Shown: positions 1 through 64,000, counted from the first letter of the stretch. The stretch is DNA of 64,000 nucleotides from Hippea sp. KM1 (GCF_000526195.1 NZ_JAFP01000001.1:1442014-1506013); one strand, 5' to 3'. The notes: generated by a model not told the origin, from the sequence alone. Numbers and translations are program-made.

Positions 1-1598
1 CAATAATGAAGGGTGTTAATAAGCTCGCCGATGCAGTAGCCGTAACAATGGGTCCAAGGGGTAGGAATGTTGTTATCGACAGGAGGTTCGGTAGCCCAAC
101 AATAACAAAGGACGGTGTTACCGTTGCAAGGGAGATAGAGCTTAAAGACCCGTATGAGAACATGGGTGCTCAGCTTGTTAAAGAGGTTGCATCCAAGACA
201 AGCGATGTGGCAGGTGATGGTACAACAACGGCTACGGTATTGGCAAGGGCTATATATAGAGAGGGCTTGAGGAATGTTACAGCCGGTGCAAACCCAATTG
301 AGATAAAGAGGGGTATTGATAAAGCCGTCGAGAAGGTTGTTGAGGAGCTAAAGAAGATCTCCAAAGAGGTAACGGAGAAGAAGCAGATTGCAGAGGTCGG
401 CACAATATCTGCAAACAACGACAGGGAGATCGGTGAGATAATCGCCGAGGCAATGGACAAAGTCGGCAAGAACGGCGTTATAACTGTTGAGGAAGCAAAG
501 GGCACAGAGACAACATTGGAGCTTGTTGAGGGTATGAGGTTCGACAGGGGTTATCTGTCTCCATATTTTGTAACAAACCCAGACAAGATGATTGCCGAGC
601 TTGAGGATGCCTTCATCGTAATCACAGACAAGAAGGTAAGCTCTATGCAGGAGTTCTTGCCACTTGTGGAAAAGATCGCAAAAACAGGCAGGCCATTCCT
701 GGTAATTGCTGAAGAGGTTGAGGGCGAGGCTTTGGCAACGCTCGTTGTCAACAAGTTAAGGGGAACACTGCAGTGCTGCGCAGTAAAGGCTCCTGGCTTC
801 GGTGACAGAAGGAAAGAGATGCTCAGGGACATAGCAATTCTAACAGGCGGCCAGGTAATCAGCGAAGAGACCGGTATGAAGTTTGACAATGTTGATCTGG
901 ATGTTCTTGGAAGGGCCAAAAAGATCATCGTTGACAAGGAGAACACAACAATCGTTGATGGCTTTGGCTCCAAAGAGGATATAGAGGCAAGGATTAAACA
1001 GATAGATGCACAGATAGAGCAGTCCACAAGCGAATACGACAAAGAGAAACTAAGAGAGAGAAAGGCAAAATTGGCCGGTGGCGTTGCCATCATCAAGGTA
1101 GGTGCTGCAACCGAGACAGAGATGAAGGAGAAGAAGGCCAGGGTCGAGGACGCACTGAACGCTACAAAGGCTGCCGTTGAAGAGGGTATTGTTCCTGGTG
1201 GTGGAACAGCCCTTCTAAGGTGCCAGGCAGCATTGGAGGGCGTAAAGGGCGAGAACGACGATCAGGATATCGGTATAAAGATAATCAAGAAGGTTTTGGA
1301 GGAGCCTGCAAAGGTAATAGCAAGCAATGCAGGATTTGAGGGCTCCATCATAATAAACAAGATAAGAGAGAACAACGACATCTCCTATGGGTTCGATGCA
1401 AGGAACGGTGAGTTTGTCAACATGTTCGAAAAGGGCATCATCGACCCAACAAAGGTTGAAAGAACGGCAATACAGAACGCCGCTTCTGTTGCAGGCTTGA
1501 TGCTAACAACAGAAACACTCATCACAGACGATCCAAAAGAGAGGGAGAAAGAAGACAGGGCAATGGCTGGTGCTGCCGGTGGCGCTGGTATGTATTAA
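1..1598 (+). CDS. groEL: Chaperonin GroEL (60 kDa subunit), 5' end cut by the window edge
   Basis: This is the large subunit of the cytoplasmic GroEL/GroES folding chamber, which encloses non-native proteins and uses ATP to refold them. The visible protein begins at the family's internal [20 protein letters not shown] segment, near residue 20 of a normal GroEL. The frame stays open to base 1, so the ATG at 6 is an internal methionine and the true start lies upstream. The nucleotide-binding [11 protein letters not shown] loop is near visible residue 70 and the apical and equatorial domains follow intact. Family-typical [13 protein letters not shown] is present near residue 400. The protein ends in a short Gly/Met-rich tail, [11 protein letters not shown]. 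groES is presumably just upstream but cannot be seen. A strong terminator follows at once. Confidence 0.98.
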
Positions 1599-1627
1599 AA
1601 TCCCGCCTTCTCCAAACAATAAACCCA

Positions 1628-1662
1628 CCCTCCCAGGGGCTGTCCTCTGGGAGGGTTTTTTA
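1628..1662 (+). terminator. Rho-independent terminator of groEL
   Basis: A perfect 9-bp stem, CCCTCCCAG (1628-1636) pairing with CTGGGAGGG (1647-1655), is followed by a run of six T. It lies 30 bases after the groEL stop. The stop codon of the convergent hydrolase gene (1660-1662) falls at the end of the T-tract, so the two genes have almost no space between them. Confidence 0.92.
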
Positions 1663-2289
1663 TTTGTAATCTATGTAGGGGTTAAATGCCCTTTCATGCC
1701 CTATTGTGGTATGATCCCCATGACCCGGATACACCACAACATCGTCAGGCAGCTTCATTAGCCTTCTTATACTGTTTAACAGATCATCCTTGCTCCCTGA
1801 AGGAAAATCCCACCTGCCAACAGATTCAAAAAACAGCGTATCACCGCTAAAGAGCCATTTTTCGCTCGATTCATAGAAGCAAACAGAGCCGGGTGTATGT
1901 CCAGGTGTATGCAAAACCTCAAGCCTCAAAGAACCAACAGATATAACATCGCCATCTGTCAATAGAATATCGGGTTTGGGAGACGGCTGTTGTTTTTTTA
2001 GCAGGTATATCTCAGCATCAACATGGGCTCTCTCAAGCGGTTTTGCATCGTTTCTGTGTATCGCAAGATCTATGTTGTACTTTTCCTTTAAAAATGCATT
2101 GGCGCCCACATGGTCGAAATGGTAATGGGTATTCAAAATTATCCTGGGTTTAAGTCCATGCTCTCCAATAACACCGTCGATTTTTTCGGGTTCATCACCC
2201 GGATCAATAATGGCGCACTCCCTCGTTGATCTGTCAAATACAAAATAACAGTTCTCCTCAAGCTCTCCTGTTATAAGCCTCAAAACCAT
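1660..2289 (-). CDS. Metallo-beta-lactamase-fold hydrolase (glyoxalase II-like)
   Basis: A 209-residue single-domain member of the metallo-beta-lactamase superfamily, close in layout to the small hydroxyacylglutathione-hydrolase-like proteins. The di-metal signature THYHFDH is at residues 54-60. The next metal His is in HTPGHTPGS near residue 130. The bridging Asp is in FSGDTLF and the last His in YPGHGDHT. Family members hydrolyse thioesters or handle persulfides. The full GloB C-terminal substrate domain is absent, so the substrate cannot be named. The gene is cytoplasmic (no signal peptide) and stands alone between groEL and the fix terminator, convergent with groEL. The start codon sits close to the fix terminator, so it may have its own promoter. 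Confidence 0.9.
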   Translation of the reverse strand: MVLRLITGELEENCYFVFDRSTRECAIIDPGDEPEKIDGVIGEHGLKPRIILNTHYHFDHVGANAFLKEKYNIDLAIHRNDAKPLERAHVDAEIYLLKKQQPSPKPDILLTDGDVISVGSLRLEVLHTPGHTPGSVCFYESSEKWLFSGDTLFFESVGRWDFPSGSKDDLLNSIRRLMKLPDDVVVYPGHGDHTTIGHERAFNPYIDYK

Positions 2290-2308
2290 ACCAACATCCC
2301 CACAAACT

Positions 2309-2345
2309 AAAAAAGCCCCCTGCCCTTTTTAAAAAGGCAGGAGGC
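2309..2345 (-). terminator. Rho-independent terminator after fixX
   Basis: On the minus strand a GC-rich stem, GCCTCCTGCC pairing with GGCAGGGGGC (one G-T pair), encloses an AT-rich loop and is followed by six T. It lies about 30 bases beyond the fixX stop and closes the fixABCX operon. Confidence 0.88.
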
Positions 2346-2371
2346 CATGGTTTCCTTGCGGTTTCTAATTC

Positions 2372-2656
2372 TTAACCGAACTTATAGGCAACGCCAAATC
2401 CACCCCTTGGATACTTCCAGGTGATGTAATCACATGCTATTCTGCATGTTCCACACTCAACGCAGGCATCGTAGTTTATGTTTATCTTCTGCTCATTCTC
2501 ATCCCATGTATAGACGCTTGCAGGGCATACATAGGTGCACTGCTTCTTCTCGCAGGTCTTGCAGGCCTCGGGGTCTGCTATACCCAAATGGCTATACTCA
2601 TGATCAACATTGTATCCAACAAGATAAAGTTTATCTTCGATTCTTAACTTCTTCAT
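2372..2656 (-). CDS. fixX: FixX-type ferredoxin-like protein
   Basis: A 94-residue ferredoxin-like protein that carries electrons between the flavoprotein FixC and the quinone pool in FixABCX complexes. Two cysteine sets are visible: CKTCEKKQCTYVCP near residues 32-45 and CVECGTCRIACD near 71-82. The second matches a classical [4Fe-4S] CxxCxxCxxxC motif. The first is the less regular set usual in FixX. Its start overlaps the fixC stop by 4 bases, so the two are translationally coupled. It is the last gene of the operon, followed by a strong terminator. It has no signal peptide and acts at the inner face of the membrane with FixC. Confidence 0.93.
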   Translation of the reverse strand: MKKLRIEDKLYLVGYNVDHEYSHLGIADPEACKTCEKKQCTYVCPASVYTWDENEQKININYDACVECGTCRIACDYITWKYPRGGFGVAYKFG

Positions 2657-3954
2657 CTTAATTTCCTCCAGATAGTATACAAGTCTTTAGCGAGGTTGAT
2701 ATAACCGAACCTCTGCTTGAGTTCATCTTTGATCTTTCTGAACTTATCTGGTTTTGGAGTGCCGTCAACATTGTAAATCTCTGTCATAGCATCGATGATA
2801 AACTGCGGATAATCGGTTAACAGATACCTCTTCTCCTCAAGCAACTCTGGCAGGTTCCTGTAGTATTTGAGATCCTTCAATACATACATCTCCTCAAGCT
2901 TATCCTGATACCTTGAGAGCATCCTCTCGGAGAAATCACCGGCCTCCCTTGCTTCAAGATATGTCTTTGCCGCTGCCTTACCACTCTCTATTGCGAGGTT
3001 GGAACCCTCCCTGTGGACAGAGTCAACAAGCATGGCAGCATCGCCCGTTACCATAAACCCATCGGTGTATAGCTTTGGAACAGCGAAGTATCCACCCTCA
3101 GGTATCATGTGGGCAAGATATTCTTTTGTCTCTCCGCCCTCGATCAACGGCAGAACGGATGGATGGTGTTTGACCTTCTCAAGCAGATCGTTGGGGTTCA
3201 TCCTGTGCTCAACCAAATCCTTAATGATGGCACCCACACCGATGGATACGGATGTCTTATTTGTATAGATCCAGGCCATAGCCTCGATGCCCTCAAAGAA
3301 CGGACCTGTTAGCTCGATAGTAACACCCTCATCCGGGTTGGTTATACCAAACCTATCGTTTACCTCTTTCTCGGAAAGTCCTATGATCTCCTTTGTGGCA
3401 ACGGCCACCTTCTCAGCGGTTATCTTCTTCCTCAATCCCAGGGATTTTGCTAAGAAGGACTGAACGCCGTCTGCAGCTATTACGCAATCGGCATAGAGGT
3501 CTCCCTCAGGCCTATCGGTTCTAACACCGACAACCTTGCCGTTTTCAACTATAGGCTCTGTAACAACCGTCTCGTTAATCAGAAGGGCGCCAGCCTCAAC
3601 CACCTGTTTGGCAAACCACTTATCAAAGTGAGCCCTGAATACGCTGAAACAGTTGTAAGGCTCCTGGTTCCACTTCTGATTCCTGATACCGGAGCTAAAA
3701 TGGGAGGTCTCATCAAGGAGCCACATCCTCTGTTCAATGATATGCCTCTCAAGTGGGGCATCCTTATAGAACTCAGGGATCAGATCGTCCATGGGCTTCC
3801 TGTAAAGGATTCCGCCCATGACATTCTTGGATCCAGGGAACTTACCCCTTTCTATTATTATCGTATCAACACCAGCCTTTGCCAATACATAACCTGCAGC
3901 CAAACCCGCAGGACCAGCACCGACTATAATTACATCAAAATCTTTTTTTCCCAT
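2653..3954 (-). CDS. fixC: FixC, electron-transfer flavoprotein-quinone oxidoreductase family
   Basis: A 433-residue FAD-dependent oxidoreductase of the geranylgeranyl-reductase/ETF-QO superfamily. The Rossmann FAD motif VGAGPAGLAAGYVLAKAG begins near residue 11. A second FAD contact is in DGFMVTGDAAMLVDSVHREG near residue 305. In FixABCX, FixC takes electrons from the FixAB flavins and passes them to quinone through FixX. In characterised complexes this is coupled by flavin electron bifurcation to ferredoxin or flavodoxin reduction from NADH. It sits between fixB (12-base gap) and fixX (4-base overlap). No nif genes are visible, so a nitrogen-fixation role is not shown; general anaerobic electron balancing is at least as likely. 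Confidence 0.95.
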   Translation of the reverse strand: MGKKDFDVIIVGAGPAGLAAGYVLAKAGVDTIIIERGKFPGSKNVMGGILYRKPMDDLIPEFYKDAPLERHIIEQRMWLLDETSHFSSGIRNQKWNQEPYNCFSVFRAHFDKWFAKQVVEAGALLINETVVTEPIVENGKVVGVRTDRPEGDLYADCVIAADGVQSFLAKSLGLRKKITAEKVAVATKEIIGLSEKEVNDRFGITNPDEGVTIELTGPFFEGIEAMAWIYTNKTSVSIGVGAIIKDLVEHRMNPNDLLEKVKHHPSVLPLIEGGETKEYLAHMIPEGGYFAVPKLYTDGFMVTGDAAMLVDSVHREGSNLAIESGKAAAKTYLEAREAGDFSERMLSRYQDKLEEMYVLKDLKYYRNLPELLEEKRYLLTDYPQFIIDAMTEIYNVDGTPKPDKFRKIKDELKQRFGYINLAKDLYTIWRKLR

Positions 3955-3966
3955 TTTGCTCTCCTT

Positions 3967-4980
3967 TTAAGCCTTTCCTAATTTTTCCTTAAACATTTTC
4001 GTCATCTTAGGAAGAACCTCTAAAACATCACCAACGATACCGTATGTTGCTATCTCAAAGATAGGAGCCTCTGGGTCGCTATTGATAGCAATGATAACAT
4101 CGGAGGACTTCATTCCGGCAACATGCTGTATGGCACCAGAGATTCCGCAGGCTATATAGATCTTCGGATGGACGGTCTGACCCGTCTGACCAACCTGCCT
4201 TGTCTGTGGGGCCCAACCGGCCTGAACGGCCTTCCTGCTTGCTGCCCATGTGCCGCCAAGCACATCGGCCAACTCCTGAACTAACTTCATGTTATCCTTG
4301 TTGCCCATACCAAATCCGCCTGCCACGATAACATCATAGAATCCAAGGTTGATCTTCTCGCCTTCCTCAATTATCTTCTCGAGTATCTTCTTTGTGTATT
4401 TGCTCTTATCAAAGTCATACTTCTCTTTTACAACCTCGCCCTTTACAGGCTCCTCAATCGCCTTATAAACACCCGGCCTGGATGTTGACATCTGAGGCCT
4501 GTTGTCCGGACAGAAGATTGTGGCCATCAGGTTTCCGCCGAATGTAGGCCTTGTCATGAGGAGGTTCTTTGTCTTGGGATCTATATCCAATGCTGTCGTA
4601 TCGGCCGTAAGACCTGTCTGAAGCACCGTAGCTATCGTTCCTGCCAAATCCCTTCCCAAGGTTGTTGCACCAATGAGAACTATCTCCGGCTTATACTTCT
4701 CGATCAGGTATACGATGGAGTCCCTGTATGGCTCTGTCATGTAATCCTTAAGAATCGGATCCTCTATGATAAAGTACTTCTTAGCCCCGTATTTGAAAAC
4801 CTCATCCTTGAACTGCTCAACCTTATCACCAACAGTAAAGGCATGAACCTCACAGCCCAAATCCTTGGCAAGCTCTCTGGCCTTTGTCAAAAGCTCAAAG
4901 GATACCCTTGCAACCTCTCCGTTCTCATGCTCAACAAAAACCCATATATGCTTATATTTGCTAATATCCTGTTTAATCAT
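3967..4980 (-). CDS. fixB: FixB, electron transfer flavoprotein alpha subunit
   Basis: A 337-residue ETF alpha-type subunit, the partner of FixA. The N-terminal half (about 1-195) is the ETF domain, starting with an extra N-terminal stretch before IWVFVEHENGEVARVS. The C-terminal FAD-binding domain carries the family's YIACGISGAIQHVAGM and IIAINSDPEAPIF segments near residues 275-310, which bind the adenosine part of FAD. The second flavin of bifurcating ETFs sits between FixA and FixB. The gene lies 16 bases downstream of fixA in the same operon. Confidence 0.95.
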   Translation of the reverse strand: MIKQDISKYKHIWVFVEHENGEVARVSFELLTKARELAKDLGCEVHAFTVGDKVEQFKDEVFKYGAKKYFIIEDPILKDYMTEPYRDSIVYLIEKYKPEIVLIGATTLGRDLAGTIATVLQTGLTADTTALDIDPKTKNLLMTRPTFGGNLMATIFCPDNRPQMSTSRPGVYKAIEEPVKGEVVKEKYDFDKSKYTKKILEKIIEEGEKINLGFYDVIVAGGFGMGNKDNMKLVQELADVLGGTWAASRKAVQAGWAPQTRQVGQTGQTVHPKIYIACGISGAIQHVAGMKSSDVIIAINSDPEAPIFEIATYGIVGDVLEVLPKMTKMFKEKLGKA

Positions 4981-4996
4981 TTTCTCAACCTCACCC

Positions 4997-5818
4997 TTAC
5001 TGTACTTTTCCCATTTGCTTCAAAACGGGAGTAATTTTTTCATACAGAGTGTTTAAGATAGCATCCACAGAATCGCCCTCTAAAATCTCGCCACCCTCTC
5101 TCTTTGGAGGCGTAAATGCCTTCTTAACCTTTGTCGGGGAGTTCTTAAGACCGCACTGAGAGGCATCGATTTGAGTATTGCTGGAGTTCAAAACCTTAAC
5201 AGGCGTCTTTGCAGCCCTTATCAAGTATGGTAGTGGAGCATAGCTCAATGTGTTCAGCTCCTCCTCAACCGTCAAGAAGCATGGCATAGGAGCTTCGATT
5301 ACCTCCTGGCCGCTCTCAACAAGCCTGACGACCTGAATGGTTTTCTTCTCAGGATCAACCTTCTTAATATCGACAACATAGGTTATAAGCGGAATGTCAA
5401 ACCTCGTTGCTATACCCGGACCTGTCTGGGCTGTATCACCGTCTATTGCCTGTTTACCAGCCCAGAAAAGGTCAACAGGACCCTCTTCCTGGATAATCTT
5501 CTGAGCGCCAGCCCACAAAGCATAGCTTGTTGCAAGCGTATCGGATCCGGCAAACACCCTATCGCTTAAAAGATAAGCGTTGTCTGCACCCATGGCCATT
5601 GCCTCTTTTAGGGCATCCTCAGCCATAGGCGGACCCATACAGATGACCGAAACCTTACCGCCAAACTCGTTCTTGATCCTTACTGCTGCCTCTATGGCAT
5701 GCTTGTCGAATGGATTGATGATGGCTGGAACCCCTTCCCTGATCAATGTTCCAGTCTCATAATCCACCCTGACCTGGGCAGCATCAGGAACCTGTTTGAT
5801 AAAAACTAAAGAGTGCAC
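4997..5818 (-). CDS. fixA: FixA, electron transfer flavoprotein beta subunit
   Basis: A 273-residue ETF beta-type subunit and the first gene of fixABCX. It starts with the family hallmark IKQVPDAAQVRVDYETGTL, and the KHAIEAAVRIKNEFGGKVSV and AMAMGADNAYLLSDR segments follow. In bifurcating ETFs this subunit holds the bifurcating FAD and the NADH site. The start is a GTG at 5818, supported by a strong AAAGGAGG ribosome site 6 bases upstream. A sigma-70-type promoter precedes it on the minus strand. Expression is probably set here for all four genes. Confidence 0.95.
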   Translation of the reverse strand: MHSLVFIKQVPDAAQVRVDYETGTLIREGVPAIINPFDKHAIEAAVRIKNEFGGKVSVICMGPPMAEDALKEAMAMGADNAYLLSDRVFAGSDTLATSYALWAGAQKIIQEEGPVDLFWAGKQAIDGDTAQTGPGIATRFDIPLITYVVDIKKVDPEKKTIQVVRLVESGQEVIEAPMPCFLTVEEELNTLSYAPLPYLIRAAKTPVKVLNSSNTQIDASQCGLKNSPTKVKKAFTPPKREGGEILEGDSVDAILNTLYEKITPVLKQMGKVQ

Positions 5819-5864
5819 TTGAGCCTCCTTTCAAAAAATCTTATTGTTATCTATGCCGCTATAT

Positions 5865-5893
5865 TTATTACCATAATAAAAAAATAAGTCAAG
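5865..5893 (-). promoter_or_regulatory. Predicted sigma-70 promoter of fixABCX
   Basis: On the minus strand, TTGACT (5893-5888) and TAATAA (5870-5865) are separated by exactly 17 bases. The start codon is about 47 bases beyond the -10 box. The surrounding 205-base gap is AT-rich and holds this promoter and the divergent chemoreceptor promoter. Confidence 0.7.
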
Positions 5894-5961
5894 CATTTAT
5901 AGAAACGCCAAAAGAAGTATATTTCAACTATCTAATCCTCATTTTGAATCTAAAATTATAT

Positions 5962-5990
5962 TTGACAAGCATGGGACAAAGTAATATAAA
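5962..5990 (+). promoter_or_regulatory. Predicted sigma-70 promoter of the chemoreceptor gene
   Basis: TTGACA (5962-5967), a 17-base spacer and TATAAA (5985-5990) make a near-consensus promoter 33 bases before the ATG at 6024. A purine-rich ribosome site (AAGGGAAAGGGGG) lies between. It is not the sigma-28 type usual for many chemotaxis genes. Confidence 0.8.
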
Positions 5991-6023
5991 ATAGTTAAAT
6001 TCACTAAGGGAAAGGGGGTTGAA

Positions 6024-7682
6024 ATGGGGGTAGTAGGCGTCAGTAGTATTATCTTTGCCACTTACTTCATCTTAATGACAATCATCTATCTAACAGCAAA
6101 AAGCCTGTTTTTTGCATCCTTTGTTGTCCTCTCGATCGGCTTTTTTGGAGGATTTCTGTTTTACTATTACAAAAGCTTTATCAAACCTCTTAAGGATATA
6201 GACAAATTCTGCAATACCAGGCTCTGCAGCACATATGATTTAACAGACAGGCTTCCCAAGGCTCCTAAAACCCTGGGCTTTCTAAACCTCGCCAATACAT
6301 TTATAGGACAGGTTCAAAACGCATTGAAAAAGACGCTAATAGTATCTAATAAAGTCGCAACGCAGGCGGCCAAGGTTAGCTTCAATGCAGAAAAAATCTC
6401 AGGCAATGTAAAAAGGGAAGCCGAAGGGATGGAAGAGATCAAAACAACGATGGATGAGATCAAAGACTCAATAAACGGCGTATCGAGAAACATAACAAAC
6501 ACATCGGAGTTTATGCAAAAGGTTAACGATTTAGCAAAAAACGGCGCAAGCAAGGCCGAGCTGGCGATAGACAAGATAGAAGATATAGCCAAAGAGGCAA
6601 AAAGGAACGCCGATATGATGAAGGATCTGGGCTCCTCATCCGAAGAGATAGGCAAGATTGTCGAGGTCATAAACGAGATAACAGACCAGACAGCCCTTCT
6701 ATCGCTCAATGCCGCTATTGAGGCAGCGCGTGCCGGCGAGGCGGGTCGAGGCTTTGCCGTGGTTGCCGATGAGATAAGAAAATTGGCCGACAAGACAGCC
6801 CACTCCACCGAGCAGATAAGGCAAATCGTTCAAAAAACACAGGGAGAAACGCAAAAGACCATAGAGGCGACGCTCACCCTTATAGAGAAGGTCGATGAGG
6901 GTAAAGAGCTAATCAAGACAGCGTCCGATTCACTCATAGAGATAGCAGACGGTGTGTCTGAGGCAAGCAGGATGATAGAGGATGTGGCTGCAGCAGCAGA
7001 AGAGCAGTCCTCCGCCGTCGATATGATAGCAGAGAGGGTTGAGAAAATGGCAGAGGATGTATCAAAATCGGCCAAACGCATCGAACTCATCAGGGAAGAT
7101 ACCTACCATATATCAAAAACGGCAGAAGAGCTGTTTGGCTTTATGGTTCAATTCAAGACAGGCTCATACATAGATAAGGTCTATAACATCCTGTTGCAGG
7201 CCAAAGAGGAGATAGAGGAAACCTTCAAGGAGGCCACACAAAAGGGTATAATAAGCTCAGCAGACCTATGGGATAGAAACTATGTACCCGTGCCCAATAC
7301 AAACCCTCAGAAATACAAAACACGCTTTACCGACTTTACAAAGCAGTATATACAGCCTATTGAGGATAAATACCTTCAGATGGATCCAAACTTCAAGTTT
7401 GTTGTTTTGGTTGATAACAACGGATACCTGCCTGCGCACAACTCCATATACGACAAGCCGCTTACGGGCGATTATGAGAAAGACCTGGTGGGCAACCGCT
7501 CCATGAGGATATTCAACGACCCGACGGGACTTGCGGCGGCAAGAAACACCAATCCCGTTCTGCTTCAGACATACATGAGGGATACAGGCGTGATAATGAA
7601 CGACATATCGACACCCATATACTTTGAGGGCAAGCATTGGGGCGGTTTGAGGATAGGTTTCATCTGGAATGAAAGTAATTAA
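6024..7682 (+). CDS. Methyl-accepting chemotaxis protein with C-terminal sensor domain
   Basis: A 552-residue chemoreceptor. Two hydrophobic segments (about residues 3-22 and 26-47) lie almost back to back, so there is no periplasmic sensor domain. A long helical region follows. The kinase-control tip is near residues 222-255, with [20 protein letters not shown]. After the signalling hairpin comes a further domain of about 170 residues (380-552) with [15 protein letters not shown], a Cache-like look and a conserved-looking HWGGLRIGF end. I recall similar tails on other deltaproteobacterial-type receptors. Sensing is therefore probably cytoplasmic and C-terminal. The gene has its own strong promoter and overlaps the following nuclease gene by 14 bases. 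Confidence 0.9.
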
Positions 7683-8490
7683 ATCAAACGGAGAAATCGA
7701 GGAGTTTAAGGCGGATAAGCTTATAAATTCGCTTATCCGCTCCGGCGCCTCCCTCGAAGAAGCCCAGGAGATAGCAAACATCATACAGCTAAAGATAACG
7801 CAACCAACACCCACAAGGGCGATTTATAGGTTTGCAAAGGAACTATTAAAGAAGACAAACCCGCCATCGGCCATGAAATACTCCCTCAAAAAGGCCATGA
7901 TGCGTCTTGGACCATCCGGCTACCCCTTTGAGCGGTTTTTTGCAAAGCTCATGCAGGCTTACGGATTCGAAACAGAGGTGGATGTCGTCGAGGAAGGCAG
8001 ATGCATAAGCCACGAAATAGATGTGCTGGCGTTCAACCTCAACACGGTAATCAGCGTTGAGTGCAAATACCACTCCTCAGCCTTCAGGGCCTCCGATGCC
8101 AAGGTGGCTATGTATGTCTATTCGAGATTCAAAGACTTAGAGGACAGGCTAAAGAGGAAATACAACAAAGAGCGATACGAGGGGTGGTTAATAACAAACA
8201 CCCGCCTAACGATAGATGCCATAAAATTCTCTCGGTGCTACAACTTTAAAGCTGTGGCCTGGAGATACCCAGAAGATGGGGGATTAGAAAGACTCATAGA
8301 GGCAAAGAAGCTATACCCCATCACCGTCTTGAGCATAAAGCAGGATAAGCTTCAAAACCTCCTCAAGCACGACATAGTTATGGCATCAGATATATTAAAC
8401 AAGACAAATGAATTTTTAGAAACAATAGGTTTGAGCAGGAGGAAGATTACACAACTAAAAAGGCAGGTCAGGGCGCTTATTAGCCCCTGA
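7669..8490 (+). CDS. ATP-cone domain fused to Mrr-like restriction endonuclease domain
   Basis: A 273-residue two-domain protein. Residues 1-85 look like an ATP-cone, the nucleotide-sensing module of ribonucleotide reductases and Nrd[19 protein letters not shown], then a helical bundle. Residues about 88-200 resemble the Mrr/PD-(D/E)xK nuclease fold. Candidate catalytic residues are D118 in HEIDVLAF and E131/K133 in VECKYH. A short helical tail ends the protein. Such fusions occur in many bacteria but I know no established function. A nucleotide-gated DNA nuclease in repair or defence is an inference. The start lies inside the end of the chemoreceptor gene, so it is probably co-transcribed. 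Its 3' end overlaps the convergent ugd gene by 11 bases. Confidence 0.8.
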
Positions 8491-9817
8491 CGCCTATCTG
8501 ATAGTATTCAAAACCAAACTCCTTCAAAAACTCCCTGTTGTATTGGTTTCTGCCATCGAATATAACAGGGTTTTTAAGCCTCTTTTTCATCTCATAGAAA
8601 TCGGGGCTTCTAAACTCCTTCCACTCGGTTATCAGGATCATGGCATCTGCACCGTTAAGGGCGTCGTATTTATTATCGAAATAATTGACCTTATCGTTGC
8701 CCTTCAGCCAGAACCCCTTGGCATTATCCATAGCCTCAGGGTCGTATGCATTGATTGTAGCCCCCCGTTTGGTTAATTCGTTGATTATGGTTATAGACGG
8801 CGCCTCCCTCATATCGTCTGTCTGGGGCTTAAAGGCCAAACCCCACACGGCAAAGACCCTCTGGCTTAGATCATCGCCGAACCTGCTTACAATCTTGTTT
8901 AAGAAGTAATACCTCTGGGTGTGGTTTACCCTCTGAACGGCTCTTATTATCTCAGGCTCAATATCAGCCTCCAGGGCCATCTTCTCCAATGCCCTAACGT
9001 CCTTAGGAAAACAGCTGCCACCATAGCCCACGCCTGGATAGATGAAGTGATAGCCTATCCTTCTATCGCTGCCTATACCAATCCTGACCTTGTTTATGTC
9101 TGCCCCTAAAGCCTCGGCTATGCGTGAAATCTCGTTTATAAAGGAGATCTTGGTGGCAAGCATGGCGTTTGCGGCATACTTGGTAAGCTCAGCAGACCTA
9201 ACATCCATTGCTATGAAGCGCTCGTGATTCAATGTAAACGGCCTGTAAAGCTCCTTCATTATCCTCATGGATTTTTCGCTATTTGCACCGACTATAACCC
9301 TATCCGGCTTCATAAAGTCGGCAATGGCATCGCCCTCTTTTAAAAACTCCGGATTGGATACCACATCAAACCCAAAAGGCGCACCGTCTGGGTATCTCTC
9401 TTTCAGTTTCCTTTCTATAACTGCCCTGACCTTATCGGCAGTGCCCACAGGCACCGTCGATTTGTCAACCACTATCATCTCATGATCCATGTATTGGCCA
9501 ATACTCTCTGCAGCCTTCAAGACATGGTTGAGGTCAGCGCTGCCATCCTCAGACTGCGGCGTACCGACGGCTATAAAGATTATATCACTGTTTCTAACCG
9601 CATAGGCTATATCCGTTGTAAACTCGATGTTGCCTTTTTCCAAATTCCTCTTTATCATCTTATCCAAGCCGGGTTCAAATATCGGGACTATGCCCTGCCG
9701 TAATTTTTCCACCTTCTTTTCATCTATATCGACACATATAACCCTGTTGCCCATCTCAGAGAAACAGGCTCCACTAACAAGACCAACATAGCCGCTTCCG
9801 ATCATAGCAAGTCTCAT
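8480..9817 (-). CDS. ugd: UDP-glucose/GDP-mannose 6-dehydrogenase (Ugd family)
   Basis: A 445-residue NAD-dependent dehydrogenase. It oxidises the C6 hydroxyl of a nucleotide sugar, most often UDP-glucose to UDP-glucuronate, for surface polysaccharide or LPS. The N-terminal Rossmann domain starts MRLAMIGSGYVGLVSGACFS. The substrate-binding catalytic site is GVGYGGSCFPKDVRALE near residue 265, with the nucleophilic Cys. The C-terminal UDP-binding domain includes VWGLAFKPQTDDMREAPS. Length and motifs are those of bacterial Ugd. Substrate choice between UDP-glucose and related sugars cannot be decided from motifs alone. It is 12 bases downstream of the HD-domain gene and convergent with the nuclease gene. 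Confidence 0.93.
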   Translation of the reverse strand: MRLAMIGSGYVGLVSGACFSEMGNRVICVDIDEKKVEKLRQGIVPIFEPGLDKMIKRNLEKGNIEFTTDIAYAVRNSDIIFIAVGTPQSEDGSADLNHVLKAAESIGQYMDHEMIVVDKSTVPVGTADKVRAVIERKLKERYPDGAPFGFDVVSNPEFLKEGDAIADFMKPDRVIVGANSEKSMRIMKELYRPFTLNHERFIAMDVRSAELTKYAANAMLATKISFINEISRIAEALGADINKVRIGIGSDRRIGYHFIYPGVGYGGSCFPKDVRALEKMALEADIEPEIIRAVQRVNHTQRYYFLNKIVSRFGDDLSQRVFAVWGLAFKPQTDDMREAPSITIINELTKRGATINAYDPEAMDNAKGFWLKGNDKVNYFDNKYDALNGADAMILITEWKEFRSPDFYEMKKRLKNPVIFDGRNQYNREFLKEFGFEYYQIGVRG

Positions 9818-9829
9818 TCAACACACCCC

Positions 9830-11011
9830 CTATAAAAACAGCCTTTTTACGGCATCGTAGTATTCATCCTTTGTCTTTTTTACCCTATCAAGGTCAACAT
9901 CCAGCAATGCATCCAAAAGATAATCCGGATACAACCCCTTAAAATCCACTATCTGCTGTTTTATCTGATTGTTATCTAAGGCCTCCCTGTATGGCCTATC
10001 CTGCATCATGGCGGCAACAAACGATGAAAGCCCAACAACCGCAGCCTCTATATGCGGCTCATCCTTGCAGGGATACCCGCTTAAAGCGTGATTCTCATGA
10101 TGCTTAAAAACAATCTCGGCCTCATCCACAAACCCCATAGACTTAAGGATCCATAAGGCCTGATACGGATGGGACTTTATGATATTGTAAACCTCATCCT
10201 CTAAGGATGGAAGGGAGAACGAATCAAACGGAATCAATAGGTTGCCTGTATGGGAAACCAAAGAGGCATACTGAATGGTTTTTATATCCAAATCCAGTTT
10301 ATAGGCCAAAGAAACAGCAATATTCTTTACTAAAACGGAATAGTTCTCAAAAAACGGCGATATGGAATCGCTAAAGTAACCTATAAAATAACAGACGGCC
10401 GTTTTAAATTTATCATCGACCTTCTCTCTTGCCAAACCATCAAGCATACTCAAAAGCCTTCTGTCGACATTCTCATCCAGCAGATCAAACCAGAAGCACT
10501 CCCTCTTTGAGACCCTTTCAAATGCCTTCATCATCTCATCATCAAAGAGGTTTTTCTTCTGATTCAAGAAATCGAAGACCTCGTTAAACGCATAGGGATT
10601 TGTTAAGCTCCTGTAAGCCACCTCTATATTATCTGCAAGAAACAGAATACTGCCCAATACAGAGGAGTTGGAATCTATAGGCGTATGGTGCAGATTGATG
10701 GCTGTTGTGATATCTAAATGGAGATTGAAGAACCTTGCAACCCTGCCGCTAAGAACGGCATGCCGTGTGAGCCTCTCAAAATCCTCATAGACGATCTGCC
10801 TGAATGTCTCAACCTTTGATGTATCGTTGAACAGGGCTATATCGTGTATTAGGGCGGCCTTGATAAGCAAGTCCAGGCCAAACCTATCAAAACCCATCTC
10901 CTCTGCTATCCAATAGGCAATAATAGCAACCCTTCTTTGATGGAATGTGTCGTTTCCCTCAACTGAATCCGAAAGCCTGCTTAACTCGAATAAAACCCTA
11001 TTTACATCCAT
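9830..11011 (-). CDS. Tandem HD-domain protein, degenerate HD-GYP-like
   Basis: A 393-residue cytoplasmic protein with two HD-type halves. The N-terminal half has the metal-binding pair in ALIHDIALF (about 53-61) and a later His pair in NLHHTPID. The C-terminal half resembles HD-GYP c-di-GMP phosphodiesterases (FKHHENHALSGYP, QDRPYREAL), but its usual HD dyad reads SHTG, so that metal site looks broken. Function could be signalling through c-di-GMP or nucleotide hydrolysis by the first half. Neither is shown. It is the first gene of a likely operon with ugd, with a strong GAGGAGG ribosome site and a predicted promoter upstream. Confidence 0.7.
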   Translation of the reverse strand: MDVNRVLFELSRLSDSVEGNDTFHQRRVAIIAYWIAEEMGFDRFGLDLLIKAALIHDIALFNDTSKVETFRQIVYEDFERLTRHAVLSGRVARFFNLHLDITTAINLHHTPIDSNSSVLGSILFLADNIEVAYRSLTNPYAFNEVFDFLNQKKNLFDDEMMKAFERVSKRECFWFDLLDENVDRRLLSMLDGLAREKVDDKFKTAVCYFIGYFSDSISPFFENYSVLVKNIAVSLAYKLDLDIKTIQYASLVSHTGNLLIPFDSFSLPSLEDEVYNIIKSHPYQALWILKSMGFVDEAEIVFKHHENHALSGYPCKDEPHIEAAVVGLSSFVAAMMQDRPYREALDNNQIKQQIVDFKGLYPDYLLDALLDVDLDRVKKTKDEYYDAVKRLFL

Positions 11012-11031
11012 CTCTTACCTCCTCGTTGAAT

Positions 11032-11058
11032 ATTATAAAAACTGGCAAGAACTTGCAA
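11032..11058 (-). promoter_or_regulatory. Predicted promoter of the HD-domain gene
   Basis: On the minus strand, TTGCAA (11058-11053), a 15-base spacer and a consensus TATAAT (11037-11032). An inverted repeat GCAAG-AA-CTTGC (11045-11056) lies within it and could be an operator. The spacer is short, so this is tentative. Confidence 0.45.
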
Positions 11059-11098
11059 ATAATGTCCAAATTGATAATCTATTTAACAAGGAGGTGTT

Positions 11099-12403
11099 AT
11101 GGCTAAGGTAGCAATCGTAGGAAAACCCAATGTAGGAAAATCGACCCTCTTCAACGCCCTAGTAAAGAAGAACAAGAGCCTGATACTGGATATGCCAGGC
11201 ACCACAAGGGACAGGATCTTCGAATACGGCAGAGTTGACGATAAGGATGTGCTCTTTATCGACACAGGGGGGTTTGAGACAGAGGGTGAGTTTTCAGAAA
11301 GCATAAACGAACAGATAAAACTCGCTATAGACTCAAGCGATGTTGTAATAGTGGTGTTTGACTTAACAACACCCTTGAGCATTCAGGATGAGGAGATATT
11401 CAGGTATGTGGTAAAATCAAAAAAACCATACATATTGGTTGCAAACAAAAGCGATATAAAGAGGCAGGAGTTTGAATACGACTATTACAAATTCGGTGAA
11501 ATACTGAAAATATCGGCAACACACAAAAGGAATCTGAATACACTAAAGGAAAGGCTCAGCACCATTATAGATGAAACCGAACATAGGCTGGATTGCGTTG
11601 CAAAGATAGCCATAACCGGCAGGTCCAATGTGGGCAAATCCAGCCTTATAAATGCCATATTGGGCGAAAACAGGAGCGTTGTAAGCGACAAGATAGGCAC
11701 AACCACCGACAGCATAGATACACCTTTTATCTATAACTCACAATGCTATCTATTGGTCGATACGGCGGGGATAAGGAAAAAAGCCAAAACGAAGAAGGCC
11801 ATAGACAAGCTCTCAAGCATATTCTCCTTCTTTGCCATAGACAGAAGCGATATATGCGTCTTCTTAATCGATGCAAAAGAGGGGCTAACCTCAACGGATA
11901 AGTTCATCATAGACAAGATCGTCGAGAAGAATAAGGGTATAATAATAGCCTTAAACAAGTGGGATCTGGTTAAAAATACGACATTTGCAGAATACGAAAA
12001 GCTCCTAAAGCAGCATTTGCCGTTTGCATGGTTTGCCGAGTTTTTAGCCATCAGCGCAAAAGAATCCAAAAACATAGACAAACTCCTAAAAAGGATACAA
12101 TCCGTTCAGAAGCGATGTTCAAGACGCATACCAACTCACGAATTAAACGAAAAACTCCACTCGATAATCAGGCAGAACGCTCCGTTTTCAAAAAGGGGTA
12201 AGGAGGTTAAGCTAAAATACATGACGCAGGTGGACACAAACCCACCGCACTTTGTCATATTCACCAACAGGCCCGACGAGATTGAAGAGAATTACAGGCG
12301 GTATGTAAGAAATAGCATGTATAGACTGTTCGACTTTAAGGGCTGCTCCATAAAAATCACATACAGGAGCTCAAAGAATGAACCAGATATTGGAGAGGAT
12401 TAA
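11099..12403 (+). CDS. der: Ribosome assembly GTPase Der (EngA)
   Basis: A 434-residue GTPase with two tandem G domains and a KH-like C-terminal domain, needed for maturation of the 50S ribosomal subunit. The first G1 motif, GKPNVGKSTLF, is at residues 7-17 and its G3 is DTGGFE. The second G1, GRSNVGKSSLI, is near residue 176 and its G3 is DTAGI. NKSD and NKWD provide the G4 motifs. The KH region follows from about residue 350. The ATG has a strong AAGGAGG site. The start of nth lies 26 bases inside the der end, in another frame. It opens the long plus-strand gene train. Confidence 0.96.
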   Translation: MAKVAIVGKPNVGKSTLFNALVKKNKSLILDMPGTTRDRIFEYGRVDDKDVLFIDTGGFETEGEFSESINEQIKLAIDSSDVVIVVFDLTTPLSIQDEEIFRYVVKSKKPYILVANKSDIKRQEFEYDYYKFGEILKISATHKRNLNTLKERLSTIIDETEHRLDCVAKIAITGRSNVGKSSLINAILGENRSVVSDKIGTTTDSIDTPFIYNSQCYLLVDTAGIRKKAKTKKAIDKLSSIFSFFAIDRSDICVFLIDAKEGLTSTDKFIIDKIVEKNKGIIIALNKWDLVKNTTFAEYEKLLKQHLPFAWFAEFLAISAKESKNIDKLLKRIQSVQKRCSRRIPTHELNEKLHSIIRQNAPFSKRGKEVKLKYMTQVDTNPPHFVIFTNRPDEIEENYRRYVRNSMYRLFDFKGCSIKITYRSSKNEPDIGED

Positions 12404-12992
12404 GAAACACTATCCGACACCGACGCTTGAGCTTAACTTCTCAAATCCGTTTGAACTGCTTGTGGCTTTGGTATTATCAGCCAGATGCACGGATAAACTG
12501 ACAAACACCATTACACCAAGGATATTCAGCAAATACCCCACACCAGACAAACTAAAAGAGGCCAACTATGACGAACTTAACGATATAATCTCATCCTGCA
12601 GCATGCACAACACCAAGGCAAAAAACCTCATAGCCATAGCAGAGGCATTATGCAAGAATTACAACTGCGAGGTGCCCAAAAGCATAGAAGAGCTAACCAA
12701 ACTCCCAGGCATTGGCAGAAAAACGGCAAATATCATACTCTCCTTTGGTTTTGGAATACCCGCTGTGGGGGTCGATACCCATGTGTTGAGAATGGCAAAT
12801 AGGCTGGGCATATCCAATTCCAAAAAAGCAGAGGTCATAGAGGAAGAAATAAAAAAGAGCATACCAGAGGAGGATTGGATAGTCTTCTATTCTGGATTGA
12901 TCCTGCATGGCAGGCATATCTGCAAGGCAAGAAAGCCCAAATGCGATGAATGCTTCCTAAACGACATATGCCCAAAGATAGGGGTAAAATGA
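12378..12992 (+). CDS. nth: Endonuclease III (DNA glycosylase/AP lyase)
   Basis: A 204-residue base-excision-repair enzyme that removes oxidised pyrimidines and cleaves the abasic site. The helix-hairpin-helix LPGIGRKTANII is followed by the catalytic Asp in GVDTHVLRMANRLG, and the catalytic Lys is in GRKTA. The [4Fe-4S] cluster ligands are complete with the exact C-x6-C-x2-C-x5-C spacing (C182, C189, C192, C198). Length is normal. It overlaps der by 26 bases and the next gene by 4 bases (ATGA), so it should be translated from a polycistronic message. Confidence 0.95.
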   Translation: MNQILERIKKHYPTPTLELNFSNPFELLVALVLSARCTDKLTNTITPRIFSKYPTPDKLKEANYDELNDIISSCSMHNTKAKNLIAIAEALCKNYNCEVPKSIEELTKLPGIGRKTANIILSFGFGIPAVGVDTHVLRMANRLGISNSKKAEVIEEEIKKSIPEEDWIVFYSGLILHGRHICKARKPKCDECFLNDICPKIGVK

Positions 12993-13360
12993 TAAAAAGA
13001 GAGGGCTTCTGGTTCTGTTTTGACGATAAACTCTGCAAAACCTGCAAGGCTAAATGCTGTATCGGTGAGGGGTATGTCTTTTTAACCGACGATGACATAA
13101 AAGGGCTATCGGCTTTTCTGGGTGTATCGAAAGATGAGTTTTTAGACAAATACACAAGAAGGGTTTTTGGGAAGATAGCCCTTATAGACCTGGTTATAAA
13201 GAATCAGAAGCGGTGTGTATTTTTGGATGATGATTACAGATGCGAGGTCTATCCCCAAAGGCCATCTCAATGCAGGAATTTCCCCTTCTGGGAGAGGCTA
13301 AAATCGTTCTCCATCGATGAATTAAAAACGCTCTGTCCGGCGATTAAACCATGCAAATAA
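12989..13360 (+). CDS. YkgJ-family CxxCxxCC protein
   Basis: A 123-residue member of the zinc/iron-chelating CxxCxxCC family (PF03692). The cysteine cluster is C16-x2-C19-x3-CC (23-24), with more Cys in KRCVFLDDDYRCEVYPQRP and QCRNFPFW. Family members bind a metal or Fe-S cluster. Their biochemical role is mostly unknown and no function is assigned here. I chose the ATG at 12989 because it forms an ATGA overlap with the nth stop. An earlier in-frame methionine at 12950 would overlap nth by more than 40 bases. The next gene starts inside its last codons. Confidence 0.85.
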   Translation: MIKREGFWFCFDDKLCKTCKAKCCIGEGYVFLTDDDIKGLSAFLGVSKDEFLDKYTRRVFGKIALIDLVIKNQKRCVFLDDDYRCEVYPQRPSQCRNFPFWERLKSFSIDELKTLCPAIKPCK

Positions 13361-14283
13361 ATTCGATAAACCTAACACCCAAACAGGCAGCAACACTCAT
13401 AAAAAACCTCTTCCGTCTGGGCGAGATAGTTGACGCTGAGGTTGTATCAAAAAAGTCCAACAACACCTATATCGTAAGGATAAAGGGCGAGTTGTTTGAG
13501 GCCACCTCAAACATTCCTCTAACAACAGACAAGGCAAAACTCATTGTAAAACAGGTCTCACCGAACATCATCCTTAAATTAACAGACAATGAGAAGGCCT
13601 ATGAGTTTATAAAGGCGCAGGCACCACCAATAGAGATAGAAGTCAAAGAGGAAACCATCATAGAAAGCCTAACAAGCCGCCTGAAGAAAGAAGAAACTCT
13701 AAACAACCCCAAAAAGCTCTTATTAACCATAACAATGCTAAACGACTCAATAGACGATGAACAGATCAAGACCGCCCTATCGGAATTGGAAATGGAGTTC
13801 ATAAAGACAAAAACCATAGACAGAAAAAGACTGGAAAACATCATCTCAAAGATAGAGCACATTACAGACAAAACCCAACCGGATGAGGTTCAAAAGCTCA
13901 CCCAAACCATAAAAGAGGCAATAAAGCACATAAAAATAGAAAACCCAAACAACCTATTCGTCCAGATACCCGTAATAAAACAGCAAAAGATAGAACACCT
14001 CTATATAAGGGAAGAAAAGGGCAAAAATCAGCAGGAAAAGAGGTATTTCAAAATCACTGTTATATCCAACAATGCCAGATATGGATTAATCCAGATAGAC
14101 GCACTGGAGATAGAAGGCAAGATATCTGTAAAGCTATCCTTTGAAAACAAGCGCTCCTTCGAACTGTTTTCAAAACGGCTGCAAAAGCTTAAGCAATTCT
14201 TAGGCAATGATGTCAATGTGGTTTTAGGGGTGATGGATAGAAAACCGATACTCATACCGAAGAGGCTTAACATAAAAATATAA
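13351..14283 (+). CDS. Hypothetical protein, possibly FliK/hook-length-control-like
   Basis: A 310-residue Lys/Glu/Ile-rich soluble protein with no signal peptide or membrane segment. The first 100 residues look beta-rich (VDAEVVSKKSNNTYIVRIKG). A charged helical middle follows. The last 100 residues (YFKITVISNNARYGLIQIDA to the end) resemble in layout the C-terminal globular domain of flagellar hook-length proteins such as FliK. The resemblance is weak and by eye only. No other flagellar genes are nearby. It overlaps the previous gene by 10 bases and is followed by a 74-base gap before rpmE. Confidence 0.6.
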   Translation: MQINSINLTPKQAATLIKNLFRLGEIVDAEVVSKKSNNTYIVRIKGELFEATSNIPLTTDKAKLIVKQVSPNIILKLTDNEKAYEFIKAQAPPIEIEVKEETIIESLTSRLKKEETLNNPKKLLLTITMLNDSIDDEQIKTALSELEMEFIKTKTIDRKRLENIISKIEHITDKTQPDEVQKLTQTIKEAIKHIKIENPNNLFVQIPVIKQQKIEHLYIREEKGKNQQEKRYFKITVISNNARYGLIQIDALEIEGKISVKLSFENKRSFELFSKRLQKLKQFLGNDVNVVLGVMDRKPILIPKRLNIKI

Positions 14284-14357
14284 TGCATTGTTCTTGCCTA
14301 AGCAGGTATTTTATGCTAACCTAACGCAGAAATTCTTTTGAGAAGGGGTGTGAAGGA

Positions 14358-14573
14358 ATGAAGAAGGGTATACATCCTGAATACAAGATCACGACTATCA
14401 GGTGTGCTTGTGGAAACGAGATAGTTACAAGGTCAACGGTGGAGAATCTGACGGTTCAGGTCTGCTCCAAATGCCATCCTTACTTTACAGGCAAACAGAA
14501 GATAGTTGACGAAACCGGAAGAGTGGAGAAGTTTAATAGAAAATACAGAAGAAACCAGAATAAAGAAAATTAA
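14358..14573 (+). CDS. rpmE: 50S ribosomal protein L31 (zinc-binding type)
   Basis: A 71-residue L31 that sits at the central protuberance and bridges the ribosomal subunits. It is the zinc-ribbon form: C16-A-C18 and C36-x2-C39 are all present ([18 protein letters not shown]). The alternative Zn-free form lacks these. Start ATG at 14358 has a GAAGGGG-rich stretch upstream. The 74-base gap before it has weak promoter-like hexamers (TTGTTC/TATGCT) but nothing convincing. Confidence 0.96.
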
Positions 14574-14592
14574 TGTTTGGGGGTATATAAAA

Positions 14593-14865
14593 ATGGATGG
14601 AAAGAGCGATACCTTCAACATCGATAAGGAGTTAGACCTGAGGGGCTTGGACGAGGGCACTATAACCCAGAAGGTTCAAGAGGGTGTATCTGCCACAAAG
14701 AAGGGCAACTTCATGCTCGTCTATGTGAACAGGTATGAGGACATCTCCATCGTTGCAAAAGCGGCATTCGCAGTCAAAGCCACCGTTGATAATGTGCTTA
14801 AGAAGAACGAAAAAGACTGGGTTGTGATGGTTAAAAACGAGGTGCCCGTAGCTCAAGCTGGATAG
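14593..14865 (+). CDS. Small TusA-like protein lacking the catalytic CPxP; 3' end lies inside tRNA-Arg
   Basis: A 90-residue protein. Its layout (FNIDKELDLRGLDEG, a helix, then NFMLVYVNRYEDISIVAKAA and a second helix ending KDWVVMVKNE) resembles the small TusA/SirA fold of sulfur-carrier proteins. The CPxP sequence that holds the reactive cysteine is replaced by DEGT, and there is no Cys at all, so it cannot carry sulfur the normal way. The family call is by eye and moderate. The ATG at 14593 follows GGGGGTATATAAAA. Starting earlier would overlap rpmE. Its last eight codons and stop (about 14842-14865) are also the 5' part of tRNA-Arg, giving the C-terminus VPVAQAG. Confidence 0.65.
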   Translation: MDGKSDTFNIDKELDLRGLDEGTITQKVQEGVSATKKGNFMLVYVNRYEDISIVAKAAFAVKATVDNVLKKNEKDWVVMVKNEVPVAQAG

Positions 14866-14919
14866 AGCGTAAGACTCCGGATCTTAAGGTTGGGGGTTCA
14901 AATCCCCCCGGGTACGCCA
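14842..14919 (+). tRNA. tRNA-Arg (anticodon CCG)
   Basis: A complete 78-base cloverleaf. The acceptor stem GTGCCCG (14842-14848) pairs with CGGGTAC (14909-14915) with one G-T. The D stem is GCTC/GAGC. The anticodon stem TAAGA/TCTTA encloses the loop CTCCGGA, giving anticodon CCG (14877-14879), which reads CGG arginine codons. The T stem GGGGG/CCCCC holds TTCAAAT. Discriminator G and an encoded CCA (14917-14919) complete it. The 5' 24 bases overlap the end of the preceding coding gene, and the last A is also the A of the next gene's ATG. Confidence 0.96.
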
Positions 14920-15245
14920 TGATAATTAGCGTAAAGGAAGCGATAGAGAGGGAACTGCTAAAAGATGAAAGATGGGAGGGGGTTGGTTTATCTTCTTATG
15001 TTTATGAGGTTATACGCAACATTCTGGGTGAAGGCCTATCCTCCCAGATAGAGATGGCAGGCTTCAGGGGTGGAATCGTATGGATAAAGACGCCAAATGC
15101 GGTGTTCTCTCAGGAGTTGTCGCTTTGGGAAAATGAGATAGTAAACAGGGTAAATAAGGTATTTAACAAACCCATCCTAAAAGGTATTAGATTTAGAGAG
15201 GCCTGGCATGGAAGACAAAGACAGGCTTTCAGAGGAAGAGACTAA
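14919..15245 (+). CDS. DUF721/DciA-like protein
   Basis: A 108-residue protein resembling the DUF721 family. In several bacteria that family includes DciA, the loader/partner of the replicative helicase DnaB. The most similar part is the second half: GGIVWIKTPNAVFSQELSL, then ENEIVNRVNKVF and KGIRFR, which matches the family pattern of binding, helix and a terminal strand. The ATG at 14919 shares its first base with the CCA end of tRNA-Arg, so no separate ribosome site exists outside the tRNA. The start could be reached only on an unprocessed transcript. An alternative start further in is possible but lacks an obvious site. The family call is moderate. Confidence 0.65.
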   Translation: MIISVKEAIERELLKDERWEGVGLSSYVYEVIRNILGEGLSSQIEMAGFRGGIVWIKTPNAVFSQELSLWENEIVNRVNKVFNKPILKGIRFREAWHGRQRQAFRGRD

Positions 15246-15336
15246 AGAGCAGGAAGGAAAAAGCATAGCTGATAAGACCTGGGAGGATGATGACTGGGAG
15301 GATGATCCCAGCGGTATATCCCCGGGTTGCGGCTAA
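15208..15336 (+). CDS. Small acidic hypothetical protein (42 residues)
   Basis: A short open frame from ATG 15208 to TAA 15334-15336. It has a GAGAGG site 5-6 bases upstream and overlaps the end of the DciA-like gene by 38 bases. The protein is very acidic (many Glu/Asp, two WEDD repeats, KTWEDDDWEDDPS) and ends SGISPGCG. It has no membrane segment. I do not recognise a family. In favour of it being real are the ribosome site, the tight packing (16 bases to bamD) and the biased composition. Against it is its size. Confidence 0.5.
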   Translation: MEDKDRLSEEETKEQEGKSIADKTWEDDDWEDDPSGISPGCG

Positions 15337-15352
15337 ACAAAGGGAGCTTAAG

Positions 15353-16108
15353 GTGAAAAAGACCATAGCTGTGTTGAGTATATGCGGTATAGTCCTTGCG
15401 GGGTGTTCTTCGCATAAGAAGATCATACCCAAAGAGGAAGAAAAACCCGCTTACGAATGGTATAACGAGGGCATACAGGATTACATAAACCACGACTATT
15501 CAGAGGCAGAGCACGCCCTAACGATGATAAACGCCCAACACCCGGGCAGCATCTATGCAAAGAGGGCAACCCTGGCCCTGGGCGATGTATACTTTGCAAA
15601 AGGCGAATACATCCTTGCCAGGGACTATTATAGAAAATTCATAAAGCTATATCCCAACAGCAAAGAGGCGATGTATGCCAAATACAAGATCGCCTTAAGC
15701 TTTTATAAGGCAAAAAACAACTACAAATGCGATGCAACACCCCTAAGGAGGGCAATAGAGGAGTTTTTGGACTTTTTAGATAAATACCCCAACAGTCCAT
15801 ACAACGAGAAGGTGTCTTACTATCTAACCAAAAGCATTGAGGAGTTGTATAAGCACGAACTGTTTGTGGCAAGCTTCTATGCAGACTTAGACGAATTCAA
15901 TGCGGCAAGGAATAGATTGGATTACATGTATAAACACTTCAAAGGGGTTGATTTCAACGACAGGATGCTGTTTTTAATGGGCAAGGTTTACTACAGGCTA
16001 AACAGAAAGAACCAGGCGTTGGCGTTCTTTAAAGAATTAATATCAAAATACCCCAATAGCGAATACGCAAAAGAAGCAAAACAGCTCATAAATGGACTCG
16101 ATCATTAA
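15353..16108 (+). CDS. bamD: Outer membrane assembly lipoprotein BamD (TPR)
   Basis: A 251-residue lipoprotein of the beta-barrel assembly machine at the inner face of the outer membrane. The chosen GTG start (15353) has a GGGAG site and gives a textbook lipoprotein signal, VKKTIAVLSICGIVLAGCSS, with lipobox LAGC. TPR-like repeats follow, for example YNEGIQDYINHDYSEAEHAL, LALGDVYFAKGEYILARDYY and FLMGKVYYRLNRKNQALAFF. Upstream in-frame codons would add residues before the signal and are rejected. Its partner bamA is 4.5 kb downstream in the same gene train. The sHsp gene starts inside its 3' end. Confidence 0.9.
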   Translation: MKKTIAVLSICGIVLAGCSSHKKIIPKEEEKPAYEWYNEGIQDYINHDYSEAEHALTMINAQHPGSIYAKRATLALGDVYFAKGEYILARDYYRKFIKLYPNSKEAMYAKYKIALSFYKAKNNYKCDATPLRRAIEEFLDFLDKYPNSPYNEKVSYYLTKSIEELYKHELFVASFYADLDEFNAARNRLDYMYKHFKGVDFNDRMLFLMGKVYYRLNRKNQALAFFKELISKYPNSEYAKEAKQLINGLDH

Positions 16109-16430
16109 GCAGATAGTTAACCTCGTTTTCATAGAGAAAGACACCCTGTGGGAGCCGCCCTGTGATGCATACAGCCACGATGATCTATTTGTTATAGAAA
16201 TCGAGATAACAAACCTTGATACAAAGAGATTGAGCATTAATATTACAGATAAAAAAACCATCACCATCATCGGGGCAAAGCACAGGGATACCTCAATAAG
16301 CTCCAATTACCTCAGGGCTGAAAGGGTGTTTGGGAGTTTTAAGAAGCAGGTGGAGCTGCCCTGCCCTGTTAGGTTTAAGAGCATGAAATACACAGATGGA
16401 ATCCTGAAAATAACACTAATAAAGGAGTGA
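16092..16430 (+). CDS. Small heat-shock protein (Hsp20/alpha-crystallin family)
   Basis: A 112-residue ATP-independent holdase. After a short N-terminal arm, the alpha-crystallin domain starts at WEPPCDAYSHDDLFVIEIEI. The family-typical RAERVFGSFKKQVELP and YTDGILKITLIKE follow near the end. The usual C-terminal IxI extension is nearly absent because the protein stops right after KITLIKE. It may therefore form smaller oligomers than typical sHsps. It overlaps bamD by 17 bases and is 3 bases upstream of lon, so a holdase and a protease are co-expressed, probably as a stress unit. No CIRCE-like or other stress operator was seen. Confidence 0.9.
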   Translation: MDSIIKQIVNLVFIEKDTLWEPPCDAYSHDDLFVIEIEITNLDTKRLSINITDKKTITIIGAKHRDTSISSNYLRAERVFGSFKKQVELPCPVRFKSMKYTDGILKITLIKE

Positions 16431-16433
16431 GGT

Positions 16434-18797
16434 ATGGAACAGGATATCGACAGCAGAGACATAATAAGCCTTCCGGATACACTGCCGGTGCTGCCGTTAA
16501 GGGATATGGTTGTATTCCCATACATGATTATACCCCTATTCGTTGGAAGGGACTTCTCCATCAAAGCCATAGATGAGGCCCTATCCAAAGACAGGGTAAT
16601 CGTAACGCTAACACAGAAAAAAGCGGATATCAATGAACCAGAAGAGGATGATCTATACCACACAGGCACGGCCTGTCTGATATTGAGAATGCTAAAGATG
16701 CCCGACGGACGGGTTAAGGTTCTGGTTCAGGGACTAAAGAAGGTTAAGGTCAAAAACTTCACACAATTCAGGCCGTTTATAGAGGCAGAGGTCGAAGAGA
16801 AGGTTGATGTGCCCCCCTTAAGCGAGCATGAGGAGATGGAGACAGAGGCCTTAATGAGGGCCGTAAAGGATCAGCTGCAACAGCTATCCGCATACAACAA
16901 AAACATACCCAACGATATAGTTGTAATAGCCAACAACATCGAAGAGCCCGATAAGTTCACAGACATCATCGCAAGCAACCTGCAGCTAAAAACGCATGTG
17001 GCCCAGGAATTGTTGGAGATACCGCTTGTTATAGAGCGACTAAAAAGGTTAAACGAGATATTGGATAAGGAGCTTCAGCTCTTGGCGCTTCAAACAAAGA
17101 TACAAAACCAGGCCAAGGAGGAGATCTCCAAAACCCAGAAGGAATACTTCTTAAGAGAGCAGATGAAGGCCATCAAAAAGGAGTTGGGCGAAGGGGACAT
17201 ATCGGATGAAATAGAGGAGTTAAAAGAGAAGATAAAGAAGGCCAAGATGCCCAAGGAGGCGCAGAAAGAGGCCGAAAAGCAGCTCTCAAGACTTGCGAAG
17301 ATGCACCCCGATTCGGCAGAGGCCAATGTCATACGGACATACCTGGACTGGCTAATAGCCATGCCGTGGAATAAATACTCCAAAGAGAAGATCAACATAA
17401 AAGAGGTGGAGAAGATACTAAACGAGGACCATTACGACATAAAAGAGGCAAAGACCAGGATATTGGAGTACCTCTCCGTTAAAAAACTAAAGAAAGACAT
17501 GAAGGGGCCCATACTTTGCTTTGTCGGACCCCCCGGTGTGGGTAAAACCTCGCTGGCAAAATCCATAGCCAGGGCAATAAACAGAAAGCTGGTCAGAATA
17601 TCGTTAGGCGGCGTAAGGGATGAGGCCGAAATAAGGGGACACAGAAGGACATATGTCGGGGCATTGCCTGGAAGGATCATACAGGGGCTAAAGCAGGCAG
17701 GTGTAAAGAACCCCGTTTTTGTATTGGATGAGATAGACAAGCTATCAAGGGATTTCAGTGGAGATCCGGCAAGCGCACTGCTTGAGGCATTGGACCCTGA
17801 ACAGAATAGCGAGTTTGAGGATCACTATCTGGGGGTTCCATTCGATCTATCGGAGGTGTTCTTCATAACCACCGCCAACACCACAGAGACCATACCGCCC
17901 CCACTGCTTGATAGAATGGAGGTTATAAGGCTGTCTGGATACACGACCGAGGAGAAGATGAAGATAGCCAAAAAATACATAATACCCAAACAGATCAAGG
18001 AGCACGGTTTAGATAAGTTCGATGTAAAATTCACAGACGGGGCAATCAGAAAGATCATAGAGAATTACACAAGAGAGGCGGGCGTAAGGAACTTAGAGAA
18101 AACCATAGCCAAGGTGTTGAGAAAGATCGCAAGGCAGATAGCCGAAGGCTCCAAAGAAACCAGCTTCCAGATAACATCAAACAACCTAACCAAATACTTA
18201 GGCGTGGCACCGTTTAGCATAGACGAAAAACTGGATAAGGACTATGTGGGCATAGCCACAGGCCTTGCATGGACGCCGGTCGGTGGAAGCGTGCTGTTTA
18301 TCGAGGTTTCGAAGGTTAAAGGCTCGGGCAAACTGCTCCTAACAGGCTCACTGGGCGATGTAATGAAGGAGTCGGCCCAGGCCGCATTGACCTTTGCAAG
18401 GAGCAGATACCAGGATCTGGGGCTGGATGAGGACTTCTATGAGAAATACGACCTGCATATACATGTGCCTGAGGGTGCAACGCCAAAGGACGGGCCGAGT
18501 GCCGGTATAACCATAGCAACGGCCATTATATCGTGCTTAACAGAGATACCCGTAAAACACGATATAGCCATGACCGGCGAGATAACGCTAACAGGAAGGG
18601 TTCTGCCTATAGGCGGATTGAAGGAGAAGACACTGGCGGCCTTAAGGGCAGGAATCAATGAAATCATTGTGCCTTACGATAACAAGAAAGATGCCGAAGA
18701 GGTGCAAAACCAGATAAAGTCCAAAAAACTCAAATACCACTTCGTAAAAACCATGGAAGAAGTGCTTAACAAGGCACTTATAAGACCTATAAAGTGA
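16434..18797 (+). CDS. lon: ATP-dependent protease Lon
   Basis: A 787-residue cytoplasmic hexameric AAA+ protease that degrades misfolded and regulatory proteins. The N-terminal LON substrate domain (PDTLPVLPLRDMVVFPYM) covers about residues 15-210 and a coiled-coil region follows. The AAA+ module has Walker A GPPGVGKTSL near residue 365 and Walker B VFVLDEIDKL. The protease domain carries the catalytic Ser in PKDGPSAGITIAT and the Lys in PIGGLKEKTLAAL, the Ser-Lys dyad of LonA. The length is that of bacterial LonA. It lies 3 bases after the sHsp gene, and its stop overlaps the GTG of the lol permease gene. Confidence 0.97.
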   Translation: MEQDIDSRDIISLPDTLPVLPLRDMVVFPYMIIPLFVGRDFSIKAIDEALSKDRVIVTLTQKKADINEPEEDDLYHTGTACLILRMLKMPDGRVKVLVQGLKKVKVKNFTQFRPFIEAEVEEKVDVPPLSEHEEMETEALMRAVKDQLQQLSAYNKNIPNDIVVIANNIEEPDKFTDIIASNLQLKTHVAQELLEIPLVIERLKRLNEILDKELQLLALQTKIQNQAKEEISKTQKEYFLREQMKAIKKELGEGDISDEIEELKEKIKKAKMPKEAQKEAEKQLSRLAKMHPDSAEANVIRTYLDWLIAMPWNKYSKEKINIKEVEKILNEDHYDIKEAKTRILEYLSVKKLKKDMKGPILCFVGPPGVGKTSLAKSIARAINRKLVRISLGGVRDEAEIRGHRRTYVGALPGRIIQGLKQAGVKNPVFVLDEIDKLSRDFSGDPASALLEALDPEQNSEFEDHYLGVPFDLSEVFFITTANTTETIPPPLLDRMEVIRLSGYTTEEKMKIAKKYIIPKQIKEHGLDKFDVKFTDGAIRKIIENYTREAGVRNLEKTIAKVLRKIARQIAEGSKETSFQITSNNLTKYLGVAPFSIDEKLDKDYVGIATGLAWTPVGGSVLFIEVSKVKGSGKLLLTGSLGDVMKESAQAALTFARSRYQDLGLDEDFYEKYDLHIHVPEGATPKDGPSAGITIATAIISCLTEIPVKHDIAMTGEITLTGRVLPIGGLKEKTLAALRAGINEIIVPYDNKKDAEEVQNQIKSKKLKYHFVKTMEEVLNKALIRPIK

Positions 18798-19984
18798 ACT
18801 TTGAAAGCTTTTTGGCCTTTAGATACATAAAATCATCCAGGGGGAAGGAGAAGTTTATCTCCTTTTCCGCCTTGATGTCCATTTTAGGCATCATTATAGG
18901 CGTTGCAGCACTGATCGTCGTTATGGGGGTGATGAGCGGCTTTGACAATGAACTGCAGCGCAAGATCATCGATGTGAGCCCCCATGTTATCGTAAAAAAC
19001 ATCTCAGGCCTGTTTGATTACAACCCCGACATAATAGACAAGATAAAACACAAAAAAGGCGTAAAGTCCGTTTCTCCCCTGCTTATAACACAAGGGATGG
19101 TAAGCTCAAACAACATCTCAACCGGGGTTGTAATAAACGGCATAGACACATCGAAAGACCAGACCATAAAAAGATACATCATAAAGGGCAAGCTCAAAGG
19201 CGGTGTCGTCTTGGGCTATGAACTCTCAAAGATGTTGGGTGTGGGCATAGGCGGAACCGTCAGGATAATACTACCTTTTGGAAAAACAACACCCTTTGGC
19301 TTTGCTCCCTTATCGTTTAAAGAGAAGGTTGTTGGCATATTCAAAAGCGGTATGTACGATTACGATTCAAGCTTTGTATACATACCCATAAGAAAGCTCT
19401 GGTCTAAAACCAACTTAAAAGGCAAGATCAATACCATAGCCATAAACCTGAATGATCCATTTAAGGCGGATGAGTTCGCAGACAGTCTATCGGCTATGCT
19501 CCCCTTTAGGTTCTACTCATCAAGCTGGATAAAGCTAAACAGCAACTTCTTTGCCGCCTTAAAGCTTGAAAAATTGGCCATGTTCATAATATTGATGCTT
19601 GTTGTTGTTGTTGCAGCCTTTAACATAACAAGCTCCCTCATGATGTTGGTTATGGAAAAGACCAAGGACATAGCGATATTGAGGAGCTTCGGTGCAACAA
19701 GCAGAAACATAAAAAACATATTCATAAAGCAATCGGCCATAATAGGCGCTGTGGGTGTTGTAATAGGCGATATGCTGGGCCTTTTGTTAAGCTTTTTGCT
19801 AAAGAAATACCAGTTTATCAAGCTGCCCAGCGATGTGTATTACATAACAACCATACCGGTGGAGTTGAGCACAACGATGGTTATACTGATAAGCGTTTTG
19901 GCCTTTCTTTTGGTTGTTGCATCAAGCCTCTATCCGGCATCTAAGGCTTCAAAGCTCAATATCATAGAGGTCTTAAGGCAATGA
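18794..19984 (+). CDS. Lipoprotein-releasing ABC transporter permease (LolC/LolE family)
   Basis: A 396-residue inner-membrane permease that extracts lipoproteins from the inner membrane for delivery to the outer membrane. One membrane segment near residues 25-47 (LMSILGIIIGVAALIVVMGV), a large periplasmic domain (about 50-265) and three C-terminal membrane segments give the MacB/FtsX layout. Only one permease gene is present, so the transporter may be a homodimer (LolF-like) with LolD, unlike the E. coli LolCDE heterodimer. Start is a GTG at 18794 overlapping the lon stop. The stop overlaps the lolD ATG by 4 bases. Confidence 0.92.
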   Translation: MNFESFLAFRYIKSSRGKEKFISFSALMSILGIIIGVAALIVVMGVMSGFDNELQRKIIDVSPHVIVKNISGLFDYNPDIIDKIKHKKGVKSVSPLLITQGMVSSNNISTGVVINGIDTSKDQTIKRYIIKGKLKGGVVLGYELSKMLGVGIGGTVRIILPFGKTTPFGFAPLSFKEKVVGIFKSGMYDYDSSFVYIPIRKLWSKTNLKGKINTIAINLNDPFKADEFADSLSAMLPFRFYSSSWIKLNSNFFAALKLEKLAMFIILMLVVVVAAFNITSSLMMLVMEKTKDIAILRSFGATSRNIKNIFIKQSAIIGAVGVVIGDMLGLLLSFLLKKYQFIKLPSDVYYITTIPVELSTTMVILISVLAFLLVVASSLYPASKASKLNIIEVLRQ

Positions 19985-20655
19985 GCATAATAGTCAAAGC
20001 CAGCGGACTGAAAAAGTCGTTCAAAAGCGGCTCAAGAACGCTATCTGTTCTAAACAACCTGAACATAGAGATAGAAAAAGGCGAAATGGTTGCCATCATG
20101 GGGGTCTCTGGTTCGGGCAAGAGCACGCTTCTGCATATACTCGGTCTCCTAAACAGGCCGGATGAGGGTGAGTTGTATTTTTTAGGCAACAAGATCCCAT
20201 ACGATGATGAAAACAAGCTTTCGGTTATTAGAAATAGATACATAGGGTTTGTGTTTCAGTTCTATTCACTCATAGGCGAGCTTACGGTATTGCAGAACAT
20301 CATGCTCCCCTCCATGATAGGGAATAGACCCAACAAAGAGAGGGCGCTTAAGCTTCTAAAGCTTGTGGGCCTAAATAGCGATATGCAGGATAAGTTTCCC
20401 CAAACCCTATCGGGAGGCGAATTGCAGCGTGTCGCCATAGCAAGGTCCTTAATGAATGAGCCTGCTTTAATCATAGCCGATGAGCCAACTGCTAATCTTG
20501 ACAAAGCCGCCTCAATAGATATAGTTAAAACCATGAGGGAAATTAACCATTCAACCAGCCAGACATTCATAATAGCAACCCACAGTGATGATGTGGCCAG
20601 GATGTGCGATAGGATTCTTTTTTTATCGGGGGGAGCATTACATGAAAAAAATTAG
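19981..20655 (+). CDS. lolD: Lipoprotein-releasing ABC transporter ATPase LolD
   Basis: A 224-residue ABC ATPase that powers lipoprotein extraction with the upstream permease. Walker A is GVSGSGKSTLLHIL near residue 41. The signature LSGGELQRVAIARSL is near 141 and Walker B is LIIADEPTANLD near 162. The switch His is in IIATHSDD. The MacB/LolD-type FQFYSLIGELTVLQNI segment is present. Its end overlaps the chosen bamA start by 14 bases. Confidence 0.95.
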   Translation: MSIIVKASGLKKSFKSGSRTLSVLNNLNIEIEKGEMVAIMGVSGSGKSTLLHILGLLNRPDEGELYFLGNKIPYDDENKLSVIRNRYIGFVFQFYSLIGELTVLQNIMLPSMIGNRPNKERALKLLKLVGLNSDMQDKFPQTLSGGELQRVAIARSLMNEPALIIADEPTANLDKAASIDIVKTMREINHSTSQTFIIATHSDDVARMCDRILFLSGGALHEKN

Positions 20656-22888
20656 TATATTCTTCGTGCTTACAATAGCCATTCTTTACTCAACCTTTGC
20701 ACTATCGACGCCCGTAATATCAATAAGGATCGAGGGAAACCTAAGAACAGATAAGGAGACCATAAAAAGTGCCATAAACACAAAAACAGGGGACGAGTTC
20801 TCAATAAAAAAGATAGACGATGACATACTAAACATATACAGCCTCGGCTTTTACAGGACGGTTTCTGCCTCTGCCACAGAAGGCGCTGGCGGCATAATAT
20901 TGACATTCAGGGTTAAAGAGAAACCATCCGTCAGGTATATAATGTTTAAAGGGAACGACGAGATAAGCGACAAAAAGCTACAGAAGGCCTTAAAGATCAA
21001 ACCGTACAACATACTAAACAAAAAGCTCATAGAGGAAACCATCAGCAACATAATGGGTATGTACGCCTCAAAGGGGATGTACCTGACAAAGATCAATTAC
21101 ACACTAAAGAAGGTTCCAGGAAATAGGGTCGATGTAATCTTTCACATAAGGGAGAGCAAGGAGACCGTTATAAGGGACATAAACATCATAGGAAACAAGC
21201 ATATCGATACAGACGATTTAGAGGACGGATTAAAAAACCACATAAAGAAGGGGCCATACATCCTTACATTCTTGCCTTGGTTCTATACGGGCAAACTCAG
21301 GATAGACTCCTTAGAGAGCGATAGGCAGAAGATAATAGACAAATACCTCGCAAGGGGCTATTTAGATGTTGATGTCAGCGAGCCGCTTGTCAGCATAGAG
21401 CCGGATACAGGCAACATCCACATAGACATATCCATAAAGGAGGGAGAGCAATACAAGCTAAACTCCATCGGCTTTAAAAACATAGAGCCATTTAAGCCCA
21501 AACAGCTCTTGGAGGTGATAGATTTAGAGAAGAACAAGCCGATAGACATAGTAAAGCTCAGAAAGGCCATAGAGAAGATTACAGACATGTATGGCGATCT
21601 GGGATACGCATTTGCCGATGTCTATCCCGATATTAAGAAAGACAAAAAAACCCACAGGGCGGATATAACAATAGTGGTAAACAAGGGGCAGAAGGTTTAC
21701 ATCTCAAGGATAGAGATAACGGGCAACATCAGAACCCACGACAATGTCATAAGGAGGGAGCTCCTGCTTAAGGAGGGAAGTCTATATTCCACCACAAAGA
21801 TAAAGAAATCCAAAAGAAACCTAAACAACCTCAATTACTTTGAGAATGTAAAGATAAAGACAAAGAGGGTGGCACCAAACAAGGTAAAGATGATAGTCGA
21901 GGTTAAAGAGAAAAGAACCGGTCTATTAACCATTGGTGCCGGTTATGGGTCATACTCCAAATTCGGTGTCATGGGCTCTGTATCGGAGACAAACCTATTT
22001 GGAACAGGCATTCACGGTAAGCTCTCTGCCAACATATCGGCCAAATCATCACTATTCGATTTAAGCTTAACAAACCCATGGTGGCACAACAGGCCCATCT
22101 CCATAGGCGTGGATATATTCCATCAGGAGTTTGATAATTACGATTACAAACGAAAATCAACCGGCATAGTGCCTGCCATCTCAAGGAGGTATTGGGATCA
22201 GACACTTACAATCGGCCTAAAATACTCCCTAACAAGGGACAAGATAACGCTTGATACAGACAACCCGGGATATTACCTAAAGCAGGAAGAGGGAAAACAC
22301 ATAGATAGCTCGCTTATACCGTTTATAACCTATAACACTTTAGACAACTATATCTTCCCGACAAAGGGTGCAAACATAAATCTGACATTGAGATTTGCAG
22401 GTCTGGGTGGTGATAGAAAGTATTACAAAGCCGTGATGTTCGGTGAATATTTCCATCCGCTATTCTGGGATTTAATCGGACACATAAAGGCTGAAGAGGG
22501 CTTCATAAGGTCGTATGCAGGAAAGGATACGCCGGTTGATAAGAGGTTCTTTTTAGGCGGCATAGACAACATGAGGGGTTTTGAGGATGGAAAACTATCC
22601 CCCAAGGACAGCGATGGCAACTATATCGGTGGCGAGAAGGAGTTTTATGCCTCTGCCGAGGTCATCTTCCCCATCCTTGAATCCTTGCACCTATACGGAG
22701 TGGTTTTTGGTGATGTAGGAAACTGCTGGACGGGTAAGGATTTTGGAAATCTAAAGAAGGATGCAGGATTCGAGGTCAGGTGGATCTCGCCGCTTGGCCC
22801 TGTAAGGATATCTATTGGAAAGAACCTATCGCCCAAGGATGGAGAAAAAAGCACTGTATTCCTATTCTCCGCAGGGGCTTTATTTTAA
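20642..22888 (+). CDS. bamA: Outer membrane protein assembly factor BamA
   Basis: A 748-residue Omp85 protein, the insertase that folds beta-barrels into the outer membrane. I chose the ATG at 20642 because it gives a clean signal peptide, MKKISIFFVLTIAILYSTFA. An earlier in-frame start would add residues before it. Five POTRA domains cover about residues 24-410, each with a beta-alpha-alpha-beta-beta pattern such as SIRIEGNLRTDKETIKSAI. The 16-strand barrel follows, including FFLGGIDNMRGFEDG. The chain ends SAGALF with the C-terminal Phe of outer membrane beta-signals. skp lies 18 bases downstream, the usual neighbour order. Confidence 0.95.
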   Translation: MKKISIFFVLTIAILYSTFALSTPVISIRIEGNLRTDKETIKSAINTKTGDEFSIKKIDDDILNIYSLGFYRTVSASATEGAGGIILTFRVKEKPSVRYIMFKGNDEISDKKLQKALKIKPYNILNKKLIEETISNIMGMYASKGMYLTKINYTLKKVPGNRVDVIFHIRESKETVIRDINIIGNKHIDTDDLEDGLKNHIKKGPYILTFLPWFYTGKLRIDSLESDRQKIIDKYLARGYLDVDVSEPLVSIEPDTGNIHIDISIKEGEQYKLNSIGFKNIEPFKPKQLLEVIDLEKNKPIDIVKLRKAIEKITDMYGDLGYAFADVYPDIKKDKKTHRADITIVVNKGQKVYISRIEITGNIRTHDNVIRRELLLKEGSLYSTTKIKKSKRNLNNLNYFENVKIKTKRVAPNKVKMIVEVKEKRTGLLTIGAGYGSYSKFGVMGSVSETNLFGTGIHGKLSANISAKSSLFDLSLTNPWWHNRPISIGVDIFHQEFDNYDYKRKSTGIVPAISRRYWDQTLTIGLKYSLTRDKITLDTDNPGYYLKQEEGKHIDSSLIPFITYNTLDNYIFPTKGANINLTLRFAGLGGDRKYYKAVMFGEYFHPLFWDLIGHIKAEEGFIRSYAGKDTPVDKRFFLGGIDNMRGFEDGKLSPKDSDGNYIGGEKEFYASAEVIFPILESLHLYGVVFGDVGNCWTGKDFGNLKKDAGFEVRWISPLGPVRISIGKNLSPKDGEKSTVFLFSAGALF

Positions 22889-22906
22889 AGAAGGAGGGTT
22901 TGTATT

Positions 22907-23425
22907 ATGAAAAGGGTTCTAACGGCGCTAATCATCGTTGTTCTGTTGGCAGGGTTTGGTTTAAAAGCAGAAGCAGGGAATATAGCATTTGTTAATCTAA
23001 GGATCATACTGCAGGATAGCAAGGCCGGAAAGGCGGCAAAGAGTGAGGTTGAAACACTCATAGAGGCAAAAAAGATGGTCATAGAGAATAAGACCAAACA
23101 GCTAAAGGCCATACTTAAGAAACTGAAAAACAACAAGCTGTCAAAGGCCGAAAAAGACAAACTGAAGAAGGAATACGAAACAAAATTAAACGACCTGCAG
23201 CAATACCAGGCCAAGGCATCACAGGAGGTAAGAAAGAAGGAAATCGAGCAGACCAACAAGGTGCTCAATCTTGCCATCACAACCATAAAGAACTATGCCC
23301 AAAAGCACCACATAGACGGTGTATTTGAACTGAGCCAGGGCAATGTAATCTATTGGAACGATGCCATGGATATAACAAAAACCATAATAAAATTGATGGA
23401 TGAGAAAAAGAACTCCAAAAAATGA
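22907..23425 (+). CDS. skp: Periplasmic chaperone Skp (OmpH)
   Basis: A 172-residue periplasmic chaperone that shields unfolded outer membrane proteins between the Sec translocon and the Bam complex. A signal peptide ([20 protein letters not shown]) is followed by the family start [18 protein letters not shown] long Lys/Glu-rich coiled coil (about 45-125) forms the tentacles of the jellyfish trimer. It ends with a short beta/helix section ([15 protein letters not shown]). It has a strong AAGGAGGG site. Its stop overlaps the lpxD ATG by 4 bases. Confidence 0.92.
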
Positions 23426-24456
23426 GACCGCAAGAGATAGCCGACCTTTTAGGATGTAAAGCCATAGTAAGAAGGGAGGTTCAGATAAATTCCATTGCCC
23501 CTATAGAGGCGGCAGGCGAATCTGAGCTGACCTTCCTATCCAATCCAAAATACGAGAAATACCTAAAGACCACACAGGCGGGCTGTGTAATCGTAAAACC
23601 GGATATAGACCCGAATAATTACCCCAATCTGAATCTTATCATATGTGAAGATCCATACCTTGCCTTTGCAAAGATCATACGCTTCGTTTACGGCCATAAA
23701 AAACCCACACCATACATAAGCGACAAGGCCCATATAGATGAATCAGCACAGATAGATAGCTCAGTAGCTATAGAGGAGTTTGTATACATAGGCAAGAATG
23801 TAAAGATAGGCAAACATACAAGGATCATGCCCTTTGCATATATCGGTGATAACACAACAATAGGGGAAAATTGCCTCATCTATCCCCACACAACCATCAG
23901 GGAAGACACCGTCATAGGCAATAATGTAATCATACAACCCGGGGCAGTTATAGGCAGCGACGGCTTCGGCTATGCAACGGATGAAAACGGCAACCACCTA
24001 AAGATACCCCAGATAGGCAATGTGGTCATAGAAGACGATGTGGAGATAGGCGCAGGCGCCACCATAGATAGGGCTGCACTAAAAAGCACCATCATCAAGA
24101 AGGGAACAAAGATCGACAACCTGGTGCAGATAGCCCACAATGTTGAAGTGGGCGAAGGCTCCATAATCGTTGCACAGACCGGCATCTCCGGCTCAACAAA
24201 GATAGGCAAGGGCGTGATTTTAGCAGGCCAAACCGGTATAGCAGGACATCTAAGGATCGCAGACAAAACCATAATCACGGCCAAATCCGGTATTGGCAGA
24301 AGCATCTCAAAGCCGGGTGTATACAGCGGCATACCAGCCTATGAGCACAATAAATGGCTAAAAAACAGCGTAATCATGCCAAAATTGTATGATATGCACA
24401 AAAAAATCAAAGAATTGGAAAAAATGATAAAGGAGCTTCAGGATGCTGACGATTGA
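23422..24456 (+). CDS. lpxD: UDP-3-O-acylglucosamine N-acyltransferase LpxD
   Basis: A 344-residue cytoplasmic homotrimeric acyltransferase, the third step of lipid A synthesis. It transfers a hydroxyacyl chain from ACP to UDP-3-O-acyl-glucosamine. The N-terminal uridine-binding domain covers about residues 1-105. The left-handed beta-helix of hexapeptide repeats follows. The catalytic His is in [16 protein letters not shown] near residue 235. The C-terminal helix for ACP binding ends [13 protein letters not shown]. It overlaps skp and fabZ, so it is firmly in the operon. Confidence 0.96.
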
Positions 24457-24901
24457 AGATATTAAAAAGATGCTCCCGCACAGATATCCGTTTCTCCTGG
24501 TTGATAGGGTTTTGGAATATGAACCCGGCAACTGGATAAAGACACTAAAGAACATAACCTATAACGAACCGTTCTTCAGTGGCCATTTTCCTCAGGTGTC
24601 GGTAATGCCGGGCGTGTTGATGGTTGAAGCCATGGCACAAAGCGGCGGTATACTGGCCTTTCTGTCAATGGATGAGGAGGAATTCAAAAGATCCATAGGC
24701 GGCAAGAGGATGGTCTATTTTGTCGAGATCGAGAAGGCCCGATTCAGAAGGCCTGTAATACCCGGCGATCAGGTAATCATGGAGGTAAAGATACTGAAGC
24801 ACAAACTCGATATATGGAAGATGGAAGGAAAGGCGAAGGTGGACGATAAAATCGTGGCAGAGGCAAAAATGGCAGCAAAAATAGACAGGGAGTTGGAATA
24901 A
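24443..24901 (+). CDS. fabZ: 3-hydroxyacyl-ACP dehydratase FabZ
   Basis: A 152-residue hot-dog-fold enzyme that dehydrates 3-hydroxyacyl-ACP in fatty acid elongation. It thereby competes with LpxA and LpxD for the same hydroxyacyl-ACP pool. The catalytic His is in [15 protein letters not shown] and the catalytic Glu in [10 protein letters not shown]. The N-terminal [19 protein letters not shown] is the family signature. It overlaps lpxD by 14 bases, and its stop and the lpxA ATG share a base. Its place between lpxD and lpxA is the classical arrangement. Confidence 0.96.
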
Positions 24902-25680
24902 TGTCAACACAGATACATCCAACGGCTATCATAGAGGATAATGTTGAGTTGGGAGAAAATGTCGTTGTCGGTCCGTTTGTCAACATAAAAAGCAATGTGG
25001 AGATAGGCGATAACACAACCATAGATGCAAATGCCTATATAGGCTCATACACAAAAATAGGCAAAAACTGCAGGATATTCCCCTCTGCTGTTGTGGGGAG
25101 CATTCCACAGGATCTAAAATTCAAGGGGGAGTTTAGCCAGCTAATAATAGGCGATAACACAACGATTAGGGAATTCTGTATGATAAACAGGGGAACGAAA
25201 GGTGGAGGCAGCATAACAAAGATAGGCAGCAATAACCTGATTATGGCCTATGTCCATATTGCGCACGACTGCATCTTGGGCAACAACATCATCGTATCCA
25301 ACGCCGTTCAGTTTGCAGGCCATGTGGTGGTCGAGGACAATGTTGTTATAGGGGGCATGAGCGGCATACACCAGTTTGTCAGGATAGGAAGGTTTGCCAT
25401 GATCGGCGGCATGAGCGGTATAGCTCAAGATGTTGCCCCGTTCTGTCTGGCCTCAGGCCCAAGGGCCAAGCTCCACGGTTTAAACATGGTGGGGCTAAAG
25501 AGGAGTGGTTTTTCAGCAGAGGAGATAGAGCAACTAAGAGAAGCATACAGGATTATATTCAGGAGCAACCTTACATTCGACCAGGCCTATGACAAGCTCA
25601 AAGACAGCCCATCGAAACATGTCATACACATGATAGAGTTTCTGAAAAACTCAAGCAGGGGTTTCTGCAGGGATAGATGA
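24901..25680 (+). CDS. lpxA: UDP-GlcNAc O-acyltransferase LpxA
   Basis: A 259-residue trimeric acyltransferase for the first step of lipid A synthesis: hydroxyacyl-ACP plus UDP-GlcNAc. Left-handed beta-helix repeats run from residue 5 to about 185 (for example IIEDNVELGENVVVGPFVNI). The catalytic His is in YVHIAHDCILGNN near residue 121. The C-terminal helical bundle is normal (GLNMVGLKRSGFSAEEIEQL). It lies directly after fabZ and overlaps lpxB by 4 bases. The acyl-chain length cannot be read reliably by eye. Confidence 0.97.
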   Translation: MSTQIHPTAIIEDNVELGENVVVGPFVNIKSNVEIGDNTTIDANAYIGSYTKIGKNCRIFPSAVVGSIPQDLKFKGEFSQLIIGDNTTIREFCMINRGTKGGGSITKIGSNNLIMAYVHIAHDCILGNNIIVSNAVQFAGHVVVEDNVVIGGMSGIHQFVRIGRFAMIGGMSGIAQDVAPFCLASGPRAKLHGLNMVGLKRSGFSAEEIEQLREAYRIIFRSNLTFDQAYDKLKDSPSKHVIHMIEFLKNSSRGFCRDR

Positions 25681-26768
25681 ACACTCTCATCATAACCGGC
25701 GAAAGGTCAGCGGAAAATTACGCATCCCTTTTGATAGATGAACTAAACAAACTGGGCAGCTTTACATTCTATAGCATTTGCTCAGATATCCTGGATAAGA
25801 AAACAACCAAGATAGGGGATTACAGGGATATATCCATTATTGGTGCAAAAGAGGCCCTGGGTATACTGAAGAAGGCCCTAAATCTCCTAAGCAAGGTCAA
25901 AAACACGATAAAAAAAGAAGGTATTGGCCTTGTTATTCTGCTTGATTTTCCCGAATTCAATCTAAACATAGCAAGGTTTGCAAAAAAAATCGGGGCAAGG
26001 GTCGTCTATTACATAACGCCGCAGGTCTGGGCATGGAGAAGATACAGGATTAAAAAGCTCAACAGATACACAGACCTAACCATACCGATCCTCCCTTTTG
26101 AAAAGACATTCTTCAGATGTAAGGGATTGGCCAATGCTAAATTTTTGGGACATCCGATCGTCGACATACTCCACAACAAGGTCGGCATTCACAAAAAGGA
26201 GAACATAATCCTGCTAATGCCCGGCTCAAGGAAGAGCGAGATAGAGTTCAATTACAGGCCCATGTTTGAGGCGGCCAAGACCATACACGACAGATACGGT
26301 CAATTCGAATTCGTCTGGATATTCCCCAAGCATTTAGACCCCGATTTGGCCAAAAGACTCAAAAAAGGCTATGAGTTCATACACATAGAGAACGAACCGC
26401 ATATATTCATGGATAAGGCCTATTACGGCATCCTAAAAAGCGGAACCACGACGCTTGAGGCATCCCTATTCGGTCTGCCCATGACCGTCATCTATAGACT
26501 GAGCAAACTCAGCTATAGGCTCGGAAGGGTTCTTATAAGAAACATCAATTACATCTCCCTGCCCAACCTCATACTCAACAGGGGCGTGGTGAAAGAACTG
26601 ATAGAGGATGAGGCAACGGCCAATAATATCGTTGAGGATTTCGAGAGGATACACTCAAACCCTCAGCTAAAAAATTCGATGTCTGAGGAGTTGAAGGGGT
26701 TATGGCAAATACTGGGCCAATACCCAATAACACCGAGGATCGCCCAGCAGATAGCTCAACTCTTATGA
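25677..26768 (+). CDS. lpxB: Lipid A disaccharide synthase LpxB
   Basis: A 363-residue GT19 glycosyltransferase, membrane-associated at the cytoplasmic face. It joins UDP-2,3-diacylglucosamine to lipid X to make the lipid A disaccharide. Family segments include VILLDFPEFNLNIARFAKK, YYITPQVWAWRRYRIKKL and LMPGSRKSEIEFNYRP. AYYGILKSGTTTLEASLFG matches the nucleotide-sugar site. The usual N-terminal GEASGD motif reads GERSAEN, a mild variant. It overlaps lpxA and the next gene by 4 bases each. The preceding hydrolase step (LpxH, LpxI or LpxG) is not encoded in this window. Confidence 0.94.
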   Translation: MNTLIITGERSAENYASLLIDELNKLGSFTFYSICSDILDKKTTKIGDYRDISIIGAKEALGILKKALNLLSKVKNTIKKEGIGLVILLDFPEFNLNIARFAKKIGARVVYYITPQVWAWRRYRIKKLNRYTDLTIPILPFEKTFFRCKGLANAKFLGHPIVDILHNKVGIHKKENIILLMPGSRKSEIEFNYRPMFEAAKTIHDRYGQFEFVWIFPKHLDPDLAKRLKKGYEFIHIENEPHIFMDKAYYGILKSGTTTLEASLFGLPMTVIYRLSKLSYRLGRVLIRNINYISLPNLILNRGVVKELIEDEATANNIVEDFERIHSNPQLKNSMSEELKGLWQILGQYPITPRIAQQIAQLL

Positions 26769-27352
26769 AGATAGAGGCCCATCTTATATACATGGCCTTG
26801 AAGGGCTATGCAAAAACATGCAAAGTCAGCCTGATCAACGAGGGGCTAAACGATTATAACAAACCCGTTATATTTGCATTCTGGCACGAGGTCATACTGT
26901 TTACGCCTATAGCTTACGATAAGACCAGACAGATAAAGATACTGCAAAGCACCCACAAAGACGGTGTATTGGCCAGCATGGTTATAAACAAATTCGGCCT
27001 AAAGACCGTTTGGGGGTCAAGCAACAGGGAGCCCTTAAAGGCCTTCAGGAGCATGCTAAACGAGATAAAAAAGGGATACAGTATCGGCATTACACCCGAT
27101 GGGCCAAAGGGCCCACCTCGAAAGCTAAAAAAGGGTATCTTAGAGCTTGCATACCTGACGAAGGCGCCCATAGTGCCTGTGGTGGGGAGATTTTCCAGCT
27201 ATTTCAGGATCAACAGCTGGGATAGAATGATCATACCCAAACCGTTTTCGACAGTAAAGTACATACTAAAAAAGCCCATATTTATCCTAAAAAAGGAAGA
27301 GTTTAAGGATAAAGCCGCACAGATTGAAGGGATACTCAATGAATCAGGTTAA
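26765..27352 (+). CDS. DUF374 family acyltransferase-like protein
   Basis: A 195-residue protein of the DUF374 (lysophospholipid acyltransferase-like) family often found in lipid A operons. The HxxxxD-like segment is FAFWHEVILFTPIAYDK and the later block is ITPDGPKGPPRKLKKGILEL. The start at 26765 overlaps the lpxB stop by ATGA. An earlier in-frame methionine inside lpxB is rejected. Family members are thought to acylate lipid A or Kdo intermediates or to act near Kdo transfer. The exact reaction here is unknown. It may substitute for the LpxL/LpxM late acyltransferases, which are not seen in the window. Confidence 0.85.
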   Translation: MKIEAHLIYMALKGYAKTCKVSLINEGLNDYNKPVIFAFWHEVILFTPIAYDKTRQIKILQSTHKDGVLASMVINKFGLKTVWGSSNREPLKAFRSMLNEIKKGYSIGITPDGPKGPPRKLKKGILELAYLTKAPIVPVVGRFSSYFRINSWDRMIIPKPFSTVKYILKKPIFILKKEEFKDKAAQIEGILNESG

Positions 27353-28325
27353 GGCAAAGAAACTACAGGCAAAACTAAAGCCGTTGCTTGTGCCATTTTC
27401 CTTCCTCTATGGGGCCATAGCCAATGCCATAGAAGGATATTCCTCAAGAAAGCCAAAAAGGGTCTTTTCGTCCCTAAAGGTGATAAGCATAGGCAATCTG
27501 GTGGCAGGTGGTGTTGGTAAAACCCCGCTGTCGATAAAGCTGGCAAACGCCTTATCGAATTACGGAAAGGTATGCGTTATTACAAACAACTATCCATTAA
27601 AGGACAAGGGCGTCCATCTGGTCTCCATAGAGGGTAATATATTCAAGAAACCGCCCAAGGTTAGCGATGAGCCATACATGGTTGCCCTAAAGTGCCCTTT
27701 TGCGACGGTTATAGCATCGAGGGATAGAATTGCAGCCATAGAGCTGGCGGCAGGATTCAACATAGACTTTGTTATCCTGGACGATGCACTCCATATCAAT
27801 AACATCAAGAAGGATATAGAGATATGCGTGTTCGATAAGGACAAACCCTTCGGCGATGGATATTACCTGCCGGCAGGACTAATCAGAACGGCCAAGCGGG
27901 CAATAGAAAGATGCAATATAAAGGTATGCATAGACAGAAACGATACAGATAAAGAGCCGCCGTTTGAGTGTATCCAGGCAAAGCTAAGGATCAACGGTAT
28001 ATTTGACAAAGACTTAAAACCGGCCAAGATAGATGACAAAACGGCGTTTGCATTCTGCGGCATAGGGAATCCTGAGGGATTTCTGCATACAATAGAGAAG
28101 CTAAACATCAAGCTAAAGGGGTATGAGTTCTTCGATGACCACCACCAATACACACCACAAGACATAGAACTTATAAGAAACAAGCAGAAAGACTCAGACG
28201 CAGATATACTGATTACCACTCTAAAGGACATGGTAAAGCTAAGAAACTTAGAGAATCTCTATTACATAGACATAGACCTGCAGTTAGATATAGAAAAAAT
28301 CGTAAGGGAAGTGATAGATGGATAA
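27339..28325 (+). CDS. lpxK: Tetraacyldisaccharide 4'-kinase LpxK
   Basis: A 328-residue membrane-anchored kinase that phosphorylates the 4' position of the lipid A disaccharide with ATP. The N-terminal segment with LLVPFSFLYGAIANAIEG forms the membrane-facing helix. The P-loop is in GNLVAGGVGKTPLSIKLANA near residue 50. The Asp/His pair of the active site is probably in FVILDDALHINN. I chose the ATG at 27339 with a GAAGGGA site. A TTG five codons earlier is possible. It overlaps the DUF374 gene by 14 bases and msbA by 8 bases. Confidence 0.94.
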   Translation: MNQVKAKKLQAKLKPLLVPFSFLYGAIANAIEGYSSRKPKRVFSSLKVISIGNLVAGGVGKTPLSIKLANALSNYGKVCVITNNYPLKDKGVHLVSIEGNIFKKPPKVSDEPYMVALKCPFATVIASRDRIAAIELAAGFNIDFVILDDALHINNIKKDIEICVFDKDKPFGDGYYLPAGLIRTAKRAIERCNIKVCIDRNDTDKEPPFECIQAKLRINGIFDKDLKPAKIDDKTAFAFCGIGNPEGFLHTIEKLNIKLKGYEFFDDHHQYTPQDIELIRNKQKDSDADILITTLKDMVKLRNLENLYYIDIDLQLDIEKIVREVIDG

Positions 28326-30057
28326 GGAAACATTTAAGCGACTCATTCAATATCTAAAGCCATACTGGAAGAGGCTTTTGTTTGCCTTCTTCTGCATGAT
28401 GGGTGTGGGTGCCTTAAGCGGATTGGCCGCATACCTGATAAAGCCTGCCCTGGATGGCATATTCATATCAAAGAACAAACAGATGCTCATGCTCCTGCCC
28501 ATAGCGATAATGTTAACATACTTTTTCAAAGGGCTTTTCACCTATCTGCAAGGCTATCAAACCCATTACATAGCAGAAAAGATACTCTTCAACATACGCA
28601 ATCAACTATTTGAACATATCGTATACCTGCCCACAAAATTCTTTGACAAATACCACACAGGCGAGATTATGTCGAGGATACTCAACGACACGGAGCAGGT
28701 TCAAAACAGCATAGCCAATGTGATACCCAACACCATAAGGGAGATATTCACCATTATAGGTCTGGTCGTTGTGCTGTATGTAAACAATTACAAGCTGGCA
28801 TTCATCTCCACCGTTGTATTCCCTTTGGCTGCATACCCTGTCATCCATTTTGGCAGGAAGATGAAAAAGATAGGCAAAAAGAGGCAGCTATCCATTGCCA
28901 ACATCACGATGATAATCCAGGAAACCCTAACAAACATCCGCCTGATCAAGGCGTTTGCAACAGAGAAGAAGGAGGCAGATGAATTCTTAGACGAAAGCGA
29001 TAGGTTTCTAAACATAAAGCTTGAGGCGATCAGGATAGATGAGGCGACAAGCCCATTGATGGAGTTCATAGGCTCTGTGGGTATAGGTGTGCTTATATGG
29101 GTTGGCGGATACATCGTTTTTAAGGGCATGCTATCGGTGGGCGGTTTCTTCTCGTTCATGGCTGCCCTGTTTATGCTTTACAAGCCGTTTAAAACCGTTG
29201 CAAAGGCAAACAATGAGATAAACACCTCGCTGGCATCAATCGAGAGAATCTTTGAGATCATGGACATGGAGAGGGAGAAATACAGGGGGAGCATAAGGTT
29301 TGAGGGCGTCAAAAAGGCCATAGAATTTGACGGTGTGTACTTCTCATACGGAAACGACAAAAAATACGCACTAAAAGACATCAATCTAACCATACCGGCA
29401 AAGAGCGTTGTGGCCCTGGTTGGCGAAAGCGGCGGTGGCAAATCCACCATACTTGAGTTGATACCGAGGTTCTATGAACCAACAAAGGGCAGAATAACCA
29501 TAGACGGTGTGGATCTAAGGGAGTTTGACCTTGCAACATTAAGGAGAAAGATAGCAATAGTCTCCCAAAGGATCATGCTATTCAACAGAAGTGTAAAGGA
29601 GAACATAGCATACGGCAGGGACGATTTGACGGATGAGGACATCATAAGGGCTGCAAAGGACGCATACGCCCACGACTTCATTATGAAGCTTAAGGACGGA
29701 TACGATACGAATTTGGGTGAACAGGGCGTGATCCTATCGGGGGGAGAAAGACAGAGGATAGCAATTGCCCGCGCTATCGTTAAAAACCCCGATATATTGA
29801 TACTGGATGAGGCAACAAGCGCACTCGATTTAGAAAGTGAGCAGATCGTTCAGAAGGCCTTGAACAACCTCATGAAGAACAGAACGGTAATCATGGCGGC
29901 ACACAGGATCTCAACGGCAATGACAGCAGATAAGATCGTTGTGATGAAGGGCGGTGAGATACTCGCCCAGGGCAGCCATCGGGAGTTGTTAGAGAATTGC
30001 GAATATTACAGAAAGCTATACAAACTCCAATCAAGCGGCGATGTTGATAGTATATAA
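28318..30057 (+). CDS. msbA: Lipid A export ABC transporter MsbA
   Basis: A 579-residue half-transporter, active as a homodimer, that flips lipid A-core across the inner membrane. Six membrane segments occupy about residues 15-310. The C-terminal ATPase has Walker A GESGGGKSTILEL near residue 367, signature LSGGERQRIAIARAI near 474 and Walker B ILILDEATSALD near 497. Its place between lpxK and waaA supports the lipid A function over a drug exporter. It overlaps lpxK by 8 bases and waaA by 17 bases. Confidence 0.93.
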   Translation: MDKETFKRLIQYLKPYWKRLLFAFFCMMGVGALSGLAAYLIKPALDGIFISKNKQMLMLLPIAIMLTYFFKGLFTYLQGYQTHYIAEKILFNIRNQLFEHIVYLPTKFFDKYHTGEIMSRILNDTEQVQNSIANVIPNTIREIFTIIGLVVVLYVNNYKLAFISTVVFPLAAYPVIHFGRKMKKIGKKRQLSIANITMIIQETLTNIRLIKAFATEKKEADEFLDESDRFLNIKLEAIRIDEATSPLMEFIGSVGIGVLIWVGGYIVFKGMLSVGGFFSFMAALFMLYKPFKTVAKANNEINTSLASIERIFEIMDMEREKYRGSIRFEGVKKAIEFDGVYFSYGNDKKYALKDINLTIPAKSVVALVGESGGGKSTILELIPRFYEPTKGRITIDGVDLREFDLATLRRKIAIVSQRIMLFNRSVKENIAYGRDDLTDEDIIRAAKDAYAHDFIMKLKDGYDTNLGEQGVILSGGERQRIAIARAIVKNPDILILDEATSALDLESEQIVQKALNNLMKNRTVIMAAHRISTAMTADKIVVMKGGEILAQGSHRELLENCEYYRKLYKLQSSGDVDSI

Positions 30058-31228
30058 TGCCATTTTTGCAATATCCCTTATCCTATTTCTGCCCTTCATA
30101 CTCATAAAATCCCTAACAGACAAAAGGCTTAGATACAGGATAATAGATAGGTTCTGGCCAAAGACCATCAAAAAAGAGGATTACATCCTGTTTCATGTCT
30201 CAAGTTTTGGTGAGGCAAAAACGATTCTAAACATCAAGGATTACTTTGAAAAAAGCCTGAACAGAGACATTGTATTCAGTGTTTTTACAGACACAGCCCA
30301 CAAATTCCTAAACAAAGAACATGCCGTCCTAAGCCCGATAGACCTATATCCGCTATACTTTAAGATGTTTCGGCACCCCCCTAAGATGGCCCTGTTCTTT
30401 GAAACAGAAATATGGCCATCATACATACACTTCTTAAAAAAACGGGGGGTCAAGCTTGTTCTTATAAATGCCCGTATGTCCCGCTCCACATACAAAACAT
30501 TCAAAAGATTCAGGTTTCTATTTGGCACGGCTATCCGTCAATTCGACCTGGTTATGGCCAAATCCGTAACCGATAGCAAAAAGTTTAAGCAGTTTAACCC
30601 AAACACCATCGTCTGCGGCAACATCAAACAGTTCAAAGAGAGGCGAACAGCTAAATCCAATACCAAAAGCCAATTCTTGATAGATTCGGATAAACCCATT
30701 CTGGTTCTTGCCAGCTTTCACATTGAGGAGTTTGATCTGGCAGTCAGGATAACATCAGCCTTAAGCGATGTGTTTTTTATAGTAATCGCACCCAGGCATT
30801 TGGAGGATGTTCAGGACCTTGAGAGGGAGCTTAAAAAACGGGGCATAGATTTTACCAAACGGACGGCCAAACAAAAACCCAAGGATGTGTTGATACTCGA
30901 TTCAATGGGGGAGTTAGAGGATGTTTATTCAATCAGTAAGGCCTGCATAATTGGAGGGAGTTTTAATGAAAAACTAAAGGGGCACAACCCCATAGAACCG
31001 CTTGTATACAACAACTTTACCATATGCGGCCCATACATGGAAAGCTTTGAAGAGGAGCTAAACCAGCTAAAAGCCTTAAAACTAATAGAACAGGTATCCA
31101 GTTTAGATGAGATCCTAAGGGCATTAAGAAAGCCCAGGGATGTGGATGCCTCGCCATACTTCAAGAATCTGGAATATATATTGAATTGTTATATAATCAA
31201 TACAAAAAATATACTTACCAAGAATTAA
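30041..31228 (+). CDS. waaA: Kdo transferase WaaA (KdtA)
   Basis: A 395-residue GT30 glycosyltransferase that adds Kdo to lipid IVA at the inner membrane. The N-terminal membrane anchor is LIVYNAIFAISLILFLPFIL. The first conserved block with the catalytic Glu is FHVSSFGEAKTILNIKDYF. Further family blocks are MALFFETEIWPSYIHFLKK, LINARMSRSTYKTFKRF and IIGGSFNEKLKGHNPIEPL. Whether it adds one or more Kdo units cannot be told. It is the last gene of the long plus-strand train. A structured 154-base gap separates it from convergent mfd. Confidence 0.93.
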   Translation: MLIVYNAIFAISLILFLPFILIKSLTDKRLRYRIIDRFWPKTIKKEDYILFHVSSFGEAKTILNIKDYFEKSLNRDIVFSVFTDTAHKFLNKEHAVLSPIDLYPLYFKMFRHPPKMALFFETEIWPSYIHFLKKRGVKLVLINARMSRSTYKTFKRFRFLFGTAIRQFDLVMAKSVTDSKKFKQFNPNTIVCGNIKQFKERRTAKSNTKSQFLIDSDKPILVLASFHIEEFDLAVRITSALSDVFFIVIAPRHLEDVQDLERELKKRGIDFTKRTAKQKPKDVLILDSMGELEDVYSISKACIIGGSFNEKLKGHNPIEPLVYNNFTICGPYMESFEEELNQLKALKLIEQVSSLDEILRALRKPRDVDASPYFKNLEYILNCYIINTKNILTKN

Positions 31229-31282
31229 ACATTCACTTTTTACTTGATTTTTTGAGTTTTTGTTATACAATGGAGTCATAAG

Positions 31283-31354
31283 TGAATTTTCGCCTCACTC
31301 CCCCTTAAGTGGGGCCTCCCCCCTGTTTCTCTCGCCAGAGAGAGCCCTATTGAA
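31283..31354. other. Structured GC-rich intergenic segment between waaA and mfd (possible small RNA or terminator cluster)
   Basis: Between two convergent genes, this segment contrasts with its AT-rich left flank. It holds C-runs and G-runs able to pair locally (CCCC at 31305-31309 with TGGGG near 31313). It also holds a perfect 6-bp hairpin TCTCTC-GCCA-GAGAGA near 31328-31343. A TATACA box near 31263 lies in a T-rich stretch with a TTGATT upstream, spaced too closely for a good promoter. It matches no riboswitch I know. Confidence 0.4.
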
Positions 31355-31382
31355 CGGAAAGCACCCATCGGCGTGCTTTCCG
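31355..31382. terminator. Bidirectional hairpin between convergent waaA and mfd
   Basis: A perfect 10-bp stem, CGGAAAGCAC (31355-31364) pairing with GTGCTTTCCG (31373-31382), with an 8-base loop, abuts the mfd stop codon. T-runs on both sides are weak, so termination strength is uncertain. Confidence 0.65.
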
Positions 31383-34300
31383 CTATTTCTTTATGGAGTT
31401 GAATATATCTATCAGGTTTTTATGGATGGTCTTAAGCCTCTTTCCCAAAAGCGGGAAAAAGACAGAGGTCTCCGATAGGAATCTGCAGTTTTCTAAAGAT
31501 ATTAACTTATCGGTATCTATATCGGCATCAATGTAAAATTCCACTATAACGCCCTTATCAGAGATAGAGAGCTTTTTAACATAGACCTCCTGGGATGCTA
31601 TCTTTAAGGATGCAAGCAGAAACAGGTTTTCAACCGGCTCAACAAATCTGCCAAACCTATCGACAAGTTCGTTTTTAAGTTCCTCCAGCTCATCCTGGCT
31701 CTTGATATTTGCAAGCCTTTTGTAAATCTCGACCTTTTTCTGAGAGGAGGCATACTCATCGGGTATATAGACATCAAATGTGTGCTTTATCTCAACATCC
31801 CTTTTAGTCGGCTGATTCTTAAGCTCCCTAATAGCCTCCTCTATCAGCGATAGATAGGTGGAAAAGCCAACGGACTTTATCTTGCCGGATTGATCCTTGC
31901 CCAATATGTTGCCGTATCCCCGAATCTCCATATCCTTTAAGGCCAGATTAAGGCCAGAACCCCTCTCTATAAACTCAGTCATATACTCAAGCCTCTTCGT
32001 TGCATTCTCGGTCAACTTACCCCTATACAGCAGATAGGCATAGGCCGTCCTATCACCCCTGCCTACCCTGCCCCTCAACTGATGGAGATCCGATAGACCA
32101 AACCTATCGGCATCGTCTATGATTATCGTATCAACGGATTTTATATCGAGACCCGATTCTATAATCGATGTCGAGATGAGTATATCGAACTCACCGCTGT
32201 TAAACTGCTCAAATACAGACTTTATCTGTTTCTTGGGCATCTTTGCATGGACAATACCCTTCTTTGCAAACGGAAGGAGGTTATCCAGTTCGGATTTTAC
32301 CCTATCCATCGTCTCAATACTGTTGTGAACAAAATACACCCTGCCCTCCCTGGACAACTCCCTCAAGATGGCATCCCTTATGATGGATGATTTTCTCTTT
32401 GCAATTATCGTCTCTATCGGCTTTCGCTCAAGCGGCGGCGTCTTTATAACGCTTATATCCAAAATACCGTTAAGCGACATGTTAAGCGTCCTGGGTATGG
32501 GTGTGGCACTCAAATAAAGCATATCGGCATGCGGGTATTTAGACTTCAGATGCTCCTTAACCTTAACACCAAACCTATGCTCCTCATCGATTACAACAAG
32601 CCCCAAATCGGCAAACTCCACATCCTTGGAGTATACGGCATGGGTTGTTATGAGTATATCTATGCTCCCCTGCTTAAGACCCTTTAGAATCCTCTCCCTT
32701 TCGGATTTGGTGCTAAAACGGCTGAGAATCTGGATCTCCACAGGGAAGCTTCTAAATCTATCCTTTAGGTTCTTAAAATGCTGAAGGGCCAGAACCGTTG
32801 TTGGAACCATAAAAACAGCCTGCCTGAAGTTGAAAACGCATATAGCTATAGCCCTTGCCGCAACCTCAGTCTTACCAAAGGAGACATCGCCGCAGATAAG
32901 CCTGTCCATAGGCACATCCCTTGACATATCCCTTTTGATGTCGTCTATGGCCTTAAGCTGATCCTGCGTCTCATCGTATTCAAACATAGCCTCAAATTCC
33001 CTAACCTCCAATAGATCGACATCGTATGGTTTCCTCTTTATGAGCTGTCTCTTTGCATAGGTATTTACAAGCTCGGTCAGAATCTTCTTTATCGACCTCT
33101 TTATGCTCTCCTGGTTCTTCTGCCACCTGTTGTTCCTTAAAGAGCTCAGCCCCTCGCTTCCGTGATAGGCAAGCAGCATATCACTGTTATAAACCGGCAC
33201 ATAGACCCTATCGCCCTCATCGAACTCAAGCTCAAAGAAGTCTTCCTTTTTGCCCTCTATCTCCATCTTCTTCAGGCCCTTAAACAAGGCTATACCGTAT
33301 TTCTTGTGAACCACCTTATCGTTGGGGCTAAACTCAACAGCCCTGGGTTTTCTAAATCCCCTGACCCTGCCGCTTGCCTCAGATAGACCAAACAGCTCGG
33401 CAAAGGCAACAAAGGCCACACCCTCCTTTTTATCCCACACCCCCCTATCCAAATATCCGTCATGGAGGTATACTCCAGGCAGAAGCCCCGTGTTGCCATC
33501 CTTTAAAACCTTAAACGGTATGCCCCTGAAGGAGAGAAACTCCTCAACGCGCCCCATCCTAACTTTAGACCCGCAGGCGATTATGATCCTGTTATCGGAG
33601 GATCTCTTCTTAAGAAGCTCTATCTTATCGTCTATAGGCATGGATTCGTTTATCAACCTGCTTAAGGAGAAATCCTCCCCTATGCTATCAAACTTATCAA
33701 GAAAGCCAAGAACCCTCTCCCTGGGTGCAAACAGCCCATCATCCTTATAGAAACCGATGAGCTTATAGACAGAATCGATGTGCTCCTTATCCAAACAGGC
33801 AAGGCTGGCAAAACCGCTAAAATCGTAATCCATCAGGAACTGATTATCCCTCAAAAGCACATAACCGAACTCATCATCCTCTGATTTGTATTCCAAAGCG
33901 GGCAGCACAACAGCCTCTTCGATTTCTTTATAGGTTCTCTGATTCTCAGGATAGAACAGCTTTATGCTTTCAATCTCATCGTCAAAGAACTCTATGCGAA
34001 ACGGCTTATCGTAATAGCCACAAAAAACATCAACTATGGCGCCCCTCTTTGAGAATTCTCCAATCTCATAGACCATATCCGTCTGAGTGTAATGGTTGTG
34101 CAAAAGCCTCTTTATCATCTCATCCCTATCGATAACACCCCCTTTTTTTATCTCAAAAACACCGTCTATAAACCTATCGAGGCTTATCATCGGCTGGATA
34201 AGGGCGTTTATGTTAGTAATAAAAACAACCCTTGATCTTGCATTAATGAGCCTATACACAGACGCCAATCTGTTGGATACGGCATATAAGGAGGGCTTTA

Positions 34301-34481
34301 TGGACGAATGGGGTGGTATCTCATAGGAGAAAAACTTACACACCTCTATCGTACTTGAAAAGAACCTTGAAAAAAACTCCAATTCGGCCGCAAACTGCTC
34401 AATCTCCACATTGTCTTTAAGTACGATTAATGTATGGGATCTATCCTTCGATATTCGATATGCAAGAGCGCTTAGATTCAT
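31383..34481 (-). CDS. mfd: Transcription-repair coupling factor Mfd
   Basis: A 1032-residue DNA translocase that removes RNA polymerase stalled at lesions and recruits UvrA. It is somewhat shorter than the 1150-residue E. coli protein. The N-terminal UvrB-like module ends around residue 330. The RNA polymerase-interaction domain starts near [19 protein letters not shown]. The RecG-like motor has Walker [16 protein letters not shown] and DEEH box [39 protein letters not shown] and YLLYRG are intact, and a TRCF C-terminal domain follows. It overlaps rlpA by 4 bases, so it is co-transcribed with the cell-envelope genes upstream. Confidence 0.96.
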
Positions 34482-35206
34482 CTTTTAACAATACAATAGG
34501 AGACGGCCAGCGGGGCTATATATTTTAAGGCAAACCTCAAGGCCTCATCCCTTGATTCAAAACTGCCCACCAACACCCTGTAAAACCTCTCACCACCAAT
34601 CATCCTGCTTACGATATAAACACCCTTAATGATGCCTGCAAGCTTATCCTTATACCTGATGGCATTGTAAAGGCTTCTAAAGGAGCCAAGCTGAACGGCA
34701 TAAGTATCAAAACCGCCATCTATGGTGGTGTCTATGGTTATCTTATCCAGCCTATCAGCAGGCGGTGGGTTGTTTTCAACCCTGCCGTTTCTGCCAATTA
34801 CTATGAGCCTGACGGGGGCTGTTCCTGTGCCTATCATGCCTATATCCTTAGCGGCCGCATAGGATAGGTCTATAATCCTTCCCTTCACAAACGGCCCTCG
34901 GTCGTTTATCCTGACAACGGTGGATCTGCCGTTGTTGAGGTTTACGACCTTAACGATTGTATTAAACGGCAGCGTCTTGCTTGCGGCTGTATGGGCATAC
35001 ATGTTGTATATCTCACCGTTTGCGGTGCGCCTGCCGTGAAAGTTGGGCCCATACCACGAGGCTATGCCCTCCTGTGTATAGCCCAAAGGAACGCTGCTTA
35101 AAACCTTATACGGGTAATAGCCACCGCCGCCTGTATAGACGCCCCTGCGCACGCACGAGACGGCAACCAGACCAACAACCAGCAGAACAACAATCCTTTT
35201 AATCAT
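34478..35206 (-). CDS. rlpA: RlpA-like septal lipoprotein (double-psi barrel plus SPOR)
   Basis: A 242-residue outer-membrane lipoprotein. The signal [18 protein letters not shown] gives a lipobox AVSC. The double-psi beta-barrel domain covers about residues 45-135, with [20 protein letters not shown] and [15 protein letters not shown]; its acid residue is present as expected for lytic transglycosylase RlpA. A C-terminal SPOR domain (about 165-242, starting [11 protein letters not shown]) binds denuded septal peptidoglycan. In characterised RlpA proteins the role is cell separation. It overlaps mfd by 4 bases and plsC by 8 bases. Confidence 0.93.
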
Positions 35207-35828
35207 AAACCAAATCCCTGATTATGTTTTCAGTCTCTGCCTCGTCGTGATCTGATGGTATTATCCTTTCAAACACCTTAACCCTGACAACCCCACTATT
35301 CAGCGCCAGCTTTCCAACGGGCATTATAGCACCTGAGTTGTCTATCCTTACAGGGTATATGGGAAGGTTCTTCTTCTTTGCAATCAACACGCCCCCTCTT
35401 TTGAACGCCTGCTTGTTCTTCCTTGTCCCCTGGGGGAATATAACAATACCACCCTCAAAATCCCCCTTCACAAAGCGCAGGAGGGCTGCTGCTGCCTTCT
35501 TCTCGTTCTGCCTATCAACGCCGATAACGCCTATGTCCCTCATGGCCTTGCCCAAAAACGGTATATTAAACAGCTCCTTCTTTGCTATCCAGTTCAGCTT
35601 AACCCTGCTGCATCTATAAAGGGCCAGTATATCAAAATAGCTCGAGTGGTTGGGCATGATTACAAATCTATCACCCTCAAGACAGCCATCGCATATCACC
35701 TCTATATTGAACCTTTTAAGAACATCATCGACCCACAACCTAACAACATCCTCATCTATCCTTCTATGCTTCAAAACATAAGAGGCGGTTAGAAGGGCAA
35801 ACCCCAAAAAGTTAAAGAAAGGCCTCAT
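35199..35828 (-). CDS. plsC: 1-acyl-glycerol-3-phosphate acyltransferase (PlsC family)
   Basis: A 209-residue membrane-associated acyltransferase that makes phosphatidic acid from lysophosphatidic acid. The catalytic HX4D motif is in [14 protein letters not shown] near residue 56. The substrate-binding block is [18 protein letters not shown], and a [11 protein letters not shown] segment follows. One hydrophobic helix at the N-terminus ([15 protein letters not shown]) is probably the membrane anchor. It overlaps its neighbours on both sides, in a five-gene minus-strand operon. Confidence 0.9.
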
Positions 35829-36931
35829 ATAATAACCCTAAACACGCTCCCGTTGATGGATGTGTCTATCTCTATCCTGCCGTTTAGTATCTCAACGGCC
35901 TGCTTAACTATGGCAAGGCCCAATCCCGTGCCGTTTTTCTTGTTTGTATAAAAGGGCTCAAATATCTTATCCACATCGTCTATGCCCTCACCATCATCCC
36001 TTACACTCAGCACAACACCCTCGTCCGTCCTTTTAAGACCAAAAACGACCCTGCCCCTTGCGGCCTCTATGGCGTTTGTCAGTATATTCACAGCGATACT
36101 CTTCAAAAGGTTCCTATCACTAACAAAGTCAAACGCCTCAACATCCTTTTCAAACACAACACCGCTGCCCTTTATCCTGGGGTATATCTCAAGCTCAACC
36201 TCCTGGGAAAAATCCAAACTCTTTATATTCTCAGGGGCGTAATTTATGGTTTTTGTAAACAGAAGCGTGTTGTTTATGATGTTGTTGATCCTCTTTATGC
36301 TCATCATGATATTATCGACTATATCCTTCTTGCTGCCATCATCCAGAAGCGGCACAAGCAACTCTATGCTGGCAAGGGGATTTTTTATGTCGTGGGCGAT
36401 GGATGCAGCCATCTGTCCAATAATGGCCAGCTTCTCCTTTTTCTGATTCTCCTCTTTGAGTTTCTCCATCTCGGTTATATCGCTAAACACCACAACGGCA
36501 CCGTCTGCCGTCTCATCCTCCAAGACGCACGAGGCAGATATGTTTAGAATCTTATCCTCCCCACCAACATTAACGGTAATCTTCTTGGAGGCCTTTAGAT
36601 AGTCAACAATCTGACAGGCCCCCTTATCCTTAAGCTCACCAATAGCAAATACTTCTCCAAAATGCTTGCCCTTTACCCCATCCTCATCCAAATTGAATAC
36701 AGATGATGCCTTCCTGTTGAATGTCCTTATAATACCGTCTGAATCAACCGAGCAAACACCCGTATCTATGCTTTTGAGTATATTCTCAAGGTATTTCCTG
36801 TTTCTTTCAAGGCGTCCCTCAAGTTGCTCAAACTTTACCTTCAGCTGATTGTAAGACTCCTCCAACTTCTTGCTTGTCTGTATAACAGCCTCAAACATCA
36901 ACTTCAGATTGGTAAGCTTATCCTCACTCAC
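35825..36931 (-). CDS. PAS-domain sensor histidine kinase (cytoplasmic)
   Basis: A 368-residue soluble histidine kinase. An N-terminal coiled coil (residues 1-45) is followed by a PAS domain (about 46-155: ILKSIDTGVCSVDSDGIIRT). The HisKA domain has its phospho-acceptor His in ASIAHDIKNPLASIEL near residue 183. The ATPase domain has N-box NILTNAIEA and G-boxes DDGEGI and GTGLGLAIV. With no membrane segment it senses a cytoplasmic signal. Layout resembles FlrB/FleS or NtrB-type kinases, which act with sigma-54 activators. No response regulator is next to it, so the partner is unknown. It overlaps plsC and the TPR gene by 4 bases each. Confidence 0.9.
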   Translation of the reverse strand: MSEDKLTNLKLMFEAVIQTSKKLEESYNQLKVKFEQLEGRLERNRKYLENILKSIDTGVCSVDSDGIIRTFNRKASSVFNLDEDGVKGKHFGEVFAIGELKDKGACQIVDYLKASKKITVNVGGEDKILNISASCVLEDETADGAVVVFSDITEMEKLKEENQKKEKLAIIGQMAASIAHDIKNPLASIELLVPLLDDGSKKDIVDNIMMSIKRINNIINNTLLFTKTINYAPENIKSLDFSQEVELEIYPRIKGSGVVFEKDVEAFDFVSDRNLLKSIAVNILTNAIEAARGRVVFGLKRTDEGVVLSVRDDGEGIDDVDKIFEPFYTNKKNGTGLGLAIVKQAVEILNGRIEIDTSINGSVFRVII

Positions 36932-39024
36932 AGCAACAACGCCTTTAGTATCTTCACATATTCACTATTGGGATAGGTTCTATAGAGTTTCCTGTAGGCC
37001 TCTTTGGCCTTCTTCTTGTCCCCCATCTTCAGATAGCTTAAGGCCTTATAGAAGAGAACCTTCTCCTTGAATCTCAGGTTATTCTCCACATTACTGAGTA
37101 TCTCTATGGCGTTTTTGTAATGCTTTAGCTTATACTCACACAACCCTTTTAGATACACAACATAATCGGAATATATCCTGACCCTTATCTGAGACAACAC
37201 ACCTTCTGCATCTTCAAATCTGTTGAGTTGATACAAAACCCTGGCAAGCCTGAGCCTTAGATAATCCTTCATCAAACCATCAGAGAGATTCTTGATGGCC
37301 CTGTTGTAAAAATCATACGCCTTGTTGTAATCGCCGTTGAAGTAATTGATATCGCCAAATATCATATTGATGTAATCGATATACGGCTTCTGCTGCGGTA
37401 TACCGTTTAGGACATCCGAGGCCTTCAGGTTGTTGCCCACCTCAACATAGTATTTGGCTATCACCGTGTTTTTGCACAGCTCATCCTTGATGTCATACAT
37501 AAACTTAGACACATAGCCAACCCTATGTGTAAACACCAAAGCCCAGCTGAGCCTGCAGTAATCTGCTCCATCCGGTTTAAGCAGCCGTGCGTATGCATAA
37601 ATCCTGTCTATGGTATCCATAGACGGCATCTTATAGAACCTATCCAACAGCTTATTTATGCTATCTGCCGCCATCGGTATAGCGAGTTTGTTGTATTTGC
37701 TATCACTGTAAAGCTTCTTTAGCTTTGCCATGTATTCCAAGGCCTTGGAGTAATCCTTCTGCCTGTAATTCTTCTTGGCATACACATACAACGCCAAAGA
37801 GACCACCTCTGGGTCGTTTTTGTATTTGGCCATAATCTCGTCTATGGTCTTTTTATCCACATCGCCCTTTTTAAGCTTGCCCTCATCCATCAACTTTCTG
37901 GCTTTAGCCTTCAGCTTGGCGTCTTTTGAGAACTTCAGGATATATTTACCCCTGTAATTCAGATCATCAAAGTCGCCCTTCTTCAGATCGCACCTCATCC
38001 TGTCTATATAGATATGCTCTATTATCTCCTCCTTATGGGTCTGTTCGGCATAAGAAAAGACCCTATTGGCCTCCTTGTAATCCTCATACTCACACAGGGC
38101 AATACCCACATCGCCCAACTCAACATAGAACTTCTCAGGATTTATACTCTCCAGCTTCTTCGACATGTAATAATAGGCTAAAACGGCTTTGGCATAGTCT
38201 TTTTGTCTGAAGAAACACTCAGCCGATATAAGCATACAAACGGGATAAAACTTACTCTTCTTATCCACATTTAAGAAAACCTTTAAAGCGTTCCTGCACC
38301 TGTTCTCTGTGTAATAGCTATAGCCCAACATGAACTCGGCCTTGTAATACCACTCTGTATCGGCATAGTCCTTCATTATGCGTTTATAGATGTTCCTTGC
38401 AGACATATACATCTTCCTCTTTATGTATATGTCGGCCATAGAAAACAGCGTCTGGGCAACCGCAGAGTTTTTGGGAGCAAACTTGATAGCAGACTCGTAT
38501 GTCTTGATGGCCATATCATACTGCTTTAGATTTTTATAGCAATCACCCAACAAGAAATAGGCGTTTATAAAGAAGTTGCTTGAGGGGTATTTCTTTATAA
38601 TCTCCCTAAAAAAAGCAGCAGCAAGCCTGTAATTCTTTATGTAAAACGCCCTTATACCGCTAAAAAAGAGCATCTCATCGTATGTTTGTTTAAACTTCTG
38701 GGTTGGCGAGAATGTATTTTGAGATGTGTAAAACGGTATGGCAATAAGCTCTTGGGGCACACCCTTAAGGGGTTCAGCCTTATGCTTGGCCATCTGCAGG
38801 GAGGGTTTTACAATAACCACATCGCCCTGCTTTTCAAAATCGGGCTGATACCCTTTGTTGCACTCAATTACAATCTGCGAGGAGTTGTCGTTGTTCTCTA
38901 TGTAAAAGCTCTTAAAGTAAGCATCCTTTAAATTTTGGGCTATAAACTCCTTCTTGACCCGCTTGCCAGCAAAAAAGGCCACAAAATACCTACCCTTCAC
39001 ATAGAGATAGGCATCCTGCGGCAC
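36928..39024 (-). CDS. Large TPR-repeat protein, probably exported; true start unclear
   Basis: A 698-residue protein, counted from a GTG at 39024, built of many tetratricopeptide-like repeats, for example FLLGDCYKNLKQYDMAIKTY, FSMADIYIKRKMYMSARNIY and FYKALSYLKMGDKKKAKEAY. These form a scaffold for protein binding, often in the periplasm. The GTG has no ribosome site and gives no signal peptide. The same frame, however, stays open upstream into the end of glyA. There it encodes a hydrophobic export-signal-like stretch ([20 protein letters not shown]) with no ATG, GTG or TTG before it. The real start may be a rare codon such as CTG at 39138 or 39111, or a base may be missing. It overlaps the histidine kinase gene by 4 bases. 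Confidence 0.75.
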   Translation of the reverse strand: MPQDAYLYVKGRYFVAFFAGKRVKKEFIAQNLKDAYFKSFYIENNDNSSQIVIECNKGYQPDFEKQGDVVIVKPSLQMAKHKAEPLKGVPQELIAIPFYTSQNTFSPTQKFKQTYDEMLFFSGIRAFYIKNYRLAAAFFREIIKKYPSSNFFINAYFLLGDCYKNLKQYDMAIKTYESAIKFAPKNSAVAQTLFSMADIYIKRKMYMSARNIYKRIMKDYADTEWYYKAEFMLGYSYYTENRCRNALKVFLNVDKKSKFYPVCMLISAECFFRQKDYAKAVLAYYYMSKKLESINPEKFYVELGDVGIALCEYEDYKEANRVFSYAEQTHKEEIIEHIYIDRMRCDLKKGDFDDLNYRGKYILKFSKDAKLKAKARKLMDEGKLKKGDVDKKTIDEIMAKYKNDPEVVSLALYVYAKKNYRQKDYSKALEYMAKLKKLYSDSKYNKLAIPMAADSINKLLDRFYKMPSMDTIDRIYAYARLLKPDGADYCRLSWALVFTHRVGYVSKFMYDIKDELCKNTVIAKYYVEVGNNLKASDVLNGIPQQKPYIDYINMIFGDINYFNGDYNKAYDFYNRAIKNLSDGLMKDYLRLRLARVLYQLNRFEDAEGVLSQIRVRIYSDYVVYLKGLCEYKLKHYKNAIEILSNVENNLRFKEKVLFYKALSYLKMGDKKKAKEAYRKLYRTYPNSEYVKILKALLL

Positions 39025-39107
39025 CTCGGTCAGCTTAAAGTAAGGGGTTGTGCCCTCCTTATAGAAGGCAAGCTCAACCCCAAAGGCCCTTATGGAAATA
39101 AAAAGTA

Positions 39108-40346
39108 TCAGACAGAGTAAAACATAAACTCTTCGCAGAGCTTTTCCACCTCTTTTCTGATTTGGGCATACTTCTTCTCATCGCCCAGGTTGTTCAGCGT
39201 CTCTGTAATAAACTCACCAATCTTTTCCATCTCCTTCTCTTTCATACCACGGGTGGTAACAGCAGGCGTTCCTATTCTTATACCGCTTGTAACGAACGGG
39301 CTTTTGGTCTCACCCGGCACGGTGTTCTTGTTGACCGTTATGCCGACCTTGCCCAAAGCCTCCTCAGCCTCTTTGCCTGTTATATTCTTATCGGTCAGAT
39401 CCACAAGCATCAGATGGTTGTCCGTTCCGCCGCTAACCAATTTAAAGCCGTTGTCCATCAACACCCTGGCGAGCGTTTTGGCGTTTTTTACCACCTGTTT
39501 CTGATACTCCTTAAACTCATCGGTCAAGGCCTCTTTAAAACAGACGGCCTTGGCCGCAATAACATGCATCAAAGGCCCACCCTGCATGCCCGGAAAGACC
39601 ATCTTATCTATCGGTTTTGCAAAGAACTCCTTTGTCATAATCATACCACCACGCGGACCCCTCAAGGTCTTATGCGTTGTGGTGGTGACAAATTCGCAAT
39701 AGGGAATTGGGCTTGGATGTATTCCTGCAGCAACAAGCCCTGCAATATGGGCAATGTCTGCCATCAGATAAGCACCCACGCTATCTGCAATCTCCCTGAA
39801 CTTCTTAAAGTCTATTGTCCTTGGATAGGCGCTTGCACCGCATACAATCAGTCTTGGTTTAAACTCATCTGCAATGGCAGCAATCTCATCGTAATCGATC
39901 AAGCCCGTCTCGGGGTTTACACCGTATCCAAAGCTTATAAATAGCTTGCCTGAGAAATTAACCCTCGAGCCGTGGGTCAGATGTCCGCCGTTTGTTAAAT
40001 CCATACCAAGCAATCTATCGCCGGGCTGAAGGGTTGCAAGATAGACAGCCATATTGGCCTGAGAACCTGAGTGCGGTTGAACATTCACATGCTCCGCACC
40101 AAAGAGCTCTTTAGCCCTATCGATTGCAAGCTCCTCCACAACATCAACATACTCACAACCGCCGTAATACCTCTTATGGGGATAACCCTCAGCGTATTTG
40201 TTTGTCATGATCGAACCTTGAGCCTCAAGCACAGCCTCAGATACCAGATTCTCGCTGGCGATAAGCTCAAGGCCATACATCTGCCTCTTCTTCTCATCCT
40301 CTATAGCCTTATAAACTTCGGGATCAAAATCCTTCAAAACACTCAT
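39108..40346 (-). CDS. glyA: Serine hydroxymethyltransferase
   Basis: A 412-residue PLP enzyme that interconverts serine and glycine and charges tetrahydrofolate with a one-carbon unit. The PLP-binding Lys is in [17 protein letters not shown] near residue 225. Other family blocks are [36 protein letters not shown] and [13 protein letters not shown]. Length is standard. It overlaps rpiB by 4 bases and is the second gene of the minus-strand operon starting at the promoter near 40806-40833. Confidence 0.97.
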
Positions 40347-40777
40347 AACGCCTCCAAATCAGAGATTTTGTTTATTCTGCGCTGGTGCCTCCCACCATCG
40401 AACTCGGTACTCAAGAATATCTTAACCATCTGCTTTGCAATCTCAACACCCGTCGTCCTGCCGCCAAATGCCAGGATGTTGGCGTTATTATGCCTGCGGG
40501 CAAACTCAGCAGTGTATGCATCATGGCATAAGGCGCACCTAACACCCTTGATCTTATTGGCTGCTATGCTCATACCGATTCCCGTTCCACAGATTAGTAT
40601 ACCCTTAGAGCCATTTTGTGCAACCCTAATGGCCACCTCTTTTGCTATATCCGGATAGTCGCACGATTCTTCAGAGAAAACGCCGACATCCTCAACCTCT
40701 TCACCCAACTCCCTCAAGAAGTCCTTTATCCTTTCCTTCAACTCAAATCCGCCGTGGTCAGAACCTATTACAACCAC
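40343..40777 (-). CDS. rpiB: Ribose-5-phosphate isomerase B
   Basis: A 144-residue RpiB/LacAB-type sugar phosphate isomerase interconverting ribose 5-phosphate and ribulose 5-phosphate. Family marks are [13 protein letters not shown] at residues 5-17, [19 protein letters not shown] (the catalytic Cys in CGTG) and [15 protein letters not shown]. Start is GTG at 40777 with an adjacent GGGGGAGG ribosome site. The neighbour order rpiB-glyA is common in bacteria. It is first in a possible seven-gene minus-strand transcript down to mfd. Confidence 0.95.
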
Positions 40778-40805
40778 TTCCTCCCCCTAAACAAATTTTT
40801 GCCAA

Positions 40806-40833
40806 GTTATACCAAAAAATTCTCCAAATTCAA
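40806..40833 (-). promoter_or_regulatory. Predicted sigma-70 promoter of rpiB-glyA
   Basis: On the minus strand, TTGAAT (40833-40828), a 16-base spacer and TATAAC (40811-40806), 28 bases before the rpiB GTG. It is divergent from the chemoreceptor promoter near 40873-40900. Confidence 0.65.
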
Positions 40834-40857
40834 ATGAAAGATGGCAAAAAACAGAGT

Positions 40858-40869
40858 TTCACATGTGAA
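40858..40869. promoter_or_regulatory. Perfect 12-bp palindrome, possible operator
   Basis: TTCACATGTGAA is a perfect palindrome between the divergent rpiB and chemoreceptor promoters, directly upstream of the latter's -35 region. It has the half-site flavour of some CRP/FNR-family or GntR-type operators, but no exact match to a known site is claimed. Confidence 0.4.
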
Positions 40870-40872
40870 TAA

Positions 40873-40900
40873 TTAACTATATTGACTTTCAGTTTATAAT
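40873..40900 (+). promoter_or_regulatory. Predicted promoter of the first sister chemoreceptor
   Basis: TTAACT (40873-40878), a 16-base spacer and a consensus TATAAT (40895-40900). The transcript would have an AT-rich leader of about 100 bases before the ATG at 41006, which has a strong AAGGAGGTGG ribosome site. Confidence 0.55.
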
Positions 40901-41005
40901 ACCTAAATTATTAGCTTAAGAAAACGGTCTTTTAAAGGGATTAAAAGCAAAGGTTATTAACTAACTGATTTTAGAAAATAATAAAAGTTTTTAAGGAGGT
41001 GGCAT

Positions 41006-42610
41006 ATGTTGGGCAATGTCTCCATTAAAACCCTTGTTATCAGCGGGCTTTCGATAGTTCTATTGGGCTTTGTTGTAATGGTTACAATGAATGTAAGCTT
41101 TATCAACAAAAGCAAAAGCCGCCTTGTTAGGGTTTATGCAACCGATTTTAAACAGATAACCGAATACCACAAGATAGAAAGGGGGTTTAACAAAGGGGAG
41201 AGATTGCTCATAAAATCATACATAACGAGGGACAGAAAGCTCATCAATCAGGCAAAATCCCAATTCTCATACGCAATAGAAGCAATTGATAGGCTCCTAA
41301 ACAACCCATCAATTAGCGGCAACGAGAAGCAAAAACTAATCAACTTAAAAAACCTTCTAAATAAACAGCTCACCATCGCACTCAATCAGTTAGAAGAAAC
41401 CATGAAAACGGGCAACTATTCAGAAGAAGAATTGTCAAAGATGGACAGCATGGCATCAACCATAGAGGCAGCGATCGTAAACATAACAGACTCAAACCTA
41501 AACCAGGCCGAAGCATCGCTAAGAAGCGTAATAAAGAGCATAAACAGGAATGCAACAACCACATTCATCGCATACGGCATATTGGCTGTAATACTCATAA
41601 TCATATTCATCGTTACAAAATCGTATCTAATCAACCCATTAAGCGGTGTTGAAAGTGTTATGAACGAGATAGGCAAGGGCAACCTAAACGCCCGATTCAA
41701 TGTCTGGACACACAACGAGATCGGCAACCTAAAAAGGCAGTTGAACAACATGGTGGACAACCTGCAAAAGATGGTCAACAACATAAAAGAGGCTGCCGAT
41801 GCCATGGTAAACCACTCCGCTCACCTATCATCTGCCGCAGTCCAAATGTCTGCTGCCAATGAGGAGGCCACACACGGCATGGACGAGATCGTATCGGCAA
41901 TAAGCGATACATCCAATGCCATAAACAGCATTGCAACATCCACAGAAAACATCACACAGCTGGCAGAGGCTATAGCCGAGGTCAACAAGAAGATGCTTGA
42001 GGATATGGAGAAAAAGGTAAAGAGGATGAACAAAAATGCCGAGCTGGCAGAAAAAACCATGGAGCAGATAAACATCGTCGGCGAATCGTCAAAAGAGATA
42101 GGCAAGATCGTCGATGTAATTAGCGATATAGCAGATCAGACCAACCTGCTTGCCCTAAATGCCGCCATTGAGGCAGCAAGGGCTGGAGAGGCAGGACGGG
42201 GCTTTGCCGTTGTTGCCGATGAGGTGAGGAAGTTAGCAGAGAAAACACAGCGCTCGACAGAGGAGATCAGGGCCACCATCATAAAGATGCAGAAGGATGT
42301 TGAAAAGGCCATAGAGAGAACAGAACAGACAAAGGAGAGCATACTCTCTGAGTCTGAGGCAATAAAGATAAACGAGGAGCATGTAAACGAGGTCGTTGAA
42401 AGAACAAACAGAACCATAGACGAGATACACTCAACCAGCGCAGCAACGGAGGAGATATCCGCAACGGTCTCTGAGGTCGACTCACAGATCAAAGAGATGC
42501 AAAACGCCATAAGGGAGAATGCAAAGGCAGCAGAGGAGGTGGCAAACGCATCGGTTGAACTGAAAAACATCGCACAAACCGTGCTTGATTTAGTAAACAA
42601 GTTCCACTAA
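41006..42610 (+). CDS. Methyl-accepting chemotaxis protein, 4-helix-bundle sensor (sister 1)
   Basis: A 534-residue transmembrane chemoreceptor. TM1 (about 9-30) and TM2 (about 190-212) flank an all-helical periplasmic sensor of about 160 residues, like the four-helix-bundle MCP family. A HAMP domain follows ([20 protein letters not shown]). The signalling hairpin has tip [20 protein letters not shown] near residue 387. There is no C-terminal CheR-binding pentapeptide. It is a paralogue of the next gene: sensors differ, but signalling parts are nearly identical even in DNA. It probably has its own promoter and ends before a hairpin at 42620. Confidence 0.93.
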
Positions 42611-42619
42611 GAACCCAAA

Positions 42620-42649
42620 GGAGGCAGGGGGTAAAAATCTCCTGTCTCC
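42620..42649 (+). terminator. Hairpin after the first sister chemoreceptor
   Basis: A 9-bp stem, GGAGGCAGG (42620-42628) pairing with CCTGTCTCC (42641-42649) with one G-T, lies 10 bases after the stop codon. The following T-rich stretch is interrupted (CCGCTTATTCTTAATCTTTT), so termination may be partial. Confidence 0.6.
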
Positions 42650-42733
42650 CCGCTTATTCTTAATCTTTTAACCAATTCTCTATTTATACACCGAACATTT
42701 TAACTAACCACCTTTTTACAAGTTAACTTGCAC

Positions 42734-42762
42734 TTGACGATATGAGACCAATCGATTATACT
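42734..42762 (+). promoter_or_regulatory. Predicted sigma-70 promoter of the second sister chemoreceptor
   Basis: TTGACG (42734-42739), a 17-base spacer and TATACT (42757-42762), 87 bases before the ATG at 42850. It shows that the two sister receptors are transcribed separately. Confidence 0.75.
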
Positions 42763-42795
42763 TATAATAAGTGAATTAATAACTTATGTAAAATG

Positions 42796-42808
42796 TTTTT
42801 TTTTTTTT
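42796..42808 (+). repeat. Run of 13 T in the leader of the second sister chemoreceptor
   Basis: An uninterrupted T13 lies about 27-40 bases after the expected transcription start and 41 bases before the ATG. A weak AT stem (ATAAGT/ACTTAT) sits just upstream. Such tracts change length by slippage and can also cause RNA polymerase slippage or termination. Confidence 0.85.
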
Positions 42809-42849
42809 GCGATTTTTAGTAAATAAAAAAATTTTTCAGGAGGTGGGCG

Positions 42850-44445
42850 ATGTCGAATGTATCGGTGAAGAAAATGATTGCTGCATTCTTTATCCTCATC
42901 ATAGCGGGCCTGGCAATAGGGTTCTATGCCACCATAACATCAAGCAAAAGCATCAAACAGAAAACCAGGGTCATATACTCCAGGGATTTGGGTCAGGTCA
43001 GCCTGTATAACAAGATAAGGGAGAACTACTCAAAGGCAGAGAAATACCTTCTAAAGGCTTACTTCCTTAAGGATGAAAGAATGCTTAAAGAGGCAGAGAG
43101 GTATTTTGAGAAGGTGGATGCGCTTATCGAGAAAAACATAAACAGCGCCAGGATAGGCTCAACAGAAAAGCAAAGACTATCAACCCTAAAATCGGCAATA
43201 GACAACCAGTTGAGGGTCGCCTTAGGTCAAATAAACCTCAACTCAAGCAAGATAAGCTATGAGGAGTTCCAGAGATTCGATAAACTTACCCAATCCATAG
43301 ATGAGCAGATAAACTCTATTCTGGGCAACAGGATCAGTTTAATCAGATCATCAATCACAGGCATCTATAGGGGCTTAAATAACCATGATAGACTGATGTT
43401 TGTTGTGTATGCCTCCATTGCAGCGATAGTAATACTGGGCTTTATGGCCTTTACAAAATACCTAATAAAACCGTTAAGCGGCGTTGGTGATGTGCTTAAC
43501 AAAATCGGGGATGGCGATCTAACCGCCAGGTTTAATATATACACAAACAACGAGATAGGCAAACTCAAAAGAAACATAAACTCAATGGTTGAAAATCTGC
43601 AAGCCATGGTAAATGAAACAAAAACGGCATCCGATGCCATGTTAAAGGGCTCATCCAACCTATCATCGACAGCCGTTCAAATATCGGCTGCAAACGAGGA
43701 AACATCAAGGGGCATGGAAGAGATAAAAAATGCCATAGAGGATGCAACAAAGGCCATTGAGAGCATAGCAGAATCGACAGAAAACATAACATCCTTAGCC
43801 GAAGGGATAGCAGAGATAAATCAAGAGCTGATAAAAGATATGGAAGAGAAGCTCAGAATGATGGAGATCAATGCAAGGTTGGCCGAAAGAACGATGGAAC
43901 AGATCAATGTTGTCGGCGAATCGTCAAAAGAGATAGGCAAGATCGTCGATGTAATTAGCGATATAGCAGATCAGACCAACCTGCTTGCCCTAAATGCCGC
44001 CATTGAGGCAGCAAGAGCCGGGGATGCTGGACGGGGCTTTGCCGTTGTTGCCGATGAGGTGAGGAAGTTAGCAGAGAAAACGCAACTATCAACAGAGGAG
44101 ATCAGAACAACGATTACGAAGATGCAACAGGATGTGGATAAGGCCATAGAGCAAACCATCAAGACAAAAGAGAGCATACTATCGGAAGCCGAATCCATCG
44201 AAAGAAACAGGGAGCATGTAAACGAGGTCGTTGAAAGGACAAACAGAACCATAGACGAGATACACTCAACCAGCGCAGCAACAGAGGAGATATCTGCAAC
44301 AATGACAGAGATAGACTCCCAGATTGGCGAAATCACAGAGGCAATAAGAGAGAATGCAAAGGCGGCTGAGTCCATAGCATCCCTATCCGTGCAGCTAAAA
44401 GATACAGCTCAGAATGTTTCAGACCTGTTAAATAAGTTTAAATAA
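42850..44445 (+). CDS. Methyl-accepting chemotaxis protein, 4-helix-bundle sensor (sister 2)
   Basis: A 531-residue transmembrane chemoreceptor with the same plan as its upstream sister. TM1 is at about residues 8-29 and a helical periplasmic sensor follows. TM2 is at about 178-200. HAMP ([20 protein letters not shown]) and a signalling hairpin with tip [20 protein letters not shown] complete it. The sensor is diverged, so a different ligand is likely. Long blocks of the signalling half are identical in DNA to the sister. A strong CAGGAGGTGG ribosome site precedes the ATG. The leader carries a T13 tract. Confidence 0.93.
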
Positions 44446-44486
44446 AGGGTTAAACCTATGGGGGCATGCCTTATAAAATTTAGGGA

Positions 44487-44515
44487 TTTACAACAAAACA
44501 AAAAAATAATATAAG
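44487..44515 (+). promoter_or_regulatory. Predicted sigma-70 promoter of the GGDEF-EAL gene
   Basis: TTTACA (44487-44492), a 17-base spacer and TATAAG (44510-44515), 49 bases before the ATG at 44565. Confidence 0.65.
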
Positions 44516-44564
44516 GTAGGTTGAGGATTGTTGGGTTAAGAATATTGAGAATAAAAAGCCTGTT

Positions 44565-47090
44565 ATGAAAAGGATAGAGTTTGACGAGGCAACATTAAAG
44601 GCCATAAGCAACACAACCATATTCGGCGTGTATGTCTATCAAAAAGACGGTCGATTTGTCTTTGTAAACGACGCATTCTGCAGGCTTGTGGGATACCAGA
44701 AGGAGGAGCTTTTAAGCGGCCAGGTAAAGCTTTTGGATCTAATCAAGGATGAATATAAAGAAAGGGCCAAAAGCATCATCGAGCGCAGGGTTGCAGGCGA
44801 GTTCTTCTCAAGGGAGTTTAGCGAAATTACATACCTAACAAAGGACAGACAGACAAAGCTTGTTTTAAACTTCGGCTATACAGTCATATACGACTCCAAA
44901 CCCTCAGGCTTTGTAATCACCGTGGATATAACAAAACAGAAAACCTATGAGATACTATACAAGGCACTGGCCAAGGTAAACGAGTTATCCACTAACATAA
45001 CCCAGGAGGATGAGATACTCAAACAAACGGTCAGGGTGCTGAATGAGGATGTTGGGTTTGACCTTGTATGTTTAGGGTACGTGGATGAGAAAACCGAACT
45101 GTTTAAGGAGAAATACATAGCAGGCAAACAGACATACATAGACATCTTCAGAAACATAAAGATATCGGTGAACCCCGACATACCCGAAGGAAGGGGAAGC
45201 ATAGGCCGCTCATACAGGGAAAAGAGGATCGTCACCATAAACAACATATACTCAGACAAAGGCATGTCTGCCTGGAGGAGTGTACAGAAGAGGTTTGGTG
45301 TCTATTCGGTCTGCTCCATACCGCTTTTCAAAAACGGTGATATCGCCTATATCCTTATTTTGTATTCTAAGATACCTAATATATTCTCAGGCGAATTCAT
45401 GCACCTGATAAACAGCTTAAGCAAAACCCTTAACTCCACACTGGAAAAGCTCGAAACACAGAAGTGGAAAACCATCCTGGAGGAGGCCGTCAATTTAGGG
45501 TTTGAGTTTATCCTCATAGCAGAAGAAGACCTAAAAATAGTCTATGCTAACGACAATGCAACACAGACCCTGGGCTACACAAAGCATCAATTGCTAAACA
45601 AGAGACTGAACGAGATAGTATACCAGGAGAACGACAGGGATATAGGCGAGGTTATAGAAAAGCAGGATTATAGCGGCAATTGCCTGGTGTTTAAGCTAAA
45701 AACGGATGAGGGCAACATCAAGAAGGCCCTCTTCCACCTATCCAAGGTAAAAACAGACAGAACATACATCATAGCCGCAGGCAAGGACATAACAGAAAAC
45801 ACCGAGTTGCAAAGGCTCATAGAAAACGCCTTAAGGAGGGATAGCATCACAAACCTCCTAAACAGATATGCCTTTACCGAAGCCATAGAAAGATACATAG
45901 AAAGGGCCCAATATCAGGATAGATTGGGCGCCGTGGTTGTGCTAAAGCCGATAAACTTCTCCCTGATAAACGAGGTTGTGGGTTTCCAAAAGGGCAACCT
46001 GATACTCAAAGAGATCGGCGAAAGGATCAAAAAACACCTAAGAAGATACGACATAATAGCCAAACTGGAGTCCTCCAAGTTTGCCATACTCCTGAAAGAT
46101 ATGAAAAGAGAGGAAGACATACTCGTTATCAGCATGGATCTGATAAGACAACTATCAAAGCCATACGACATAGACGGCCAGAGGTTTAACCTCTCGTTTA
46201 ATGTGGGCATTAGCATATACCCGATAGACTCAAAAGACCCGATAGGCTTACTGGATAAGGCCGAGATTGCGCTCATCGATGCCAGACTCAAAGGCGAAAA
46301 CTCCATAGGGTTCTATAAAGAGGAGCTAAAGAGCGAAACCGAAAGGAAACTGAAGATCAACCAGGAATTCCCAGAGGCGTTAAAGAACAAGGAGTTTGTC
46401 TTATACTTCCAGCCGTATTTTAGCATAGCGACGGGTGCAATAGAGGGGGCCGAGGTCCTTATAAGGTGGATAAAAAACGGAACCGTCATATCGCCGCTTG
46501 AATTCATACCGATCTTCGAACAGACCAGAAACATAGTTAAACTGGAGAACTATATAATCGACGAGGTGGTGGAGCTATTAAGCACTAATTCAATAGACAA
46601 ACCGCTCTCTGTCAATATATCGGCCACAAGCCTTATGGATGAGGCCTTCACAGAAAAACTCATAGGCTTACAGCCCCAATACAAAAAGCTCATAAACATC
46701 GAAATCACGGAGAGGTTGTTTTTAGACAAACCCGGCAGGGCAAGCAGCATACTGCACAAGCTGCGCAATGAGGGTTATAGGGTATACATAGACGATTTCG
46801 GAACGGGTTATTCATCGCTTTCCTATATCTCAAACCTCCCTATAGACTGCATCAAGATAGACATCTCATTCGTCAGGCAAATGATGGAAAACCCCAAGAC
46901 CAAAGCCATTGTGAAAACCATCGTCTATTTAGCCCAGCAACTCAACCTAACCACCATAGCAGAGGGCGTTGAAAGCAAAGAGCAATTAGAAACCTTAAAA
47001 GAGATGGGATGCCAGATTGCCCAGGGCTTTTTATTCTCAAAACCCCTACCCAAAGAGGAGTTCTTAAACCTTTTAGAAAAATACCAATAA
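44565..47090 (+). CDS. PAS-GAF-PAS-GGDEF-EAL c-di-GMP signalling protein, likely phosphodiesterase
   Basis: An 841-residue soluble protein. Domains in order: PAS (about 10-125), GAF (140-295), PAS (305-420), GGDEF (425-585) and EAL (605-841). The GGDEF active site reads LESSKF instead of GGDEF, so cyclase activity is very probably lost, though the domain may still sense GTP. The EAL domain is intact: EVLIRW in place of EAL (a known working variant), NIEITERLF, IDDFGTGYSSLSYISNLP and EGVESKEQ are present. So it should hydrolyse c-di-GMP in response to cytoplasmic signals. The start codon lacks a clear ribosome site, so translation may be weak. Confidence 0.92.
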   Translation: MKRIEFDEATLKAISNTTIFGVYVYQKDGRFVFVNDAFCRLVGYQKEELLSGQVKLLDLIKDEYKERAKSIIERRVAGEFFSREFSEITYLTKDRQTKLVLNFGYTVIYDSKPSGFVITVDITKQKTYEILYKALAKVNELSTNITQEDEILKQTVRVLNEDVGFDLVCLGYVDEKTELFKEKYIAGKQTYIDIFRNIKISVNPDIPEGRGSIGRSYREKRIVTINNIYSDKGMSAWRSVQKRFGVYSVCSIPLFKNGDIAYILILYSKIPNIFSGEFMHLINSLSKTLNSTLEKLETQKWKTILEEAVNLGFEFILIAEEDLKIVYANDNATQTLGYTKHQLLNKRLNEIVYQENDRDIGEVIEKQDYSGNCLVFKLKTDEGNIKKALFHLSKVKTDRTYIIAAGKDITENTELQRLIENALRRDSITNLLNRYAFTEAIERYIERAQYQDRLGAVVVLKPINFSLINEVVGFQKGNLILKEIGERIKKHLRRYDIIAKLESSKFAILLKDMKREEDILVISMDLIRQLSKPYDIDGQRFNLSFNVGISIYPIDSKDPIGLLDKAEIALIDARLKGENSIGFYKEELKSETERKLKINQEFPEALKNKEFVLYFQPYFSIATGAIEGAEVLIRWIKNGTVISPLEFIPIFEQTRNIVKLENYIIDEVVELLSTNSIDKPLSVNISATSLMDEAFTEKLIGLQPQYKKLINIEITERLFLDKPGRASSILHKLRNEGYRVYIDDFGTGYSSLSYISNLPIDCIKIDISFVRQMMENPKTKAIVKTIVYLAQQLNLTTIAEGVESKEQLETLKEMGCQIAQGFLFSKPLPKEEFLNLLEKYQ

Positions 47091-47120
47091 AGCTAAAGAG
47101 TCCTTATGCCAAAGCCAGCC

Positions 47121-47149
47121 TTGACAAGAAAATAACACTTTGATATAAA
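47121..47149 (+). promoter_or_regulatory. Predicted sigma-70 promoter of the hydrogenase-like operon
   Basis: TTGACA (47121-47126), an exact 17-base spacer and TATAAA (47144-47149) form a near-perfect promoter 94 bases before the ATG at 47244. It is the strongest-looking promoter in the window. Confidence 0.82.
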
Positions 47150-47156
47150 AACAGGC

Positions 47157-47203
47157 GCAGCTTAAAGGCGGTGGAGTTCGCCTTAAACTGCCCTCTCTTT
47201 TTG
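47157..47203 (+). promoter_or_regulatory. Leader hairpin with T-run, possible attenuator
   Basis: Right after the expected transcription start, GCAG (47157-47160) pairs with CTGC (47188-47191). Inside it TTA/TAA and AGGCG/CGCCT continue the stem around an 8-base loop. CCCTCTCTTTTT follows. This is the layout of an intrinsic terminator inside a leader. An alternative pairing GCCC/GGGC (47190-47206) would overlap the base of the stem. Confidence 0.5.
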
Positions 47204-47243
47204 GGCCAATAACTCCTATTAAAAACTATATTTGAGGTGGTTT

Positions 47244-48194
47244 ATGTTGTGGGTTTATAGTGTCATGCAACTGTTCTTTGTGGCCGCCTTTGCACCCTTA
47301 ATTGTGGGTATTTTCAACAAACTCCTTGAGATTTACCAATCCAAGGAAGGCCCTCCGATCTTACAGCCCTATTACGACCTTGCAAAACTGTTCAGAAAAC
47401 AGAGCGTCATACCTCAGGTTGCATCGGATCTGTTTCAGGTTGTTCCATACATCACATTCTCCATGTATTTATTCTTAACCCTGGTTCTGCCTATCATTAC
47501 CGGTTTTCCCTTGATATTTGGCCCGACGGTTGATTTTATCGGCGGCGGGTTGATATTTGCAGCCATAGCAACGCTAAAGAAGCTTGCAGCCTTAGACAGC
47601 AGAAACAACTACTCCCACATGGGTGTTTCAAGGGCATCAAGTATCGGCGCACTCTCAGAACCCATAATCGTCCTCATATTCATAACATTCGGTGCCATAT
47701 CCCACACAAACAACCCCTATGTGGTCAACAACATACTGCAGACATCGACCCATTGGTATGCCTCACTCGTTCACTGGTTTGTTGTATTTGCCTTCTTCAT
47801 GGCACTATTGATTGAAACGGGCAAATTGCCCATAGAATCCCACACAAACAACGAATTCGGCATGATAGACCAGGCCATAGAGATGGAGTATTCATCCAAG
47901 GAGTTGGCGTTTATGAGGTGGGGCAGCTATATAAAGCAGTTTCTCCTTATGAGTGTATTCTTAAACGACTTCCTGTTTCCCTTTTTTCTGCCTATGAAGC
48001 CCGATTTTTGGTCTGTTTGCGTCTATAGCGTAATCCATCTAATAAAACTTACCATCCTGGTGTTTATTATTGCAACCATCCAATCCACCATATCCAAATA
48101 CAAGCTATTCAAAAACTTTGAATATGTGGCCATAGCCTTTTCCTTTGCCCTGCTTGCCATACTGGTCTTTTACACAACCGGAGGTGTCTTATGA
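47244..48194 (+). CDS. Group-4-hydrogenase-like membrane subunit (HyfC/HycD/NuoH family)
   Basis: A 316-residue integral membrane protein with about eight membrane segments. In hydrogenase-4 and complex I this subunit joins the hydrophilic core to the ion-pumping arm. The family block EGPPILQPYYDLAKLFRK is near residue 30, but the preceding Arg of the usual RRGP reads SKEGP. The acidic loop IETGKLPIESHTNNEFGMID with the following AIEMEYSSKELAF is present near residue 190. The ATG at 47244 has a GAGGTGG ribosome site; a TTG four codons earlier is rejected. It is the first gene of a six-gene operon with 4-base overlaps. Confidence 0.88.
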   Translation: MLWVYSVMQLFFVAAFAPLIVGIFNKLLEIYQSKEGPPILQPYYDLAKLFRKQSVIPQVASDLFQVVPYITFSMYLFLTLVLPIITGFPLIFGPTVDFIGGGLIFAAIATLKKLAALDSRNNYSHMGVSRASSIGALSEPIIVLIFITFGAISHTNNPYVVNNILQTSTHWYASLVHWFVVFAFFMALLIETGKLPIESHTNNEFGMIDQAIEMEYSSKELAFMRWGSYIKQFLLMSVFLNDFLFPFFLPMKPDFWSVCVYSVIHLIKLTILVFIIATIQSTISKYKLFKNFEYVAIAFSFALLAILVFYTTGGVL

Positions 48195-48826
48195 AGGATG
48201 CCTATATAGTCGTGGGATTTCTGCAGATTATACTCATACTCTTTATGCAGTGGCAGGTGTATCTAAAAAAGATGGTTTTAACATTTGCCGTCTCATCGGT
48301 TGCCATAGCGGTGTTGCTGTTTGTGAATTTTCAAATAACACAAGAATTGTCCCTGCTAATTTTGGCTCTGCTTACACTATTTGTCAGAGCCATATTCATA
48401 CCCTCGTATATCTTGAAAAAACTAAAACCACCCCACAGGGAAAGGGAGGTAAAACAGACAATCCCAACAAGCCTCTCCATCATTATCTCCGTTTTGCTGG
48501 TTGTGTTTTCCTATACAATTTACAGAACAGCCCTGTTTAGTAATATTGACATACAGGCAGGCTTCATACCAATAGCCATTATAATCCAGGGCATGTTTTT
48601 GATAGCATCACGCAACAATGCATTCGTTCAGCTTATAGGCTATATGGTAATAGAGAACGGCTTGTTCTTGTTCGGTGGATACATGTTTCCCGATCTGCCG
48701 TTTGTTATAGAAGGCGGAATACTCTTAGACCTCATAGGCGTTGTTATGGTCTCTGCAATCATAATGAGGCTAAGGGAGGAATCCGTATCCGATGTAATAG
48801 ACGAATTCGAAGAGTTCAGGGGGTAG
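48191..48826 (+). CDS. Group-4-hydrogenase-like membrane subunit (HyfE family)
   Basis: A 211-residue membrane protein with about seven helices, related to HyfE, which corresponds to NuoK plus part of NuoJ of complex I. The family block QLIGYMVIENGLFLFGGYMF, with its conserved Glu in the membrane, is near residue 150. The C-terminal LLDLIGVVMVSAIIMRL is typical. In complex I the equivalent acids are part of the central proton path. It overlaps the previous gene by 4 bases and the next begins 3 bases after its stop. Alone it has no redox cofactor. Confidence 0.85.
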   Translation: MKDAYIVVGFLQIILILFMQWQVYLKKMVLTFAVSSVAIAVLLFVNFQITQELSLLILALLTLFVRAIFIPSYILKKLKPPHREREVKQTIPTSLSIIISVLLVVFSYTIYRTALFSNIDIQAGFIPIAIIIQGMFLIASRNNAFVQLIGYMVIENGLFLFGGYMFPDLPFVIEGGILLDLIGVVMVSAIIMRLREESVSDVIDEFEEFRG

Positions 48827-48829
48827 GAG

Positions 48830-50206
48830 ATGTTTTACTATTTACCGATAGGGTTTAGCCTAATAGCCTCCATATTTTGCATAACAAGAAGAGACGGTCT
48901 GGCCGCTTTAGTATCAACCATTTCAGCAGGTCTAAGCGTTGTTAGCTCATTCTATATACTGAACCTTCAAACGACAACATCCCACCTTTTATTGATAGAC
49001 GGAAAATCAAAAATAATGCTTATAATTGTGTCTATAATCTATCTAACAAGCGTACTGTTTTCTTTAACCTACCTTAAACATGTCCATAAACCGCTGCTTA
49101 AGAGAAGCCACTATTATCTATTCCTAAACCTGTTTGCTGCAAGTATGCTCTTCAGTGTCATACTCAACAATTTAGGCCTTATCTGGGTTGGCATAGAGGC
49201 AACAACGATAACAAGCGCCCTCCTTGTTGCTATAGACAACGACGAAGCAGCTATTGAGTCGTCATGGAGATACATAATAATCGTATCGGCAGGCCTCATC
49301 ATCTCACTTGTGGGCATTGTATTCATCTATGCATCAACCCACACGCTTATATTGAGCCAAATAAAACAATTAACCTTCACAAACAAGAAACTGCTTGTGT
49401 TGGGCGGGGCGTTGACTATAGTTGGCTTTGCAACAAAAGCCGGAATCTTTCCCATGCATAGCTGGCTTGCCGATGTGCATGGAAGGGCAATAGCACCCGT
49501 AAGTGCGATATTTTCTGCAGTCCTTCTGCCTGTGGCTTTGTTTGGCCTGTTTAGGGTGCTTGAGGTTATGCCATCTGCCAAACTCCATATATTTGCCTTT
49601 ATGCTTGGCTTTTTGAGTGTCGCTTTTGCATCGATATTTCTCATAAACCAGAAGTTTTACAAAAGGATGTTTGCATATTCCTCTATAGAAAACATGGGTA
49701 TGATACTCATAGGTTTATCCCTAAATACAAAATACTCACTATTGGGGGCTTTTGTACTGCTTGTTGCCCATGCCTTTGCCAAATCATCGGCGTTCTATAC
49801 AACGGGCAACATATTGGCGGTGTTTAATTCAAGAAAAATCAGCGATATAGAAGGCCTAACAAAAATATTGCCAACCGCAGGATACAATCTTGTGTTGTCC
49901 ACGCTGGCTGTAAGCTCAGCACCCCCTTTTGGCACATTCTTAGGCGAGATATTGATAATCTATGCCCTATACTCAACAAAGGGGTTGGCACTGACACTAC
50001 TGTTGGCTGTTTTTCTTTTACTTGATTTCTTGGCTCTAAACGGCAAAACGGCCCAGATGGCATTCTCCAAAACCCAATCAACAAGGATAAAAAGTGAATC
50101 ATCCATGAGTCTAATCATACCTGTCCTAAACACGGTTCTGGCGTTTTTGGTTATATTCGCTGCAGGTTTTATTGAAAAACTCATAACCACGGGGATGATA
50201 AAATGA
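48830..50206 (+). CDS. Group-4-hydrogenase-like antiporter subunit (HyfF/NuoN-like)
   Basis: A 458-residue membrane protein with about 13-14 helices of the Mrp/NuoLMN antiporter-like family. The key charged residues are kept. The helix-5 Glu is in LIWVGIEATTITSALLVAID near residue 120. The helix-7 Lys is in FATKAGIFPMHSWLADVHGR near 205. His and Lys are in VAHAFAKSSAFYTTGNI near 320. These form the proton path in complex I. It lies between the HyfE-like and large-subunit genes. Confidence 0.88.
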   Translation: MFYYLPIGFSLIASIFCITRRDGLAALVSTISAGLSVVSSFYILNLQTTTSHLLLIDGKSKIMLIIVSIIYLTSVLFSLTYLKHVHKPLLKRSHYYLFLNLFAASMLFSVILNNLGLIWVGIEATTITSALLVAIDNDEAAIESSWRYIIIVSAGLIISLVGIVFIYASTHTLILSQIKQLTFTNKKLLVLGGALTIVGFATKAGIFPMHSWLADVHGRAIAPVSAIFSAVLLPVALFGLFRVLEVMPSAKLHIFAFMLGFLSVAFASIFLINQKFYKRMFAYSSIENMGMILIGLSLNTKYSLLGAFVLLVAHAFAKSSAFYTTGNILAVFNSRKISDIEGLTKILPTAGYNLVLSTLAVSSAPPFGTFLGEILIIYALYSTKGLALTLLLAVFLLLDFLALNGKTAQMAFSKTQSTRIKSESSMSLIIPVLNTVLAFLVIFAAGFIEKLITTGMIK

Positions 50207-51408
50207 GATTGTTGGGGATACTAAGGGACGATAGACTGCTTATTCAGGATAAGGATAGGTTGTTTGTAAAAAAGGCCAGCGAATGCAGCTCAACATTTGA
50301 AAACCATGACCTAATAAAGAACAGGGATATATCCATAGGGGGTGGCAAAACCCAGGGCAAGGGCGTTTTTAATTTCAGATACGGGCCAGTGTCTGCTGGT
50401 GTGGCAGAGGCCGGAGTTTTCAATCTTTACACATATGGAGAGAGGATCCTGTCTGTTGAAATTGACCCAGGCTATAAAAAACGCAACATAGAAGCCTTAA
50501 TGGTGAGAAAGACACCCTCCGAGGCATTAAGGCTGGCAGAATCGATATGCGGAAACTTCTCATTCTCCCATTCATTGGCCTTCACAGAAGCTATAGAAAA
50601 CCAAGCTGAAATAGATAAAACAACCCAGAGGGTAAGGATAATAGGCCTTGAATTGGAGAGGGCTTACAACCACATACACCAGATAACAAGGCTTGCAAAG
50701 GGGGCATCCCAAACTGTTCTTACATCCCATCTTGAATGGATCTTTGAGGAACTTCTAAGAATAAACAAGCTCCTTTTTGGCAATAGATTATTGAAGCACT
50801 CAAACCTCATTGGCGGTGTGAAGATCAACCTTGCCAACTTGAAAAAGGCAAAAAATAGAATAATGCTCTTAAGGGAAAAATTCGAAGAGCTATACGAGCA
50901 TGCCCTGCAGAGCTATAACTTTATAGATAGGCTTTACGGCGTGGGAAGGTTGAATAAAGAAAATGCCATAAAAATCGGTCTTAGTGGACCTTCCCTTAGG
51001 GCATGCGGAATAGAAGAGGACCTAAGACGGTTCAACCCCTTGTATGAAAACTTAGAGATAACCACACGCTCGGGGTGCGATGCTTTGGCAAGGATGGAGG
51101 TAAGGGCTGATGAATTTATAAATTCGTGCAATATAATCCTATCGCAGATAGAAAAGATAGACAACGAACCCAAAAAAGAAGAGATTCAAATAAAAGACGG
51201 TGATTACTTAGGCTATTCCTGCTCCCCAACAGGCATTATAGCCTACTATTTAGAGATAAGAGACGGCCTCATAAGCTATGCTTACATCTCAACGCCATCT
51301 GTTTTTGGCTTTATGGCATTTGCAGAGGCCATAAAAGGATACATATTCACTGATTTTAGTTTCACCTTTGATTCATTCGGCATAAACTTTTCAGACTGTG
51401 CAAGATAA
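50203..51408 (+). CDS. Degenerate [NiFe]-hydrogenase large-subunit-like protein (HyfG/NuoD family)
   Basis: A 401-residue soluble protein with the fused layout of HyfG/HycE: an N-terminal NuoC-like remnant, then a NuoD/hydrogenase-large-like body. The first Ni-binding motif, normally CGxC...H, reads CGNFSFSH at residues 116-123: the second Cys is Phe. The C-terminal motif, normally DPCxxC, reads INFSDC at 394-399: the first Cys is Phe by eye alignment. Two of four Ni ligands are therefore gone and the [NiFe] centre cannot form in the usual way. This places it with Ehr-type (energy-converting hydrogenase related) proteins. The chain stops two residues after the last Cys. Confidence 0.82.
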   Translation: MRLLGILRDDRLLIQDKDRLFVKKASECSSTFENHDLIKNRDISIGGGKTQGKGVFNFRYGPVSAGVAEAGVFNLYTYGERILSVEIDPGYKKRNIEALMVRKTPSEALRLAESICGNFSFSHSLAFTEAIENQAEIDKTTQRVRIIGLELERAYNHIHQITRLAKGASQTVLTSHLEWIFEELLRINKLLFGNRLLKHSNLIGGVKINLANLKKAKNRIMLLREKFEELYEHALQSYNFIDRLYGVGRLNKENAIKIGLSGPSLRACGIEEDLRRFNPLYENLEITTRSGCDALARMEVRADEFINSCNIILSQIEKIDNEPKKEEIQIKDGDYLGYSCSPTGIIAYYLEIRDGLISYAYISTPSVFGFMAFAEAIKGYIFTDFSFTFDSFGINFSDCAR

Positions 51409-51418
51409 GGGAGGAGAT

Positions 51419-51877
51419 ATGAAGCCGTGGGCGATTTATGGCATAACACAAAGGATAACGGAGGGCTTTAATAAAACCAAAGAGGCGGTAAGGTCAATAT
51501 CCCCGATTTTTAAAAAATCACTCCACATCTTTCCCATAGATGTATCAAACGACAACAGCCTAAATTTTGAAATAGCCGCCCTACAAACACCGCAATACAA
51601 CATCCACAGATTCGGCATATTCTTTTGCGATTCACCCAGACATGCGGATCTCCTTCTTGTTTTGGGCAAATGCTCACCAAAAATGGTTGAACCCTTAAAA
51701 GAAACGGTCAATCAATTGCCACAGCCGTTTGGCATTATGGTGATAGAAGACAACAGCGGGATAGGCATACCTGTAAAGGAGTTAAATTTAGGCAATATCA
51801 TAGGTTATTATGAAAAACCATTAACCGCAGATGAAATATTAAATGCCCTGTTAAATATAATGGAGGCTGAAAAATGA
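51419..51877 (+). CDS. Degenerate NuoB/HyfI-like small subunit lacking Fe-S ligands
   Basis: A 152-residue protein recognisable as the hydrogenase small subunit/NuoB family from NFEIAALQTPQYNIHRFGI, DSPRHADLLLVLG and NQLPQPFGIMVIED. In the family these regions carry the [4Fe-4S] ligands CxGC, GxC and PGCPP. Here they read SNDNSLNF, IEDNSGIG and YYEKPL, so all four ligand cysteines are absent. The two remaining Cys (70 and 85) are at other positions. The redox cluster nearest the active site is therefore missing. Start ATG at 51419 has AGGGAGGAG upstream; a methionine seven codons earlier lacks one. It overlaps the next gene by 4 bases. Confidence 0.8.
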   Translation: MKPWAIYGITQRITEGFNKTKEAVRSISPIFKKSLHIFPIDVSNDNSLNFEIAALQTPQYNIHRFGIFFCDSPRHADLLLVLGKCSPKMVEPLKETVNQLPQPFGIMVIEDNSGIGIPVKELNLGNIIGYYEKPLTADEILNALLNIMEAEK

Positions 51878-53754
51878 TTGAGGTAATAATAGGCATATTC
51901 ATAACCGGTGCTCTTTTGGGGTTTGCCAAAAAACAGCTAAGCTATGCAACGGCTGCTATAGCTTCCTTTTTGAGCTTTATACTGGGCTTTGAAGCGGTGT
52001 TCTTAAATTTAGCCATAACACATGTGGTGCACTTTATAGACGGCATAAAGATAGGTTTTTATCTGGATAAGACATCGGGTCTGTTTTTGATGATGGCATC
52101 CATCTCGTGGTTTGCAATATCCTTGTTTTCAATAGACTTTGGAAATCGATACAAACAGAGGATGTCTATATTTATCAATCTGGCAATGCTGGGAATGTTT
52201 TTATTGCTCGTATCATACGATATGTTGATGCTGTTTGCAGGCTTAGAGATTATGACCATATCATCCTATATGCTTATTGCAGAGCATGAAGGCTCATATA
52301 AAGAAGCTTATGAGTTTCTATTATTCGGTGAAATATCGACACTTTCTCTGATAATAGCCACAGCGGCCCTATACGCATCGACAAAAACCATAGCCCTAAA
52401 TGCACAATCAAAAAGCCTACCGTTTCTAATCTTTGCATCCCTGGGATTTATGGTGAAGATGGACATGGTGCCGTTTCACACCTGGCTAAAGAGGGTGTAT
52501 TCAAAAGCACCCGCAAATGCCTCAGCCACACTCAGCGGTTCAATGACCCTTATGGGGGTGTACGGCCTTGTAAGGGTTATGCAAATAATCGGATACACAC
52601 ACGGCTGGGGGATTGCAGCCATAGTTTTGGGCAGCATATCGGCTTTCTGGGGCGCCATAGGGGCAGCATCATCGAGGGAGTTGAATGTATTGCCGGCTTA
52701 TTCAACAATCGAGAACAACGGTATGATCTTGGCCCTTCTTGGACTATCCGCTATAGCTTACTCATTCTCTTTAAAGTCAACCCTGCATGAGTTTGCCTTC
52801 TTGGGAGCTATAGTAATTGCCCTATCCCACAGTATAGCAAAAACACTGATGTTTCTATCTATAGGTGAGGCGAAGGAAAGACTGCAGGAGGAAACCATAG
52901 ACGGGGTAAGGGGAATCTATAAAAGCGTGGGCAAGATACCGGCTTTAGGTATCTTAACATCGGGGCTTTCCTTTGGAGGATTTCCGTTGTTTCTGGGTTA
53001 TGTTGCAGAATGGATGCTGCTTGAGGCGGTGTTTCAGTCCTATCAATTCACAAGCATTCTCGATAGAATAGCAAGCTCGACGGCGGGTGTGCTGATGGCG
53101 CTTGCCATGGGATTTGCTTCATTCTCCATGATAAAACTCATAGGGTATTCAGCTCTCGGGTATCACCACAACAAGAAAGCCATAAACATGCCTGTATTTG
53201 CCATGCACATATCCCAACTAATACTAATCATCTTGCTTATCGGGCTTGGAGTCCTTGCGCCCGTGTGGTTTATCCATATAGGTTATCCACAGTTTGTCGG
53301 TGGGCTATTGGGTGTTCCAGAAGGGTGGTTAATTTTAAGTGCGAAACCCATCTTTGGCGTTGTGTCGCCGGCATTTCTGCTTATTGTAATCCTGGTCTTA
53401 TTTATCGTGCCCTTTGCCATCTATACAAAAAACAAAAAGACCACAAAAAGGGTTGTATCTTGGAACGGCGGATTGCATCTAAAAGAGGAGGAATACTTCA
53501 CAGCCAACGCATTTTCGTTCATACTTGAATACATACTGCGCTTTATCTATAACATGAAAGAGATAAAACAAAACAACGAAGCCTTTGTTGTGGTGGCAGA
53601 TGTATTCGACTCTGTATATCAACGGCTTTCAAGACTCACCAAAAAGACAACATATACAATAAGCCATATAATTATGAACGGTAAGGTTTCTTTCTATGTA
53701 TCGTATATACTCATCATGTTTATAATAACCATTGTTGTGTTTAGCGCAATTTAG
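51874..53754 (+). CDS. Group-4-hydrogenase-like antiporter subunit (HyfB/NuoL-like)
   Basis: A 626-residue membrane protein with about 14 helices plus a C-terminal extension containing an amphipathic stretch and a last membrane helix (YVSYILIMFIITIVVFSAI), as in HyfB/HycC. Charged residues for ion transport are kept: Glu in LMLFAGLEIMTISSYMLIAE, Lys in GFMVKMDMVPFHTWLKRVYS, and His/Lys in ALSHSIAKTLMFLSIGEA. It is the last gene of the operon. No ferredoxin-like HyfH/HycF subunit and no formate dehydrogenase gene follows. The next element is the riboswitch region. Confidence 0.88.
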   Translation: MIEVIIGIFITGALLGFAKKQLSYATAAIASFLSFILGFEAVFLNLAITHVVHFIDGIKIGFYLDKTSGLFLMMASISWFAISLFSIDFGNRYKQRMSIFINLAMLGMFLLLVSYDMLMLFAGLEIMTISSYMLIAEHEGSYKEAYEFLLFGEISTLSLIIATAALYASTKTIALNAQSKSLPFLIFASLGFMVKMDMVPFHTWLKRVYSKAPANASATLSGSMTLMGVYGLVRVMQIIGYTHGWGIAAIVLGSISAFWGAIGAASSRELNVLPAYSTIENNGMILALLGLSAIAYSFSLKSTLHEFAFLGAIVIALSHSIAKTLMFLSIGEAKERLQEETIDGVRGIYKSVGKIPALGILTSGLSFGGFPLFLGYVAEWMLLEAVFQSYQFTSILDRIASSTAGVLMALAMGFASFSMIKLIGYSALGYHHNKKAINMPVFAMHISQLILIILLIGLGVLAPVWFIHIGYPQFVGGLLGVPEGWLILSAKPIFGVVSPAFLLIVILVLFIVPFAIYTKNKKTTKRVVSWNGGLHLKEEEYFTANAFSFILEYILRFIYNMKEIKQNNEAFVVVADVFDSVYQRLSRLTKKTTYTISHIIMNGKVSFYVSYILIMFIITIVVFSAI

Positions 53755-53756
53755 AT

Positions 53757-53785
53757 TTGCATTTTTGATTCTTATTTTGTAAGCT
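53757..53785 (+). promoter_or_regulatory. Predicted promoter of the ModA-like gene pair
   Basis: TTGCAT (53757-53762), a 17-base spacer and TAAGCT (53780-53785). Transcription would begin about 7-10 bases before the riboswitch aptamer. Confidence 0.5.
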
Positions 53786-53798
53786 TTGAGAAAACTTT

Positions 53799-53892
53799 CC
53801 GAGCCTAACCTCCTAAGGCCTTTAGCTATGGAGGCTGGCCGATAGGGTGTAAGTGGAAACGCTTACGCCTCCCGTGTTTGGAAAGGAAGGTG
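53799..53892 (+). promoter_or_regulatory. MOCO/TUCO-type riboswitch aptamer (molybdenum or tungsten cofactor)
   Basis: The segment has the architecture I recall for the Moco RNA motif. CCTCC (53809-53813) can pair with GGAGG (53830-53834). GGCTGGCCGATAGGG leads into a 9-bp stem 47-55/60-68 (53847-53855 with 53860-53868) capped by a GAAA tetraloop. Then CGCCTCCCGTG and GGAAAGGAAGG follow. It lies 60 bases upstream of ModA-like genes, which fits Mo/W homeostasis. GGAGG at 53830 could alternatively pair with GCCTCC at 53867, and aptamer CCTCC could bind the ribosome site GGAGG at 53941, suggesting translational control. Confidence 0.8.
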
Positions 53893-53951
53893 TTTATGCA
53901 CAACCATTCTCTATTTTAAGCCATTTACATATTTTTTATAGGAGGTTTGAC

Positions 53952-54692
53952 ATGCGTTATTTTGTATGGGTATCGGTGTTTATTCTATCTTTTTCTTTTA
54001 CCTCTTTCGCACAAACGCTTTATTGGTTCACCGGAGCAGGTATAAAAAAACCGGCTCAAGTAATAGCAAAAGCATTCAACAAAACCCACAAAAACAAAGT
54101 GGTAATCATCGCCGGAGGCTCAGGTCAGGTTCTAAACCAGATAATACAATCAAAAAGGGGCGATATATATACGCTTGTTGATGTGGATTTTCTAAAGAAA
54201 GCACAACGGTTTAGGGCCATATCGGGATACAAAAAGATACTCAAATTAACACCAATATTTCTTTTATCCAAAGACGGAGAGAAAAAGATAAAAAGCTTCT
54301 ACGATCTTGCAAAAGACGACATAAGAATAGCAGGGGGAAATCCCAGGGCCATGTGCTTGGGTAAAACATTTAAACAGATAATCTCAAAGCTCCCCTCTAA
54401 AATGGCCAGCAAGATTCAAAAAAACATAGCAGTCAGATGCCTAAATGTATTTCAAATAGTGGGATATGTTAAAGAGGGCGTTGTGGATGCAGGTATTGTT
54501 TTGGATAAAGCCTTAATAAAAAACACTCATCTAAAATATATAACCATACCGCAAAGATACAATGTAAATCGATACGGCTATGTGGCTTTGGTTTCATACT
54601 CAAAAAACAAAAAAGCTCAAGAGGAGTTGTATAATTTTATATTAAAACATCTCTATGTTTATAAAAAATTTGGGTTCGAGGTGATAAAATGA
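53952..54692 (+). CDS. Periplasmic ModA-like (molybdate/tungstate-type) binding protein, copy 1
   Basis: A 246-residue exported substrate-binding protein. The signal peptide is MRYFVWVSVFILSFSFTSFA, cut before QTLYW. The mature start YWFTGAGIKKPAQVIAKAFN followed by GGSGQVLNQIIQSKRGDIYT is the ModA/WtpA family opening, where the Gly/Ser residues bind the oxyanion. The GGNPRAMCLGKTF and VGYVKEGVVDAGIVL segments also fit the family. ATG 53952 has an AGGAGGT site. An in-frame upstream extension would run into the riboswitch and is rejected. No permease (ModB) or ATPase (ModC) gene is nearby. The specific anion is inferred from family and riboswitch only. Confidence 0.83.
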   Translation: MRYFVWVSVFILSFSFTSFAQTLYWFTGAGIKKPAQVIAKAFNKTHKNKVVIIAGGSGQVLNQIIQSKRGDIYTLVDVDFLKKAQRFRAISGYKKILKLTPIFLLSKDGEKKIKSFYDLAKDDIRIAGGNPRAMCLGKTFKQIISKLPSKMASKIQKNIAVRCLNVFQIVGYVKEGVVDAGIVLDKALIKNTHLKYITIPQRYNVNRYGYVALVSYSKNKKAQEELYNFILKHLYVYKKFGFEVIK

Positions 54693-55423
54693 GAAAAGCA
54701 TTTATTGTTTTTATACTTACTTTATTTGCGAGAACTGCTTTCTCTTATCAGTTATACTGGTTCTCGTCAGCAGCTATTAAAAAACCATCACAAAAAATAG
54801 CCAAACTATTCAACAAAACCCATAAAGACAAAGTTATATTAATAAACGGCGGGACAGGACAGGTATTGCAGCAGATGATTCTATCAAAGAAGGGTGATAT
54901 ATACACATGCATCGACCCAAAGTTCTTTAAAATAGCCCAAAAAAAGGGTCTGGTTCTGGGGTTCGAAAGATTTATCAGACTAACTCCTGTTATGGGGTTA
55001 TCGCAAAAGGGCAAGCAGAAGATAAAGAACTTTAAGGACCTATTTAAAGACAATATAAAAATAGCGGCAGGCAACCCAAAAACTATGGCTTTGGGTAAAA
55101 CCTATTTTCACATATTAAATAAACTCCCTATTGAGATGGCATCAAAGCTTAAAAGTAATGTGAAAGTTGAGGCCATAAACATCTCTCAAATTATAAATTA
55201 CCTCAAGCAGAATACGGTTGATGCTGGGCTTGTATTCAAATCCACAGCTAAAATAAACGGATTTGATTATGTAGAAATACCTAAAGAATTCAACCAAATA
55301 AAGAAAGGTTATATAGCCAAAATATCCTTTACCAAAAACAAAAAAGCGCAAAATGAGTTGTATAATTTTATACTAAACCATCTCAACATATACACCCAAT
55401 TTGGCTTTGATGTTATACATTAA
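54689..55423 (+). CDS. Periplasmic ModA-like binding protein, copy 2
   Basis: A 244-residue paralogue of the preceding protein, with signal peptide MRKAFIVFILTLFARTAFS and mature start QLYWFSSAAIKKPSQKIAKL. It keeps GGTGQVLQQMILSKKGDIYT and GNPKTMALGKTYFHILNKLP. Differences at the opening (SSAAI for TGAGI) suggest a shifted ligand preference, perhaps W versus Mo. It starts inside the stop of copy 1 (4-base overlap), so both are under the riboswitch. Its TAA overlaps the TAA of convergent cobU within the palindrome TTAA. Confidence 0.82.
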   Translation: MRKAFIVFILTLFARTAFSYQLYWFSSAAIKKPSQKIAKLFNKTHKDKVILINGGTGQVLQQMILSKKGDIYTCIDPKFFKIAQKKGLVLGFERFIRLTPVMGLSQKGKQKIKNFKDLFKDNIKIAAGNPKTMALGKTYFHILNKLPIEMASKLKSNVKVEAINISQIINYLKQNTVDAGLVFKSTAKINGFDYVEIPKEFNQIKKGYIAKISFTKNKKAQNELYNFILNHLNIYTQFGFDVIH

Positions 55424-55917
55424 GGTTTGATATTCAAAGGCTGGCCGCTAACCATAAAAACAAACCTCTCCGACATGGCGGCCACTCTTTGATTCAACTC
55501 ACCAAGCAAGTCCATATACCGCCGTGATAGTGCATTGTCAGGCATAATACCCAAACCCACCTCATTTGAAACAACAATAACATCAAAAGAGGCAGCTTCT
55601 AATGCTTTCAAGAACAGCTCAATCTGATTCTCTTTTTTGTAAAACAACAGGTTTGAGACCCAAACAGTTAGACAATCTATCAAACAGACATCAAAGCCGT
55701 CTGCTTTGTTTAAAACATCGGCCAAATAGACAGGCTCCTCTTTTGTCTTAAAGAGATTACCCCTTTCCCGCTTATGCTTTTCTATTCTTCTTTTCATCTC
55801 ATCGTCAAAGGCTTCAGCCGTTGCAACAAACAATCGATGTTTATAACCCAAAGAGAGCTCCAAAGCGTATCTGCTTTTGCCGGATTTTACACCGCCTGTG
55901 ATCAGGGTTATTGCCAT
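55420..55917 (-). CDS. cobU: Adenosylcobinamide kinase/guanylyltransferase CobU
   Basis: A 165-residue bifunctional enzyme that phosphorylates adenosylcobinamide and then transfers GMP, in the late nucleotide-loop steps of B12 assembly or in corrinoid salvage. P-loop GGVKSGKSRYALEL is at residues 8-21, the second nucleotide block is in DVCLIDCLTVWVSNLL, and VVSNEVGLGIMPDNALSRRY is the family signature. No other cobalamin genes are nearby, and no cobalamin riboswitch was seen upstream. A TTGGAGGTGC ribosome site and a good promoter precede it. It ends in a shared TTAA with the ModA-like gene. Confidence 0.93.
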   Translation of the reverse strand: MAITLITGGVKSGKSRYALELSLGYKHRLFVATAEAFDDEMKRRIEKHKRERGNLFKTKEEPVYLADVLNKADGFDVCLIDCLTVWVSNLLFYKKENQIELFLKALEAASFDVIVVSNEVGLGIMPDNALSRRYMDLLGELNQRVAAMSERFVFMVSGQPLNIKP

Positions 55918-55932
55918 AGCACCTCCAAGTGC

Positions 55933-55960
55933 TTGAATTATATTTTAAAAAACTTAGAAT
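55933..55960 (+). promoter_or_regulatory. Predicted promoter of rlmI, overlapping the cobU promoter
   Basis: TTGAAT (55933-55938), a 16-base spacer and TAGAAT (55955-55960). The start codon used (GTG 55969) is only 9 bases after the -10 box, so the transcript would be leaderless or nearly so. Confidence 0.55.
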
Positions 55961-55965
55961 TACAA
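55937..55965 (-). promoter_or_regulatory. Predicted promoter of cobU, overlapping the rlmI promoter
   Basis: On the minus strand, TTGTAA (55965-55960), a 17-base spacer and consensus TATAAT (55942-55937), 20 bases before the cobU ATG. Its -10 box overlaps the -35 box of the rlmI promoter and vice versa. Confidence 0.7.
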
Positions 55966-55968
55966 GCA

Positions 55969-57108
55969 GTGAAAGAGGTCGCTTTAAACGCTAACGGTTT
56001 TAGAAAGATAAAAAACCGCCTGGTTTGGATATACAACAAAGAGATAGAAAGACTGCCCAACGGTATTGAAAAAGGCCAGATATGCAAGCTAACATACAAA
56101 GGCAACCCTGTTGCTTTGGCCTTTGTTAACCCTTTAAGCAAGATAACAGCAAGGATCTTGAGTTTTGCAAACGAAGATATAAACGGGGATTTTATCAGGC
56201 TTAGAATAGAAAGCGCCATAAAAAGGAGAAGCCATATAAAGAACACAAATTCCCTAAGGCTGTTTCACTCCGATGCTGACGGATTAAGCGGTCTTGTTGT
56301 GGATAGATACGCAGACAACCTCGTTGTATCGTTTGATTCTGCGGGCGTCGACAGGTTAAAAGACAAAATAATCGAAACGCTCGTTGAGCTTATTAAGCCA
56401 AAGGGCATCTATAAAAAAGACAACCCGATAAGGGAAAAAGAGGGGCTTGCAATAGAAAGCCAAACCGTGTATGGACAGATAGATGATGAGTTTATTGTTG
56501 AGGAAAACGGCAGAAGATTCATAACAAACCTCAAGCAATCCCAAAAAAGCGGTTTCTTTTTAGACCAGAGGGATAACAGACTAAAGGTTAGCCAATACAA
56601 GGCAGATAGGGTTTTGGATCTATTTGCCCATTCGGGCGGCTTTGGCATCTATCTAAACCCAGAATTCGTCAAATTCGTTGAGATCTCAGCCGATGCCTGT
56701 CAAAGGATTAAAACCAACTGCTCCCTAAACGGAGTAAAAAATTACCAAATCATAAACGGTGATGTATTTGATTTTTTAAAAAACGAAACAGAGACATACG
56801 ATATGATAATCATCGACCCACCGGCCTTTGCAAAAAACAGACACGCAGTAAAGGGGGCGTTTAAGGGTCTAAAATACCTTATAACAAACAGCCTAAATTT
56901 AGTGAAAGAAAACGGACATATTGCCGTATTTAGTTGCTCAAACTCCATCGGTTTTAAGGAGTTGCTAAATCTGTCTTTATCATCCAGTATCGCCTCAGGC
57001 TGTAAACTCGAGGTTGTGGAATTCCTAAAACAGGCCAAAGACCACCCCTATATACTAAACATCCCATCATCGCTGTATCTAACAGGACTGCTTTTGAAAA
57101 AGACATGA
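55969..57108 (+). CDS. rlmI: 23S rRNA (cytosine) methyltransferase, RlmI family
   Basis: A 379-residue class I SAM-dependent methyltransferase with an N-terminal PUA domain (about 1-75: RKIKNRLVWIYNKEIERLPN). A linker domain contains SLRLFHSDADGLSGLVVDRY. The catalytic domain has the SAM motif VLDLFAHSGGFGIYL near residue 210 and MIIIDPPAFAKNRHAVKGAF. The catalytic Cys is in VFSCSNSIG. RlmI methylates 23S rRNA C1962 in E. coli; the exact target here is inferred. The chosen GTG start matches the family N-terminus but has no ribosome site. It overlaps the hypF ATG by 4 bases. Confidence 0.88.
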   Translation: MKEVALNANGFRKIKNRLVWIYNKEIERLPNGIEKGQICKLTYKGNPVALAFVNPLSKITARILSFANEDINGDFIRLRIESAIKRRSHIKNTNSLRLFHSDADGLSGLVVDRYADNLVVSFDSAGVDRLKDKIIETLVELIKPKGIYKKDNPIREKEGLAIESQTVYGQIDDEFIVEENGRRFITNLKQSQKSGFFLDQRDNRLKVSQYKADRVLDLFAHSGGFGIYLNPEFVKFVEISADACQRIKTNCSLNGVKNYQIINGDVFDFLKNETETYDMIIIDPPAFAKNRHAVKGAFKGLKYLITNSLNLVKENGHIAVFSCSNSIGFKELLNLSLSSSIASGCKLEVVEFLKQAKDHPYILNIPSSLYLTGLLLKKT

Positions 57109-59312
57109 TGAAGGCATTTAAGATAAGAATCGAGGGCATAGTCCAATCGGTGGGCTTTAGGCCTTTCATATACAGGCTGTTTAAAAACTGTTCAGGATGG
57201 GTAAGAAACAACTCCGATTTTGTGGAGATATACTTAGAATGCCCAACCACAAAAGAGAAAATCGAACAACTGATAAAAGCCAACAAGCCGGAAAACGCCA
57301 GAATCGACTCCATCCACACAGAGGAATTTGCAATCACCAAGAGGGCATTTAAGGATTTTTCTATTAAGGAGAGCTCAAGCAATAACACAACACCGTCCAT
57401 ACCACCGGATTTGGGCATATGCGATGAGTGCGCCAAGGAGTTGCTTGATGAGAAAAACAGAAGATTCCTCCACCCCTTCATAAACTGCACCAACTGCGGG
57501 GCAAGGTTTTCTATAATCACAGGCGCCCCGTATGATAGAGAAAAAACCACAATGAAGCATTTTACCATGTGCCAAAGCTGTAAAGAGGAGTATAACTCAC
57601 CACATAACAGGCGATTCCACGCCCAACCCATATGTTGCAACGACTGCGGCCCGGATTACTTCCTCATAAAACAAAAAAGGGTTATAGCAAAAGGGATCGA
57701 GGCGATAAGAAAACTATCGGAGGTTCTATCAGAAGGTGGACTGGCTTTAGTTAAGGGCATCGGCGGATACCACCTATACTGCGATGCTTTGAATGAGAAT
57801 GCTATAGAAAGAATCAAACAGATAAAAAACAGGGAATCAAAACCCTTTGCCGTAATAGCAAGGGACATAGATGTTTTGAACGATTACTGTTTTGTATCCG
57901 ATACAGAGCTAAAGCTAATCAAAAGCCAAACAAGACCTATAGTCCTTTTAAGGCTCAAAAGCGAAAAACTCAAGGCGGCCACAATGGAAAGCCCATACCT
58001 GGGGGCTATGCTGCCGTATGCACCGCTCCATTTATTGATATTTCACTTCTCAAAACTAAAGCTCCTTGTGGCAACAAGCGCAAACTTCACAGAGAAGCCG
58101 CTAATCTATTCGGATAAGGATGCCCTAAACTTCTCAAAGACAGAATATATCCTGACAAACAACCGCAGAATCATACGCCCCCTTGAGGACTCCATAGTAA
58201 AATCTATAAACGATAAAAAGTTGATATATCGATACGCAAGGGGCTTTGCACCGGGGGTCTATCTAAGAAAGACAAAGCCCAATATATTGGCCGTTGGTGG
58301 TGATTTAAAAAACAACATAGCCGTATCACTAAAAGACAAGGTCATTCTATCCCAATACAGCGGTGATTTGGAGGAGTATGAAAACTATTTGAGGTTTAAG
58401 GAAAAAATCGAGGACCTCCTTGGCTTTTTCAAGGTAAAACCCGATATTGTTGCCTGCGACAAACACCCCAATTACCTCTCCTCAATCTATGCAGAGGAAA
58501 ACTTTAAAAACACCATAAAGGTTCAGCACCACAAGGCCCATTTTGCATCGGTTCTATTTGAGCATCAAATTTCAAAGCCGGCCATAGGCGTTGTGTTGGA
58601 TGGAACCGGATTTGGTGATGATGGGGCTATCTGGGGGGGTGAATTCTTTATCTATGATAGCAGAAGCATTGAGAGGGTCGGCCATTTCAGATATATGCCC
58701 TTTGCATTTACCCAGAAAGCCATAAAGGAGCCGTTCAGGCTTGCCATACTGTGGCTGAAACACCTAAATATCAACGACCACCCGTTATTTGAAAAATACA
58801 CCCATATAACAAAAGTCCTCGGTTTTATAGAAAAAACGAAAACCACCTCTGCAGGCAGGCTGTTTGATGTTGCATCGGTGCTTCTTAGCATAAAGGAGAA
58901 AAGCTCATACGAGGCAGAGGCGGCCATAAAACTAAATTATGAGGCGTTCAAATCATCAACACGGGAAAGGTTCAGCTATACCATCAAGGACAATATCGTG
59001 GATTTTTCAGACTCTATTGCCCAGCTTGTGCAGTTAAGTAATAAAAAAAGCCGCTCGGATTTGGCAAGGATGTTCCACAACACCATAATAGAGGGCGTCT
59101 TTGAGAATATCAAAAACATCTCATCCTCATACGGCATAAAGACTACAGCCCTAAGCGGCGGTGTTTTTCAAAACGAGATAATCCTAAAAGGGCTTATAAG
59201 CAGGCTAACCGATAAGGGTTTTGAGGTGCACTTCAACAACACATCACCCATAAACGACGGCGGTATCGCTTTAGGTCAGATATGGCTTGCAAACAACGGT
59301 TTAAATATTTGA
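57105..59312 (+). CDS. hypF: Hydrogenase maturation carbamoyltransferase HypF
   Basis: A 735-residue enzyme that makes the thiocyanate precursor of the CN ligands of [NiFe] hydrogenases from carbamoyl phosphate, with HypE. Domains in order: acylphosphatase (1-88, EGIVQSVGFRPFIYRLF); two zinc fingers (CDECAKELL...CTNCG and CQSCKEE...CCNDCG, about 106-185); YrdC-like (about 195-375, KGIGGYHLYCDAL); and the Kae1-like carbamoyl domain (from about 385, with VQHHKAHFASVLFEH and LDGTGFGDDGAIWGGE). All domains are complete. It overlaps rlmI by 4 bases. hypA and hypB are not in the window. Confidence 0.96.
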   Translation: MMKAFKIRIEGIVQSVGFRPFIYRLFKNCSGWVRNNSDFVEIYLECPTTKEKIEQLIKANKPENARIDSIHTEEFAITKRAFKDFSIKESSSNNTTPSIPPDLGICDECAKELLDEKNRRFLHPFINCTNCGARFSIITGAPYDREKTTMKHFTMCQSCKEEYNSPHNRRFHAQPICCNDCGPDYFLIKQKRVIAKGIEAIRKLSEVLSEGGLALVKGIGGYHLYCDALNENAIERIKQIKNRESKPFAVIARDIDVLNDYCFVSDTELKLIKSQTRPIVLLRLKSEKLKAATMESPYLGAMLPYAPLHLLIFHFSKLKLLVATSANFTEKPLIYSDKDALNFSKTEYILTNNRRIIRPLEDSIVKSINDKKLIYRYARGFAPGVYLRKTKPNILAVGGDLKNNIAVSLKDKVILSQYSGDLEEYENYLRFKEKIEDLLGFFKVKPDIVACDKHPNYLSSIYAEENFKNTIKVQHHKAHFASVLFEHQISKPAIGVVLDGTGFGDDGAIWGGEFFIYDSRSIERVGHFRYMPFAFTQKAIKEPFRLAILWLKHLNINDHPLFEKYTHITKVLGFIEKTKTTSAGRLFDVASVLLSIKEKSSYEAEAAIKLNYEAFKSSTRERFSYTIKDNIVDFSDSIAQLVQLSNKKSRSDLARMFHNTIIEGVFENIKNISSSYGIKTTALSGGVFQNEIILKGLISRLTDKGFEVHFNNTSPINDGGIALGQIWLANNGLNI

Positions 59313-59372
59313 CTGTAAGGGATTATAAGGATAAATTTGCTAAGTGTTGAAAAAACTCAAAGGGGGAGAAGG

Positions 59373-60362
59373 ATGAAAGCCGTTATATGCGATGGATTTG
59401 GCGGAGTGGATGTTTTAAAAATAGCCGATGTGGAAAAACCAAAGCCAAAACCCAACCAGGTTTTAATAAAGGTCATGGCAACATCGGTAAACATGCCAGA
59501 CATAGTACAAAGAAGGGGCAAATACCCGCCACCTCCGGGCGAATCAGAGATATTGGGTTTAGAGGTTGCAGGCGTAATAGAGGAGATAGGCAGCGAGGTT
59601 GAGGGATACAAAAAGGGCGATAGGGTAATGGCTCTGGTCGGTGGCGGTGGATATGCAGAATATGCCACAGCCTATGCAAGCCATTTGATACCTATTCCTG
59701 AATCGATGAGCTTTGAGGAGGCAGCCTGCGTTTGTGAGGCCTATATTACGGCATTCCTCAATGTCTTTATGATAGGCGGCATAAAGGATAACGACTATGT
59801 CCTATACCACGGCGGTGGCGGTGGTGTAAATACCGCAGCCATACAGCTAACAAGGGCACTAACAAACAATGTCAATATCATCGTCACGGCCTCGCCAAGA
59901 AAGATCGATAAGGTCAAAGAATTGGGCGTGGATCTGGTTATAAATTATAAGGAAAACCCCAACTTCTCAGACATCATAAAGGAGTACACCAAGAAACGGG
60001 GCGTTGACATCATTTTAGACCATGTCGGTGCAGCATACTTAGACCAGAACATCAAATCACTGGCATACGAGGGCAGGCTGATAATAATCGGTGTCATAAG
60101 CGGCATAAAGGCAGAGCTGAATTTAGGGCTTTTAATGGTAAAAAGGCAGAAAATAATCGGTTCTGTATTGAGGTCTCGCCCTGTGGAGAATAAGGCAGAG
60201 ATAATAAAGGAGTTCAAGGAGAAAGCCATTCCCAAATTCGCAGACAGAACCATCGTTCCTATCATATACAAGGTCATGCCGCTTGAGGAGGTTGCAGAAG
60301 CCCACCAAATAATGGAAAAGGGCGAGCACTTCGGAAAAATCGTCCTTAAGGTTTCTAACTAA
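59373..60362 (+). CDS. Zinc-independent quinone-oxidoreductase-like dehydrogenase (MDR family)
   Basis: A 329-residue medium-chain dehydrogenase/reductase of the NADPH:quinone reductase type. The GroES-like N-terminal domain begins KAVICDGFGGVDVLKIADVE, and PDIVQRRGKYPPPPGESEI and GLEVAGVIEEIGSEVEGYKK follow. The nucleotide motif is YHGGGGGVNTAAIQLTR near residue 140, a variant of the usual GxxGGVG. Zn-ligand cysteines are lacking. I chose ATG 59373 because of the GGGGGAGAAGG site; an upstream TTG is rejected. It sits between hypF and hypC, odd for a general reductase. Whether it serves hydrogenase assembly is unknown. Confidence 0.9.
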   Translation: MKAVICDGFGGVDVLKIADVEKPKPKPNQVLIKVMATSVNMPDIVQRRGKYPPPPGESEILGLEVAGVIEEIGSEVEGYKKGDRVMALVGGGGYAEYATAYASHLIPIPESMSFEEAACVCEAYITAFLNVFMIGGIKDNDYVLYHGGGGGVNTAAIQLTRALTNNVNIIVTASPRKIDKVKELGVDLVINYKENPNFSDIIKEYTKKRGVDIILDHVGAAYLDQNIKSLAYEGRLIIIGVISGIKAELNLGLLMVKRQKIIGSVLRSRPVENKAEIIKEFKEKAIPKFADRTIVPIIYKVMPLEEVAEAHQIMEKGEHFGKIVLKVSN

Positions 60363-60372
60363 GGGGGAGGTT

Positions 60373-60621
60373 ATGTGTCTTGGAATAGCCATGAAGGTTG
60401 TTGAGATATACGACGGTGGGTTAAACGGCGTGGTTGAGGCAGGCGGTGTTAAGCGCCACTGCTTTTTCCACATGATAGATAACCTGAAGGTCGGGGATTA
60501 TGTTATAGTCCATGCCGGTTGCGCTATAGAAAAGATAGAAGAAAAAGAGGCCCAAGAAAACCTAAAACTCATAGAGCAATGCCTGTTGGGAGACCAGACA
60601 AGTGAGCAAGATAAAACTTGA
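60373..60621 (+). CDS. hypC: Hydrogenase maturation chaperone HypC
   Basis: An 82-residue HypC/HupF protein. It starts MCLGIAMKVVEI with the functional Cys2 that holds the Fe(CN)2CO group together with HypD. HVGVxAG-like VIVHAGCAIEKI is near residue 44. It overlaps the hypD GTG by 20 bases. Strong GGGGGAGG ribosome site. Confidence 0.95.
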   Translation: MCLGIAMKVVEIYDGGLNGVVEAGGVKRHCFFHMIDNLKVGDYVIVHAGCAIEKIEEKEAQENLKLIEQCLLGDQTSEQDKT

Positions 60622-61699
60622 TGTTTATAACGATCCAGAGATTGTAAGAAAGCTCAGCAACTTCATAAAAAAGGAAGCCGCCAAGTTAGAAAAACCCATA
60701 AGGATTATGCACATCTGCGGCACCCACGAAAACTCAATCGTAAGGTTTGGCTTAAGAGACCTACTGCCCAAAAACATCACAGTCATTGCAGGCCCCGGTT
60801 GTCCTGTATGCGTCACAAGCTCAAGGGATATAGATGCCATAATAGAGCTTACCCTAAAGGAGGATATAAAGCTTCTGACATTTGGGGATATGCTAAAGGT
60901 GCCAGGCAGCAGGTTATCGTTTTTTAGGGCTAAATCCATGGGCGCTGACATAGAGATGATTTACAGCATATTTGACGGCATAGAGATAGCCAAAAAATCC
61001 AGCAAACCGTGTATATTCTTCGCCTGCGGCTTTGAAACAACAGCAGCGCCAACAGCAGCAGCCCTAAGGGATTTAGATATACCAAACAACTTCTATATTT
61101 ACAGCGTGCATAAATACACACCAAACGGCGTATATGCCCTGCTTAAAAGCGGTAAGATCTCAATGGATGCGTTGATCCTTCCAGGTCATGCCTCAACCAT
61201 ATCGGGCCTAAAGACCTATGAGAGGTTTGCCGAAGGGTTTGGCTTACCTTCGGTTGCAGCAGGCTTTGAGGCTGCAGACATACTGCTTGCCATAGCCCTG
61301 ATAGTAAAACAGATAAACAACAGAGAGGCAAAGGTGGAAAACGCCTACAACAGGGTCATAGAATACGAAGGCAATAAAAAGGCTCAGAAAGCAATAGATG
61401 AGGTTTTCTATCTTACAAGCTCCATCTGGAGGGGGCTGGGTGAGATAGAAAATAGCGGTTATGAGCTAAAAGACGAATACAAGAGGTTTGATGCAAAAGA
61501 GGAGTTTAACATCACATACACCGACGATTACATAGAACACCAGAAGGGTTGCAAATGCAACGAAATAATCCTGGGCAATCTAACGCCTAAGGACTGCCCC
61601 CTCTTTGGAAAAAGATGCACACCGTATGACCCGATAGGCCCCTGCATGGTCTCAGATGAGGGAACCTGTAAAAACTGGTATGATGGAGGTCTGTTTTGA
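60602..61699 (+). CDS. hypD: Hydrogenase maturation protein HypD
   Basis: A 365-residue Fe-S protein and the scaffold on which CN and CO are attached to iron before transfer to the large subunit. The N-terminal MHICGTHENSIVRFGL and AGPGCPVCVTSSRDIDAII carry the active-site cysteines. FACGFETTAAPTAAALRD and LPGHASTISGL are conserved. The C-terminal four-Cys cluster site is spread over CKCNEIILGNLTPKDCPLFG and the later CTPYDPIGPCMVS. Start is GTG at 60602, overlapping hypC. Its stop overlaps the hypE TTG. Confidence 0.96.
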   Translation: MSKIKLDVYNDPEIVRKLSNFIKKEAAKLEKPIRIMHICGTHENSIVRFGLRDLLPKNITVIAGPGCPVCVTSSRDIDAIIELTLKEDIKLLTFGDMLKVPGSRLSFFRAKSMGADIEMIYSIFDGIEIAKKSSKPCIFFACGFETTAAPTAAALRDLDIPNNFYIYSVHKYTPNGVYALLKSGKISMDALILPGHASTISGLKTYERFAEGFGLPSVAAGFEAADILLAIALIVKQINNREAKVENAYNRVIEYEGNKKAQKAIDEVFYLTSSIWRGLGEIENSGYELKDEYKRFDAKEEFNITYTDDYIEHQKGCKCNEIILGNLTPKDCPLFGKRCTPYDPIGPCMVSDEGTCKNWYDGGLF

Positions 61700-62664
61700 A
61701 CAGAATCGTATCGATAGATCACGGCTCAGGCGGCAAACTTACACTTGAGCTTATAGAGGAGGTATTCAAAGCAGAAAGCGGTCTGGATAGCGCCATACTG
61801 GGCGATATAGCCTTCACCACAGACTCCCACTCCATAAAACCGCTGTTTTTTGAAGGAGGCGATATCGGAAAGCTGTCGGTTGCAGGCACGGTAAACGACC
61901 TTCTCTGTGTTGGGGCAAAGCCGCTATATCTATCAACGGCATTTATCATAGAGGCAGGTTTTGAGATAGAAAAACTCAAAAGGATTGCAGAGTCCATAAG
62001 GAAAGAGGCCGAATCAGCAAGCGCAAAGATAGTCTGCGGTGATACAAAGGTTGTCGAAAACGGTAAGGGCGATGGGGTTTACATCAATACATCGGGCATA
62101 GGCAAAATAATAAGGCCCATAAAGGGAGACAATATAAAAGACGGCGATGTGGTAATCCTAAGCGGCACCATAGGGGAGCACGGCTTTGCAATCCTAAACC
62201 AGAGGGAAAACCTAAATTTGGATGTCAACCTAAAAAGCGATGTATCCCACTTAGCAGACCTTATCCTGCCCCTTATTGAGTCCGATGTGGATGTAAAGTT
62301 CATGAGGGATCCAACACGGGGCGGCCTTGCTATGTGTTTAAACGAGTTATGCTATAAGAGGGACTTCGGCTTTGAGATTGAGGAGTCCTTAATACCGGTA
62401 AGGGAGGATGTCAGGGTAATATCGGAGATTTTGGGCATTGAGCCGTATTATGCTGCAAACGAGGGCAAAATGGTGATAGTTGTATCGGAAAAAAACAAAA
62501 ACAAGGCCCTGGATATATTAAAAAGCAATCCGAAGGGGGCAGATGCAAGCATCATTGGCAGGGTCAGTAAAAAACTGGCCGGCGATGTGGTTTTGAAGAC
62601 GAGGTTTGGCTCATCAAGGCTATTGAAGATGCCCGTCTCGGATAAGATGCCCCGAATCTGTTAG
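61696..62664 (+). CDS. hypE: Hydrogenase maturation protein HypE
   Basis: A 322-residue PurM-like ATPase that dehydrates the carbamoyl group on its C-terminal Cys to thiocyanate. It starts SIDHGSGGKLTLELIEEVF. It contains DSHSIKPLFFEGGDIGKLSV and GDTKVVENGKGDGVYINTSG. It ends MPRIC, the required PRxC tail. The start is a rare TTG (61696) overlapping the hypD stop (TTGA), giving coupled translation. With hypF, C and D this is a near-complete accessory set lacking hypA and hypB. Confidence 0.96.
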   Translation: MNRIVSIDHGSGGKLTLELIEEVFKAESGLDSAILGDIAFTTDSHSIKPLFFEGGDIGKLSVAGTVNDLLCVGAKPLYLSTAFIIEAGFEIEKLKRIAESIRKEAESASAKIVCGDTKVVENGKGDGVYINTSGIGKIIRPIKGDNIKDGDVVILSGTIGEHGFAILNQRENLNLDVNLKSDVSHLADLILPLIESDVDVKFMRDPTRGGLAMCLNELCYKRDFGFEIEESLIPVREDVRVISEILGIEPYYAANEGKMVIVVSEKNKNKALDILKSNPKGADASIIGRVSKKLAGDVVLKTRFGSSRLLKMPVSDKMPRIC

Positions 62665-63723
62665 ATGTTAAAGGTCAACTTCTGGCTAAAAAGACTCATA
62701 AAAGAGTGGCTATTCCTATCCTCAACCATCGGCCTCATAATAACATCCATCTATCTAAAGAGGATTCCTGCATACACCATAGGGGATGTAGAGATCCTAA
62801 CCGTTATCTTTCTATTTTTGGTAGTACTAAAGGGCTTAGAAAACACCCAAATACTTACAAAATTGGCCCAAAGCACCATAAAGGGGAGATTTATACCGCT
62901 AAAGATCATCCTCTTAACGGCTCTTCTGTCTGCATTTTTCACCAACGACATAGCGCTTTTGATGTTAATACCCCTAACGCTATCCCTAAATATAAAACAC
63001 AAGGACATATTAGTAATACTCCAGGCAATCGCCGCAAATGCGGGCAGTGCAATCCTGCCAAGCGGAAACCCCCAAAATATGTTTATATACTGGTTTTACA
63101 AGCCATCACTAACGGAGTTTGTAAAAACTATATACCCCTTTAGCCTCTTTGGCGTATCGCTTCTTGCGGTATTCTGTCTATTCATAAAACCCGACTCCGA
63201 ATCGAAGAGGATAAATCCAGAAATAAAACCAAATTACAAAGCCTATATTATACTGCTATTTCTTATGCTGGCCATCATATTGAAGATACTCCCCCTGTGG
63301 TTGGGATTGGTTGTGCTGGTGTATGCGGCTGTATTCGATAGGGAGGCCCTCAAGGTGGATTACTTCCTGATAGGCATATTCTTTGCCTTCTTTGGCCTAA
63401 CGGATAACCTGAGGCATCTAATAAGCGTCTCATCAAACTTCAAAGACAGTGTAGTTGTCTTTTCATCCTTTTTGAGCCAGCTGATAAGCAATGTGCCCGC
63501 CACGCTATTTCTGGCCGATTTTACAGCAGACTGGAAGAGACTTTTGTGGGGTGTAAGCATAGGCGGCTATGGCAACCTCATCGGTTCTTTAGCCAACCTA
63601 ATAGCCTACAGGATATACAAAACCCACAACCCTGAACATAAGGGCTTCCTTGTCGAGTTTCTTGTATTGGGCTATCTGTGGTTCTTTGCCTCGATACTCT
63701 TCTATATGTTTGTCGTCAGCTAA
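62665..63723 (+). CDS. ArsB/SLC13-type (ion transporter superfamily) membrane protein
   Basis: A 352-residue membrane protein with about ten helices of the ion transporter superfamily that includes ArsB, NhaD and citrate/sulfate carriers. The family signature FFTNDIALLMLIPLTLSLNI is near residue 92. The second re-entrant NAGSAILPSGNPQNMFIYWF near 127 resembles the ArsB/CitM pattern with a GNPQN loop. The C-terminal half repeats the topology (LSQLISNVPATLFLADFTAD). Substrate cannot be told. It begins one base after the hypE stop, so it may be co-transcribed. It ends overlapping a convergent TPR gene by 8 bases. Confidence 0.85.
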   Translation: MLKVNFWLKRLIKEWLFLSSTIGLIITSIYLKRIPAYTIGDVEILTVIFLFLVVLKGLENTQILTKLAQSTIKGRFIPLKIILLTALLSAFFTNDIALLMLIPLTLSLNIKHKDILVILQAIAANAGSAILPSGNPQNMFIYWFYKPSLTEFVKTIYPFSLFGVSLLAVFCLFIKPDSESKRINPEIKPNYKAYIILLFLMLAIILKILPLWLGLVVLVYAAVFDREALKVDYFLIGIFFAFFGLTDNLRHLISVSSNFKDSVVVFSSFLSQLISNVPATLFLADFTADWKRLLWGVSIGGYGNLIGSLANLIAYRIYKTHNPEHKGFLVEFLVLGYLWFFASILFYMFVVS

Positions 63724-64000
63724 ATCTAAAACCGTCCCTTTCTATGATCTCCATGAGGTTTAGGGCCAGATCGGGGTTTAACCCCCTCAACTTCTCATAC
63801 TCCTTAAGCGCCCTGCTCTTATCCCCCATAACGATCCACAGGATGCCCATATTAAACAGGGTTGATGGATTGTAGGGGTCTAATTTCAAGGCGTGCTTAA
63901 AATACTTAAGCGCCTCATCAAAATTGCCCAACTCACCGTATACTATCCCCAAGTTTGAATAGACATCCGAAAGGGACGGGTCTATCTGTATAGCCTGCTT
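63716..64000 (-). CDS. TPR-repeat protein, 3' end only (5' end beyond the window)
   Basis: The last 94 residues of a tetratricopeptide repeat protein. The frame is open from base 64000 to the TAA at 63718. Two full TPR units are visible, SNLGIVYGELGNFDEALKYF and TLFNMGILWIVMGDKSRALK, with the conserved G-Y/F-A-P pattern (ALKLDPYNPS). A short tail ends MEIIERDGFRFS. The first methionine-like codon in the window (TTG at 63952) is internal. No function can be given beyond protein-protein interaction. It is convergent with the transporter gene, overlapping by 8 bases. Confidence 0.88.
   Translation of the reverse strand, partial: KQAIQIDPSLSDVYSNLGIVYGELGNFDEALKYFKHALKLDPYNPSTLFNMGILWIVMGDKSRALKEYEKLRGLNPDLALNLMEIIERDGFRFS

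Follow-up and report, generated by a model that had tools for sequence, protein, structure and literature searches.

A six-gene operon of Hippea derived from energy-converting hydrogenase-related complexes has lost proximal cluster ligands besides its nickel ligands

What does a hydrogenase-like membrane complex do once the residues that hold its redox centres have been replaced? The question is raised by a locus of Hippea sp. KM1, a heat-loving sulfur bacterium, within a stretch of 64,000 nucleotides referred to here as the window. Energy-converting hydrogenase-related (Ehr) complexes were first named in Geobacter. Ehr complexes devoid of Ni ligands are already known, and their function is unknown (PMC6349859, PMC10284858, PMC3569383). 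A sequence-only reading of the window had pointed to a hydrogenase-like complex at 50203-51877. Two soluble subunits are indeed encoded there, by ORFs at the positions it proposed (large, 50203-51408; small, within 51398-51877) that overlap in an operon-like manner, but the whole feature is an operon of six tightly packed genes (47244-53754), of which these are the fourth and fifth:

47244..48194, + strand: HyfC/NuoH-like membrane subunit (PF00146 NADHdh, E 2e-28; TTG 47232 opens the ORF, and ATG 47244 is preceded by GAGGTGG)
48191..48826, + strand: HyfE-like membrane subunit with a NuoK-like part (NF008556, hydrogenase 4 membrane subunit, E 1e-10, under the curated cut-off)
48830..50206, + strand: HyfF-like antiporter-type subunit (PF00361, E 3e-47)
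50203..51408, + strand: large HycE/NuoD-like soluble subunit, without [NiFe] or quinone-site ligands (PF00346, E 2e-27)
51419..51877, + strand: small HycG/NuoB-like soluble subunit, without [4Fe-4S] ligands (NCBIfam NuoB model, E 9e-11)
51874..53754, + strand: HyfB/NuoL-like antiporter-type subunit (PF00361, E 3e-28; NF005046, hydrogenase 4 subunit B, E 1e-100, under the curated cut-off)

The small-subunit ORF is open from GTG 51398, and the GGAGG found before ATG 51419 marks the latter as the likely true start. A scan for promoters and terminators yielded fewer matches than shuffled sequences did. By profile the large subunit is a Complex1_49kDa protein (E 2e-27), while the small subunit matched the Pfam NuoB family at E 0.024 only; among solved structures its best match by sequence was MbhJ of the Pyrococcus hydrogenase (6cfw_J, E 7e-11). 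Fold predictions, made for single subunits, gave AF2 monomers with pLDDT 90 for the large subunit (best PDB match HycE, 7z0s_E, TM 0.83) and pLDDT 80 for the small one (best fold match MbhJ, 6cfw_J, TM 0.67-0.74). Thus HycE is the nearest fold to the large subunit, and hydrogenase-4 and formate hydrogenlyase (E. coli Hyf and Hyc) are the nearest annotated families for the membrane subunits, but the operon differs from both in lacking [NiFe] ligands, Fe-S ligands and ferredoxin subunits of the HyfA/HyfH type.

We refer to the window-type six-gene family as clade W, represented here by 27 loci, namely the window and 26 loci from a scan of GTDB representative contigs. The clade spans at least four phyla: it occurs in Campylobacterota, where it was found in Desulfurellales (uncultured Hippea and the complete genome of Desulfurella acetivorans A63 included) and others, and also, on GTDB representative contigs, in Spirochaetota, Thermotogota (Mesoaciditoga and others) and Bacteroidota. 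When whole genomes were searched with the small subunit, the family turned up in numerous members of the genus and the family to which the host belongs, as well as in its order and class. In a profile search of 386 genomes W members scored 192-262 bits and the next relatives at most 79 bits; in the same search some draft genomes of the genus yielded no W operon. Among the 27 W loci, all those on long-enough contigs had the gene order HyfC-HyfE-HyfF-large-small-HyfB, with two HyfF-type frames in the operon of L057.

In the large subunit, the ligand positions of the former Ni-Fe site were located by alignment with E. coli HycE, Ehr proteins and NuoD:

50548..50571, + strand: CGNFSFSH, first Ni-ligand motif (residues 116-123), with C116 and H123 kept and the second Cys replaced by F119 (50557-50559)
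51385..51396, + strand: former C-terminal Ni-ligand pair, N395 (51385-51387) and D398 (51394-51396), aligned with HycE DPCYSC and Ehr SFNLxYSx

The four Ni-ligand columns of the window therefore read C116, F119, N395 and D398, and C116 is all that remains of the four Cys of a [NiFe] site. The sequence-only reading had recognised CGNFSFSH (here residues 116-123) correctly but had set INFSDC against DPCxxC in the wrong register: C399 lies one residue past the column, and instead of two of four Ni ligands being Phe, three of the four are gone, in the pattern C-F-N-D. F119, S122 and H123 are present in 27/27 members and C116 in 26/27 (Ser in L049); D398 is invariant among the 27, column 395 is N, H or F, and position 399 is Cys in 11/27. 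At least three of the four Ni ligands have been lost in the large subunit of every member. In addition, the large subunit has 37 near-invariant positions at which it departs from most other Ehr proteins, many of them in old active-site motifs and including C116, N118, S122, Q170, H176, S341, Y348, T364, T383 and D398.

Complex I has the same architecture of NuoH-, NuoK-, NuoL-, NuoN-, NuoD- and NuoB-type subunits, and NuoD, like the W large subunit, is acidic at the fourth ligand column (D398 in W). However, the His and Tyr of the complex I quinone site align with S64 and G117 of the window. Nor does the small subunit carry the N2 ligands of NuoB, whereas the NuoB of the host's own complex I keeps its cluster Cys. 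A group 4-like complex with a large subunit devoid of Ni-Fe ligand motifs is, on the other hand, the definition of Ehr used here (PMC6349859, PMC3569383), and it fits the window, whose C-F-N-D subunit is encoded with the other five genes in one operon. Like other Ehr complexes, clade W combines the same six subunit types with loss of the Ni ligands, but the common Ehr gene order is B-C-E-F-L-S and that of clade W is C-E-F-L-S-B.

Two phylogenies, one from the large subunit and one from the membrane subunits with the large and small subunits left out, both placed clade W as one clade nested inside Ehr with support of 100; they were quick trees, with a long branch leading to W and with L125 and L115 as long rows. 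Closest to W are L062, L113 and L115, which have the C-E-F-L-S-B order and small subunits in which a Cys-rich, ferredoxin-like domain at the N-terminus accompanies all four cluster Cys; W small subunits have a similar N-terminal segment (MKPWAIYG) devoid of the ferredoxin domain. The identity of the locus as an Ehr-derived six-gene operon is firm. Loss of the Ni ligands is ordinary for Ehr, and the unusual part lies in the Fe-S ligands of the small subunit:

51551..51562, + strand: former CxxC of the proximal cluster, with the first Cys replaced by D52 (51551-51553) and the second by L55 (51560-51562)
51752..51754, + strand: former third cluster Cys, replaced by N119 (column Cys in 6/27 members)
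51818..51820, + strand: former fourth cluster Cys (PGCPP), replaced by P141 (column Cys in 5/27 members)

With D52, L55, N119 and P141 at these columns, the window lacks the proximal [4Fe-4S] ligands that are usual in the Ehr sampled, and not one of the proximal-cluster Cys of a group 4 [NiFe] hydrogenase is left, as had been claimed from the sequence alone. That claim would have failed had the ligands lain at shifted positions, an explanation discarded on finding no conserved Cys column across the 27 small subunits. No classical redox site can form in this complex, in agreement with the earlier view. That view had also called the complex more extreme than a simple Ehr, and this too holds: most Ehr complexes sampled combine CCCC at the cluster columns with absence of the Ni ligands, whereas clade W has Leu at the second column in all members and has mostly lost the rest. 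The proximal cluster ligands are not given as defining for Ehr in the papers covered. Only in part is the substitution fixed in the clade. L55 is invariant (27/27), while the first column is D, S, N or C. Three cluster Cys, all but the second, are kept in L044 of Spirochaetota and in L049 of Mesoaciditoga, two in L042, L051 and L058, one in L043 and none in the remaining members, so that complete loss of the cluster ligands is not clade-wide. On the membrane-subunit tree cluster breakage amounts to three changes in the set, with six for the third Cys and five for the fourth.

These substitutions recur in 27/27 W loci and in L127, the complete genome of D. acetivorans included, which excludes a sequencing or assembly artefact; conservation in isolates and in metagenome-assembled genomes, together with dN/dS, likewise rules out a pseudogene or sequencing error. 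In one genome (G007) the small-subunit match has a stop upstream of the conserved ATG start, and the profile search reported none there. The loss of the proximal cluster ligands besides the Ni ligands is real and conserved. No report of such a loss in Ehr-type complexes was found in the open literature covered, which did not extend to Marreiros 2013, so an earlier description is possible. A parallel to the intermediate W members is offered by MBS, the Pyrococcus sulfane sulfur reductase, complex I-like as is MBH, in which part of the Ni Cys is lost and a cluster is held by three Cys (PMC7684303). By analogy with MBS, L044 and L049 might still bind a cluster. MBS, however, keeps three [4Fe-4S] clusters and reduces polysulfide, whereas the window complex lacks ligands for any of them.

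Cluster ligands have also been lost in two other Ehr lineages. In L140-L144 (G044 phylum, nine genomes searched) the first Cys is replaced by Asp (or Thr) and the third and fourth by Asp, with the second kept. In L160-L172 (13 loci, G150 phylum) the motifs are of the GSDGSEEQE- or GSDASCEQE- type and the fourth Cys is replaced. Across these lineages the second Cys is kept in all or some members while the first, third and fourth are lost; clade W lost the second Cys first, and its loss is therefore independent of both. The different gene orders and tree places of the two lineages argue that their losses were also independent of each other. That cluster ligands were lost in two further lineages indicates that a complex of this kind can persist without that cluster. 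Asp at cluster Cys 1, 3 and 4 (GSDNACEQE, VGDDA, IPGDPP), with Cys 2 kept, was seen in L140-L144 and also in L059, L119 and L123, and this D-C-D-D set could serve mononuclear metal binding instead of a cluster. The Ehr-like L160-L172 show GTSACSG and IPGxPP and a partial ferredoxin domain only (CFQCGEC). Genome G183 carries two Ehr-type operons (L115 and L116), one of C-E-F-L-S-B order with a ferredoxin-domain small subunit and the other followed by NuoF/NuoG-like genes.

In the membrane arm, by contrast with the lost electron-wire parts, ion-path residues have been maintained. Close pairs gave dN/dS of ~0.02-0.18 in all six genes, that is, purifying selection. TM5 Glu and TM7 Lys, the TM11-12 residues and the E-channel residues are conserved: E123, K203, H217, H314, K318 and E373 of the HyfF-like subunit are invariant in clade W, as are E125, K195, H319 and K323 of the HyfB-like subunit (E379 in 26/28), E202, E208 and E219 of the E-channel in the HyfC-like subunit (E143 in 23/24), and E155, E174 and D180 of the HyfE-like subunit. 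The TM8 Lys position is occupied by Pro234 in the HyfF-like and by Leu226 in the HyfB-like subunit (Val in one member), which takes one station out of the usual proton path; in other Ehr complexes this Lys is already rare in HyfF and common in HyfB. Judging from these residues, the usual proton path may be broken in both antiporter-type subunits. Mrp transporters likewise have antiporter-type subunits with a Lys/Glu pair and no redox centre (PMC9568556), and both subunits of the window bear the TM5 Glu and TM7 Lys expected of them (E123/K203 and E125/K195, invariant). Mrp nevertheless lacks NuoH-, NuoD- and NuoB-like subunits, and the W operon keeps genes for all three.

The host genome (1.74 Mb, one contig) encodes one true [NiFe] hydrogenase and a separate complex I with intact NuoB cluster ligands (L078); neither NuoE nor NuoF was seen in the complex I gene cluster. 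PF00361 proteins are confined to complex I and the W operon, which means that the host has no separate Mrp. When the neighbours of the 27 W loci were clustered, no gene recurred beyond close relatives, which disposes of electron-input genes hidden beside the operon. Directly downstream in the window lie two adjacent paralogous genes for ModA-like (molybdate-type) binding proteins (53853-55423), and upstream (41006-47090) lies an adjacent pair of paralogous genes of chemoreceptor type, after which comes a gene for a PAS/GGDEF/EAL-type protein; similar chemoreceptor genes are also found near the W operon in L033, L034 and L038. Published Desulfurella proteomics yielded no usable expression record for the W operon. 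For D. amilsii, PMC5317093 lists a formate-hydrogen lyase, although the one Ni-Fe type hydrogenase that it recognises in the family is HybABC; the W operon may be the source of that annotation.

Taken at the level of residues, these data suggest that the W complex probably moves ions without passing electrons. As to how, the sequence-only reading had offered three mechanisms without ranking them, and of these we favour a transporter and do not favour a cofactor bound by the remaining Cys/His. Going beyond operon identity, homology, the ligand losses and their stepwise order, selection and the conserved ion-path residues, we infer secondary transport by the membrane arm and a soluble cap that holds or gates the connector. 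The two antiporter-type subunits and the NuoH/NuoK-like connector would form an ion-translocating arm, exchanging cations for H+ at the expense of an existing gradient as Mrp does, and the former hydrogenase subunits would sit on the connector as a catalytically dead cap, gating it or keeping it in place where electrons once acted. What speaks for such a redox-uncoupled, Ehr-derived and Mrp-like transporter is that ion-path residues are conserved, that selection is purifying and that no partner gene recurs, and we regard it as a tentative but leading explanation. It is the simplest account of why an arm was kept while its cofactors were discarded, and Mrp provides a functional precedent (PMC9568556). 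Its main weakness is that the soluble arm should be dispensable to a pure antiporter, whereas selection has kept this arm, with its 37 near-invariant positions. The non-protonatable residues at TM8 of both antiporter-type subunits and the three cluster Cys of L044 and L049 also count against it.

That strong conservation around an empty pocket keeps alive a different drive, in which the [NiFe] pocket, remodelled around N118, F119, S122, Q170, H176 and D398, would bind or turn over another ligand and move ions via the connector by non-redox chemistry. A non-redox drive of this kind has been proposed for the energy-coupled DabA/DabB carbon-uptake system. The near-invariant positions, many of them polar, surround the old [NiFe] site and extend beyond it, and the soluble arm is under purifying selection, but no recurrent neighbour gene hints at a substrate and C116 and column 395 vary among members; we consider this pump unlikely, though worth keeping in mind. 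The same variation, with Ser at C116 in one member and N, H or F at column 395, weighs against a new metal site built from the remaining Cys/His, and such a site was set aside. A redox enzyme drawing electrons from a soluble partner encoded elsewhere, through an unrecognised cofactor or the C116 thiol, seems less likely still: C116 is kept in 26/27 members and electron transfer flavoprotein genes lie downstream at two closely related loci, but these adjoin just 2/27 loci, L049 has Ser in place of C116, neither the ferredoxin domain nor the set of cluster ligands is left, and a small subunit in which no Cys column is conserved lacks the usual electron route.

It is also improbable that the complex has a regulatory or structural role only, sensing ions or pH or docking on the host complex I with no net transport. 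The non-protonatable residue at the TM8 Lys position in both antiporter-type subunits would suit such a role, as would a separate host complex I with no NuoE/NuoF seen in its gene cluster, but a scaffold would not need the invariance that the remaining ion-path residues show from phylum to phylum. The least credible reading by far is that of a former Ehr in decay. The parallel loss of cluster ligands would fit it, as would the failure to find the operon in some draft genomes of the genus, but dN/dS is low in all six genes, frames are intact in isolates, and the operon is fixed across phyla with invariant ion-path residues; the selection data already contradict a relic.

The W complex bears on long-standing questions, namely how complex I couples electrons to ions and whether its modules arose from plain antiporters or may return to them. 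Clade W amounts to a natural experiment in which the parts of the electron wire have been lost stepwise, with intermediates still alive, while the connector and the ion-path residues stayed under purifying selection. Its genes also carry a warning for annotation, since they match hydrogenase-4 models yet cannot encode hydrogenases. If the pocket reading were true, this would be a complex I-shaped machine whose electron-driven engine had been swapped for a non-redox one. If the complex transports ions, its membrane arm would work without redox chemistry and provide a small cofactor-free model, a result that would bear on the role of Ehr complexes as well.
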